Shown: one piece after another, positions 1 through 41,877 of the stretch
Position numbering within the stretch: position 1 is the stretch's first letter
Layout of the letters: each line of letters opens with the position of its first letter
NCBI GenBank assembly: GCA_003222155.1
Contig: QHUU01000072.1
Span: forward strand, 1-41,877
Origin: Gemmatimonadota bacterium
GTDB taxonomy: Bacteria; Gemmatimonadota; Gemmatimonadetes; Gemmatimonadales; GWC2-71-9
Direction: 5' to 3'
Length of the DNA stretch: 41,877 nucleotides
Notes under the pieces: generated by a model
What the model saw: the letters and a program-made list of their open reading frames with translations, nothing else
Database searches by the model: none
Told to the model about the DNA's origin: nothing
Program-made: the position numbers and the translations under genes

Positions 1-383
1 AGCTGCAGGCCCCCCAGACGTTCGCCTTCAACACGTACGGCCGAGATAACGGCTCCACCATCACGCCCGGGGCGCCTGCCGACTCTGTCTGCAACACCGG
101 CCCGACGGAGTGCTTCCGCGTCGACCCCGACGGGCCGGGGCCGGCGCGGCGGTTCGCCCTGTACAATCCCGACTTCCGCCAGCGCTCGCTCAGCGTCAAG
201 GCGGTGTGGCGCTGGGAGTATCGCCCGGGCTCGACCGTCTTCTTGGCCTGGACGCACTCGCGCTCGAAGTCTTTCCCCTACGACGCCAGCTTCGACGTGG
301 GCCGCGACCTGGGCCGTGAGCTGTTCCTCGACCGGCCCACCAATGTGCTGCTCGTGAAATTCAACTACTGGCTGAGCCTATAG
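1..383 (+). CDS. C-terminal end of a DUF5916-like outer-membrane protein (partial)
   Basis: The reading frame is open from the window edge to a TAG at 381-383; codons start at positions divisible by three. The last residues include the strings WRWEYRPGSTVFLAWTHSR and LLVKFNYWLSL, which resemble the end of DUF5916 proteins: secreted proteins with an N-terminal carbohydrate-binding-like domain followed by a probable outer-membrane beta-barrel. The alternating polar/aromatic pattern and the terminal aromatic-rich strand fit a barrel closing strand. Its stop codon and that of pgi on the other strand sit side by side in the hexamer CTATAG, so the two genes converge with a 6-base overlap. The start, signal peptide and ligand-binding part lie outside the window, so the exact role cannot be stated. 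Confidence 0.7.
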   Translation, partial: LQAPQTFAFNTYGRDNGSTITPGAPADSVCNTGPTECFRVDPDGPGPARRFALYNPDFRQRSLSVKAVWRWEYRPGSTVFLAWTHSRSKSFPYDASFDVGRDLGRELFLDRPTNVLLVKFNYWLSL

Positions 384-1721
384 GGTCGCGAGCCCGCTGA
401 CGTCGTCAGGGCGGCGCAGGTGCACGTGCGCCACGCGCCGTCCCCGGGCGAGCAACGCACGGATGTCGCCCCGCGCCTGCGCGCGCTTGAGCCGCCCGAA
501 CGTGAACCCCGTCTCGGGTATCTCGGCATCCTCGGCGTCGTCCGTCGTGATCGCCAAGAACAGTCCGCTATTCGGGCCACCCTTGTGGAGCTGGCCGGTG
601 GAGTGGAGGTAGCGCGGGCCGAAGCCGAGCGTGGTGACGCAACCGAGGGCGCGCCCCCAGGCGGCACGCACCGCCTGTAGCTTGGCGGTGACGTCGGGTG
701 TGGGGGGCAGGTAGGCAAGGATCGCGAGATAGTCGCCCGGCCGGGCGCTCCGGCGCAGGGCCTCAGGCGTCACGGTGGGTAGGGGCGCGGCATGCTGCGT
801 CCCAACGGGGCCAGCGTCTCTCCCCTCGAGCTCGGCGCGCGCCAGCGCCTTCGCCTCCTCCACGTCCGGCTGATCGAACGCGTTCACACCCAGGCGGACG
901 CACAACTCCCATGTCGCATACTCCCAGGTGACGAACGTCGCACCCAGGCTGAGCGGGTCGGCCGAGAAGTCGGTGACGATCTCGCCATCGGGATACGCCG
1001 CGGCGACGGGGTCGTCGACCACGGGAATGATGCCCCGTCCGCCCTTCCCCGTGCTCTCGGCGACCAGCTGCTCGATCCAGTCGGCGAGCCGCGCCACCGC
1101 CGGCGGCGGCCGCAGCACCAGCTTGTCCCGCCCGGCGAGCGCCGCCGCGGCGACACGCGCGCCCAGCGCCCGCGCTGCCGCCGGGTCCACCGCGAGCGCC
1201 CGCTCGAGCAGGACGCGACCGTGGAGCCCGGAGAGCGCGGCGGGCAGCATCCCCACGACCGTCAGCGCGGCATACCGTCCCCCCACGTCCGGGGGATGCG
1301 GAAACACCGCACGGAAGCGACGCTCGCGTGCCAAGGCCTCGAGCGGGCTCCCGGGGTCGGTGATCGCCACGAATCGCCCCGGCTCCGCGCGCGTCGCCAG
1401 ATACCGATAGAACGAGAGCGTCTCGACCGTGCTCCCCGATTTGCTCGAGATCACGAACAGCGTGCGGTCGAAGTCGGGTGCGCGCGCCACGGCCAGCACC
1501 GCGGCCGGGTCCGTGCTGTCGAGTACCGACAGGCCGAGTTGCCCGAAGCTCGCCGCGAGCACCAGCGGCGCGAGGCTCGAGCCCCCCATCCCGCACACGA
1601 CGGTGCGCGTCAACCCGTCGCGCCGCGCCACGTCGGCAAAGCGGGCGAGGTCGTTCCACTGCGTCAGCGACGCGCGGGGCGCGTCTTTCCATCCCAGGAG
1701 GTCCATACGGCCGCGAAACAT
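378..1721 (-). CDS. pgi: Glucose-6-phosphate isomerase (Tal-Pgi-type)
   Basis: This 447-residue protein should interconvert glucose 6-phosphate and fructose 6-phosphate in the cytoplasm. Two sugar-isomerase (SIS) folds are visible: an N-terminal one with GMGGSSLAP and the phosphate-binding run SSKSGSTVET near residues 91-100, and a C-terminal one with ESTGKGGRGIIPVVDDP. The motif HSTGQLHKGGP near residues 375-385 matches the region holding the catalytic His. It is shorter than the roughly 550-residue classical enzyme and resembles the isomerase half of the bifunctional transaldolase/isomerase found in Actinobacteria and relatives. No transaldolase is attached here. The ATG at 1721 is preceded by GGAGG at a good distance; an internal Met at codon 6 is less likely. 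The gene is divergent from the histidine kinase with only 54 bases between the starts. Confidence 0.9.
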   Translation of the reverse strand: MFRGRMDLLGWKDAPRASLTQWNDLARFADVARRDGLTRTVVCGMGGSSLAPLVLAASFGQLGLSVLDSTDPAAVLAVARAPDFDRTLFVISSKSGSTVETLSFYRYLATRAEPGRFVAITDPGSPLEALARERRFRAVFPHPPDVGGRYAALTVVGMLPAALSGLHGRVLLERALAVDPAAARALGARVAAAALAGRDKLVLRPPPAVARLADWIEQLVAESTGKGGRGIIPVVDDPVAAAYPDGEIVTDFSADPLSLGATFVTWEYATWELCVRLGVNAFDQPDVEEAKALARAELEGRDAGPVGTQHAAPLPTVTPEALRRSARPGDYLAILAYLPPTPDVTAKLQAVRAAWGRALGCVTTLGFGPRYLHSTGQLHKGGPNSGLFLAITTDDAEDAEIPETGFTFGRLKRAQARGDIRALLARGRRVAHVHLRRPDDVSGLATL

Positions 1722-1775
1722 AACGAACCCTCCCGGCCGTCGGGGCCGGCCGTTAGGTTAGCGCGGAGGCCGCCC

Positions 1776-3521
1776 GTGCCCCCTCTCAGCCGGCTCACTC
1801 GCATGCTGGTGGCGATCGCCGCCGCGTCGTTCCTGGCGATCGTGCTGGCCTATTTGCGCACCCCAGCCGATCGGGCGGGGCGCACCCTCGCCGCCGCCGC
1901 GCTGATCGGCGTCGCCGTGGCGATCATCGGCGTCTGGTTCACGCATTCGTTGCGCGCCAACCGACGCTACGCGGCGCTGCTCGAGAACGAAGTAGCGAGT
2001 CAGACCCGATCGCTCATGGATTCGCTCGCGGCCACCGCGGCCGCGGAGCGCAACCTGCGGCTCGTCATGGACGCCGTGCCCGATGCTATCGTCGTGGTCG
2101 ACCGCGCCGCCACGATCCTCGAGGCGAACGAGCCGGCGCGCGGCATGGGGGCCATCCCCGGTACCACGCAGCGGCCCAGCCTGTTCGACGTCGTGAATCC
2201 CGATGCCATCGGCGTCGTGCAGGAGAAGCTCGGCGCCGCCTTCGAGGGCGACGTCCAGCACCTCGAAGTCCCGCTGATCCGTGCCGACTCGAGCCACGGC
2301 ATTGCGGCGTTGCTGTACGCGCCGGTGCGAGACGGAAGCAAGATCACTCGCGTTCTCATTCTTGCGCGGGACGTCACCGACCAGCGACGCAGCGAGTCGC
2401 AGTACCAGCAGGCGGAAAAGCTGGCCGCCCTGGGCCAGCTGGTGAGCGGGGTCGCCCACGAGATCAACAACCCGGCGGCCATCATCTCGGGCTTCGCCCA
2501 GACCCTGCTGCTCGACGAGCTCAAGCCCGAGCACCGCGACATGCTCCAGATGATGTACGATGAAGCCACCCGTATCGGGCGCATCACGTCCAGCCTCCTG
2601 GCGTTCGCCCGAGCAGGCGGCAAGCAGCGAGGCCTGGTAGATCTGAACGACATCGCCCGCCGCACGTTCGCGCTGCGCTCCTACTACCTCTCGACGCTCA
2701 ACATCACGGTCGCGCTCGACCTCGATCCCAGCGAGCCCAAGATCTGGGCGGACGCCTCCGAGCTGCAGCAGATGCTGCTCAACCTGCTGATCAACGCCGA
2801 GCAGGCGCTCCTGACCGTCGAGCGGGCCCGCACCATCACCGTGCGCACCCGCGCCGACGAGAGCGACACGCGGCTCGAGATCGCCGACTCGGGCCCGGGG
2901 ATCCCCGCCGAGCTCCGCACCAGGATTTTCGATCCCTTCTTCACCGCCAAACCGGAAGGGGTGGGCACGGGGCTGGGGTTGTCGATCTGCTACGGCATCG
3001 CGCGCGACCACGGCGGCCGCATCTGGGTGGAGTCGGAAGCCGCCGGGGGCGCCCGATTCTGCGTGTTGCTGCCGCGGGACCAGCGCGAGGAAGCCCGCGC
3101 CCCCGCTGTCACCACGCAGCCCTCCCCCGCCGCCACCGGCCGGCTTGCCGTGCTCGTGGTGGACGACGAAGTGGCGTTGCGCGAGGCGCTGCTGCGCTTC
3201 CTGCAGCGCCGTGACATCCACGTCGAGGGCGTCGCCGACGGCTGGGAGGCGATCCGGCTGCTCGAGCAGCGCGCCTTCGACGTCATCATTTCCGACGTCC
3301 GGATGCCGGGGATGAGCGGACGGGAGTTCCTGGAGCGGCTGCGCCGCGATCGGCCCGATCTCGTCACGCGCCTGGTGTTCAGCACCGGCGACGCCTTCAC
3401 GCCGGAAACGGCCACGCTGCTCAAGGAGTCCGGCGTGCCCACCGTGGCCAAGCCGTTCGATTTCGCCGTGCTCGAGCGCGTCGTCCGCGAGGTCGCCGGG
3501 CGCGCTACGGCCTCGGCGTGA
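1776..3521 (+). CDS. Hybrid sensor histidine kinase with PAS and receiver domains
   Basis: This protein has 581 residues from the GTG at 1776, which has GGAGG six bases upstream; the ATG at 1803 (572 residues) is the alternative. Two hydrophobic segments near residues 10-30 and 38-55 leave almost no extracytoplasmic loop, so sensing is probably within the membrane or cytosol. A PAS domain follows (about 85-195). The HisKA domain carries the phospho-acceptor His228 in GVAHEINNPAA. The ATPase domain has the N box NLLINAEQAL and glycine boxes DSGPGIP and GTGLGLSICYGI. The C-terminal receiver (about 458-575) has VVDDE, phospho-acceptor Asp507 in SDVRMPGMSG, and the Lys in AKPF. No separate response regulator is adjacent. 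The 3' end overlaps the convergent usher gene by 17 bases. Its target is unknown; regulation of the neighbouring fibre genes is only a possibility. Confidence 0.88.
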   Translation: MPPLSRLTRMLVAIAAASFLAIVLAYLRTPADRAGRTLAAAALIGVAVAIIGVWFTHSLRANRRYAALLENEVASQTRSLMDSLAATAAAERNLRLVMDAVPDAIVVVDRAATILEANEPARGMGAIPGTTQRPSLFDVVNPDAIGVVQEKLGAAFEGDVQHLEVPLIRADSSHGIAALLYAPVRDGSKITRVLILARDVTDQRRSESQYQQAEKLAALGQLVSGVAHEINNPAAIISGFAQTLLLDELKPEHRDMLQMMYDEATRIGRITSSLLAFARAGGKQRGLVDLNDIARRTFALRSYYLSTLNITVALDLDPSEPKIWADASELQQMLLNLLINAEQALLTVERARTITVRTRADESDTRLEIADSGPGIPAELRTRIFDPFFTAKPEGVGTGLGLSICYGIARDHGGRIWVESEAAGGARFCVLLPRDQREEARAPAVTTQPSPAATGRLAVLVVDDEVALREALLRFLQRRDIHVEGVADGWEAIRLLEQRAFDVIISDVRMPGMSGREFLERLRRDRPDLVTRLVFSTGDAFTPETATLLKESGVPTVAKPFDFAVLERVVREVAGRATASA

Positions 3522-6105
3522 GCTCGACCTCGAGACCGGAGGCTCCCACGCCGTTCGGCGTAGGCACGAGCGTCACCCGCAGCGGCGCGGCGGTCGCCCG
3601 CAGCGCGTCCAGCACCGCGGCGTCGACGGTCAGGTCGTAATCGCCCGGCTTCACCCCCAGCACGTAGAACGCCCCGTCGCTGAACGTGGTGAAGCGCTGC
3701 CCGGCGCCTCCCGTGCGCCGGTCGGTGAGCCGCAGCGTCACACCGGGCACCCCCACGCGCCGACCGCCCACGTCGCGGCTCACACGGCCTTCGACGACGC
3801 CGGCCGCCACGACGGGAATGTTCAGGCCGCGGAAGCGGTTGGGGCCGGGCTCGAGCAGCGCGCTCGCGAACGCCGGCACGAGCAGCGGCGAGGACAGAGA
3901 CAGCGAGTCGACCTGTACGCTGACGGGCTCGAACGGCACGATGTCCCACACGCGGAACGCGCCGTCCGAGTCCGAGACGGCGGTGCTCGTGCCCACGCGC
4001 ACGCGCACGCCCGGGATGCCCCGCTCACCCGGGTTCTGCAGGCCGTCCGCGTTCTCGTCCAGGAAGACCCGCCCGGATACGCCCGACCGCTCGAGCGAGG
4101 GGCCGGGCGCCGTCGTGAGCCGACCCGTCGCGCGGTCCCACAGTAGCGACCCCTGCACGTACTGCGTTCCGCTGACGGTGCCACCGGCGGGGGCGCTCAC
4201 CGTGGTATACGACCGCACGGCCGAGAGGTAGGAGGTGAACGAGAGCGAGAGCACCGGCCCGGCCGATCCCCGGAGCCATGTGACCCCCGCCTCGACCCGC
4301 AGCCCCGCACCCACGGGGCGCGCGGCGAGCAGTGAATACGACGACAGGCGGAGCGGGCCGTCCGTCTCGATCTCGCCACCGCCCCGCAGCCAGATCGGCC
4401 CCAGCACCCGGCCGAGCGCCGGGCGCGGCAGGACGAAGGCGCTCGCGCCCGCGAACCACCGGGTCATCCCCGGTACGCCGGCCGGGGCGTCCCGCTCGAA
4501 CCGGACGAAGGGTAGCGCGCGCACCGCCTGCCCCTCGGTCGAGCTCTCGACGCGCACGAGGGTCGTCGCGCCCATGAGGCTCGTCTGGCGGTCGAGCGTC
4601 CCGTCGAAGAAAAAGAAGCCCGCCCGGCGGATCGGCCGCCAAAATCCGAACAGCAGCAGCCGCGAGCGCGCACCGGGCGTCGTGAGGAGGGGCGCGACGG
4701 TAGCGCCGGCGTAGCGGGTGTATTCCGCGGTCACGCGTCGGTCGATGGACGGCTCGTAGCGCAGGCCCGCCCGCGCGAACGCCGCGGTGACGCCGTCGAG
4801 GGTGACCGTCCAGGTGGTCGTCGGACTGCCCACGACCGACGCGTACGCGTGGGTCAGGTCGGGCAGCGTGTCACGCCAGAATCGATCGAGCCCGCCCCGC
4901 ACGGTCCACCGGTCGCTCACGCCGTAATGCAGATCGACGTTGGCGGTGGCACCGCACCGCGTGCCGCGGCACGAGCCGGCCGAGACGCCGTACTCGAACC
5001 GCCCGGCAGGCAACAGCTCGTCCGCGACGCGGAAGGTCTGGTTGAAGTCGCGGATCTCGCCCAGCGGCCCGTAGGCAACGAAGTCCACGGGGTTCTCCCC
5101 GTACCGCACGGGAACCGGCAGGCTGAATCGCCCGGTGGCGTCGACCGAATCGAAGCCCAGGAGCTCCCCGCCGCGGTACGCCTCGACCGACCATCCACCG
5201 CCCGGCTCGAGCGCGCCCTGGTAGCGCTGGATCCCGACGAGGGAGGGACGGACGAACGGTGCATTGGTGATGGAGACACCGCGCAGCGAGCGCGGCGCTG
5301 GCCCCGTGGACACGCCGTCGCCCAGACGTAGCTGTTCGAGCCAGCGGTTGTCGCGCCACACGCCCGTCCACGAGCCGGCGATCTGCACCACGCCGTCCGC
5401 CGCCCGCCCGACGCTCGCGGCGCTCAGCTCGAGTGAGCCGCCGAACGCGTCCGCTCCCAGCGCCCCCGTGTACCCGCTGCCCGCGAGCGGGTCGCCGCTG
5501 GGCGCAAGCAGCGTGTAGTCGAATACCAGGCCGTCCCAGCGCGGGTGCTCCGCCGCGAGCAGCAGATCCGGACGCGTCGTCTCGCGCGGCCGGAGCAGCG
5601 CCGTCCGGGCCGCCTCGCGACGCAGCCGGCGCGCCACCGGCAGGTCGCCCGGATCGGCCATTGTCACCGTGAGCTCGGAGAAATCGACGACGAACGGCGA
5701 TCCCACCAGGTCGCCCAGGCGCTCGGCGCCCACGTACAGCTCGCCGTCGCGAAAGCTCCGGTACTCGGGCTCCAACCGCACGCGCCGCGCGCCGTAGCTC
5801 ATCGTATCGCCGCCCGCGTCGATCACCAGCCGCCGATTTCCCGGGTCCACGGTCGCCTCGACCCGGCCGGCCGCGCTCAAGCGGTAGCGGATCTCGGCGA
5901 GCTGCAGGAACTGGGTGAGCGGCACGAGGACTTCGGTACGCACCCGCCATGCCGCGACGGTACGACCCGCGACATGCCCGAGGCGCAGCTCCACGAGGAT
6001 GGGCTCCGCCGTATCGGCCCGGGCGGGCCGCTGGGCGGCCGCCACGGCGGCGCCGGCCACCGTGAGCCACAGGGCGACCCGCGTCGCGCGCCAAACCGGT
6101 GCCAT
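3505..6105 (-). CDS. Usher-like outer-membrane protein with C-terminal SdrD_B/carboxypeptidase-regulatory-like domains
   Basis: This 866-residue protein has a Sec signal peptide ending near AAAQRPARA. The start ATG at 6105 lies three bases after the stop of the upstream subunit gene. The first 160 residues look like a soluble domain. The middle (about 190-640) is rich in alternating hydrophobic/charged strands typical of a beta-barrel, with an insert resembling an usher plug: YRGGELLGFDSVDATGRFSLP, followed by RYGENPVDFVAYGPLGE. Such wording is familiar from fimbrial ushers (PapC/CooC class). The C-terminus carries two Ig-like repeats: GRVFLDENADGLQNPGE (calcium-loop type, as in SdrD_B) and GRVSRDVGGRRVGVPGV. 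It would export and anchor the fibre subunits encoded just upstream. The usher assignment rests on context plus sequence style; a TcfC/CooC-type alternate usher is the best comparison, and a classical FimD match is not obvious. Confidence 0.68.
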   Translation of the reverse strand: MAPVWRATRVALWLTVAGAAVAAAQRPARADTAEPILVELRLGHVAGRTVAAWRVRTEVLVPLTQFLQLAEIRYRLSAAGRVEATVDPGNRRLVIDAGGDTMSYGARRVRLEPEYRSFRDGELYVGAERLGDLVGSPFVVDFSELTVTMADPGDLPVARRLRREAARTALLRPRETTRPDLLLAAEHPRWDGLVFDYTLLAPSGDPLAGSGYTGALGADAFGGSLELSAASVGRAADGVVQIAGSWTGVWRDNRWLEQLRLGDGVSTGPAPRSLRGVSITNAPFVRPSLVGIQRYQGALEPGGGWSVEAYRGGELLGFDSVDATGRFSLPVPVRYGENPVDFVAYGPLGEIRDFNQTFRVADELLPAGRFEYGVSAGSCRGTRCGATANVDLHYGVSDRWTVRGGLDRFWRDTLPDLTHAYASVVGSPTTTWTVTLDGVTAAFARAGLRYEPSIDRRVTAEYTRYAGATVAPLLTTPGARSRLLLFGFWRPIRRAGFFFFDGTLDRQTSLMGATTLVRVESSTEGQAVRALPFVRFERDAPAGVPGMTRWFAGASAFVLPRPALGRVLGPIWLRGGGEIETDGPLRLSSYSLLAARPVGAGLRVEAGVTWLRGSAGPVLSLSFTSYLSAVRSYTTVSAPAGGTVSGTQYVQGSLLWDRATGRLTTAPGPSLERSGVSGRVFLDENADGLQNPGERGIPGVRVRVGTSTAVSDSDGAFRVWDIVPFEPVSVQVDSLSLSSPLLVPAFASALLEPGPNRFRGLNIPVVAAGVVEGRVSRDVGGRRVGVPGVTLRLTDRRTGGAGQRFTTFSDGAFYVLGVKPGDYDLTVDAAVLDALRATAAPLRVTLVPTPNGVGASGLEVELTPRP

Positions 6106-6108
6106 GAA

Positions 6109-6633
6109 TTACAGGTAGGCGATCGTGACGATGATCGTGCCCGTGTACACACCGGGCTTCGCCGTGGCGGCGGGGGTCACGGTGCCGCCGATCCACAGGT
6201 AGATGTACGGGTTGGCAGGAGGCCCGAGCTTGCCCGTGGTTCCGCCGCTCGGGTCGAAGGCGGTCGCGCCTGCCACGTTGTTCGTCGCCCGGTTCCAGCG
6301 GGCCGACGTGGCCCCGAACGACACCGGCATCGTGCTGCCGGGCAGCGCCTGAATGTTCGTCAACAGCGCCGGAAGTACGAACGTGATGGTCACGTTGGCG
6401 TTCTTGCTGCCCTGGATCTGCCACGCCCCGGCGCCGGCCGCCGTCGGCTGCACAGTGGTGGCGACGCCCTTCGGCACGCTCCCGAAGTTCAGGTTGCTCA
6501 AGGTGGTGATGGTCAGCACCGGGCCGATGACGTTCGCGTCGATGCCGACCGATCCGCCCACGCCTTGCGACAGGCCGGGGCGCGGCACGAGCAGCCCGAG
6601 CAAGAGCACGGCGACGAGACGCGGTCGCGACAT
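6109..6633 (-). CDS. Secreted DUF4402-like fibre subunit (third subunit)
   Basis: This 174-residue protein has a signal peptide (MSRPRLVAVLLLGLLVPRP, cleavage near GLSQ). The mature part begins with a strand, then LNFGSVPKGV, and ends with GVYTGTIIVTIAYL. The pattern 'LsFGsv.pG' near the start and 'aGsYtGtitltv.y' at the end is shared with the two other small proteins of this operon and is the hallmark of DUF4402-type pilin-like proteins. Its start overlaps the stop of the chaperone gene by one base (TGATG), and the usher gene follows three bases after its stop. Placement between chaperone and usher suggests an adaptor or tip subunit. An asparagine-rich stretch (SKNANVTITF) and a Pro/Gly-rich loop distinguish it from the other two. 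Confidence 0.72.
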   Translation of the reverse strand: MSRPRLVAVLLLGLLVPRPGLSQGVGGSVGIDANVIGPVLTITTLSNLNFGSVPKGVATTVQPTAAGAGAWQIQGSKNANVTITFVLPALLTNIQALPGSTMPVSFGATSARWNRATNNVAGATAFDPSGGTTGKLGPPANPYIYLWIGGTVTPAATAKPGVYTGTIIVTIAYL

Positions 6634-7460
6634 CACGGGACGCGGACCTCGACCGAATCGCGGACCGGCGGGCTCGGCAGGACCAGCTCGGGAGCCAGAT
6701 CCTCGCGGGCGGTGGACAGATCGAGCCGCAGCCGGTAGCGGCCGGGAGCGAGTGCGCCGATGGGAAGCGCGTAGCGCGGCTCCATCGTGTAGTAGACGCC
6801 GATCGGCGCCTTCATCTCGGCGAGCGTCTTGCCGGTCGAATCCACCAGCGCGGCATGCGCGCTGCCGATGTAGGCGGCGTTCCCCTGCTGCGTCAGGCGG
6901 GCCCACACGGCGAGCGAATCTCCCACCACCGCCGTGCGCAGCCCGGACAGGGAGATGCCCGTGTGCACCGCGCCCTTGCGGTAGAATACGCCGATGATCG
7001 TGCGCACCTCGAGCGTGAGCCCGACCCTGACCTTGGCGGTGTCGGCCACGCCCGTCACCGGGAGCTGACCCCCCTTGGCCGAGATCACGAGACGCGCCCA
7101 GTATTCCCCGTCGGCAAGGCCCGGGGGCGGACTCGCGAGAAGGCGGATCGTCTGGCGCTCGAGCGGCGGCACGGTGAGGCGGCGTGGGAACGCTTGAATC
7201 CAGCTCGCCGCGGACGGACTGGTCGAATCGGGATGCTCGACCGTGCGCACCACGATAATGCCGGCGGAGTCCGTCGCCGGGTAGCCGAAGAAGAACGAAA
7301 TGGCTACCTCCACGGGCTCGGTGTTTGGGTTGTACAACAGCACCGCGCCGCTGCGCGTCCGCGCGTCCATGAACACCGCATGGGGGGCGATCACCACACC
7401 CTGCCCAGCGAGCGGCGCGGCGCCCCACAACAACGCGAGCGACAGCCCCGTTCGCTTCAT
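6633..7460 (-). CDS. PapD-like periplasmic pilus chaperone
   Basis: This 275-residue protein has a signal peptide (MKRTGLSLALLWGAAPLAG, then Q). The N-terminal half has features of an Ig-like pilus chaperone: VVIAPHAVFMDARTRSGAV, then LLYNPNTEPVEVAISF (first beta sheet), and QAFPRRLTVPPLERQTIRLL, which corresponds to the conserved edge strand and the phrase where chaperones set the cleft. A second Ig-like domain follows from about residue 150. It would hold subunits in the periplasm by donor-strand complementation and deliver them to the usher. The ATG at 7460 overlaps the TGA of the upstream minor-subunit gene by four bases (ATGA). It is somewhat longer than the usual 220-240 residues of PapD/FimC, mainly at the C-terminus. 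Family placement is moderately sure; the functional role follows from context. Confidence 0.72.
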   Translation of the reverse strand: MKRTGLSLALLWGAAPLAGQGVVIAPHAVFMDARTRSGAVLLYNPNTEPVEVAISFFFGYPATDSAGIIVVRTVEHPDSTSPSAASWIQAFPRRLTVPPLERQTIRLLASPPPGLADGEYWARLVISAKGGQLPVTGVADTAKVRVGLTLEVRTIIGVFYRKGAVHTGISLSGLRTAVVGDSLAVWARLTQQGNAAYIGSAHAALVDSTGKTLAEMKAPIGVYYTMEPRYALPIGALAPGRYRLRLDLSTAREDLAPELVLPSPPVRDSVEVRVP

Positions 7461-7921
7461 GGGAACGCCGTCAGGTTGAGGGTAATTGTCCCGGTGTAGG
7501 AGCCAGCACGCTGTGTGGGCGCAGGACGCGCGGTGGCGCCGAGGAACACGGACCCGCGTCCCTGCCCGCTGAAGGTCATGAGGAACGGCTGCTTCGGGTC
7601 GAAGCCGATCTGACTGCCGATGTTCTGCGACTGCGAGAACCCCGCGTCGCTCCCGGAGAAGGTGAGCGGCAGCGTGGCGCCCGCCGGTCCCGTCAGTACG
7701 GACGGCAAGGTGAACGTCAGCCGCCCCTGGGTGTCGTGGGGGCCGCCCACGTCGAACCGCCCGCTCTTTACGGCGTCGGTGCGCGACACGACCGACGGTA
7801 TCCCGGGGATGAGCGTGCCGAACGTGAGAGACTGGATGCCCGTCACCGTGAGCGGACGCTGACCGGCGAGCGGCACAACGGCCGTGGCCGACAGCAACAA
7901 TGCGTACCGCAGACCTCTCAT
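7457..7921 (-). CDS. Secreted DUF4402-like minor fibre subunit
   Basis: This 154-residue protein has a short signal peptide (MRGLRYALLLSATAVVPLAG). The mature sequence contains SLTFGTLIPGI, then VKSGRFDVGGPHDTQGRL, and ends with RAGSYTGTITLNLTAFP. The 'FGtl.PG', 'GRFDV.G' and terminal 'GSYTGTItL' phrases match those of the major subunit at 8010-8513, so the two are paralogues. The ATG at 7921 has GGGAGG six bases upstream; longer readings lack such a site. The gene follows a strong stem-loop (7944-7978) that separates it from the major subunit gene. It lacks the Ser/Thr/Asn-rich central part of the major subunit, which fits a minor or initiator role. Confidence 0.72.
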   Translation of the reverse strand: MRGLRYALLLSATAVVPLAGQRPLTVTGIQSLTFGTLIPGIPSVVSRTDAVKSGRFDVGGPHDTQGRLTFTLPSVLTGPAGATLPLTFSGSDAGFSQSQNIGSQIGFDPKQPFLMTFSGQGRGSVFLGATARPAPTQRAGSYTGTITLNLTAFP

Positions 7922-7943
7922 CGCGGGCCTCCCGTGCGTGGCA

Positions 7944-7978
7944 GCGCCGGCAGAGGACCATCCAGCCTCTGCCGGCGC
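7944..7978 (-). other. Perfect 13-bp intercistronic stem-loop after the major subunit gene
   Basis: Positions 7944-7956 are exactly complementary to 7966-7978, leaving a 9-base loop. No T-run follows on the minus strand, so this is not a standard intrinsic terminator. It lies inside the operon, between the major subunit and the minor subunit. A smaller inverted repeat (7983-7988 with 8004-8009, ACAGCC/GGCTGT) sits next to the major subunit stop codon. In known fimbrial operons, stem-loops at this place protect the abundant subunit message or reduce read-through, so major subunit exceeds assembly proteins. Confidence 0.7.
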
Positions 7979-8009
7979 GGCGACAGCCAAACTTATGCGA
8001 AAAGGCTGT

Positions 8010-8513
8010 TTAGTACGACACCGTGAGCGTCACCGTACCGGTGTAGCTGCCGGCCGGTAGGTTGCTCGGGGGCGTCACCGTCGCGCCGACGAAGACATAC
8101 AGCGCGCCACCGGCGCTCAAGGTAGCGCCCGCAGGTGTCGCCGAGGGCGTGATCGCCGAGCCACCCGCCGTCGAGTTGGCGGTGTTCAGGTAGCCGGTCC
8201 ACGAGCCAATCGGCAGGTTATTGCCGCTGCTGGTCAGGTTGGTGGGCAGCGTGAACGAGTACGTCACCGCCGCGCTCCCCTGGCCGGTCACGTCGAAGCG
8301 ACCGCCGTTGGTGGCGTCGCTGTAAGCGATGGTCTTCGCCACACCGGGGAAGACGTTGCCGAACGCCAGGTTCTGGGCGCCGGTCACCGTGATGGGCGAC
8401 TGCACCGTCGCCGTCGCCGTGATGCTGCCGTTCACGCCTTGTGCGCGGACCGCAGCGGTCGCGACCAGCCCGAGGACGAGCGTGGCAAGCGCGGCTTTGG
8501 AAGCAGTGTACAT
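8010..8513 (-). CDS. Major DUF4402-like fibre subunit (pilin-like)
   Basis: This 167-residue protein is the first gene of the minus-strand fibre operon. A signal peptide (MYTASKAALATLVLGLVATAA, cleavage near VRAQ) is followed by GSITATATVQSPITVTGAQN, then LAFGNVFPGV, GGRFDVTGQGSAAV, a central Ser/Thr/Asn/Gly-rich region, and a C-terminal strand NLPAGSYTGTVTLTVSY. The low charge, high Thr/Ser/Gly content, and N- and C-terminal beta strands are typical of donor-strand-exchange subunits. The ATG at 8513 is preceded by a purine-rich GGGGGAG at 7 bases. It is first in the operon and followed by a stable stem-loop, which suggests it is the most abundant product. It is related to the proteins at 7457-7921 and 6109-6633. 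DUF4402 membership is recognised by pattern only. Confidence 0.75.
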   Translation of the reverse strand: MYTASKAALATLVLGLVATAAVRAQGVNGSITATATVQSPITVTGAQNLAFGNVFPGVAKTIAYSDATNGGRFDVTGQGSAAVTYSFTLPTNLTSSGNNLPIGSWTGYLNTANSTAGGSAITPSATPAGATLSAGGALYVFVGATVTPPSNLPAGSYTGTVTLTVSY

Positions 8514-8559
8514 GCGGCGTCTCCCCCTATCTGTCGTGTGATATAGCGCTTACAGCCAA

Positions 8560-8597
8560 GAGGCGCGTGCGCCTCGAATGCGTTGCGTCTACGCAAC
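8560..8597. promoter_or_regulatory. Twin 16-bp palindromes, 22 bp apart, in the fibre operon leader
   Basis: GAGGCGC-GT-GCGCCTC occupies 8560-8575 and GTTGCGT-CT-ACGCAAC occupies 8582-8597. Both are exact with 7-base arms and a 2-base centre, and their centres are 22 bp apart, about two helical turns. They lie between a possible minus-strand promoter (8614-8642) and the start of the major subunit gene. They could be two operators on one DNA face, or two hairpins in the mRNA leader. Confidence 0.55.
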
Positions 8598-8613
8598 AGG
8601 CAAGGGGCATGCC

Positions 8614-8642
8614 ATAGTGGTTGTTTTCTTGACAATCGTCAA
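8614..8642 (-). promoter_or_regulatory. Candidate sigma-70-like promoter of the fibre operon
   Basis: Read on the minus strand, TTGACG (8642-8637) is followed after 17 bases by CACTAT (8619-8614). The -35 matches five of six consensus bases; the -10 only three. The region overlaps the inverted repeat TTGAC-AATC-GTCAA, whose other half gives TTGACA on the plus strand, so the site could serve as an operator too. It would give a leader of about 90 bases containing both twin palindromes. Confidence 0.35.
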
Positions 8643-8816
8643 TGTTTTATACAGTCAGGACATCACCTGCTACGTTAAGACGCCCAACAGTTTAGCGCCT
8701 GCAACCGGACTGACTGTCACGATATTTGACGTCAGCACAGCTCGCATACGCCAACGCCGAGCACAGTAAGTTATTGTAGTGGAGGTGCTTAGAGACGTTA
8801 GCCTCGAGGTACGGAC

Positions 8817-8837
8817 CGTGCCTTACGAGAAGGCACG
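8817..8837 (+). promoter_or_regulatory. Leader hairpin upstream of the small secreted protein gene
   Basis: CGTGCCTT (8817-8824) pairs exactly with AAGGCACG (8830-8837) around a 5-base loop, ACGAG. It ends 18 bases before the ribosome site GGAG at 8858-8861, so it would sit in the 5' leader of the gene at 8869. There is no T-run after it. Confidence 0.5.
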
Positions 8838-8868
8838 ATACATGGCCTTGACCCCGAGGAGCACCAAG

Positions 8869-9180
8869 ATGGCAAACCGACGTCGTTCAGTACTCACTCG
8901 CGTGGTCGTGGCCGGCCTTCTCTTCGGTGCCGCCTGGTTGGGGCGGCCGATCAATGCAGAAGCCCAAGTCCGTGGCACGCTGCAAGTAAGTGCACAAGTC
9001 GTTGATACGAAGGCGAGCTTCGAGGGCCTGAACGCGGCCCGCGTCGCGCTGCGCCAAGCCGCGGCTGGCACACAGGTCGTGAACCTCGATACTGTCTCAA
9101 CACTGGCGCAAGTAAGCGTCGCCCGGCTTCCGCAGGGCCGCTCGGACTTGGTTGTCACGGTCGACTACTCGAAGAACTAG
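8869..9180 (+). CDS. Small secreted protein, divergent from the fibre operon
   Basis: This 103-residue protein is not assigned to a family. A twin-Arg-like basic start (MANRRRS) leads into a hydrophobic stretch VVVAGLLFGAAWLG and a likely cleavage site after INAEA. The mature 70 residues begin QVRGTLQVSAQVVDTKAS and end RSDLVVTVDYSKN. The alternating strands and the terminal 'LVVTVDY' are reminiscent of the C-terminal strand of the fibre subunits across the intergenic region, but there is no clear DUF4402 pattern. The ATG at 8869 has GGAG seven bases upstream; an in-frame ATG at 8842 would add nine residues without a ribosome site. The shared control region suggests a role with the fibre, for example as terminator or regulator subunit, but this is inference. 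Confidence 0.65.
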   Translation: MANRRRSVLTRVVVAGLLFGAAWLGRPINAEAQVRGTLQVSAQVVDTKASFEGLNAARVALRQAAAGTQVVNLDTVSTLAQVSVARLPQGRSDLVVTVDYSKN

Positions 9181-9631
9181 GCCGGCGGATCGACAGGATC
9201 GCCGAACACCATCACGACACCCCTGAGCCAGCGGGGGCGTGACGGAGGCGATGCAGCCTGAGGTAAGGCACTCTATGCGAGCAGCGGACTCCCCTTGGAG
9301 CGGCGGTCGGGGATGAGTCGACGGGGCGCGAGCGCGCGCCGCGGGGCCCGCCGCCGCTCGCCCTTCGAGCGCCGTTCCGACCCGGAGCGGCGCTCGTCGG
9401 GTACCGGGGTCTTCCCCTGGCGCCGCTCCGAGCGCGACCGGCGGTCGACGCCGGAGCGGCGGTCGTCGAGTTGACGGCGATCGTCACGGCTGCGACGGTC
9501 GGGCAATGGCTCGTAGCCGATGGGATCCTCTCCGGAACCGCTGATCGGGGCCCAAACCTAGTGGCCCCCGGGCTGCCCGGCTAGGGCCCCGGCCGCGGTG
9601 CGGGTCCCGCTGCGCTAGATTGCGCCACGCG
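9181..9631. other. Largely uncharacterised 451-base interval
   Basis: Apart from a possible Arg-rich ORF on the minus strand (9273-9506), no gene is convincing here. The stretch 9290-9500 repeats variants of CGGCGGTCG and GAGCGGCG. The stretch 9541-9600 is an extremely GC-rich run of imperfect palindromes (GGCCCCCGGG, GGGCCCCGG). TAGATT at 9616-9621 resembles a -10 box about ten bases before the kinase ATG, which has no ribosome site; a leaderless transcript is possible. Confidence 0.4.
9273..9506 (-). CDS. Possible small Arg-rich repeat protein (DRRS/ERRS motifs)
   Basis: This frame encodes 77 residues beginning PDRRSRDDRRQLDDRRSG and repeating D/E-R-R-S units about every 5-9 residues, with roughly eight copies of 'RRS' or 'RRQ'. 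The only available start is TTG at 9506; a purine-rich GGAGAGGA lies about 20 bases upstream, which is too far to be persuasive. Small proteins with repeated DRRSG-type motifs do occur in many environmental bacteria, but their function is not known to me. Another minus-strand frame (9212-9487) also stays open, as expected in very GC-rich DNA. The evidence is the coherent acidic/basic repeat in one frame only. It could be a nucleic-acid-binding peptide or simply repetitive DNA. Confidence 0.35.
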   Translation of the reverse strand: MPDRRSRDDRRQLDDRRSGVDRRSRSERRQGKTPVPDERRSGSERRSKGERRRAPRRALAPRRLIPDRRSKGSPLLA

Positions 9632-11338
9632 ATGACCTCTGCCACGTCTCCCGCCGAGCTGCTCGAGGGCGTCGTGCGGGCGCTCGAGCCCGCCTTCCGC
9701 ATCGACCGGCTCGTCGCCGCGACGGCCGAGCGCGTGGTGTACCACGCCTGGGACCGCGTGCTCAAACGGCACGTGGCGCTGTATGCGCACCTCGCGCCCG
9801 ACGTACCGGGGCGCGCCTGGTTCCTGCGGGAGACCGAGACCCTCGCCGCGCTCGACCACCCCACGATCCGCCACGTGTACGCCGCGGCCATCGCGGGGAG
9901 CCTCGCCTACCGCACGACGAATTGGGTGGATGGGGAGAGTCTCGCCGACGCGCTACGGCGGGGGCCGCGGCCCATCCCGACCGCCCACATGCTGGTGCGC
10001 GATCTGCTCAGCGCGGTCGAGCATGCACACGCCCGCGGCGTGATCCTGCGCCGGATCGTGCCGCTGACGCTCATGCTCGAGGTCTCGGGTCGCGCCGTGA
10101 TCACGGACCTGCGCTACGCCAACTGGTGCCTCCCCAACGTCCCGCCCGAGGAGCGAGGGGCGGGAGGCGCCTTCGTCGCGCCGGAGGTGCGCGCCGGGGG
10201 CCCCGGCGAGCCGGCGAGCGACGTGTACGCCGTAGCGGCCCTGGTCTATTACGTGCTCACCGGCCACGAGCCGGACGCGGACCCGGCGCGGGTGGTGCCG
10301 CCGCGGCAGCTCCGGCCCGCCGTGCCGGCGGCCCTGGAGCGGGTGCTGTTGCGCGCCCTCCAGGCCGTGCCGGCCGGCCGCTACTACACGGCGACGGAGA
10401 TGCTCGAGGACTTCGTAAGCGACGCCGGTGTGTTTCAGGAGCCGGCGGCGACGCCCCCGCTGGCAGAAGCGGGCTTCGAGCGACGGCTGCGACGCGCCCT
10501 GGGAGACGACTACGAGCTGCTGGAGGAGATCGGCACGGGCGGATTCGGGCGGGTGTATCGGGCGCGCGATCTCGGGCTCGAGCGCGACGTCGCGATCAAG
10601 GTGCTCCACCCGTCGCTCACGGCCGATGCCGCCGTGACGGAGCGGTTCCGCCGCGAGGCGCAGCTCGCGGCGCGGCTGCGGCACCCGAGCATCGTCAGCA
10701 TCTACGACATCATGGGCCGGGCCGGCCTGCAGTGGTATACGATGGAGCTGGTGCCCGGCACGAACCTGGCGCAGCTGGTCCAGGCGCAGGGTCCGCTGTC
10801 GGTGGAGCAGACCGTGCGCGTGCTCGATCAGGGGCTCTCGGCGCTCGAGCACGCGCACGCACTCGGGCTGGTGCATCGGGACCTGAAACCGGAGAACATG
10901 CTGATCGAGCCCGACGGGCGGCTGCGCATCACCGATTTCGGGCTGGCCCTGGCGCTGCGTGGCGACGGGCGGTTCGGCGGCGCCACCTCGCGCAGCGGCA
11001 CCCCCCAGTTCGCGGCGCCGGAGCAGCTCCTGGGCGAGCGCGTCGACCAGCGCGCGGACCTGTACTCGCTCGCCGCGGCGAGCTATTTCGCGCTCCTCGG
11101 CCGGCCCCCGTTCGAGGGACGCACGCCGGAAGCGATCCTGGCCCGCCAGACGACCGATGACCTCCCACCCCTCACGGACGCCCGGCACGACGTGCCGCGC
11201 GAGCTGGAAGAGGTGCTGCGCCGGGCGCTCGCGAGCGATCCGGGGGCTCGCTACCAGACAGCGACCGCGTTCCGGGAGGCGGTGCGGCGGTCCCGCGGGT
11301 TGCTGCGCCGGCTCGGGGCGGTGCTGCGAGGGGAGTGA
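9632..11338 (+). CDS. Tandem pseudokinase-Ser/Thr kinase fusion
   Basis: This 568-residue protein has two protein-kinase folds. The C-terminal one (about 294-560) is complete: glycine loop IGTGGFGRVYRARD, Lys323 in VAIKVL, HRDLKPENML with Asp417, DFGLA with Asp435, then GTPQFAAPE and DLYSL. The N-terminal one (about 23-265) keeps the outline (RETETLAAL helix, FVAPEV, SDVYAVAALVYYVLTG) but lacks the working residues: the VAIK Lys is Tyr51 in VALY, HRD is replaced by ILR (VILRRIV), and DFG by DLR. It is therefore a pseudokinase, probably regulatory. No transmembrane segment or PASTA/sensor domain is present, so it acts in the cytosol. The ATG at 9632 is chosen; a TTG at 9620 adds four residues. 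The next gene downstream is a cupredoxin, with no obvious functional link. Confidence 0.9.
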   Translation: MTSATSPAELLEGVVRALEPAFRIDRLVAATAERVVYHAWDRVLKRHVALYAHLAPDVPGRAWFLRETETLAALDHPTIRHVYAAAIAGSLAYRTTNWVDGESLADALRRGPRPIPTAHMLVRDLLSAVEHAHARGVILRRIVPLTLMLEVSGRAVITDLRYANWCLPNVPPEERGAGGAFVAPEVRAGGPGEPASDVYAVAALVYYVLTGHEPDADPARVVPPRQLRPAVPAALERVLLRALQAVPAGRYYTATEMLEDFVSDAGVFQEPAATPPLAEAGFERRLRRALGDDYELLEEIGTGGFGRVYRARDLGLERDVAIKVLHPSLTADAAVTERFRREAQLAARLRHPSIVSIYDIMGRAGLQWYTMELVPGTNLAQLVQAQGPLSVEQTVRVLDQGLSALEHAHALGLVHRDLKPENMLIEPDGRLRITDFGLALALRGDGRFGGATSRSGTPQFAAPEQLLGERVDQRADLYSLAAASYFALLGRPPFEGRTPEAILARQTTDDLPPLTDARHDVPRELEEVLRRALASDPGARYQTATAFREAVRRSRGLLRRLGAVLRGE

Positions 11339-11418
11339 GCCGGACATCCGGGTGGTGATTCCGGCGCGTCTCTAGTGCAGTCCCCACTCGATGGCACCAA
11401 CAGCCGAGTTTCTCATTC

Positions 11419-11436
11419 ACCCCGGGCGTCCGGGGT
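11419..11436 (+). terminator. GC-rich hairpin between the kinase and cupredoxin genes
   Basis: ACCCCGG (11419-11425) pairs with CCGGGGT (11430-11436) around GCGT. It lies 81 bases after the kinase stop and 24 bases before the cupredoxin ATG. There is no T-run, so it may be a weak terminator or a leader structure of the cupredoxin gene. Confidence 0.3.
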
Positions 11437-11460
11437 CAGTCGAGGCTTCGGAGGGATACC

Positions 11461-11865
11461 ATGCGGATACGGTGTGAGCTGCTGGTCGCGGTGCTGTCGA
11501 CCGCCTGCGGCGGGTCGAGTCCCACGAGCACGGGCGGGGGCGGAAATCCGCCGCCGCCGACGGCCGCGGTGACGATGTCCGAGTACCGATTCTCGCCGGA
11601 GACCGTGAGGGTCGCCGTCGGTAGTGTGGTGGGCTGGAACAACAACGGAACGACGAGCCACACGTCCACGAGCGACGGGGCGCAGTGGAACAGCGCCGCG
11701 ATCGCTCCCCCCGGCCCGCCTCCGATGACGTGTCCGTACCCACCCTGCGACAACACCCCGGGCGGAAGCTTTCAGCACACGTTCACGACGGCGGGGACCT
11801 ACCCGTATCACTGCACGTTTCACGACTCGCTGGGGATGAAAGGCGTCGTGATCGTGACACCTTGA
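11461..11865 (+). CDS. Cupredoxin-domain (blue copper) lipoprotein
   Basis: This 134-residue protein starts at the ATG at 11461, with GGAGG about six bases upstream. A short hydrophobic leader ends in LSTAC, so Cys16 may be lipidated, although Ser at the -3 position is less usual than Leu. A Gly/Pro-rich linker (about 19-35) precedes a plastocyanin-like fold. Type 1 copper ligands are in order: His67 (TSHTS), Cys118, His121 and Met126 in YHCTFHDSLGM, which matches the C-x2-H-x4-M pattern. It should be a periplasmic or envelope electron carrier. Two extra Cys (TCPYPPC, residues 91 and 96) sit in an insert before the last strands and could form a disulfide. Its stop lies one base before the stop of the convergent ABC permease gene. 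Confidence 0.85.
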   Translation: MRIRCELLVAVLSTACGGSSPTSTGGGGNPPPPTAAVTMSEYRFSPETVRVAVGSVVGWNNNGTTSHTSTSDGAQWNSAAIAPPGPPPMTCPYPPCDNTPGGSFQHTFTTAGTYPYHCTFHDSLGMKGVVIVTP

Positions 11866-11866
11866 C

Positions 11867-12898
11867 CTAGCGCCACCGGAAGATCTGGAGCGCGACGACG
11901 AAGCTGGCGAAGCCCCACGCCGTCACGATCGCGAGCGGCGTGCCGAGCCGCGCGAGCGGGCTGCCGTCGATCATGACGGCGCGCAGGGCGTCGTTGAGCG
12001 CGGTGAGCGGCAGGGCCCTCACGAACGGCTGCATCACCTCCGGGAACCGGGCATACGAGAAGAACGTGCCCGACAGCATCCACATCGGGAGCATCACGAG
12101 GTTCATGAGTCCGGAGACGGCCTCGATGGTGCGGGCACGGCTCGCGACCAGCATGCCGAGCCCGTTGAACGACAGGGCGCCGAGCACCGTGATGAACGTG
12201 AGCGCGCCGACGGAGCCCCGCACGCCCACATCGAACATCCACCACGCGAACCCTACCAGCGCCGCGACCTCGACGAACAGAAACGCCAGACGGGACAGCA
12301 CGAACGACAGCAGGTAGTGGCTGCGACGCATCGGCGTCGCCATGTAGCGCTTGAGCAGCCGCTTGGTGCGGGCTTGCACCACGGAGAAGCCCACGCCCCA
12401 CAGCCCGCTGCCCATCAGGTTCATGCCCAACAGGCCGGGAATCAGGAAGTCGATGTAGCGCGCGCCCGGCTCCGTGACGCGCTCGTCCTCGACGCGCACC
12501 GGATCGGCCCGCCCGCGCGCACGCTGCACGGCGTCGTCCACCTGCAGGCGCGCCATCTGGCTCTCCGTGCGGGTCGAGTCGTACCGGTACACGAGGCGCT
12601 CACCCGGGACCACCAGCAGCGCGACGCGGCCGGTCCGCAACTCGAGTCGCGCCACAGCGCTGTCGAGCACCGCGACGCTGAGGCCGGGCGCGTGGGCGAG
12701 CGCCGCGGCCACGCCCGAGTCGCCCGATTGACGCAGCACCGCGACCCGCAGCTCGCCGGGACCCCGGTTCCGGAACGCGATCCCCAGCGCGAACGCCAGC
12801 ACGATCGGGAACCCGAACACCCAGAAGATCGCCTCCGGCTCGCGGTAGAACTCGCGCATGCGCGCCAGCGTCAGCTGGACCAGGGGGTGGTCACGCAT
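11867..12898 (-). CDS. ABC-2 type transporter permease
   Basis: This 343-residue membrane protein has one transmembrane segment near residues 22-42 (IFWVFGFPIVLAFALGIAF). An extracytoplasmic domain of about 120 residues follows, then five further hydrophobic segments from about residue 170 to the end. This is the ABC-2 layout of exporters of drugs, lipids or polysaccharides (YhgE/NatB-like). It starts within the end of the ATPase gene, overlapping it by 8 bases (12891-12898), so the pair is translationally coupled and should form one transporter. It is the last gene of the ten-gene minus-strand array. The substrate cannot be told from sequence. Confidence 0.85.
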   Translation of the reverse strand: MRDHPLVQLTLARMREFYREPEAIFWVFGFPIVLAFALGIAFRNRGPGELRVAVLRQSGDSGVAAALAHAPGLSVAVLDSAVARLELRTGRVALLVVPGERLVYRYDSTRTESQMARLQVDDAVQRARGRADPVRVEDERVTEPGARYIDFLIPGLLGMNLMGSGLWGVGFSVVQARTKRLLKRYMATPMRRSHYLLSFVLSRLAFLFVEVAALVGFAWWMFDVGVRGSVGALTFITVLGALSFNGLGMLVASRARTIEAVSGLMNLVMLPMWMLSGTFFSYARFPEVMQPFVRALPLTALNDALRAVMIDGSPLARLGTPLAIVTAWGFASFVVALQIFRWR

Positions 12899-13826
12899 CG
12901 CGCAGCTGCCTCCCCGTGAGGGTCACGAACACATCCTCGAGCGTGGCGTGGTGAGTGGCGAGGAGCGAGAGCTCGGCGCCGCGCCGCTCGAGCAGGGCCA
13001 GCAGCGCCGGGACGGCGCGGTGCACCTCGGCGACGGTGAGCGCGGTCCGGTCCGGCGCCGGGCGCACGGCCCGAACCCCGGCGAGCGCGGCCAGCTCGTC
13101 GACTCCGGGAGCGTGCGCCGCGCCGTCCGCCAACGCGAATTCGACGACGTGCTCGGCGCCGAGCGACGCGATGAGCGAGCCCGGCGTGCCGAGCGCGATG
13201 ATCTTGCCGTGGTCCATGATGGCAACCCTGTCGCACAGCCGCTCCGCTTCTTCCATGTAATGCGTCGTGAGGAGAATCGTGCCGCCCGCCGCGCGGAACC
13301 GGCCGATCACGTCCCACAGCTGGCGGCGCGACTGCGGGTCGAGTCCCGTGGTCGGCTCGTCGAGGAACAGCAGCTCCGGCCGCGAGACCAGGGCGCACGC
13401 CACGGCGAGCCGCTGTTTCTGCCCGCCGGACAGCTTGCCGACCCAAGACGCGCGCTTCTCCTCGAGCTCGACCAGGGCGAGGACCTCGTCGACGGTGTGC
13501 GACGACCGGTAGAAACTGCGGAACAAGCGCACCGTTTCCTCGACCGTCAGCTTGTCGGCCAGCTGCGTGTCCTGGAGCTGGATGCCGAGGCGCTCGCGCA
13601 GGGCGCGCGTCTCGGCGCCTCCGGTCCAGTGCAGCCCGAGGATCTCCACGTCCCCCGCATCGGGAGGCGTGAGCCCCTCCAGGATCTCGATGGTGGTGGT
13701 CTTGCCGGCGCCGTTCGGCCCGAGCAGGCCGAAGCACTCTCCCGCGGTCACCGCGAGATCGAGCCCCGCGACCGCCAGCACGTCGCCATAACGCTTGACC
13801 AAGCCCGTGCAACGGATGGCAGGCAC
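12891..13826 (-). CDS. ABC transporter ATP-binding protein (ABC-2 exporter class)
   Basis: This 311-residue protein carries the Walker A GPNGAGKTTT (about residues 36-45), Q-loop LGIQLQDTQL, signature LSGGQKQRLAVA, Walker B LLFLDEPTTGLDP and the switch His in TTHYMEEAE. The order and the C-terminal 80-residue extension are typical of the CcmA/DrrA group paired with ABC-2 permeases. It energises export by the permease encoded just downstream. Its start lies two bases after the stop of the coiled-coil gene. Drug, lipid or glycan export are all possible. Confidence 0.88.
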   Translation of the reverse strand: MPAIRCTGLVKRYGDVLAVAGLDLAVTAGECFGLLGPNGAGKTTTIEILEGLTPPDAGDVEILGLHWTGGAETRALRERLGIQLQDTQLADKLTVEETVRLFRSFYRSSHTVDEVLALVELEEKRASWVGKLSGGQKQRLAVACALVSRPELLFLDEPTTGLDPQSRRQLWDVIGRFRAAGGTILLTTHYMEEAERLCDRVAIMDHGKIIALGTPGSLIASLGAEHVVEFALADGAAHAPGVDELAALAGVRAVRPAPDRTALTVAEVHRAVPALLALLERRGAELSLLATHHATLEDVFVTLTGRQLRDA

Positions 13827-13828
13827 GT

Positions 13829-14197
13829 TCAGGCGGGCTTTTTCGGCTCCGGGGGCGTCATGGCGCGCTTCAGCGCCGCGTCCAGCTGCATCTGCATGTT
13901 GTTCACGGCGTCCCCGAGCGCCCGGATCTTCATGAGCACGCCGCCACCACGCCCCGCCATCACCGACATCCCGCCCGCGACGTCAGCGATCGTCCCGACG
14001 TTGCCGGTGAGGGCCCGTTGACGCATCTGGGACGCCTCGATGGCGATCTTCTCGCACAGCTGCTGAATGGTGCGAGTCTGTCCGGCCCGGTTGGCCTCGA
14101 GTTCGGTGACCAGATGCTTGAGCCGATCGGCCGTCCGCTGGTAGTCCTCGATCTCCTCTACCTGGCGGACCTGATCGGCCGTGAGCTTGGGGCTCAT
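13829..14197 (-). CDS. Hypothetical coiled-coil protein
   Basis: This 122-residue protein has no recognised family. Residues 1-60 are strongly helical with heptad spacing (VRQVEEIEDYQRTADRLKHL, then LVTELEANRAGQTRTIQQL), consistent with a coiled coil. A Gly-rich stretch (VAGGMSVMAGRGGGVLMK) then precedes a second helix (MQMQLDAALKRAM). The end is charged and Pro-rich (PPEPKKPA). There is no signal peptide or membrane segment, so it is probably cytosolic. The start ATG overlaps the stop of the phosphatase gene by four bases (ATGA), and the ABC ATPase follows two bases after its stop. It may be an accessory factor for one of these neighbours. Confidence 0.7.
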   Translation of the reverse strand: MSPKLTADQVRQVEEIEDYQRTADRLKHLVTELEANRAGQTRTIQQLCEKIAIEASQMRQRALTGNVGTIADVAGGMSVMAGRGGGVLMKIRALGDAVNNMQMQLDAALKRAMTPPEPKKPA

Positions 14198-15753
14198 GGG
14201 AGCACCTCGGTGAGCGGATGACCGTCGAGCGGCTCGGCGGGGGTCAGGCCGAGCAACCGGGCGAGCGTGGGCGCGATGTCCACCGTGCGGACCCTCGTGC
14301 CGTACACGCCGCGACGCACGCCCGCACCCCAGAAGACCAACGGCACGTGTGAGTCCAGATCCGTCGGCTGGCCGTGCATCGCGATGGGGAGGTTCGCGAC
14401 GCCCCAGATGGAGTACGGCTTGAGCGTCACGACCAGCTCCGCGCCTGCGTCCGGCGGCACCTGGTGGCGCCAGCGGCGCTGGACGGGATCGGTCGTGTCG
14501 GCCGTCCTCAGATCTGCCGCGCGATCCACGCGCCCCACGCCCGCGAGCGCGCGCAGCCGGGCGGCCACGTCGGCGATCACGCTGTCGACGTTGATCCCTT
14601 GCGCCGCGAGCCGCCCGCGACCCGGCACGAGCAGCATGCCGCTCTCGAACACGAGCCAGTCGCCGCCGCCGGCGCGCTGGTCGAGCGCCGCGTTGACGCT
14701 CTGGATCAGGCTGTCGGGCGTCACGCGCACCGCCCCGCTCCGCCCCAGTGCGCGCGACCGCTCCGGGAACGGCGTAACGCCGTGGTCGGCGGTCAGCACG
14801 ATCAGCACGTTGCCGCTGCCGAAGCGCACGAACAACTGCTCGAAGAACCGGCCGAGATAGCGATCCAGCCGCAGCACCTGATCGTGGATCTCGCGGGAAT
14901 CGGGCCCGTAGGCATGGCCGACGTAGTCGGTGGTGGACAGGCTCACCGCGAGCAGGTCGGTCGTGCCGCGCAGGCCGAGCGGGAGCGCCCGCGTGCCTTC
15001 GAGGGCGAACGCGAGCGTGAGCGAGTCCATCGTCGGGGTCGCGAGAAACGCGAGGGCCGCCTGCCCGCTGTCGCTCGGGAACCGGTGTGGAAACACGAAG
15101 TCCCGGCCCTGGTTCTCATACGGGACGCTGTCGGGCTCGGGGTAGTCCCGCTCGGGGAGGAGCAGGCTCCACTGCGTCCCCGCCGCGCGGAACGGAACGC
15201 GTTGCCCGTTGAACACGCGCACCCACAACGGCAGCGTGTCCGCGTAGTAGCGGCTGGTCGTGAACACGCCCCCCGCGTACCAGTAGACCTGCTCCTTGGC
15301 GCGGCCGATCGGCAGGATGGCACCGCGGTCCTTTCCCGACACCGAGAGCGCCCGCGCCGCCGGCTCGGCCGCCTTGAGCCAATCGAAGAACTCCGTCCCC
15401 CGGAATCGCGCCGGCGACGCCCCGAGTCCCGGCACGCCCACGAGCGGCGCGCCCGAATCCTGCACCCCCGCGAGGTTGCGAATGATGCCCGTGTGCGCGG
15501 GCCAGCGCCCCGAGAGGATCGTTGCATGGCCCGGGGCCGTCTCCGTGATCGCGTGGTCGTGGTACGCCTCGGTGAACACCGCGCCCTGCTTCAGTAGCGT
15601 CGCCAGCCCCCCCCGCAGCTGAGCGCGGTAGCGCTCCAGGTAGTCGGGGCGCAGCTGATCCACGGTGATCACGACGACCAGGCGCGGCTTGGGAGAGGGC
15701 GCCGCGGCGAGCGATCGAACGAGGGCAACGAGGGCGACGAGACTCGAGATCAT
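14194..15753 (-). CDS. PafA-like secreted alkaline phosphatase/phosphodiesterase
   Basis: This 519-residue protein belongs to the type I phosphodiesterase/alkaline phosphatase superfamily. A signal peptide spans residues 1-18 (MISSLVALVALVRSLAAA). Metal-binding and catalytic positions are visible: Asp32 in VDQLRPDYL, the likely nucleophile Thr72 in ETAPGHAT, Asp/His in STTDYVGHAYGPDS, Asp-His in TADHGVTPFPE, and a late His in IAMHGQPTDLDSHVP. This arrangement fits PafA, a phosphate-irrepressible periplasmic phosphatase. It should release phosphate from organic phosphates outside the cytoplasm. It lies 27 bases after the MFS gene, the widest gap in the operon. No good ribosome site precedes the ATG at 15753, which suggests read-through translation or a different start. 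Confidence 0.85.
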   Translation of the reverse strand: MISSLVALVALVRSLAAAPSPKPRLVVVITVDQLRPDYLERYRAQLRGGLATLLKQGAVFTEAYHDHAITETAPGHATILSGRWPAHTGIIRNLAGVQDSGAPLVGVPGLGASPARFRGTEFFDWLKAAEPAARALSVSGKDRGAILPIGRAKEQVYWYAGGVFTTSRYYADTLPLWVRVFNGQRVPFRAAGTQWSLLLPERDYPEPDSVPYENQGRDFVFPHRFPSDSGQAALAFLATPTMDSLTLAFALEGTRALPLGLRGTTDLLAVSLSTTDYVGHAYGPDSREIHDQVLRLDRYLGRFFEQLFVRFGSGNVLIVLTADHGVTPFPERSRALGRSGAVRVTPDSLIQSVNAALDQRAGGGDWLVFESGMLLVPGRGRLAAQGINVDSVIADVAARLRALAGVGRVDRAADLRTADTTDPVQRRWRHQVPPDAGAELVVTLKPYSIWGVANLPIAMHGQPTDLDSHVPLVFWGAGVRRGVYGTRVRTVDIAPTLARLLGLTPAEPLDGHPLTEVLP

Positions 15754-15780
15754 GGCAAGAAAATAAGCGCGGCGCAGGCG

Positions 15781-16977
15781 TTACGCCGTCGCCGGAACCG
15801 GGACCCCGCGCGGCACCCGGGTCGCCATCACCAGGGCCAACGAGATGATCGCGGCGCACGCAAAGAACGGCACCCGCGGCCCGAGGTGCTGATAAGCCAA
15901 CCCCGCCCAGATCGGGCCTACGACGCTGGCAACGCCACGGAGGGCCTGCTGCACGCCCATGATCAGGCCGAACTCGTGCTCGTCGGTCCGGTGGCTCACC
16001 AGTGCGGACGTCGCCGGGAACAGGAGTGCCGTTCCCAGAGGGAGCAGGACTTGGAATCCGAGAAAAGCCGGCACCGACGTCGCGAGCGGGACGAGCGCGT
16101 AGCCGAGCGCATATAAGGCCGCACCGAGGCGCATGGTACGGACCTCCCCCAGGCGGTCGTTGACCGGACCGACCACCAAGGCCCGCATCAAGACACCAAC
16201 CCCGCCGAACACCGTGAAGAACCACCAAATGTTGGTCGCGTCGATACCGAACCGCCAGGCCAGGTAGATGGTGAACACGGCCGGCGCCGAATTGTACGCG
16301 AGCATCGCGACGGCGTAGATCCAGATGAGATGGGCGGCGGGCCTGCTCGGGTGGCGAATCACGTCCCACACCGCCTCGCTGACCGGACGCTCGGGCGGCG
16401 GCGCGTGGCGTCCGCTGGGCGTCGCCACGTGGGAGCCCCGGCGCGACTCCGGCAACCACCTCCACGCGAAGATGAAGTTGCCGGCGCACAGGGCGGCAGC
16501 GACGAGACCAGGCGCGGACTGGCCGGCTCGGAAGGCAACCGACCCAACGACGGGACCGATCAACACGCCCAGGCTCGTCGCCGCTGACAGCCACCCCAGT
16601 GCCTTGGCCCGCTCGTTAGGCGCCATCGTGTCGGCCACGTACGCTTGTGCCACCCCGGTAGTCCCGCCGCCCAACCCTTGAACGAACCGGGACAAGAACA
16701 ACAACCAGAGTGAGCTTGCCAGCCCGAAGATCAGGTAGGCCACGGCCGACGCAGCGAGTCCTACGAGAAGCGCCGGACGTCGGCCGTAGCGATCGGAGAC
16801 GCGCCCCCATATGGGAGACGCAACGAGCTGCGCTACCGGGAACGACGCTGTCAGGAACCCGATGGTCGTGGGACTCGCGTGCAACTTGAGGGCGTACAAC
16901 GCGAGCAGCGGCAGGACCAGCGTGAGCCCGATCATGTCCACGAACGCGACCGCCATGAGCACGGCCATCCGTCTCAT
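15781..16977 (-). CDS. Major facilitator superfamily transporter
   Basis: This 398-residue integral membrane protein has about 12 hydrophobic segments. MFS motif A appears as GRVSDRYGRRPALL between segments 2 and 3 and, in weaker form, as GPVNDRLGEVRTMRL in the second half. A central cytosolic loop (SRRGSHVATPSGRHAPPPE) separates the two six-helix halves. It resembles TetA/Bcr-type drug/H+ antiporters, but substrate cannot be assigned. The start ATG at 16977 overlaps the stop of the ABC permease by four bases (ATGA) and has GGGAG eight bases upstream; a Met three codons later is an alternative. The open frame continues upstream to 17727, but that part is a shadow of the permease gene. Confidence 0.88.
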   Translation of the reverse strand: MRRMAVLMAVAFVDMIGLTLVLPLLALYALKLHASPTTIGFLTASFPVAQLVASPIWGRVSDRYGRRPALLVGLAASAVAYLIFGLASSLWLLFLSRFVQGLGGGTTGVAQAYVADTMAPNERAKALGWLSAATSLGVLIGPVVGSVAFRAGQSAPGLVAAALCAGNFIFAWRWLPESRRGSHVATPSGRHAPPPERPVSEAVWDVIRHPSRPAAHLIWIYAVAMLAYNSAPAVFTIYLAWRFGIDATNIWWFFTVFGGVGVLMRALVVGPVNDRLGEVRTMRLGAALYALGYALVPLATSVPAFLGFQVLLPLGTALLFPATSALVSHRTDEHEFGLIMGVQQALRGVASVVGPIWAGLAYQHLGPRVPFFACAAIISLALVMATRVPRGVPVPATA

Positions 16978-18599
16978 CGTCTCGCTCCCAGGCCGAGGAC
17001 CAGCGCGCTCGCGAGCATGAGCATGACCCCGAACGCCGCCGCTACGCCCAGCTCCGAGATGCGCAGGCTCCCCATGATCTCGATCGAGATGGGCCGGTTG
17101 TCGTAGGTGTACAGCACGACGGACGTCACGAAGTCGCCGAGCGCAGCCACGAACGCGATGCTCCCGCCCGCCGCCAACGCCGGCTTGAGGAGCGGCAACG
17201 TGACGCGTCGGAACGTGGCCCACCGTCCGGCGCCGAGGCTCGCGGCCGCCTCCTCGACGGCGGGGTCGAGCTGGCGGTATCCGGCGAGCACCGCGCGCCC
17301 GGTGACCGGCAGGTTCCGCACCAGGTAGGCGAGCGGCAGCAGGACCACCGTCCCCACGAGCACCCAGCGGAGTGCCCACGGCTGGGCGGCGCCGAACGTG
17401 GTCGCGAGCGCCACCGCGAACACGGTGCCCGGCAGGGCCCAGGGGAGCGCCACCAGCGTCTCGATCGGTCCACGCCAGCGTCCGCCGCGCCGCCCGACGA
17501 GGGCTCCCGCGGCAAGCGCCACGGCGATCGCGGCCGCGGTGCTGGCCGCGGCCATCCAGGCGGAGTTCACGAGCGGCCGCAGCCGCTCGGGCTCCCCGAA
17601 CAGGCGCTGGTAATTCACGAAGCTGAGCACCGGGGGCAGCGCCTCGGTGGTCCAGGTGCCGTACGGTACGAGCGACACGAGCACGAGCGTGACGTGCGGC
17701 AACAACAGCAGTACCGCCAGTGCCCACCCCGTCGCCGTGGCGAGGGCGCGCACGCTCACGCGTCGGATCGGCCGGCGTAGCGGTCCGATCCCCTTCCCCA
17801 GCGCCGCGAGGATGTCGTCGCCCTCGGTGCGACGCAGCACCACGAGCCCGAGCGTCGCGACCAGCGCCAGCGCCACCGTCTCGACCATCGCGAGCGGCAG
17901 CTCACCGTTGAGCTTGGTCGCCACGATCTGGGTCGTCATGACGCGAAACCCGCCGCCGAACACGTACGGCGCGCTGAACGATCCCAGGGCCGTCATGAAC
18001 ACGAGCAGCGCGGCACCGGCGAGCGAGGGACGCAACAGGGGCAGCGCGACGCGTCGCAGGGTGTGCCAGCGACCCGCCCCGAGCGCCTGCGCCGCTTCGA
18101 GCATCGATGCATCCAGCTTCGCCAGCCCCGCCCGAGCGAAGAGGTAGAAGTAGACGTACATCGAGTACGCGTGGACCAGGAGAATTGCGCCGGCCCCCTG
18201 GAGTCGCCAGGGCGCCCGCGTCAGCCCCAACGCCGCCTGCACCGCCCGCGCCACGAATCCCGACTCGCCGTACAGAAAGAGGAACGCGACCACGCCGACG
18301 AACGGCGGCAGCACGGCCGGCAGCGCGATGAGGGAGCCGAGGGTCTTCCGGCCCGGGAACTCGAGCCACTCGAACAGAAACGCGAGTGGCACGCCGATCA
18401 CGGCCGCGAGCACCACGCTCGCAAGGGAGATCCACACACTGGCCCACAGCGCGCCCCACTCCCCGGGGCGCGACACGAAGGTCGCGAGCGCGTCGCCCCG
18501 TCCCGCGTCCGCCACCACGACGAGGATGGGATAGAGCACGAGCCACGCGAGCAGCAGCGTCAACGCCGCGCGGGCGAACCAGCCGCTGCGAGCGCTCAC
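16974..18599 (-). CDS. ABC importer permease, two fused membrane domains (FbpB-like)
   Basis: This 541-residue protein has about twelve hydrophobic segments in two homologous halves. Each half ends with an EAA loop where the ATPase docks: EAAQALGAGRWHTLRRVALP in the first and EEAAASLGAGRWATFRRVTLP in the second. This fused layout is that of ferric-iron permeases (FbpB, SfuB, AfuB) and of some phosphonate or thiamine importers. It should form the membrane channel with the ATPase at 18596-19594 and the lipoprotein at 19591-20715. Starts overlap by four bases on both sides. The substrate may be Fe(III) or a small phosphorylated compound; the PafA-like phosphatase two genes downstream keeps the second option open. 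Confidence 0.87.
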   Translation of the reverse strand: MSARSGWFARAALTLLLAWLVLYPILVVVADAGRGDALATFVSRPGEWGALWASVWISLASVVLAAVIGVPLAFLFEWLEFPGRKTLGSLIALPAVLPPFVGVVAFLFLYGESGFVARAVQAALGLTRAPWRLQGAGAILLVHAYSMYVYFYLFARAGLAKLDASMLEAAQALGAGRWHTLRRVALPLLRPSLAGAALLVFMTALGSFSAPYVFGGGFRVMTTQIVATKLNGELPLAMVETVALALVATLGLVVLRRTEGDDILAALGKGIGPLRRPIRRVSVRALATATGWALAVLLLLPHVTLVLVSLVPYGTWTTEALPPVLSFVNYQRLFGEPERLRPLVNSAWMAAASTAAAIAVALAAGALVGRRGGRWRGPIETLVALPWALPGTVFAVALATTFGAAQPWALRWVLVGTVVLLPLAYLVRNLPVTGRAVLAGYRQLDPAVEEAAASLGAGRWATFRRVTLPLLKPALAAGGSIAFVAALGDFVTSVVLYTYDNRPISIEIMGSLRISELGVAAAFGVMLMLASALVLGLGARR

Positions 18600-19594
18600 G
18601 GGCGCACCCCTCCCCCTCCTTCGGCGAAGGTCATGACGCCCGTCGCCTCGAGGTACACGCGCTCCCCCACGCGCGCCGCGCCGGGGCCCGCCTGCACCTC
18701 CAACCGGTCGCCGGGCTCGGTGTCCACCTGATAGAACGCCGCGGCGCCGGTGTAGCGCCGCTCGCGCACCACGCCCGGCACGCCGGCATCCGCGAACCTG
18801 AGCCGCTCGGGCCGCACCACCACGATCTGGCCGTCCCGCGCCCCCAGCGCGCCCGCCAACGCCCCCCGCACCACGTTGGCCCTCCCCACGAACGTGGCGA
18901 CGAACAGGCTCGCGGGGTGCTCGTACAGCTCGTCGGGGGTGGCCGCCTGCTCGAGCCGCCCGTCGTGCAGCACCGCCACCCGGTCGCCCAGGTCGAACGC
19001 TTCTTCCTGCTCGTGCGTGACGAAGACGCTCGTGATCCCGACGCGCGTGATAAGGGTCCGCAGCTCGCGCCGCGTGCGCTCGCGCAGCGCCGGGTCGAGG
19101 TTGGACAGGGGCTCGTCCAGGAGCAGCACGCGCGGCTCCGGCGCGAGGGCCCGGGCCAGCGCCACCCGCTGCTGCTGACCACCGGACAGCTCGTACACCC
19201 GGCGCCGCTCGAATCCCGCCAGATCGACGAGCGCGAGCGCCTCGGCGACCTTGGCCCGCACCTGGTCCGCGGCGGCCGCGCCCCGGGCGGTGAGACCGAA
19301 CGCCACGTTCTCTCCCACGTCCAGGTGCGGGAACAGGGCGTAGTGCTGGAACACCATGCCGAACCGCCGTTTCGCCGGCGGCACCGCCGTGACGTCCTCA
19401 CCGCCGACGACAATGCGACCCGCGTCCAGCGCCTCGAAGCCGGCGAGCAGGCGGAGCACGGTCGTCTTGCCGCTCCCGGAGGGTCCGAGCAACGCGACCA
19501 TCTCGCCGCGGGCGACCTCGAGCGAGAGCGGACCCACGCTCACCGTGGGCGACCACTGCTTACGTACGCCGTCGAGCGTGACGAACGCCTTCAC
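18596..19594 (-). CDS. ABC importer ATP-binding protein (FbpC/PotA-like)
   Basis: This 332-residue protein carries the Walker A GPSGSGKTT (about residues 34-42), Q-loop MVFQHYALFPHL, signature LSGGQQQRVALARAL, Walker B VLLLDEPLSNLD and the switch His in VTHEQEEA. A C-terminal TOBE-like beta domain (about 240-332, with GQIVVVRPERLRF) is typical of the iron, spermidine and sugar importer ATPases. The start is a GTG at 19594 (VKAFVTLDG), whose GTGA overlaps the stop of the binding-protein gene; a purine-rich GGGGGAAGAG lies upstream. A longer frame reaches 20107 but is a shadow of the binding protein. Confidence 0.9.
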   Translation of the reverse strand: MKAFVTLDGVRKQWSPTVSVGPLSLEVARGEMVALLGPSGSGKTTVLRLLAGFEALDAGRIVVGGEDVTAVPPAKRRFGMVFQHYALFPHLDVGENVAFGLTARGAAAADQVRAKVAEALALVDLAGFERRRVYELSGGQQQRVALARALAPEPRVLLLDEPLSNLDPALRERTRRELRTLITRVGITSVFVTHEQEEAFDLGDRVAVLHDGRLEQAATPDELYEHPASLFVATFVGRANVVRGALAGALGARDGQIVVVRPERLRFADAGVPGVVRERRYTGAAAFYQVDTEPGDRLEVQAGPGAARVGERVYLEATGVMTFAEGGGGVRP

Positions 19595-20715
19595 CGGCTC
19601 TTCCCCCGCACCGCCTCGTCCCAGTGCCGCATCCACTGCGGGCCGCGCCGGGCGAGCAGGTCCCAATCGACGTCGGCGACCTGCATCGCGCGCCGCACGT
19701 CGCGCGCCCAGGGCGGCAACGAGTCGGCCGGGAGGTCGAGTCGCACCGGCAGGCGGTACGCCTCGCGCGCCGCCAAGAGCTGCGCATCCACGCTCCCCAC
19801 GAATTCCACGAACGCACGGGCCTGGTCGCGGTGGCGGGCGCCGCGCACGACGCCGATCGCGTCCTCGATCACCGGCGTGCCGCTCCTCGGGAACACATAG
19901 CCCAGTCGTAATCCGTCCCGCCTGCTCAGCAGGATGTCGGGCAGGTCCCAGATCGTCACCAGGCCTTCCTGCCGCACGATCTTCTGGTCGAGCAGCGGGC
20001 CATTCAGCACGTACTCCTTGGTTTGCGCGTCGAGCCGCGCCAGCCAGCGGAACCCGGCGGCCGTGTCGCCCGTCTGCTTCGAGCCGCGTTCGATGATCAT
20101 CCCCCACACGGCCCGCATCGTCCCGGACGCGAGCGGGTCACGGATCAAGATCTTGCCCTTCCAGCGGGCGTCGAGCAGATCGTCCCAGTCCTGCGGCGCC
20201 TCGTCCGGGCGGATCGCCTGCTCGGCATACACGATCACGACGGGTGTCTCGTACGCCGCGGCATAGCGGTCGCCGGGCCCGCGACCGTGGGGGGCGATCG
20301 CCGTCGCCCAGGTCGGGCGAAACGGCTCGAGCAGCGAGTCTTCCGCCCCCCGGGCGAAGATCGTGGCCGGCCCGCCGAACCAGATATCGGCCTGAGGATT
20401 GGCCCGCTCCGAGCGCAGCCGGTCGTACACCTCCTGCGAGCCCATGTCGAGCCAGCGCACGTCCACGTCGGGGTGCAGGTCTTCGAAGCGGCGCTCGAGC
20501 AGCGTGAGCAGGTCGCGACCGTGGGGGCTGTAAATCACGAGCGGCGTCCTCCCGTCGCCCTGGCAGGCGGCGAGGAGCAGCGCGACGCCGACGAGGAAAC
20601 GCGGAACGCGGAAGGCGGAACGCGGAACAGGTTGTGCGGGCGGCGCGCAGGGAGGCCATCGCGGGGTATCGAACCTGCCCCTTCTGTTCCGCGTTCCGCC
20701 TTCCACGTTCCGCAT
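19591..20715 (-). CDS. ABC importer substrate-binding lipoprotein with repeat-derived N-terminus
   Basis: This 374-residue protein has a hydrophobic segment FLVGVALLLAAC, with a clear lipobox (LAAC) placing the lipidated Cys at residue 51. The mature protein begins TPLVIYSPHGRDLLTLLERR and looks like family 1 solute-binding proteins of the FbpA/AfuA type (Fe(III) or related ligands). A typical lipoprotein has about 20 residues before the Cys; here there are 50. Most of them (residues 2-12 and 31-39, RSAFRVPR) are translated from a 30-bp inverted repeat (20601-20713). The ATG at 20715 lies inside the repeat, one base after the PIG-L stop, with no ribosome site. No ATG, GTG or TTG closer to the hydrophobic segment is in frame, so the repeat seems to have changed how this gene starts. 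Confidence 0.82.
   Translation of the reverse strand: MRNVEGGTRNRRGRFDTPRWPPCAPPAQPVPRSAFRVPRFLVGVALLLAACQGDGRTPLVIYSPHGRDLLTLLERRFEDLHPDVDVRWLDMGSQEVYDRLRSERANPQADIWFGGPATIFARGAEDSLLEPFRPTWATAIAPHGRGPGDRYAAAYETPVVIVYAEQAIRPDEAPQDWDDLLDARWKGKILIRDPLASGTMRAVWGMIIERGSKQTGDTAAGFRWLARLDAQTKEYVLNGPLLDQKIVRQEGLVTIWDLPDILLSRRDGLRLGYVFPRSGTPVIEDAIGVVRGARHRDQARAFVEFVGSVDAQLLAAREAYRLPVRLDLPADSLPPWARDVRRAMQVADVDWDLLARRGPQWMRHWDEAVRGKSR
20601..20713. repeat. Inverted pair of 7-bp iterated words (30-bp arms) inside the lipoprotein gene
   Basis: Positions 20601-20630 read GCGGAAC, GCGGAAG, GCGGAAC, GCGGAAC, AG. Positions 20713-20684 on the other strand read the same with one difference out of 30. A 53-base spacer lies between. 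The right copy begins directly after the PIG-L stop codon. The 7-bp period shifts frame with each unit, which explains the unusual translated peptides RNVEGGTRN and RSAFRVPR. Confidence 0.85.
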
Positions 20716-20716
20716 T

Positions 20717-23188
20717 CTACCGTTTACCCAGCGCCAGGAGGTTGGCGAAGAGTCGATACGCTCCGGGGACCCCGGCCGGCAGCTGCCGGAAAAAGCTCAG
20801 TCCCGTGTACACGTACGTGCCCTTTCCTACCGTCGCCGCGAGCAGCCCCCCCGAGAGCGGCGGCTCGCCCGGATCGTGCGTCTCGAGCAGCGCCGTGTAG
20901 GCCGAATCCCAGTCGTGCGCAAAGTAGAGCCCGCGCTCCTGCACCCATCCCTGCCAGTCGGCCGGACCGATCTCGTTGGGGACGTGCACCAGGGGGCTCG
21001 ACGGCTCGAGCACCGTGACGGGCGCGGTCTCGTCGGTCACGCGGTCGTGGGGCCGCGCGAGGGACAGCCGGTAGGGCGCGAAGCTGCCGTTCACGAACGG
21101 GTATTGCTGGTATTGCACGATCACGAGGCCGCCGACGCGGACGTAATCGATCAAGCGTCCGTTCGCGGCGACGAGCGCCGGCTCGGTCTCGTAGGCGCGG
21201 CTCCCGACGACGATCGCGTCGTAGTGCGACAGGTCCCCGCGTGAGAGCGTGTCGGGGCCGATCAACTCGACCGGGACTCCCACGGCCTGGAGCGCCTCGG
21301 GCACGCGGTCGGACGCGCCCCGGACATACCCGACACGCGTGAGCGCGGGGAGCGAAAGCCGGGCGGCGCGGAGCTCGACGGTCGAGGCATGAACCACCGG
21401 CCGGGGCTGGATGTGCGGGTAGTCGATGACCGTGAGCGCACCTTCGCTGCGCCCGCCGGTGGCGCCCGCCGCGGCCTGGAGCTGGTACACGCCGGGCCGC
21501 ACGGCGGACGGCAGCGGCAGCGTCACCGTCAGGCTCTTGGACTCGTCCTCGCGCTGAAACGACAGACTCTCGGGCGGGAGCGCGGTCCAGCCCCTGGGCG
21601 GCGTGATCACGACCTGGGTCGCGACCGGCCCGCGCGCGCGGTTGGTCACGGTGACCGTGAAGCGGCGCGGCCCGGCAGCGGGACCGTCGATCGGCCAGAC
21701 CACGCGCTCGGGGGTGACGCTCACGTCGAACGGCCGCGTCACGAAGATCGGCCGCCGCACTTCGCCGATTCCCTGGTCGCGGTAGCGGTACACCACGTCC
21801 CGCGCCAGCGTCACGGGTTGGCCCGCGATCGTGAGCCGCACCGTCATCGCGACGGGGGGAGGCTCGAACGGCTGCCCGCGCCACGCAGCCGGGACCCCGG
21901 TCCAATCGTACAGCGCGCCGGCGAGCGACCGGCGCAGGAAATAGGGTTGCGAGCGCGGTGCGTCGGCGGCGACGGTGACCGCGAAGCGACGCGTCGCAAC
22001 CGATCCGGGCGCGACGGGGGAGGTCGCGGCGTCGAGACGCTCGACCTTCCAGCCCGCCGGCGCCGCCAGCTCGAGCCCGTCGAGCGTCACCACGGCCGAC
22101 CCGGCGTTCCACACGCTCGTCTCGACCTGCACCCGCTCGCCGGGGATGACGATCCCGTCGTCGGCCACCCCGTCGACCGCCACGCCGGCCGCCATGGCCA
22201 ACGTCTGGTCGAGCAGCGCACCCTGGCCCGAGTCCGCGTCGCCCAGCTCGCGCCGGGCGCGTGCCAGGAGCGGCGTGATCGCCTCCGGATGCGCCGGGCT
22301 CAACCGTGCCCGCGCCGAATCGATCAGCGCGGCGTAGCGCGCCTGGGCGGGGAGGATGGTGTCGACCCCTGAGAACAGGCCGTCCCCGTCCCGGGTCCCC
22401 CGTCCCGCGTCCCGCCATTCCACGAAGGCGAGGCGGTCGATGCTCGGCCCGGCCCGCTCGAGCTGCCCCATGTCCTGCGAGCGGTGCCGGCTGCGGCCGG
22501 CCATCGCGATCTGGTGGAACGAGCGGCCGCTCACCGGATCGAGCGCGCCGCCATCCAGGCGCACGGTGGTGCCGGTCGAGTCGAAGTAGGTCGCCCGATA
22601 GAACTTCACCGGCCCCCAGCTCGAGTCGCGCAGGGCTGCGAACGCCTGCCGGGCGACGAGGGCCGACACCTGGTGCTGCCCGTGCCCGTCCCGCGGCGTC
22701 CCGGTGAAAATCGCCACGACGATCTGCGGCCGGAACCGGCGGATCACCGCGATCACGTCCGCGAGCAGCGAATCACGCGGCCAGAAGCGCAGCGTTTCTT
22801 CGGCGGTCTTCGAGAAGCCGAAGTCGTAGGCCCGGGTGAAGAACTGGCGCGCGCCGTCGAGGCGGCGGGCGGCGAGCAGCTCTTCGGTACGGATGATCCC
22901 CAGCTCCGGGCCGAGCTCCGGACCGATGAGATTCTGGCCACCCTCGCCGCGGGTGAGCGACAGGTAGGCGGCCTGCACGCCCATCCCGCGCGAGAGAATC
23001 GTCAGGAGCTCCGTGTCCTCGTCGTCGGGGTGCGCGCCGATCACGAGTACGCGTTTGTTGGCACCCAGCTGGGCCAGCGCGCCCGCCAACGCCGCGACGC
23101 CGCCGGTGCCGGGCGGGGTGAACTGTCCCGCAGCCGGGCCGACGGCGCCAAGAAAGAGAGCGAGGCTAGTCCCGAGCGCGCGCCGCAC
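20717..23188 (-). CDS. Large secreted PIG-L family deacetylase
   Basis: This 823-residue protein has a signal peptide (residues 1-22, ending near AAGQ). The N-terminal 250 residues are a PIG-L/LmbE fold: VLVIGAHPDDEDTE carries the zinc motif HPDDE at residues 53-57, and RDGHGQHQ carries the later His. Such enzymes remove acetyl groups from N-acetylglucosamine-type or thiol-conjugate substrates; here it would act outside the cytoplasm. About 350 residues of Ig-like beta strands follow (for example RRFTVTVTNRARGPVA), then a C-terminal domain resembling a class I amidotransferase-like fold (YDAIVVGSRAYETEP, VRVGGLVIVQYQQYP). Three-part proteins of this kind are familiar in Gemmatimonadota and Bacteroidota. 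The GTG at 23188 shares a base with the stop of the amidohydrolase gene (TAGTG). A 7-bp iterated word lies inside it at 22382-22416. Confidence 0.83.
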   Translation of the reverse strand: MRRALGTSLALFLGAVGPAAGQFTPPGTGGVAALAGALAQLGANKRVLVIGAHPDDEDTELLTILSRGMGVQAAYLSLTRGEGGQNLIGPELGPELGIIRTEELLAARRLDGARQFFTRAYDFGFSKTAEETLRFWPRDSLLADVIAVIRRFRPQIVVAIFTGTPRDGHGQHQVSALVARQAFAALRDSSWGPVKFYRATYFDSTGTTVRLDGGALDPVSGRSFHQIAMAGRSRHRSQDMGQLERAGPSIDRLAFVEWRDAGRGTRDGDGLFSGVDTILPAQARYAALIDSARARLSPAHPEAITPLLARARRELGDADSGQGALLDQTLAMAAGVAVDGVADDGIVIPGERVQVETSVWNAGSAVVTLDGLELAAPAGWKVERLDAATSPVAPGSVATRRFAVTVAADAPRSQPYFLRRSLAGALYDWTGVPAAWRGQPFEPPPVAMTVRLTIAGQPVTLARDVVYRYRDQGIGEVRRPIFVTRPFDVSVTPERVVWPIDGPAAGPRRFTVTVTNRARGPVATQVVITPPRGWTALPPESLSFQREDESKSLTVTLPLPSAVRPGVYQLQAAAGATGGRSEGALTVIDYPHIQPRPVVHASTVELRAARLSLPALTRVGYVRGASDRVPEALQAVGVPVELIGPDTLSRGDLSHYDAIVVGSRAYETEPALVAANGRLIDYVRVGGLVIVQYQQYPFVNGSFAPYRLSLARPHDRVTDETAPVTVLEPSSPLVHVPNEIGPADWQGWVQERGLYFAHDWDSAYTALLETHDPGEPPLSGGLLAATVGKGTYVYTGLSFFRQLPAGVPGAYRLFANLLALGKR
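22382..22416. repeat. 7-bp iterated word inside the PIG-L gene
   Basis: The plus strand reads GTCCCC, GTCCCGG, GTCCCCC, GTCCCGC, GTCCCGC: five units with a 7-bp step (the first one base short). On the coding strand it produces the Gly/Arg/Asp-rich segment RDAGRGTRDGDG, which looks like a linker insertion. It has no inverted partner nearby. Confidence 0.7.
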
Positions 23189-24498
23189 TATGGCGAAACA
23201 TACGTGACTCCGCCCTTCATAACGAACCGGACACGCTCGAGTTCCGAGACGTCTTTCAATGGATCGCCCGACACGGCGACGAGGTCCGCCGCCATGCCGG
23301 GGGCGACGGCGCCGAGATCGGCCTGGCCCAAGAGCTCGGCCGCGAGCGACGTGCCCGACTTGATCGCCTGCATCGGCGTCATGCCGTACTGCACGTAGTA
23401 GGTGAACTCCTGCGCCTGATTGAGCTCGGTCCAGGGAAAGCCGCCCACGTCGGTCCCTAACACGATCCGGACGCCCTTCTTCAGGGCTCGCGCGAACGCC
23501 TGGCGCTGGTGCTCGACCATCGGCCCCCAGGCCCCGCCGCGCGGAGCGGCGACATAGTGCGCCACCGTCACGGTGGGAACCCAGTAGACCGCCCTGGCCA
23601 GGAGCACGTCGCTGAGCGAATCGGTCATGCCGTCGCCGTGCTCGATGGTGTTCACGCCCGCCCGGAGCGCGGCGGCGATCCCGTCCGAGCCGATGGCGTG
23701 GGCGGCCACGCGCCGGCCGAGGCGGTGCGCTTCGTCCACGATCGCGCGCGCCTCGTCGTCGGTGAAGTTCACCCAGCTGTGCAGCACCGAGTCGGCTCCG
23801 AAGTAGTAGCGGCGATCGGCGTAGAACTTGATCCAGTCGGCGCCGTGGGCCACCTGCTGCCGCACCGCCAGGCGGGCGCCCTCGACGCCGTCCACCGGCT
23901 GCACGCCGTGCGGCAGCTCGAGCTCCCAGTTGTCCGACACGATCGGGTACATGCCGGTGGGCGCCATGGCGCGCGTGGACGCGAAGATGTGCGGCCCGGG
24001 GACCACGCCGCGGTCCACGGCGCGCTTCACGTCCACGTCCGCGTACATCGCGCCCTCCGTCTCCAAGTCGCGGATCGCCGTGAAGCCGTGCTCCAGCGCG
24101 ATGCGCGCGTTGCGCGCCGCAAGGATGGCGCGGTACGCGGTGGACTGGTACAGCAGCTGCTCGTCGTACGACGCGGCCGTCGGGTCACCCTGCAGCAAGA
24201 GATGGGTGTGCGTGTCGATGAGCCCCGGCAGCACGGTCATCTGGGCGAGATCGATCACGCGGGCGTTCCTGGCCTGCGTCTGCACCTGAGCCAGAGCGCC
24301 GACCGCCTTGATGCGGTCGCCTTCGATCAGAATGCCCACGTTGCTGCGGGGGACGTCGGAGCGGCCGTCGATCAGGCGGCCAGCTTTCACGAGGATCGGC
24401 TGGGCGGGTGGAGGAGGCGGGGGCGCGGGCGGCGGAGTCTGTGCGGCCAAGGCGGTTCGCAGTGCCAGGGTGACGACGAGCGGCAACGAGTGGCGCAT
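23188..24498 (-). CDS. Secreted amidohydrolase (metal-dependent)
   Basis: This 436-residue protein has a signal peptide ending near ALAAQ, followed by a Pro-rich linker ([14 protein letters not shown]) and the amidohydrolase core. Visible metal-site residues are His97 and His99 in [10 protein letters not shown], the Lys in WIKFYADR (possible carbamylated bridge), His in VAAHAIG, His in TIEHGDG, and Asp in LGTDVGG. The C-terminal small beta domain ends with [20 protein letters not shown] and [10 protein letters not shown], typical of imidazolonepropionase-like/prolidase-like members. Substrate is unknown; peptides or cyclic amides are usual. The ATG at 24498 has GAGGAG six bases upstream. It heads the ten-gene minus-strand array, and its promoter should lie in the 84-base gap to the divergent acyl-CoA dehydrogenase. 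Confidence 0.88.
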
Positions 24499-24582
24499 CG
24501 CAAGCTCCTCATGGTAGCGCGAGGCGAATCTCCCCCTGAGCGCGGGCCTGTCAAGGCGCTTAAGTTAGAGCAGGAGGTACCC

Positions 24583-26454
24583 ATGGCCACTACCGTCACG
24601 CCTCGCGAGCGCAAGGTCAGCGCCGACGAGGCCCGCGAAGTCGCCGAGGCCGCGCGCGAGCACGAGTGGACCGCGCCCAGCTTCGTCCGGGATCTGTTCC
24701 TGGGCCGGCTGCGGCTCGACCTCGTGCACCCTTATCCCGAGCAGGATGCGGAGGAGATCCGCCGCGCTCAACCCTTCCTCGAGAAGCTGGAGCGGTTCCT
24801 GCGGGAGCGCGTCGACTCGGACCGCATCGATCGCGAAGGCGAAATCCCCGAGACGGTGATTCAGGGCCTGCGGGACCTGGGCGCGTTCGGCATCAAGATT
24901 CCGCGGGAATACGGCGGCCTCGGCCTGTCGCAGCTCTCCTACATGCGCGCCATCGAGCTGGTGTCCTCGATCGACGGCTCGATCACCGCGCTCCTCTCCG
25001 CACATCAGTCCATCGGCGTGCCGCAGCCGCTCAAGATGTTCGGCTCCGACGAGCAGAAGCAGCGGTACTTCCCGCGCCTCGCCAAGGGAGCCATCTCCGC
25101 GTTCGCGCTGACGGAACCGGGCGTCGGGTCCGATCCCGCCGCCATGGAGACCATGGCCGTCCCGAGTGAGGACGGACAGGCGTGGATCCTGAACGGGGAA
25201 AAGCTGTGGTGCACCAACGGCACGAAGGCCGAGCTGATGGTGGTGATGGCGCGGACGCCGTCGAAGATGGTCAACGGGAAAGAGAAGCGACAGATCACGG
25301 CGTTCATCGTCGAGACCGCCTGGCCCGGCGTGAAGGTGGAGCACCGCTGCCACTTCATGGGGCTCAAGGCCATCTACAACGGCGTGATCTCGTTCAAGAA
25401 CGTCCGTGTGCCGCGCGAGAACGTGCTGTGGGGCGAGGGCAAGGGCCTGAAGCTCGCCCTGATCACGCTGAACACGGGGCGCCTGACGCTCCCCATCTCG
25501 TCGGTGGCGGCCGGGAAGCGCTGCCTCGAGATCTCGCGTCGCTGGTCGAGCGAGCGGGTGCAATGGGGTCGCCCCATCGGCAAGCACGACGCGATCGCCC
25601 AGAAGATCGGCGCCATGGCGGCCAACACGTTCGCGATGGAGGCCGTGGCCGAACTGTGCGGCGCCATGGCCGACCGCGGCGGCTACGACATCCGCCTCGA
25701 AGCCGCGATCGCCAAGCTGTACAACTCCGAGGCCGGCTGGCGCATCATCGACGACACGGTCCAGATCCGCGGCGGCCGCGGCTACGAGACGGCCGACTCA
25801 CTGCGTGCCCGGGGAGAGCGGCCGGTGGCGGTCGAGCGCATCATGCGCGACTTCCGCATCAATTTGATCTTCGAGGGGTCGAGCGAGATCATGCACCTGT
25901 TCATCGCCCGGGAGGCGGTGGACAAACACCTCCAGGTGGCGGGCGATGTCGTCCTGCCGGGCAAGACGCTGGGCCAGCGGCTGCGCGGGCTGGCGCGGGC
26001 GGGCCTGTTCTACGCCTGGTGGTATCCGTCCCGCTTTCTGGGCTGGGGATTCTGGCCCAAGTACGCGGAGTTCGGGCCGCTCGCGCGCCACGTCCGGGCC
26101 GTGGAGCGCGGGGCCCGGCGCCTGGCGCGGGGCGTGTTCCACGCGATGGTGCGGTTCGGACCCAAGCTCGAGTACCGCCAGGGCGTGCTGTTCCGGCTGG
26201 TGGACGTCGGAGCGGAGCTGTTCGCCATGGCGGCCGCGTGCGCGCGGGCGCAGTGGCTGCTGCAGCACGATCCCGCCGCGGGCCGCCGCGCCGTGGACCT
26301 CGCCGATCTGTTCTGTCGCCAGGCGAGCGCGCGGGTGCGCGGCAAGTTCCGCGAACTGCGCCACAACACGGACGCCCGTGGCTATCGGGTGGCCCAGGAA
26401 GCGCTGGCCGGGGAGCATCGGTGGCTGGAGCGGGGGATGGTGGAGCTGGAGTGA
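24583..26454 (+). CDS. Acyl-CoA dehydrogenase with C-terminal extension (VLCAD/ACAD9-like)
   Basis: This 623-residue protein is a flavoenzyme of fatty-acid beta-oxidation that forms the trans-2-enoyl-CoA. Residues about 70-470 are the standard fold: [33 protein letters not shown], the flavin-contact [26 protein letters not shown] and the catalytic Glu region [14 protein letters not shown]. An extension of about 150 residues (from [14 protein letters not shown]) with amphipathic helices resembles the membrane-associating C-terminus of very-long-chain enzymes. The ATG at 24583 is preceded by AGGAGGT at the ideal distance, so the much longer upstream open frame is rejected. Its TGA lies two bases before a 79-bp palindromic element that fills the gap to the next gene. 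Confidence 0.92.
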
Positions 26455-26455
26455 T

Positions 26456-26534
26456 CGTTATACGACGCCACGACGCCACGTTGCACGAAAAGGCGCCTCA
26501 GTCTTGTAACGTGGCATCGTGGCGTCGTGCAACG
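26456..26534. repeat. Palindrome of 8-bp iterated words filling a convergent gap
   Basis: The left arm 26456-26482 and right arm 26508-26534 are inverted copies matching at 24 of 27 positions. Each arm is built of 8-bp words (GCCACGAC, GCCACGTT; the other arm has GCCACGAT, GCCACGTT). The centre is the exact palindrome AGGCGCCT (26491-26498). The element starts two bases after the acyl-CoA dehydrogenase stop and ends two bases before the stop of the convergent gene. It could act as a two-way terminator, although no T-run follows. Confidence 0.85.
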
Positions 26535-26536
26535 GT

Positions 26537-27199
26537 CTAGGCCGCCTGATGCGCGATCATGATGCTCCGCAGCCGCTCGGGCGTCTCGCCTGATACGTCG
26601 CCGTACGGCGTGGGGTGCCCGCCCGCGTCCATCACCACCGTGGGACACGCGAACTCGTAGCCGCGGGCGGCGATGCGCTCCGCCGCGGGTTGACTCGCGA
26701 CCGGCGTGGCGATCACCACCTGCTTCGCACCCAGCTGCTCGGCCACCTTGGCGGCCGCCAGGACTCTCCATGGGTACGCCACCTGCCCGTCCACGATGAC
26801 CGCGATGCGGCCCGCCAGCTTCTTCACGGGCCGCTGCGTGCGGTACAGGATCAAGTCCTGGCTGATGCGCGCGCGCGACTCGTCGATCGCGCTGGCCAGC
26901 TTGTCCATGAGGGCTCCCCCCGGCTGAAAGTCCGGGTCCATCTCCGAGGGCGCCGACTCGGCGATGGCCCCGATGGGCGCGAGGTTGGACCCCAGCTTGA
27001 TGAACGCCGCCACCAGGACGTCGAACTGCGCCCCCATCGCCTTGGCCGCGTTGGCGGCGATCTCCACCCCCTCGGGCGTGATGCCGAGCAGGATGCACCC
27101 GATGTAGCCGCGGGCCGCGAGCTGCTGGCCCAGCAGGGCTCCCGCCCCCGAGCGCGTGGGGTAGAGCGGCGGACGTTTGGGCGAAGCGGGCTGGGTCAT
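26537..27199 (-). CDS. Divergent type I phosphoribosyltransferase-like protein (COG1926-like)
   Basis: This 220-residue cytosolic protein resembles predicted phosphoribosyltransferases of COG1926. GCILLGITPEGVEIAANAAK corresponds to the usual VLGLPRGGVPVA segment, and KAMGAQFDVLVAAFIKLGS and APIGAIAES follow in the family order. The PRPP-binding loop is altered: where active members have VDDGIATGAT, this one has VIVDGQVAYPWRV, missing one acidic residue and the TGAT turn. Catalysis is therefore doubtful, and a binding or regulatory role is possible. No ribosome site precedes the ATG at 27199, but TATCTT lies about nine bases upstream on the coding strand, which would suit a leaderless message. 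The gene is divergent from citrate synthase. Confidence 0.65.
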   Translation of the reverse strand: MTQPASPKRPPLYPTRSGAGALLGQQLAARGYIGCILLGITPEGVEIAANAAKAMGAQFDVLVAAFIKLGSNLAPIGAIAESAPSEMDPDFQPGGALMDKLASAIDESRARISQDLILYRTQRPVKKLAGRIAVIVDGQVAYPWRVLAAAKVAEQLGAKQVVIATPVASQPAAERIAARGYEFACPTVVMDAGGHPTPYGDVSGETPERLRSIMIAHQAA

Positions 27200-27207
27200 G
27201 AGGTGCC

Positions 27208-27230
27208 AAGATAGGCGGCTCCGTTATCTT
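27208..27230. promoter_or_regulatory. Possible divergent pair of -10 elements
   Basis: AAGATA (27208-27213) and TATCTT (27225-27230) are inverted copies of one hexamer. They give a TATCTT on each strand pointing at the phosphoribosyltransferase-like gene and at citrate synthase. No clear -35 box is seen on either side. The distance to the ATG at 27199 is short enough for a leaderless start. Confidence 0.3.
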
Positions 27231-27259
27231 TCTCCAGCCTTTACCAGGACCCGCACCGC

Positions 27260-28549
27260 GTGCCGAAGAACACCCTCTCGGTCACCGACAACCGCACCGG
27301 CAAGCAATATGAGCTCCCGATCGACAGCGGGACGATCCGGGCTGTCGATCTGCGCCAGATCAAGCTGGCCGAGGGAGACCAGGGCCTCGAGACGTACGAC
27401 CCGGGCTTCCTGAACACGGCGGCGTGCCGCAGCGCCATCAGCTTCATCGACGGCGACAAGGGCATCCTGCGCTACCGCGGGTACCCGATCGAGCAGCTCG
27501 CCGAGCGGAGCACGTTCCTGGAGTCGGCGTATCTGCTGCTGAACGGCGAGCTGCCGTCCGCCGCGGAGCTCGATTCGTGGGTGTTCAACATCACGCACCA
27601 CACGATCGTGCACGAGAGCATCAAGAAGTTCATCGACGGATTCCATCACGACGCCCACCCCATGGGGATGTTCGTCAGCACGGTCGCGGCGCTGTCGACG
27701 TTCTACCCCGAAGCGAAGCACATCCACGACGAGACGTCGCGCCGCAACCAGATCTTCCGGCTGATCGCAAAGGCGCCCACGCTGGCGGCGTTCGCCCACC
27801 GGCATTCGGTGGGCCTGCCGTACGCGTACCCCGACAACGACCTGTCGTACACGGGGAATTTCCTCAACATGATGTTCAAGACCACCGAGGTGAAGTACGC
27901 GCCGAACAAGACCCTCGAGCGGGCCCTGGACGTCCTGTTGATCCTGCACGCCGATCACGAACAGAACTGCTCGACCAGCGCGATGCGGGGCGTGGGCTCG
28001 TCGCACGCCGATCCCTACTCGGCGATGGCGGCGGCGGCGGCGGCCCTGTACGGACCGCTGCACGGCGGCGCCAACGAAGAGGTCCTGAAGTCGCTGCGCG
28101 AGATCGGTTCCAAAGACCGCATCCCCGCCTACATCGACCGCGTGAAGCGGGGCGAGTTCCGGCTGTTCGGGTTCGGTCACCGGATCTACAAGAACTACGA
28201 CCCGCGCGCCACGATCATCAAGCGGATCGCGGAGGAGGTGTTCGACGTCACCGGGAAGAACCCGCTCATCGACATCGCCGTCGAGCTCGAGCGCATCGCC
28301 CTGCAGGACGACTACTTCGTGTCCCGCAAGCTCTACCCCAACGTCGACTTCTACTCCGGGATCATCTACGAGGCGATGAAGTTCCCGATCGACATGTTTC
28401 CCGTGCTGTTCGCGATCGGACGCACGCCGGGGTGGCTCGCCCAGTGGCAGGAGATGCTGCTCGACAAGGATCAGAAGATCGCCCGGCCACGGCAGATCTA
28501 CACGGGTCCCGAAAAACGGGACTACGTTCCCATCGAGCACAGAGGCTAA
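27260..28549 (+). CDS. gltA: Citrate synthase (type II)
   Basis: This 429-residue cytosolic enzyme condenses oxaloacetate and acetyl-CoA at the entry of the citric acid cycle. The length and sequence match the hexameric type II class. Active-site residues are present: His233 in ADHEQN, His268 in GPLHGGANEEV, His307 and neighbouring residues in FGFGHRIYKNYDPRA, and Asp363 in YPNVDFYSG. The N-terminal small beta domain (TGKQYELPIDSGTI) is the usual type II extension. The start is a GTG at 27260 (first residues PKNTLSV after the initiator); no strong ribosome site is seen. Its TAA runs directly into a 13-bp iterated repeat (28548-28599). Confidence 0.95.
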   Translation: MPKNTLSVTDNRTGKQYELPIDSGTIRAVDLRQIKLAEGDQGLETYDPGFLNTAACRSAISFIDGDKGILRYRGYPIEQLAERSTFLESAYLLLNGELPSAAELDSWVFNITHHTIVHESIKKFIDGFHHDAHPMGMFVSTVAALSTFYPEAKHIHDETSRRNQIFRLIAKAPTLAAFAHRHSVGLPYAYPDNDLSYTGNFLNMMFKTTEVKYAPNKTLERALDVLLILHADHEQNCSTSAMRGVGSSHADPYSAMAAAAAALYGPLHGGANEEVLKSLREIGSKDRIPAYIDRVKRGEFRLFGFGHRIYKNYDPRATIIKRIAEEVFDVTGKNPLIDIAVELERIALQDDYFVSRKLYPNVDFYSGIIYEAMKFPIDMFPVLFAIGRTPGWLAQWQEMLLDKDQKIARPRQIYTGPEKRDYVPIEHRG

Positions 28550-28599
28550 GGGCGTCAAGCAAAGGCGTCGCGCAAAGACGCCGCGAAATCGTCACGCGA
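28548..28599. repeat. 13-bp iterated word filling the gap between convergent genes
   Basis: Four consecutive 13-base units can be read: AAGGGCGTCAAGC, AAAGGCGTCGCGC, AAAGACGCCGCGA and AATCGTCACGCGA. The first includes the last two bases of the citrate synthase stop codon. The array ends five bases before the helicase stop codon, so it occupies nearly all of the gap. The same word family occurs at 30007-30135 and 33475-33526. Confidence 0.75.
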
Positions 28600-28604
28600 C
28601 CCCG

Positions 28605-29822
28605 TTAGCGCCGGCGGCGTCCCCCGCTGCGGGCGCGAACAGATCGGCCCTGTTTGGGCACCTCGAGCTGCAGCGGCCGTGGCTGCAGGGGTTTCACCGA
28701 CGGCTCGAATCCCGCGATCACCTCGCGCGGAAACGTCTGACCCACCAGCTTCTCGATATCGCCCATCAGCAGCCACTCGTCGGGCGAGAGCAGCGTCAGG
28801 GCGAGCCCGCGCGCGCCGGCCCGCGCCGTGCGGCCGACGCGGTGCACGTACACTTCGGGGTCGTGGGGCACGTCGAAGTTGACGACCATGCGGATCCCGT
28901 CCACGTCGATCCCCCGGGCCGCGATGTCGGTGGCGACCAGCACATCCGCTTCGCCCGAGCGGAACGCGTCCAGGGTCCGCGTGCGGTGGCTCTGGGCCTT
29001 GTCGCCGTGAATGGCGTGCGCCGGAATGCCCTCGCGCCGCAGGAACGTCACCAGCTTGTCCGCCCCGTACTTGGTGCGGGTGAATACGAGCGTCTGCCCG
29101 GCCGGCTTCGCCTGCAGGATGCGCGCGATCACGCCGCGCTTCTGCAGCTTGTCCACCGCCACGACGACGTGCTCGATCCCCTCCGCGGGCTTGGCGCGGC
29201 GGCCGATCTCGACGGAGGCGTGCCCATCGAGCGCCCGCCGGGCGAGCGCATCCACTTCGGGCGAGATGGTGGCGGAGAAGAGCATGGTCTGACGGCGCGC
29301 GGGGAGCGCGGCGAGGATGCGCCGCACGTCCGGCGCGAAGCCCATGTCGAGCATGCGGTCGGCCTCGTCCAGCACGAGCACCTCGAGCCGCGAGAAATCG
29401 ACGTGCCCGCGCTCCATGTGGTCGAGCAGGCGGCCCGGCGTCGCGACCACGATATCCACGCCTCGCGTGAGGGCCCGGGTTTGGGGCTCCATGCCCACGC
29501 CGCCGTACACCGCCGCCGCGCTCACGTCCAGATGCCGGCCGTACGCGCGCGCGCTCTGCAGCACCTGCTCGGCGAGCTCGCGGGTCGGAACCAGCACGAG
29601 GGCCCGCAGCACGTGCTTGGCGCCGTTGCGCGTGAGGCGCTGCAGGATCGGCAGCATGAAGGCCGCCGTCTTGCCGGTCCCGGTCTGCGCCGAGCCGATC
29701 AAGTCGCGGCCTGCGAGGGCGAGGGGAATCGCTTCCTGCTGGATGGGGGTGGGTTGCTCGTAGCCTTCGTCGGCCACGGCGCGCACCAGCTCGGGCACGA
29801 GCCCGAGGGATGTAAATGGCAT
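28605..29822 (-). CDS. DEAD-box ATP-dependent RNA helicase (RhlE/CsdA-type)
   Basis: This 405-residue protein has the full set of helicase motifs: Q motif YEQPTPIQ (21-28), Walker A AQTGTGKT (45-52), PTRELA (79-84), TPGR, DEAD (152-155), SAT (183-185), then VFTRTK, DIAARGIDV and HRVGRTARAG in the second RecA domain. The C-terminal tail is short and Arg-rich (SVRARSGGRRRR), suited to RNA binding. It probably unwinds structured RNA during ribosome assembly, mRNA decay or cold adaptation. The ATG at 29822 follows AAAGGA by about 11 bases; a GTG 33 bases upstream is possible but less likely. The preceding leader is rich in hairpins. A cold-shock gene lies about 4 kb away. Confidence 0.93.
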   Translation of the reverse strand: MPFTSLGLVPELVRAVADEGYEQPTPIQQEAIPLALAGRDLIGSAQTGTGKTAAFMLPILQRLTRNGAKHVLRALVLVPTRELAEQVLQSARAYGRHLDVSAAAVYGGVGMEPQTRALTRGVDIVVATPGRLLDHMERGHVDFSRLEVLVLDEADRMLDMGFAPDVRRILAALPARRQTMLFSATISPEVDALARRALDGHASVEIGRRAKPAEGIEHVVVAVDKLQKRGVIARILQAKPAGQTLVFTRTKYGADKLVTFLRREGIPAHAIHGDKAQSHRTRTLDAFRSGEADVLVATDIAARGIDVDGIRMVVNFDVPHDPEVYVHRVGRTARAGARGLALTLLSPDEWLLMGDIEKLVGQTFPREVIAGFEPSVKPLQPRPLQLEVPKQGRSVRARSGGRRRR

Positions 29823-30000
29823 TACTGATTGCGTCCTTTCGCAATACACACACACGCACGCTGCCGGTGGCTCATGCCACCGCGCTGCAGCGTCACTCTC
29901 GTTTTGAACCTGGGGAATGAGACCGGGCGTGTGTACAGCGCCGGAACCCGCTCCTGAGCGGGACCGTCCTTCGGAAGGATGTCAGCTCGCGGTTCGAAAG
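29823..30000 (-). promoter_or_regulatory. Structured 5' leader of the DEAD-box helicase gene
   Basis: Three hairpins can be drawn on the minus strand. They are CGGTGGC-TCAT-GCCACCG (29865-29882), CCCGCTC-CT-GAGCGGG (29947-29962) and TCCTT-CGG-AAGGA (29967-29979). A CA/GT-rich tract (29845-29860) adjoins the ribosome site. No gene is seen in this interval. Long structured leaders are known upstream of cold-induced RNA helicases and cold-shock genes, so autoregulation or temperature control is plausible. Confidence 0.5.
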
Positions 30001-30006
30001 AACGAT

Positions 30007-30135
30007 AACGACGTCGCGCACAGACGTCAAGTAGAGACGTAGCACAAGAGCGTATCACGGAGGCGTCACGCGGAGGCGCCTCCGCGCGACGTCTTCGTGC
30101 TACGTCTCCGTGCTACGTCTCTACTTGACGCCTTT
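30007..30135. repeat. Large palindrome of 13-bp iterated words overlapping a stop codon
   Basis: Outer arms 30025-30045 and 30110-30130 are exact 21-bp inverted copies. The centre 30069-30086 is an exact 18-bp palindrome on the same axis (30077.5), and the stretch between is partly matched. Both arms are made of 13-bp units such as AGAGACGTAGCAC, ACAGACGTCAAGT and, on the minus strand, AAAGGCGTCAAGT and GAAGACGTCGCGC. The right arm contains the last codons and TAG of the PD40-amidohydrolase gene. Confidence 0.9.
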
Positions 30136-33100
30136 CGGCTCTTGATCCCACCACCACATGCGTGGAAGGGGACGGGAGCGCGGCCAGATCTCGTCCAGCG
30201 TTTCGCCTTCGTACAGCCGCCCGTTCTTCATCACGTAGCGGATCTTCTCAGTGTTGTGAATGTCCTCGAGCGGATTCGCGTCGAGCACGATCAAGTCGGC
30301 GAGCTTGCCGGGCTCGAGCGAGCCCAGGTCCTTGTCCATGCCGATGCCGTAGGCGCCGTCCATGGTCCCGACGCGCAGCGCTTCGCGCGGCGTCATCCCG
30401 CCGCCCGTCATGGCCCAGAGCTCCCAATGACACCCCAGCCCGTCCAGCTGGCCGTGGCACCCCATGCCGACATTGCCGCCGGCCCGGAGCACGGCGGCCG
30501 CGGACGCGGCGATGCGCGGAAACACGTACTGGTTCTCACGGAACCACGGCCGCCGCTCGGCCCGCTGGTCGATCTCCTCGTGGGGGATGAAGCGCCGGAT
30601 CTTCGGGTTGTCGTGAATGTCGTAGCGTTCGTAAAAATAGTTCTCGCTGAACGGCCCGCCGTACGACACCAGCAGCGTCGGGGTGTAGGTGATCCCCGAC
30701 TGCGCCGCGAGCTGCACGGCGTCCGAGTACAGCGGCATGATCGGAAAGGCGTGCTCCGACCCCGGATAGCCGTCCAGCTGGACCGTCTGATTCATTTTGA
30801 AGTCGAGCCCGCCTTCGATCGTGGGCATGAGGCCCAGCTCCTTGGCCGCCATGATCACCCACTGCCGCTGCTTGCGGTTCCCCGCCATGTACTGCTTGAT
30901 CGTGTGCGTGTGGTAGAACTCGCTGTAGCGCTTCAGGGTGTTGCGGACGTCGTCCAGGCTGGTCCAGTTCTCCTCGAGGAACGCACCGAATACGCCCGGC
31001 CCGGTGTGATAGATCCGGGGGCCGAGCAGATCGCCCGTCTCGACCTGATCGGCGTAGGTGAGCACGTCCGTGGTGGCCGTCTGCGGATCGCGCGTGGTGG
31101 TGACGCCCCACGCGAGATTCGCGAGATATTTCCACACTTCGGTCTCGTGGATGCCCCACGTGGGCCAGGGGTGGGCGTGGATGTCGATCAGCCCCGGGAT
31201 GATCGTCTTGCCGGCCACGTCGATGACGCGCGCCCCGGCCGGTGCCGCGCACGTCGCGGCCACGCACCCGATGCGGTTGTCGGTCACGACCAGGTCGCCC
31301 TTCTCGATCAGCTCGTCACCCTTCATCGAGACGATGCGCGCGCCGCGCAGCACGACCGACCCCCGGGGCACGTCGCGCGACACGCGAATCGCGACGTCGA
31401 TGCGCTCGCCCTCGTACGCCGGCAGCTTGGCGAGCGAATCCACCCGCGCCTTCCCCGCCGAATCGGGCTTTTCCTTGGTCGCCTGCTTGAGCGAGTCGGC
31501 GCGGATCGAGTCGGCGCGGGCCTTGGCCTTGGCGAGCGAATCACCCAGGGTGGGGCTGTACCGGAAGAAGCTGCGCCCTACCGACCAGTAGACGGTTTTC
31601 CCGTCGGGCGCCCAGCCGATGAAGTCGCCGCCGACGCGCGTGAGCCGGTGCACCGGAAACGGTGCCGCCGCCGTGTCCGCCACGTTGATCGCCGGCGGCG
31701 TGGCGCCCACCAGCGGCAGGGTGACGAGGTACACGTAGTTGCTCGACGTCGCGAGCACGCGCCCCGAGTCCGGCGCGATCAGGATCTCGTCCGCCGGGAA
31801 CGGCTCGGGGTTGGGTGCGAAGTTGGGCGTGAAGCCCGTGACCTTGATGTGCACGCGGCGGTCGGTGCCGTCGTAGCGCACCGACACGAGACCTTCGTTG
31901 GCCTCGTACAGGTATATCCGGCTCGTGTCCCGGCTGAACTGCGGGCGGCCGCCGCCCGCGATGGGCGTGATGCGCGTGGGCGCGCCGCCCGCGGCGGGCA
32001 GCCAGTCGAGCTCGTAGCCGGGCCCGAAATGCTCCGCCACTCGAGGGCCGCGCGGCCCTTTGATCACCACGATGCGCTGGCCGTCGGGCGACCAGACGGG
32101 GTGATCGTAGAAGGCGGGGTCGGGCGTGAGTCGCTGCCCCTTCGCGCGGCCGTCCGCACGGATCTTCTGGACGTACCCGCCCTGGTCGGTCCACGTGACG
32201 TAGGCGATCCACTGCCCGTCGGGCGACCACGCCGGCACCTGCTCGTGCACGCCATCGCTCGTCACCCGGCGGGGCGTGCCGGCCGGCAGGTCCATCACGT
32301 ACAGCTTGTCGAGCGCGCTGAACGCCAGCCGCCTCCCGTCGGGCGAGGGGCTCGCGTCCCGGATCTGCTTCACGAGCACGTCGCCCGTATCCACCCGCGT
32401 CTCGAACCGCACCAGCGGCCCCAGGTCCTGGTGCACCTTGACCGTGAACGGGATGGGCGCCGCCTGACCGGACGGCACGTCCACACGCCAGATCTTCCCG
32501 CCGTACGACACGACGAGCGCCCTCGAGTCGGGCGTGAACGACGATCCCGGCAGGAGGTCGCGCGTGAAGCGCGACTCCTGATCGTCGCGTTGCACCGGGT
32601 AGACGAGCCAGCGCTCGTCGCCCGACGACAGGTTGCGCAGCCGCAGGCCCGTTTCCGCATCGTAGCGTGTCGCGTAGACGAGCCACCGGCCATCGGGCGA
32701 CAGCACGGGACGCATCGCGCTGCCGTACAGATCGGTCTGCGGGAATACCTTGCCGGTGCGCCGGTCGTAGATGGCGAGCTCCCACTCGGGCAGATCCAGG
32801 TTGTACCCGAACCCGCCCCGGTGGCGGGCATACCACAGATAGCGCCCATCGGGCCCGAACGCGGCGCCCAGCGCGTTGTTCTGCGTGCCGCGCCCCGGCG
32901 GCCCGGGCGCCGGCCCCTTGTCGTCCTTGGTGAGGCTCACCCCGCTGCCGCCGTCTTTGTGGTACAGCCAGATCTCGTACACGCTGCCGATCGGCATCGA
33001 CGTCTTCGACGCCACCACGTACTGCCCGTCGGGCGTCCACTCGGGCGAGGCGTAGAGGTTCTTGTCGCCCTTGGTGAGCGCCCGCGGGTTCGAGCCCTCG

Positions 33101-33441
33101 GCGTCGCACAGCCACACGTTCTCGGAGCCCGAGCGGTCGGAGAGGAACACGATGGTCTTGCCGTCGGGGGAATAGCGTGGCTGCGAGTCGAACGCCGGTC
33201 CCGCGGTGATGCGCTTCGCCTCGCCCCCCGTCACGGGCATCGTGTAGAGGTCTCCCAGCAGCTCAAACACGATGGTCTGTCCATCGGGCGACACGTCGAG
33301 CGACATCCAGGTCCCTTCCGAGGTCGTGAAATCGACGCTGCGGGTGGTCTTCAAGGGCAAGGAGTCTGGCCGCTGGGCGGCGAGGGACAGGGACGGGAGG
33401 ACGGCGGCGACGAGCGGCGCGACAAGCAGCCTGCGGATCAC
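30121..33441 (-). CDS. Secreted PD40 (TolB-like) propeller-amidohydrolase fusion
   Basis: This protein has 1106 residues from the GTG at 33441, which has GAGGT just upstream. The longer frame to 33534 is rejected because its extra 31 residues are translated repeat and would bury the signal peptide (VIRRLLVAPLVAAVLPSLSLAA). Residues about 40-600 hold many PD40 beta-propeller blades, each with an SPDG core (for example RYSPDGKTIVFLSDRSGSEN). The C-terminal part, from about residue 690, is an amidohydrolase: VIDVAGKTIIPGLIDIHAHP near residue 750 has the HxH metal motif, and GKLADLIVLDANPLEDIHNT closes it. It probably hydrolyses peptides or cyclic amides outside the cytoplasm. Its last three sense codons and stop lie inside a large palindrome (30007-30135). 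Confidence 0.88.
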   Translation of the reverse strand: MIRRLLVAPLVAAVLPSLSLAAQRPDSLPLKTTRSVDFTTSEGTWMSLDVSPDGQTIVFELLGDLYTMPVTGGEAKRITAGPAFDSQPRYSPDGKTIVFLSDRSGSENVWLCDAEGSNPRALTKGDKNLYASPEWTPDGQYVVASKTSMPIGSVYEIWLYHKDGGSGVSLTKDDKGPAPGPPGRGTQNNALGAAFGPDGRYLWYARHRGGFGYNLDLPEWELAIYDRRTGKVFPQTDLYGSAMRPVLSPDGRWLVYATRYDAETGLRLRNLSSGDERWLVYPVQRDDQESRFTRDLLPGSSFTPDSRALVVSYGGKIWRVDVPSGQAAPIPFTVKVHQDLGPLVRFETRVDTGDVLVKQIRDASPSPDGRRLAFSALDKLYVMDLPAGTPRRVTSDGVHEQVPAWSPDGQWIAYVTWTDQGGYVQKIRADGRAKGQRLTPDPAFYDHPVWSPDGQRIVVIKGPRGPRVAEHFGPGYELDWLPAAGGAPTRITPIAGGGRPQFSRDTSRIYLYEANEGLVSVRYDGTDRRVHIKVTGFTPNFAPNPEPFPADEILIAPDSGRVLATSSNYVYLVTLPLVGATPPAINVADTAAAPFPVHRLTRVGGDFIGWAPDGKTVYWSVGRSFFRYSPTLGDSLAKAKARADSIRADSLKQATKEKPDSAGKARVDSLAKLPAYEGERIDVAIRVSRDVPRGSVVLRGARIVSMKGDELIEKGDLVVTDNRIGCVAATCAAPAGARVIDVAGKTIIPGLIDIHAHPWPTWGIHETEVWKYLANLAWGVTTTRDPQTATTDVLTYADQVETGDLLGPRIYHTGPGVFGAFLEENWTSLDDVRNTLKRYSEFYHTHTIKQYMAGNRKQRQWVIMAAKELGLMPTIEGGLDFKMNQTVQLDGYPGSEHAFPIMPLYSDAVQLAAQSGITYTPTLLVSYGGPFSENYFYERYDIHDNPKIRRFIPHEEIDQRAERRPWFRENQYVFPRIAASAAAVLRAGGNVGMGCHGQLDGLGCHWELWAMTGGGMTPREALRVGTMDGAYGIGMDKDLGSLEPGKLADLIVLDANPLEDIHNTEKIRYVMKNGRLYEGETLDEIWPRSRPLPRMWWWDQEPKGVK

Positions 33442-33474
33442 GAGACCTCGGGCGAGAAACGAGGGGTAGAACGT

Positions 33475-33526
33475 GAAGGCGTCGGGCGAACCCGTCAAGC
33501 GAAGGCGTCCTGCGGGGACGTGGGTG
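33475..33526. repeat. 13-bp iterated word next to the bS21 promoter
   Basis: Four units of 13 bases are in register: GAAGGCGTCGGGC, GAACCCGTCAAGC, GAAGGCGTCCTGC and GGGGACGTGGGTG. They share the core GGCGTC or CCGTC with the arrays at 28548 and 30007. Unlike those, this array lies between two divergent genes and ends one base before TTGACA of a likely promoter. Confidence 0.7.
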
Positions 33527-33527
33527 G

Positions 33528-33556
33528 TTGACAAATCCGGTACGCCCTGCGATCAT
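33528..33556 (+). promoter_or_regulatory. Sigma-70-like promoter for bS21 and the cold-shock gene
   Basis: TTGACA (33528-33533) is followed by exactly 17 bases and GATCAT (33551-33556), which matches the -10 consensus at four positions. It would give a leader of about 90 bases before the bS21 ATG at 33652. Confidence 0.6.
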
Positions 33557-33651
33557 TCCCCCCGAGCGAACACGAACCAGAGACCGTTGCGAGGACCTGG
33601 GCTGCCGCCCCGGTCCTTCACTGTTTCTGGCGCTCTCACACGGAGACCCGG

Positions 33652-33849
33652 ATGGAAGTGACCGTAGGCGACGGCGACAGACTGGAATACGTTCTGAAGA
33701 AATTCCGCCGTCAGATCACGAAAGCCGGACTGTTTCAGGACATGAAACGGAAGCGCTTCTATGAGAGCCCGGGCGCTCTACGGCGACGGAAAGACAAGGC
33801 AGCGGCACGCCGCAAGGTGAAGTCCGCACGACGTCGCGAACACCATTAA
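33652..33849 (+). CDS. rpsU: Ribosomal protein bS21
   Basis: This 65-residue basic protein of the small ribosomal subunit helps mRNA recognition during initiation. The N-terminal half EVTVGDGDRLEYVLKKFRRQ and the middle AGLFQDMKRKRFYESPG are diagnostic. The C-terminal tail is nearly all Arg/Lys/Ala (RRRKDKAAARRKVKSARR), as usual. The ATG at 33652 follows GGAG at about eight bases. The cold-shock gene begins 18 bases after its stop, so the two are probably transcribed together from the promoter at 33528. Confidence 0.96.
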   Translation: MEVTVGDGDRLEYVLKKFRRQITKAGLFQDMKRKRFYESPGALRRRKDKAAARRKVKSARRREHH

Positions 33850-33867
33850 GTCAGGAGTACCAGCAAG

Positions 33868-34077
33868 ATGGCACGCATCACCGGTATCGTGAAGTGGTTC
33901 AACGACGCGAAGGGGTTCGGTTTCATCACGCCGGAGAACGGCGAGAAGGACTGCTTCGTCCACCACACCGCGATCCAAGCGCAGGGGTTCAAGTCGCTCG
34001 CCGAGGGCGAGCGGGTCGAGTTCGACGTCGTGCAGGGTCAGAAGGGTCCGGCGGCGCAGAACGTCGTGAAGCTGTAA
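33868..34077 (+). CDS. Cold-shock domain protein (CspA family)
   Basis: This 69-residue single OB-fold protein binds single-stranded RNA/DNA and melts mRNA structure. RNP1 is KGFGFI (15-20) and RNP2 is CFVHHTAI (29-36). The start of RNP2 has Cys where Val or Ile is common. AGGAG lies about 11 bases before the ATG at 33868. Co-transcription with bS21 links it to translation. A strong two-way terminator follows at 34102-34131. A DEAD-box helicase with a structured leader lies a few kilobases away; the two protein types often act together on RNA. Confidence 0.96.
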
Positions 34078-34101
34078 ACCGGCCTCTGGTCGGAGTAGAA
34101 A

Positions 34102-34131
34102 AACGGCGCCGTCCCTTGGGACGGCGCCGTT
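34102..34131. terminator. Bidirectional intrinsic terminator
   Basis: Positions 34102-34115 and 34118-34131 are exact 14-bp inverted copies around a 2-base centre. Read on the minus strand, the stem is followed by TTTTTCT, a good T-run for the HTH gene transcript. Read on the plus strand it is followed by GTCGTTTCC, a weaker tail for the bS21/cold-shock transcript. It lies between the two converging stop codons. Confidence 0.85.
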
Positions 34132-34147
34132 GTCGTTTCCAGGGCCG

Positions 34148-34777
34148 CTACCGCAACACAATCCGCATCGCGTGCGTCTCGAGGTCGATGTCCCAGGTGT
34201 TGATCCGCGGCCGCAGGAACTCCTCGCAGTCGCGCGGCGTGAGCGACGCCGAATCGGCGTCCAGAAACTCGAGCAGCCGCATCCGGGCCTCGAGGTAGGT
34301 GCAGCCGTCGCGGGTCGCGGCCATCCGCAGCCCCACTTCGTCCTCGAGCTTACGGTTCACGAACCCCTGCGCCACGGACAAGAGCCGGCCCACGATCACC
34401 GTCTCGAGCGCACCACCATCGGGCCGCGCCAGCCGGCGCAGCACCACACGCTGCCGGTCGGGGGCGCACAGCTCCAGCAGCTGGCGGCTCACCCGCGGGT
34501 CGGGCCGTCCCGCCGCCGCCGCCGACGCCCGCTCGGCGCGGGCGCAGGTCGGCAGGTCGTTGCGGTGCAACCGCAGGAACTTGGTCATCGGCGTATACAG
34601 ATCGCTCCGGCTGGGCGCCGGCGGGCGGCGGCGACCGGCCACCAGATCCGCCATGTAGTCCTCGGATACCTTCACCGCCTCCGCGAGCTCGCGCGGAGTG
34701 CGCTTGAGTTCGCGCAACCGGCGCCGGAGGAGCAAGCTGACCTTTACGGGATTCTTGAGGGGCGACGCAGCAGGCAT
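34148..34777 (-). CDS. XRE-like helix-turn-helix protein
   Basis: This 209-residue cytosolic protein has residues about 14-50 that look like a Cro/cI-type helix-turn-helix: LLRRRLRELKRTPRELAEAV, then KVSEDYMADLVAGRRRPP, where 'TPRELAEAVKVSEDYMADL' has the typical helix-turn-helix spacing. The rest (about 90-209) is helical and unassigned, with a Cys in ELCAPDRQR. The ATG at 34777 has AAGGAG nine bases upstream; the frame continues to 34852 but the extra part has no start signal. It sits alone between SURF1 upstream and the terminator downstream, and converges on the cold-shock gene. Its target is unknown. Confidence 0.72.
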   Translation of the reverse strand: MPAASPLKNPVKVSLLLRRRLRELKRTPRELAEAVKVSEDYMADLVAGRRRPPAPSRSDLYTPMTKFLRLHRNDLPTCARAERASAAAAGRPDPRVSRQLLELCAPDRQRVVLRRLARPDGGALETVIVGRLLSVAQGFVNRKLEDEVGLRMAATRDGCTYLEARMRLLEFLDADSASLTPRDCEEFLRPRINTWDIDLETHAMRIVLR

Positions 34778-34867
34778 CTCGTCGGGCTCCTTTCGTACGG
34801 CACAAGAAACGGCCCACGGAGTGCGATGCGGCGCCGGCACACCGCGGGCCAATGTGCATAAATATAG

Positions 34868-35578
34868 CTACGACAGCGCGTTATTGGTACCCCTCGGGGG
34901 CGGCGCTCCAGTGCGGCGCTGGCGCAGCAGCACCAGGGAGCCCACCACGATGATCACCGCAAAGCTGAACCACTGGACGACATAGGACAGGTGGGGGCCG
35001 TCGCTCAGCTCGGGCAGGGGCCAGCGCGTGAGACCGGGCGGTAGAGGACGGTAGAGGGCGGTAGAGGAAGGTAACTCCTGGATCACAATGGGAAGGACGC
35101 CGTACGGCAGCGAATCCCGGAGCGCGGCGGGGTCCACGTCCCCCCGGGCTCGCGGAGCGGACATGCCCAGCCCGACGACGATCGCACTGTCCCCTTCCCG
35201 GTACGCCACCTGGTCCACGTGGTATCCGTCGGGCGACGGCGCCCAGCCGCGATCGACCAGCACCGCGCTGCCGTCGGGAAGGCGGAGTGGGGTGACGAAA
35301 TCCACGCCCGGGACGCCCTCATAGCTCCGGCCGTGCCACAGGCGCTCCCGGGCGTAGTCGAACACACCGCGCGCGCGCAGCCGGCGGTCGCGCAGGGAAT
35401 CGAGCGGCAACCACGCCCGGAGGTCCAGTTCGGGACGGGCACGGGCAGCCGCGACGAGCGCGTTGTGCGCCCGGCGCCCACGCAACCTGCTGAGCTGCCA
35501 AAAGCCGGCTGCCACACACCCGCCGGCGATGAGAACCGCGCCCACGAAGGCGACGCGGTCGCGCCGGTCGATGCTCAT
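34868..35578 (-). CDS. SURF1 family protein (cytochrome oxidase biogenesis)
   Basis: This 236-residue membrane protein has two transmembrane helices near residues 10-28 (FVGAVLIAGGCVAAGFWQLSR) and 200-222 (SYVVQWFSFAVIIVVGSLVLL), flanking a periplasmic domain. Signature phrases are GFWQLSRLRGR, GRSYEGVPGVDFVTPLRL, LVDRGWAPSP and HLSYVVQWFSFA. SURF1 assists heme a insertion into cytochrome c oxidase; no oxidase subunit gene is nearby in this window. A 10-bp iterated word (35040-35073) lies inside the gene and supplies the segment LPSSTALYRPLPP just before the second helix, where the family is variable. The start lies 13 bases after the GIY-YIG stop with no strong ribosome site. Confidence 0.87.
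   Translation of the reverse strand: MSIDRRDRVAFVGAVLIAGGCVAAGFWQLSRLRGRRAHNALVAAARARPELDLRAWLPLDSLRDRRLRARGVFDYARERLWHGRSYEGVPGVDFVTPLRLPDGSAVLVDRGWAPSPDGYHVDQVAYREGDSAIVVGLGMSAPRARGDVDPAALRDSLPYGVLPIVIQELPSSTALYRPLPPGLTRWPLPELSDGPHLSYVVQWFSFAVIIVVGSLVLLRQRRTGAPPPRGTNNALS
35040..35073. repeat. 10-bp iterated word inside the SURF1 gene
   Basis: GGTAGAGGAC, GGTAGAGGGC and GGTAGAGGAA are followed by a fourth partial copy, GGTA. The 10-bp step changes frame at each unit, so the encoded residues (SSTALYRPLPP) do not repeat. It resembles the other iterated words of this window but has no inverted half. Confidence 0.75.
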
Positions 35579-35591
35579 GGGGTCACGGGCG

Positions 35592-35837
35592 TCATCCGGT
35601 GCGCCGGAGGAGCGCGAGCTTTGCGGCCCGTGACAGGCGGCGCAGGGCGGCCTCGCGCCGCAGGGCGGCTGGCCGGTCGGGCTGGTGCTCCTGATACACG
35701 AGGCGGACGGGAAGCCGCGTGCGGGTATAGGCGCTCGCCGTTCCCGCCTTATGCCGCCGCAAGCGCCGCGAGACATCGGTGGTGATGCCGGTATAGAGGG
35801 AACCGTCGCGGCAACGGAGCATGTACACGGTCCACAC
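35592..35837 (-). CDS. GIY-YIG domain protein (UPF0213/YhbQ-like)
   Basis: This 81-residue single-domain protein has the two-part GIY-YIG signature as VYMLRCRDGSLYTGIT, with the conserved Arg in SRRLRRHKAG and the Glu in the final helix (RREAALRR). Family members are small stand-alone nuclease-like proteins linked to DNA repair or recombination; catalytic action here is not proven. The start is a GTG at 35837 (WTVYMLRC follows); an ATG five codons later would cut into the first strand. The upstream gap to OsmC is a 7-bp iterated word that also provides the purine-rich stretch before the start. Confidence 0.85.
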   Translation of the reverse strand: MWTVYMLRCRDGSLYTGITTDVSRRLRRHKAGTASAYTRTRLPVRLVYQEHQPDRPAALRREAALRRLSRAAKLALLRRTG

Positions 35838-35871
35838 CCGTCCCTCGTCCCCCTTCCCTCTTCCCTCGCCT
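35838..35871. repeat. 7-bp iterated purine word between OsmC and GIY-YIG genes
   Basis: Read on the minus strand directly after the OsmC TAG, the units are GGCGAGG, GAAGAGG, GAAGGGG, GACGAGG and GACGGGT, each 7 bases. The array fills the gap between the two co-oriented genes. It could double as a ribosome-binding region for the downstream gene. Confidence 0.7.
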
Positions 35872-36303
35872 CTAGGCCTCGAGCTTCGCGTCCAAGGTGA
35901 TCTGGGGAATTCCGGCCAACGCCTTCGACACCGGACAGCCGCGCTTCGCCTCCTCGGCGGCCTTCTGAAACCCCGCCTGGTCCAGGCCGGGCACCTTGCC
36001 GCGCACGGTGAGCGCCATTTTCGTGATCTTGGGCGCGCCGTCGACCATGTCCATGGTGCATGCGGCCGTAGTCTCGACGCGCGTCACGGGCTTGCCGGCC
36101 TTCTCCAGTCCCGCCGAGAGGGCCATGCTCAGGCAGGCCGCGTGCGCTGCGGCGATCAGCTCCTCGGGGTTGGTGCCCTTCGCCCCTTCGAACCGCGTGG
36201 CGAAGGTGTAAGGCCCGCTGAACGCGGCGCTCGCGGCGCGGAAGTTTCCCTTGCCGTCCTTCAGCTTGCCTTCCCAGACGGCGGTGGCTTGACTCGTGGG
36301 CAT
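35872..36303 (-). CDS. OsmC family organic hydroperoxide-reducing protein
   Basis: This 143-residue cytosolic protein has the two conserved redox Cys at residue 57 (AAAHAACLSMALS) and residue 123 (AKRGCPVSKAL), in family-typical surroundings. Other signature parts are ATRFEGAKGTNPEELIAAAH and the early Arg. It should reduce organic hydroperoxides, with the peroxidatic Cys57 resolving on Cys123. The length matches OsmC rather than OhrR-linked Ohr, and the N-terminal strands (VWEGKLKDGKGNFRAASAAF) fit OsmC. The ATG at 36303 is chosen. It is divergent from the VOC gene at 36397, with about 90 bases between them. Confidence 0.93.
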   Translation of the reverse strand: MPTSQATAVWEGKLKDGKGNFRAASAAFSGPYTFATRFEGAKGTNPEELIAAAHAACLSMALSAGLEKAGKPVTRVETTAACTMDMVDGAPKITKMALTVRGKVPGLDQAGFQKAAEEAKRGCPVSKALAGIPQITLDAKLEA

Positions 36304-36396
36304 CGGCTCGACTCCTCGCGGATGGTGAGACGCGTGAAATCTGGCGGAAGCGTCGGCCGGACGCTACGCTTATTTGTGCGAGAGAGGAGCCCACCC

Positions 36397-36849
36397 ATGG
36401 CCACGAAGAAACGACCCCGACGCCCGGCCAAGCGGCCGGCGCCCCGGCGTCCCGAGCGCCTGCAGCCCGAGTCCTTGCGGCTCCGCTCCCTGGCGGTGTC
36501 GCTCACGGTGAACGACCTGAGCCGGAGCCTCGCCTGGTATCGCGACATCCTCCGCTTCACGGTGGGCGAGCGCTGGCAGGACAGCGGCCAGCTGCGGGGT
36601 GTTCAGCTGAAGGCGGGGAGCTGCGATCTCATGCTGAACCAGGACGACTTCGCCAAGGGACGCGATCGCAAGAAAGGCGACGGCATGCGTATCTGGCTCT
36701 CGACCGCGCAGGACATCGAGGATCTCGCCGCGGGAATCGCCACGCGCGGCGGGCACCTGGATCACGCGCCGCAGGACATGCCGTGGGGCGACCGCGCCTT
36801 CGCGATCACCGATCCGGACGGGTTCAAGATTACGGTGATTCAGGAGTAA
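36397..36849 (+). CDS. VOC/glyoxalase-like protein with basic N-terminal tail
   Basis: This 150-residue protein starts at the ATG at 36397, with AGGAG about eight bases upstream. Residues 30-150 form a vicinal-oxygen-chelate fold: SLAVSLTVNDLSRSLAWYRD, then FTVGERW and a late AFAITDPDGFKITVIQE with the usual Asp-Pro-Asp-Gly turn and terminal Glu. The first metal His is not obvious (VSLTVND), so metal binding may be weak or absent. The first 25 residues are Lys/Arg/Pro-rich (KKRPRRPAKRPAPRRP), an unusual tail that could bind nucleic acid or a partner. No substrate can be named. Confidence 0.85.
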   Translation: MATKKRPRRPAKRPAPRRPERLQPESLRLRSLAVSLTVNDLSRSLAWYRDILRFTVGERWQDSGQLRGVQLKAGSCDLMLNQDDFAKGRDRKKGDGMRIWLSTAQDIEDLAAGIATRGGHLDHAPQDMPWGDRAFAITDPDGFKITVIQE

Positions 36850-36872
36850 GAGCCGCGCTCGCCGGGCGACGC

Positions 36873-37958
36873 TTGCGCATTGCGCTGCTCACCTCCAGCC
36901 GGTTCTGGCGGGGCTCGAGCAATGTCTTCGCCGTACTGGGACGCGGACTCGCCGGCCGCGGTCACACGACGACGGCCCTCGTGGCCTATGAGCCGCTGGT
37001 CGGCGGTTTCCAAGCTCGCGGCCTGAGCGTACGGAAGCTGCCGGTCGGTCACACGAGCCTCGCGGGCGCCCGCGCCCTGCGGCAAGCCCTCGGCAAGGCG
37101 GAGCTCGCCGCCGACGTGGTGCTCGTGGACCGAGCCCGCGACATTCGCCTGGCCGCGTTCGCCTCGGTCGGCACAGCGCTCAGTGTCATCTACTGTATCA
37201 GCACGCCCCGCCCACCGCGCGACCTGCTGACGCGCCTCGCCTTCCGGCGCGTGGCATTGACGGTGTTCCTCACCAGGCAGCTGGCGCAGCGCGGGCTCGC
37301 CGAGGCGCCGTTCCTGCGGCGCGCCGCACATCGGGTGATCCCGAACGGCGTAGACTGCGACCTGTTCCGCCCGGACGAGACGGCGGCGCGGGCGTTCCGC
37401 CAGCGCCACGGCCTGGGCGACCGGCCGATCCTGGTCGCCGTGGGCGCGCTCGAGATCGAGAAGCGGTGGGACCTGCTGCTCGAGAGCCTCGCGCTCCTGC
37501 CGTCACCGGCCCCGCCTGTGGTCTTGTGCGGCGCCGGCGCCCTCGAGGGCACGCTCCGGGCGCAGGCGCGACGGCTCGGCGTGGACGTGCGGTTCATCGG
37601 CGAGGTAGACCCGGCGCAGCTCGTCGGGGCGTACAACGCGGCCACGTGCGTCGTGCACACGCGCCCCGACGAAGTGTTCGCGCTGGCGTTGATCGAGGCC
37701 CTCGCGTGCGGGCGGCCCGTGGTCGCAGCGGCCGGCGGCGGGACGCCGGAGCTCGTGGGCGACGCCGGCGTCCTGGCGCCGCCTGCAGATCCCGGCGCGT
37801 TCGCCCGCCTGCTGCGGGACCTGCTGGGCGACGACGGGCGCCGCGCGGCCCTGGGGACCGCCGCGCGGCGCCGCGCGGTGGCGCTGTTTTCTCGCGACCG
37901 CATGGTGCGGGACTACGCGGAGGCGCTGGAAGCGTTGTGTGACGCGACGCGCGGCTAG
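36873..37958 (+). CDS. GT4-family glycosyltransferase
   Basis: This protein has 361 residues if the TTG at 36873 starts it; the frame reaches further upstream through a shadow of the VOC gene and no ATG or GTG lies nearer. It has a GT-B fold. The N-terminal half has RIALLTSSRFWRGSSNVFAV and HRVIPNGVDCDLFRPD. The C-terminal donor-binding half has ILVAVGALEIEKRWDLLLES, VVLCGAGALEGTLRAQARRL, then FALALIEALACGRPVVAAA with the E-x7-E-like motif and GGTPELVGDAG. It should transfer a sugar from a nucleotide donor to a glycan or lipid; the acceptor is unknown. It shares its stop region with pntB through the tetramer CTAG. Confidence 0.85.
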   Translation: MRIALLTSSRFWRGSSNVFAVLGRGLAGRGHTTTALVAYEPLVGGFQARGLSVRKLPVGHTSLAGARALRQALGKAELAADVVLVDRARDIRLAAFASVGTALSVIYCISTPRPPRDLLTRLAFRRVALTVFLTRQLAQRGLAEAPFLRRAAHRVIPNGVDCDLFRPDETAARAFRQRHGLGDRPILVAVGALEIEKRWDLLLESLALLPSPAPPVVLCGAGALEGTLRAQARRLGVDVRFIGEVDPAQLVGAYNAATCVVHTRPDEVFALALIEALACGRPVVAAAGGGTPELVGDAGVLAPPADPGAFARLLRDLLGDDGRRAALGTAARRRAVALFSRDRMVRDYAEALEALCDATRG

Positions 37959-39364
37959 TGCAGGCCGCTGCCGCCGGCGAGCTGCTTGACCAGATCCCCG
38001 ATCACCGCCTTGGCGTCGCCGAACAGCATCCAGGTGTTGTCCTGCACGTACAGCTCGTTGTCGATGCCGGCGAAGCCGGGGTTCTTGCTCCGTTTGATGG
38101 CGAGCACCGTCTTGGCTTTGTCGGCGTCGATGATGGGCATGCCGTAGATGGGACTGCCCTTGGCGTAGCGCGCGGCCGGGTTCACGACGTCGTTGGCGCC
38201 GATCACGAGCGCCACGTCGCACTGCGGCATGTCGGGATTGATCTCGTCCATCTCGACCAGCGCGGTGTACGGAATGTTCGCTTCCGCGAGCAGCACGTTC
38301 ATGTGGCCCGGCATGCGCCCCGCCACCGGATGAATCGCGAACTTGACGGTGATGCCCCGCTTGGTGAGCTGATCGTACAGCTCGCGCACCTTGTGCTGGG
38401 CCTGGGCGACGGCCATGCCGTATCCCGGGATGACGACGACAAGGTTCGCCTGCTCGAGCAGCTGCGCCGCGCCCTCCACCGTTTCCTGCTTCCAGGCTTT
38501 TTGCTCTCCGATGGCCACCGTCTTCTGCACCGTCCCGAACGCCCCGAACAGGACGTTCGTGAACGACCGGTTCATCGCCCGGCACATGATGATCGAGAGG
38601 ATCAGGCCGCTGGACCCGTCCAGCGCGCCCGCGGTCACGAGCAGCTTGTTGTTGAGCACGAAGCCCATCGCGACGGCCGAGAGCCCGGCGTAGGAGTTGA
38701 GGATGGAAATGACGGTGGGCATGTCGGCGCCGCCGATCGGGATGATGAGCAGCACGCCGAACAGCACGGCGAGTCCGACGATGGCGTAGAAGGCCTGTCC
38801 CGACCACGGCGCCGCCGGGTGCAGCACGACCAGCACGCCCAGGGCCACCGCGAGCGCCAGCACGCCGATGTTGACCACGTTCTGCCCCGGATAGGTCACG
38901 GGGCGCTGCGGGATCCACTTGACCTCCTGCAGCTTGCCCGCGGCCATGAGGCTCCCCGTGAAGGTGAGAAACCCCAGGATCACCTCCGCAACGATGGCGC
39001 TGGTGCGGAACGTCGTGAGCTGCGCCGGATTTTCGGTGAGGCCGAGGACGTATTCCGCGCTGCCGACCAGTCCGGCGGCGAGCCCGCCGAACGCATGCGA
39101 CAGCGCGGTCCGCTGGGGCACCGCCGTGAGCGGCACGAGGGAGAGGGGGACGCCGACGATGAATCCGGCGACGATCGCCAGGCCGATCCAGCCGTGGTGG
39201 ACGATCTCCGGCTGGATCCACGTCGCCCCCACTGCGATCACCATGCCCGTCACGCCCGCCACCACGCCGTGGCGGGCCGTCTTGGGGTCGTTCATCCAGT
39301 GCAGCGAGAAGATGAACAGCGCCGTCGCGAGGACGGCGGCCGCCTGGGCGATCGCGTGGATCAT
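37955..39364 (-). CDS. pntB: NAD(P) transhydrogenase subunit beta
   Basis: This 469-residue protein has about nine membrane helices in residues 1-270 and a soluble NADP-binding domain III (about 290-469). Domain III shows VVIPGYGMAVAQAQHKVREL (the nucleotide-binding motif), VKFAIHPVAGRMPGHMNVLL, and near the end GADVVNPAARYAKGSPIYGM-like order, here NDVVNPAARYAKGSPIYGMP, plus KRSKNPGFAGIDNELYV. Together with PntA it moves hydride from NADH to NADP+ driven by proton entry, supplying NADPH. Its start overlaps the pntA2 stop by four bases (ATGA). It ends on the tetramer CTAG, sharing bases with the stop of the convergent glycosyltransferase gene. Confidence 0.96.
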   Translation of the reverse strand: MIHAIAQAAAVLATALFIFSLHWMNDPKTARHGVVAGVTGMVIAVGATWIQPEIVHHGWIGLAIVAGFIVGVPLSLVPLTAVPQRTALSHAFGGLAAGLVGSAEYVLGLTENPAQLTTFRTSAIVAEVILGFLTFTGSLMAAGKLQEVKWIPQRPVTYPGQNVVNIGVLALAVALGVLVVLHPAAPWSGQAFYAIVGLAVLFGVLLIIPIGGADMPTVISILNSYAGLSAVAMGFVLNNKLLVTAGALDGSSGLILSIIMCRAMNRSFTNVLFGAFGTVQKTVAIGEQKAWKQETVEGAAQLLEQANLVVVIPGYGMAVAQAQHKVRELYDQLTKRGITVKFAIHPVAGRMPGHMNVLLAEANIPYTALVEMDEINPDMPQCDVALVIGANDVVNPAARYAKGSPIYGMPIIDADKAKTVLAIKRSKNPGFAGIDNELYVQDNTWMLFGDAKAVIGDLVKQLAGGSGLH

Positions 39365-39639
39365 TGCTTCTTGAACATCTTGAGCATCCGGTCCGTGATC
39401 AGAAACCCGCTCACGATGTTGGTCATGGAGGCGAACAGCGCCACCGCCCCGATCACGCGAATCGTCGTCGGGTAGTCGGCGCCTGCCACCACGATCGACC
39501 CCACCACGGCGATGGCCGAGATCGCGTTGGTGAGCGACATGAGCGGCGTGTACAACAAGCGGGACACGCGGCGAATCACACCCAGCCCGATGAACGTCGC
39601 CAGCACGAACACGAACACCATGGACCCGTAGTCGGTCAT
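39361..39639 (-). CDS. pntA2: NAD(P) transhydrogenase subunit alpha, membrane part
   Basis: This 92-residue protein has three or four membrane helices (MVFVFVLATFIGLGVI, LMSLTNAISAIAVVGSIVVA, IRVIGAVALFASMTNIVSGF). It ends in RMLKMFKKQ. It corresponds to domain II of the alpha subunit, encoded separately as in the three-gene form of the enzyme seen in many Proteobacteria and other phyla. The ATG at 39639 overlaps the stop of pntA1, and its own stop overlaps the pntB start, both as ATGA, so the three genes are tightly coupled. The longer open frame to 40491 is a shadow of pntA1. Confidence 0.94.
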   Translation of the reverse strand: MTDYGSMVFVFVLATFIGLGVIRRVSRLLYTPLMSLTNAISAIAVVGSIVVAGADYPTTIRVIGAVALFASMTNIVSGFLITDRMLKMFKKQ

Positions 39640-40742
39640 GACTTCCGCACCTCCCCGGCGTGGGTGACGCAGGTCTCGCGAATGATCTCGTCGTCGAAAT
39701 CCACGACGAGCTTGCCGTCTCGCGTCACGTGCAACAGGAAACTGGCAATGTTCCTCGCGTACATCTGGCTGGCGTGCAGCGGCAGGGTGCTCGGCAGGTT
39801 GAGGGGTCCGAGGACCACGACGCCGTCGCGGCGCACCTCGCGTCCGGGCTCGGTCACCTCGCAGTTGCCGCCCGTCTCGGCCGCCAGATCCACGATCACC
39901 GCGCCCGGCTTCATGCCCCGCACGGCGTCGGCCGTGATCAGGATCGGCGCGCGCTTGCCGGGAATCGCCGCGGTCGTGATCACGACATCGGCGTCCTTCA
40001 CGTGCTGCGCGATGAACGCCAGCTCGCGGCGGTGGGTCTCCTCGGAGAGCTGCTTGGCGTAGCCGCCCGCGGCCTCCGCCTGTTCGGCGATCTCGAGCTG
40101 CAGGAATTTCGCGCCCAGGCTCTCCACCTGCTCCTTTACGGCCGGGCGCACGTCGAACGCCGACACCACCGCGCCGAGCCGGCGCGCCGTGGCGATCGCC
40201 TGCAGCCCCGCCACGCCCGCGCCCAGCACCAGCACGCGCGCCGGCGCCAGCGTCCCGGCCGCCGTCACGAGCATCGGGAAGAGCCGGCCGGCGGTCGTGG
40301 CCGCGAGCAGGACGGCCTTGTAGCCCGCCACGGTCGCCTGCGACGACAGCACGTCCATCGGCTGGGCCCGTGTGATGCGGGGGAGCAACGCGAGACTGAA
40401 CGCCGTCACGTGGCGCTTCGCGAGGGCGGCGACGACGTCGCGCTCCGCCGCCGGCTGGAACACCGCGACCAGCGCCGCTCCCTCGCGGCACAGCGCGACC
40501 TCCGCGATCGAGGGCGGCTGCACTTTGAGGACGACGTCGCTCCGCCCGAAGAGGTCGGCCGGCGTCGCGACCAGGGTGGCGCCCGCGCCGCGGTACGCGT
40601 CGTCGGGGAACGCCGCTGCGGCGCCGGCGCCCTGCTCCACGGCGACCTCGAGCCCGGCCTTCACGAGCCGTGCCGCCGTGTCGGGAACGAGCGCGACACG
40701 ACGCTCGTTGGCCGCGGTCTCTTTCGGGACCCCGATCTTCAT
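39636..40742 (-). CDS. pntA1: NAD(P) transhydrogenase subunit alpha, NAD-binding part
   Basis: This 368-residue cytosolic NAD(H)-binding domain I of the transhydrogenase is related to alanine dehydrogenase. It begins KIGVPKETAANERRVALVPD. It contains PAARVLVLGAGVAGLQAIATA (Rossmann nucleotide-binding loop; the visible string is APARVLVLGAGVAGLQAIAT), AFDVRPAVKEQVESLGAKFL, and the mobile loop GGYAKQLSEETHRRE. The ATG at 40742 has GAGGAG six bases upstream. An iterated palindromic element separates it from the upstream TM2 gene. Confidence 0.95.
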   Translation of the reverse strand: MKIGVPKETAANERRVALVPDTAARLVKAGLEVAVEQGAGAAAAFPDDAYRGAGATLVATPADLFGRSDVVLKVQPPSIAEVALCREGAALVAVFQPAAERDVVAALAKRHVTAFSLALLPRITRAQPMDVLSSQATVAGYKAVLLAATTAGRLFPMLVTAAGTLAPARVLVLGAGVAGLQAIATARRLGAVVSAFDVRPAVKEQVESLGAKFLQLEIAEQAEAAGGYAKQLSEETHRRELAFIAQHVKDADVVITTAAIPGKRAPILITADAVRGMKPGAVIVDLAAETGGNCEVTEPGREVRRDGVVVLGPLNLPSTLPLHASQMYARNIASFLLHVTRDGKLVVDFDDEIIRETCVTHAGEVRKS

Positions 40743-40764
40743 TCTCCGCTCCTCAGGAGATTCG

Positions 40765-40884
40765 GTGAGGGGTGGTGAGCGGCCCGTGAAAGACCCGTGA
40801 GAAGCCCGTGAGAGGCCCGGGAAGGGTCCCTACACCACCCTTCCCCGGCCTTTCACCGGCTTTCACGGGCCTTTACCGGTTCGG
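40765..40884. repeat. Palindrome of 11-bp iterated words between TM2 and pntA1 genes
   Basis: The plus strand reads GGCCCGTGAAA, GACCCGTGAGA, AGCCCGTGAGA and GGCCCGGGAAG. The other strand has matching words with GTGAAAGGCC cores, read from 40884 leftward. Closest to the centre, 40814-40827 pairs with 40837-40850 (13 of 14 bases) around a 9-base loop. The right end contains the TAA stop of the TM2 gene within the word CCGGTAAAGGC. Confidence 0.75.
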
Positions 40885-41310
40885 TAAGTTCCCCTTCTCC
40901 CGTGCTTGCGCCAACATCCGCTCCGTGAAGTCGAGCCGCTCGGCCAGCTCGCTCACCTGCGACTCGAGCCCCACCATGCGGTCCTCCAAGTCCGACACGC
41001 GGCGCTCCCCCGGGGGCGGATCCGCCTCGTCGCCGGCGACGTCCCAGCGCACCAGCCGCCGCCCGTCGGCGTCCCGGAAATCACCGGCCGCGATCACGAC
41101 TACGTCGTACAGATACCAGATGCCCAACCCCCCGAGGGTGAGGCACATCCAGATGCCGCTCTGCACCCGACCGGTGTAGAAGCGGTGCAGCCCGAACACG
41201 CCGCCCACCACCGCGAGCCCCAGCGCCACGGCGCGGGAGCGCTCCGACACCGCACGCCCGCGCTCTTCCGGCTCGCCCGCCTCGTAGCGCGACACCGCGT
41301 CCGACGTCAC
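40873..41310 (-). CDS. TM2-domain membrane protein with coiled-coil tail
   Basis: This 145-residue protein starts at the GTG at 41310, whose GTGA overlaps the thioredoxin stop. Two membrane helices (AVALGLAVVGGVFGLHRFY and the following WMCLTLGGLGIWYLYDVVVI) are joined by the TM2 signature GLHRFYTGRVQSG, with the aspartate-containing WYLYD in the second. The C-terminal 45 residues (RRVSDLEDRMVGLESQVSEL, then AERLDFTERMLAQAREKG) form a coiled coil in the cytosol. TM2 proteins have no settled function. Coupling with the thioredoxin suggests a shared envelope role, but this is inference. The stop codon lies inside an iterated palindrome. Confidence 0.82.
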   Translation of the reverse strand: MTSDAVSRYEAGEPEERGRAVSERSRAVALGLAVVGGVFGLHRFYTGRVQSGIWMCLTLGGLGIWYLYDVVVIAAGDFRDADGRRLVRWDVAGDEADPPPGERRVSDLEDRMVGLESQVSELAERLDFTERMLAQAREKGNLPNR

Positions 41311-41777
41311 GGTGAGAAGCGGCCGATCGACCCGCCCCGCCCGACCAGGGCGTCGAGCTCCTGACGCGGGATCACGCCGGCGCGGCGGGCCACTTCGCTG
41401 GCGTGCTGAAACACGATGAGCGTCGGGATGGCGCGGATGTCGAAGCGGCGCGTGGTCGCCGGATTGCGGTCGGTGTCGAGCTTGACGACCAGCACGTCGC
41501 CCTGGCGCTGGCGCGCGAAATCGTCCAGGATCGGCGCCATGATCTTGCAGGGGCCGCACCAGTCGGCATAGCCGTCCATGACCACGGGAACATCGGTGCC
41601 CTTGAGCACGCCGTCCAGCGTCGCGTCGGTCACCGCGATGGGCCGGTCGAGCAGGATCGGCCGCCCGCAGTTGCCGCACTTGGGGCGGTCGGCGATGCGC
41701 GTGAGATCCACCCGATTGAGGGTCGCGCAGAAGGGACAGGCGACGGTCGCGTGCTTGCCGTCTTCGGTGACGGACAC
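41307..41777 (-). CDS. trxC: Thioredoxin 2-type protein with N-terminal zinc finger
   Basis: This 156-residue cytosolic oxidoreductase has a zinc-ribbon formed by CPFC (Cys14, Cys17) and CGNC (Cys34, Cys37). The thioredoxin fold follows, with active site WCGPC (Cys74 and Cys77) and the cis-Pro in AIPTLIVF. This is the TrxC (thioredoxin 2) layout, often linked to oxidative stress. The start is a GTG at 41777 with GGAGGT six bases upstream. The gene lies 23 bases after a RidA-like gene and overlaps the TM2 gene, so all three are probably co-transcribed. Confidence 0.93.
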   Translation of the reverse strand: MSVTEDGKHATVACPFCATLNRVDLTRIADRPKCGNCGRPILLDRPIAVTDATLDGVLKGTDVPVVMDGYADWCGPCKIMAPILDDFARQRQGDVLVVKLDTDRNPATTRRFDIRAIPTLIVFQHASEVARRAGVIPRQELDALVGRGGSIGRFSP

Positions 41778-41800
41778 TGCACACCTCCCTCGACGGTAAT

Positions 41801-41877
41801 CTACATCTCGACGATGGCCTCCGCCTCGATCTCCACGAGCATCTCGGGGGCCACCAGCCGGCTCACCGCCACGAGCG
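41801..41877 (-). CDS. C-terminal end of a RidA (YjgF/YER057c/UK114) family protein (partial)
   Basis: Read on the minus strand from the window edge, the last 24 codons give LVAVSRLVAPEMLVEIEAEA, then IVEM and TAG (41803-41801). The phrase 'vsrL..pemLVEIEaeAiv' is the end of RidA-family proteins, where the final strand carries the catalytic-pocket Glu. Canonical RidA deaminates reactive enamine/imine intermediates; the conserved Arg that decides this lies outside the window. It is upstream of trxC with a 23-base gap. Confidence 0.7.
   Translation of the reverse strand, partial: LVAVSRLVAPEMLVEIEAEAIVEM

Follow-up and report, generated by a model that had tools for sequence, protein, structure and literature searches.

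A probable chaperone–usher pilus locus of a divergent, DUF4402-based branch in Gemmatimonadota

The DNA analysed here, referred to as 'the window', is a stretch of 41,877 nucleotides from a soil Gemmatimonadota bacterium (assembly GCA_003222155.1; QHUU01000072.1, positions 1 to 41,877). It is contig 19 of a 3.45 Mb genome in 130 contigs, a genome with a single usher of the DUF4402-branch kind described below. The minus strand of the window carries, from position 8513 down to 3505, a tight operon of five genes in the order subunit A, subunit B, chaperone, subunit C, usher. All five are present in the order that an earlier note on this DNA had given (major subunit, minor subunit, chaperone, third subunit, usher). 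Subunit A, the probable major pilin (8010–8513, minus strand; 167 aa), has a signal peptide, an N-terminal extension of 24 residues before the conserved motif L.FG, and a DUF4402 domain; the stretch SITATATVQ, within the extension, is its candidate donor strand. Subunit B, the probable tip subunit (7457–7921, minus; 154 aa), has 11 residues from mature start to L.FG, without a donor-strand extension. It is followed by a predicted PapD-like, two-domain periplasmic chaperone (6633–7460, minus; 275 aa), by the minor subunit C (6109–6633, minus; 174 aa), which has a 25-residue N-terminal extension and a DUF4402 domain, and by the predicted outer-membrane usher (3505–6105, minus; 866 aa). There is a 4-bp overlap between the genes for subunit B and the chaperone, and one of 1 bp between those for the chaperone and subunit C; 3 bp separate subunit C from the usher, and 88 bp separate subunit A from subunit B.

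The A–B gap holds a perfect 13-bp inverted repeat (GCGCCGGCAGAGG ... CCTCTGCCGGCGC; 7944–7978, minus strand; z −3.0), possibly an element of mRNA stability or attenuation placed between the major subunit and the rest of the operon. The stem-loop is strong in the window, and stems of 11–15 bp occur in the subunit-gene gaps of four relatives; because most relatives have none, the stem-loop is not a defining part of the locus. A search of window positions 3000–10000 with Rfam found nothing.

Divergent from the operon is the gene for a small secreted protein (8869–9180, plus strand; 103 aa). The earlier note had taken the locus to run from 3505 to 9180; the operon does reach 3505, but it begins at 8513, and the remainder to 9180 contains this separate gene, of which the note made no mention. 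The protein carries the motif RGTLQ..A.VVDT ... VVTVDYS.N, and its place beside the operon is kept in about a dozen relatives. It is at most a possible relative of the subunits, because in a profile comparison with them the alignment is confined to the signal peptide and start region (22 columns, probability 70). On the other side, what looks by eye like a hybrid sensor kinase (a histidine kinase with a receiver) occupies 1758–3521 on the plus strand, convergent with the usher gene, whose 3' end it overlaps by 17 bp; it may regulate the operon or lie next to it by chance.

Chaperone and usher

The 275-residue protein is predicted to be a PapD-type periplasmic chaperone. The earlier note had made this identity depend on two Ig-like domains, and its AlphaFold2 model, which is of high confidence (pLDDT 89.1), is a two-domain sandwich. 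The best Foldseek match to the model is CsuC (5d6h, E 1.9e-9), and VIA ranks SfaE, YadV, CupB2, FimC and CsuC level, at Z 13–14, in alignments that take in both domains (residues 20–270). Sequence profiles see less: PapD_N of Pfam scores only E 0.23 with the chaperone, below its cut-off, and is found at E up to 1 in 11 of 33 chaperone relatives (best E 2e-4). The carboxylate anchor of CsuC is formed by Arg89, Tyr196 and Arg174 (PMC4654587). R123, which is invariant in the present family, and Y223, which is conserved at 90% or more, lie at positions that may suit such an anchor and are candidate counterparts. Two other resemblances were discarded. PDB sequences, searched with single proteins and with profiles, yielded nothing of use: a match of the chaperone profile to the abrin A-chain (E 0.006) covers 59 residues of an unrelated fold and is due to chance, and WxL-interacting protein has the chaperone fold in common (Z 13.6), but its operon partners differ.

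The 866-residue protein is predicted to be an usher. Its AlphaFold2 model (pLDDT 88.8) begins with an N-terminal domain, followed by six strands, by an insert of five strands (residues 289–345), by about nineteen more strands—25 strand segments around the insert, where an usher barrel has about 24—and by two C-terminal sandwiches. These parts can be placed on the minus strand as follows. The N-terminal periplasmic domain (5656–6006; residues 34–150) lies outside the VIA alignments, which start at residue 176, and is read from the model alone. The beta-barrel (4135–5538; residues 190–657) is aligned to FimD 139–656 and PapC 146–636. The plug-like insert (5062–5247; approximately residues 287–348) follows the sixth barrel strand, which is also the position of the plug in PapC and FimD. 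The two C-terminal beta-sandwich domains (3505–4092) contain matches to SdrD_B (679–716) and CarboxypepD_reg (771–831). FimD and PapC account for all of the first 15 Foldseek matches in the PDB (E 6e-26 to 7e-13). VIA Z scores are ~18–21 to ushers, and those to other barrels do not exceed ~17; 355 residues align to the FimD translocation domain at 4.5 Å. The long alignments have a high rmsd (~9 Å), as expected if the domains are placed differently. The prediction is of an usher barrel with a plug-like insert, not of the plugless non-usher barrel that the earlier note named as a refutation.

The matches to SdrD_B and CarboxypepD_reg are the only ones that the usher has in Pfam. The Usher family itself (PF00577) has none, and touches only 2 of 38 relatives (best E 0.0014); PapC_N, PapC_C, TcfC and CooC_C match none of 38 ushers, and NCBIfam matches none of the five proteins of the operon. 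Run against PDB sequences, the usher profile finds only SdrD/NOMO-like domains, again at the C-terminus. The SdrD_B-like repeats that the earlier note regarded as a peculiarity of this usher do exist, but they are probably not additions, because all ushers have two C-terminal domains at this site and EcpC of E. coli also has a sub-cut-off match to CarboxypepD_reg there. A gram-positive SdrD-type adhesin was rejected as an identity for the protein, of which only the C-terminal domains resemble SdrD.

Occurrence in other genomes

Profiles built from this branch detect the usher in 78 of 390 Gemmatimonadota genomes, about one in five, and the chaperone in 80 of 390. In an equally large sample of the phylum, PF00577 finds an usher in 2 of 390 (the E. 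coli control was found), which bears out the earlier suggestion that the branch is unusual. Searched as a single sequence, the window usher matches 102 of 395 genomes of the phylum, some of them via the common C-terminal domains only. Both chaperone and usher occur in 73 genomes, counting those with both coordinates. The usher lies directly downstream, on the same strand, in 71 of 77 strong chaperone loci; of the six exceptions, two are near contig ends and four are in a single genus, g38 (G021, G023, G191 and G300), where usher and chaperone of the branch sit on different contigs and are apparently unlinked. The earlier note had asked whether related genomes have the same gene order, and they do: most of 36 fetched loci read subunit(s), chaperone, optional subunit, usher, and a gap of ~50–130 bp sets the first subunit gene apart in most operons. 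Since more than 30 other loci have the same set of genes in the same order, the five-gene locus is not a chance arrangement. The closest usher, ~95% identical, is in a Gemmatimonadetes MAG (G111; QHUT01000035.1). A separate, archaic-type pilus operon is present in another genome of the phylum (G069; L124:4167-8783), and comprises an SCPU subunit, a chaperone, a 785-aa usher and a two-domain subunit.

The most unusual form that we observed is one in which chaperone and usher are fused. In 4 of 30 genomes of genus g37, both are encoded in one open frame (L068:1125-4532, plus strand; L065:2214-5906, minus; L120:2328-5846, minus; L121:3401-6913, plus); in the other genomes of the genus the two genes are separate. 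The fused proteins of G289, G395 and G249 are 47–54% identical to that of G366 over nearly their whole length, with no stops. Between the second domain of the chaperone and the N-terminal domain of the usher runs a Pro-rich linker, which varies in length; a second signal peptide is not visible. A divergent single subunit precedes each fused gene and a two-domain subunit follows it. The fusion supports a functional link between chaperone and usher, and offers a way of testing whether the chaperone must diffuse freely for assembly to proceed.

Nor is the branch confined to Gemmatimonadota; it spans phyla. In the alpha-, beta- and gamma-proteobacteria, plasmids of Sphingopyxis, Polaromonas and Pseudoalteromonas carry a DUF4402/chaperone/usher trio that agrees with the window operon in subunit family, gene order and kind of usher. 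Scored with the branch profiles, the plasmid ushers give E 2e-48 to 5e-94 and the plasmid chaperones E 8e-19 to 3e-26. By these measures the plasmid trios belong to the same branch. Their annotation is piecemeal—'DUF4402' (absent from one), 'molecular chaperone', and 'carboxypeptidase regulatory-like' or similar—and, apart from one label of 'fimbria/pilus periplasmic chaperone', they are not named as pilus systems. One contig from Krumholzibacteriia also holds the full set. An usher homologue in Novosphingobium (L114:5964-9884; 1306 aa) has ~430 extra residues before the usher match. A Cetobacterium plasmid carries a subunit match (30% identity, E 2e-3) that has neither a chaperone nor an usher annotated beside it and was set aside.

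Subunits and proposed assembly

The assignment of the subunits to the DUF4402 type, made in the earlier note, agrees with profile searches: against PF14352 (cut-off 25.2 bits), A scores 31.8 and C 29.9, while B, at 23.2, falls just under, and 37 of 38 aligned subunit homologues match the family. The Spore Coat U profile, SCPU (cut-off 22.4 bits), gives 10.1 for A, 9.2 for C and nothing for B, so that the three do not qualify as Spore Coat U proteins; it matches 4 of the 38 homologues weakly (best E 0.0019). Two shared motifs had been described. The first, 'LsFGsv.PG', is real in A (LAFGNVFPG) and B (LTFGTLIPG), and in C reads LNFGSVPKG, with PKG instead of PG. The second, the final strand 'aGsYtGTitLtv', is common to all three (AGSYTGTVTLTV in A, AGSYTGTITLNL in B and PGVYTGTIIVTI in C). 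Counterparts of subunit C are present in only part of the relatives.

Two kinds of N-terminus can be distinguished in the subunit alignment. The subunit encoded immediately before the chaperone has 7–18 residues from its mature start to L.FG in 29 of 29 scorable operons, without the 20–28-residue extension found in most other subunits. In these others the distance is 13–28 residues (median 24), and the difference is marked (Mann–Whitney p 9e-14, a value that overstates the independence of related operons, which share ancestry). Two of the non-adjacent subunits are short, at 13 and 17 residues. Mature starts were set by a simple A/G/S-Q cleavage rule, and two operons were not scorable. Polar and apolar residues alternate in the extension (e.g. 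SITATATVQ of subunit A). In Csu pili, an N-terminal extension of alternating polar and apolar residues (CsuA/B) is the donor strand, and its removal stops polymerisation (PMC4654587). The subunit sequences appear to follow the same pattern, with an N-terminal donor strand on all but the tip, and the short N-terminus of the chaperone-adjacent subunit is what donor-strand assembly predicts for a tip subunit; on this basis B would be the tip, and A the subunit that polymerises. Some relatives encode two-domain DUF4402 subunits (L068:4535-5461, L067:9557-10501 and L065:1219-2217), in which the first domain is without the extension and the second has one that is donor-strand-like. They look as if a tip and the next subunit had been fused, which would fit the same logic.

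We are confident that the locus is a complete chaperone–usher pilus locus of a divergent branch with DUF4402 subunits, and none of the observations contradicts this. The gene set, its order and its co-conservation are observed, as are the two classes of subunit N-terminus, and to these are added the predicted folds of chaperone and usher; donor-strand exchange, the order of subunits in the fibre and a visible fibre as the outcome are what we infer. Subunits A, B and C would be exported by Sec, and the chaperone would cap each of them by lending a beta strand. Each pair of chaperone and subunit would then dock at the usher, and there the chaperone strand would give way to the N-terminal extension of the subunit that comes next. 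Because B, without an extension, could only accept a strand, it would sit at the tip; A, with its extension, would polymerise behind it; and C, also with an extension, might be an optional adaptor, base or terminator. By analogy, we would guess that the fibre serves in adhesion or biofilm.

Two alternatives can be set against this. The 866-residue protein might be some other outer-membrane barrel, such as a TonB-dependent receptor or a porin, with secreted Ig-like proteins as incidental neighbours, and it is true that Pfam sees only its generic C-terminal domains and that homologues are recorded as 'carboxypeptidase regulatory-like'. We consider this extremely improbable, since the model fits ushers across barrel, insert and C-terminal domains, the gene adjoins that for the chaperone in nearly all loci, and the two are fused in some genomes. 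Alternatively, the machine might be chaperone–usher-like yet export something other than a long fibre: a layer resembling a coat or capsule, or short assemblies of the tip only. Chaperone–usher systems that make amorphous or capsule-like polymers exist (e.g. Caf1), and subunit numbers vary among the relatives; on the other side, an extension-bearing subunit that comes first, set off by a gap in most operons, is what an abundant polymerising subunit would be expected to look like, although this is not decisive. We judge that outcome unlikely, and prefer a pilus. A pilus locus would suggest a function for DUF4402, a domain family of unknown function, and an usher identity for proteins that databases file as 'carboxypeptidase regulatory-like'. 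The disparity between PF00577 and the branch profile in Gemmatimonadota further implies that pilus machines are more widespread beyond the well-studied groups than has been estimated.

Relation to other chaperone–usher systems

Profile–profile comparisons with hhalign, in which shuffled controls give E 0.2–0.8, relate the branch to the archaic parts of G069 (usher E 9e-5 over 705 columns, chaperone 9e-5, subunit 3.6e-6) and less closely to E. coli proteins (EcpB chaperone E 6e-4, FimD 0.023, EcpC usher 0.27, FimC none). Among the classes tried, all three parts thus appear closest to the archaic (sigma) systems, yet clearly apart from them. The locus might then simply be a divergent archaic system of the Csu class, with DUF4402 another name for Spore Coat U-type subunits. 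The greater nearness of all three parts to the G069 system than to Fim or Ecp, CsuC as the chaperone's best fold match, and the weak SCPU matches in a few subunits speak for this possibility, which we take seriously while leaning against it. In G069 the archaic parts score well over their Pfam cut-offs (Usher 61.5, PapD_N 49.5 and SCPU 99.9 bits), whereas the DUF4402-branch parts do not. Moreover, proteobacterial DUF4402 ushers join the window branch in hhalign at E 1e-29 to 7e-46, which argues for a distinct group that spans phyla. We propose tentatively, as a view on which we are almost evenly divided, that DUF4402 systems are a further chaperone–usher class, apart from classical, alternative and archaic, present in at least three phyla and missed by the usual models, and that an usher-tethered chaperone evolved in one Gemmatimonadota genus. 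If that is true, the tethered chaperone cannot diffuse to fetch subunits. Archaic systems have been listed in proteobacteria, Cyanobacteria and Deinococcus-Thermus (PMC4654587); within the open-licence literature, no paper was found that mentions DUF4402 or that joins chaperone–usher systems with Gemmatimonadota.

Set against the known classes, the window operon shares with classical type 1 and P pili (FimD/FimC, PapC/PapD) the predicted folds of usher and chaperone, and differs in that PapC_N and PapC_C fail to match the ushers of its branch, of which Usher matches next to none. With the alternative (alpha) class, represented by EcpABCD of E. coli, it shares a likeness of chaperone profile and a CarboxypepD_reg-like usher C-terminus; EcpC has both TcfC and CooC_C, which the branch ushers lack. 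The archaic (sigma) class (e.g. Csu of Acinetobacter) is alike in its kinds of gene, chaperone fold, alternating-residue extension and usher architecture. Its subunits are SCPU where those of the window are DUF4402, and the window usher and chaperone fall under Pfam cut-offs that the archaic system of the same phylum passes. Unlike archaic Csu, operons of the window type have a short, single-domain subunit, the putative tip, directly before the chaperone, and often another subunit after it.
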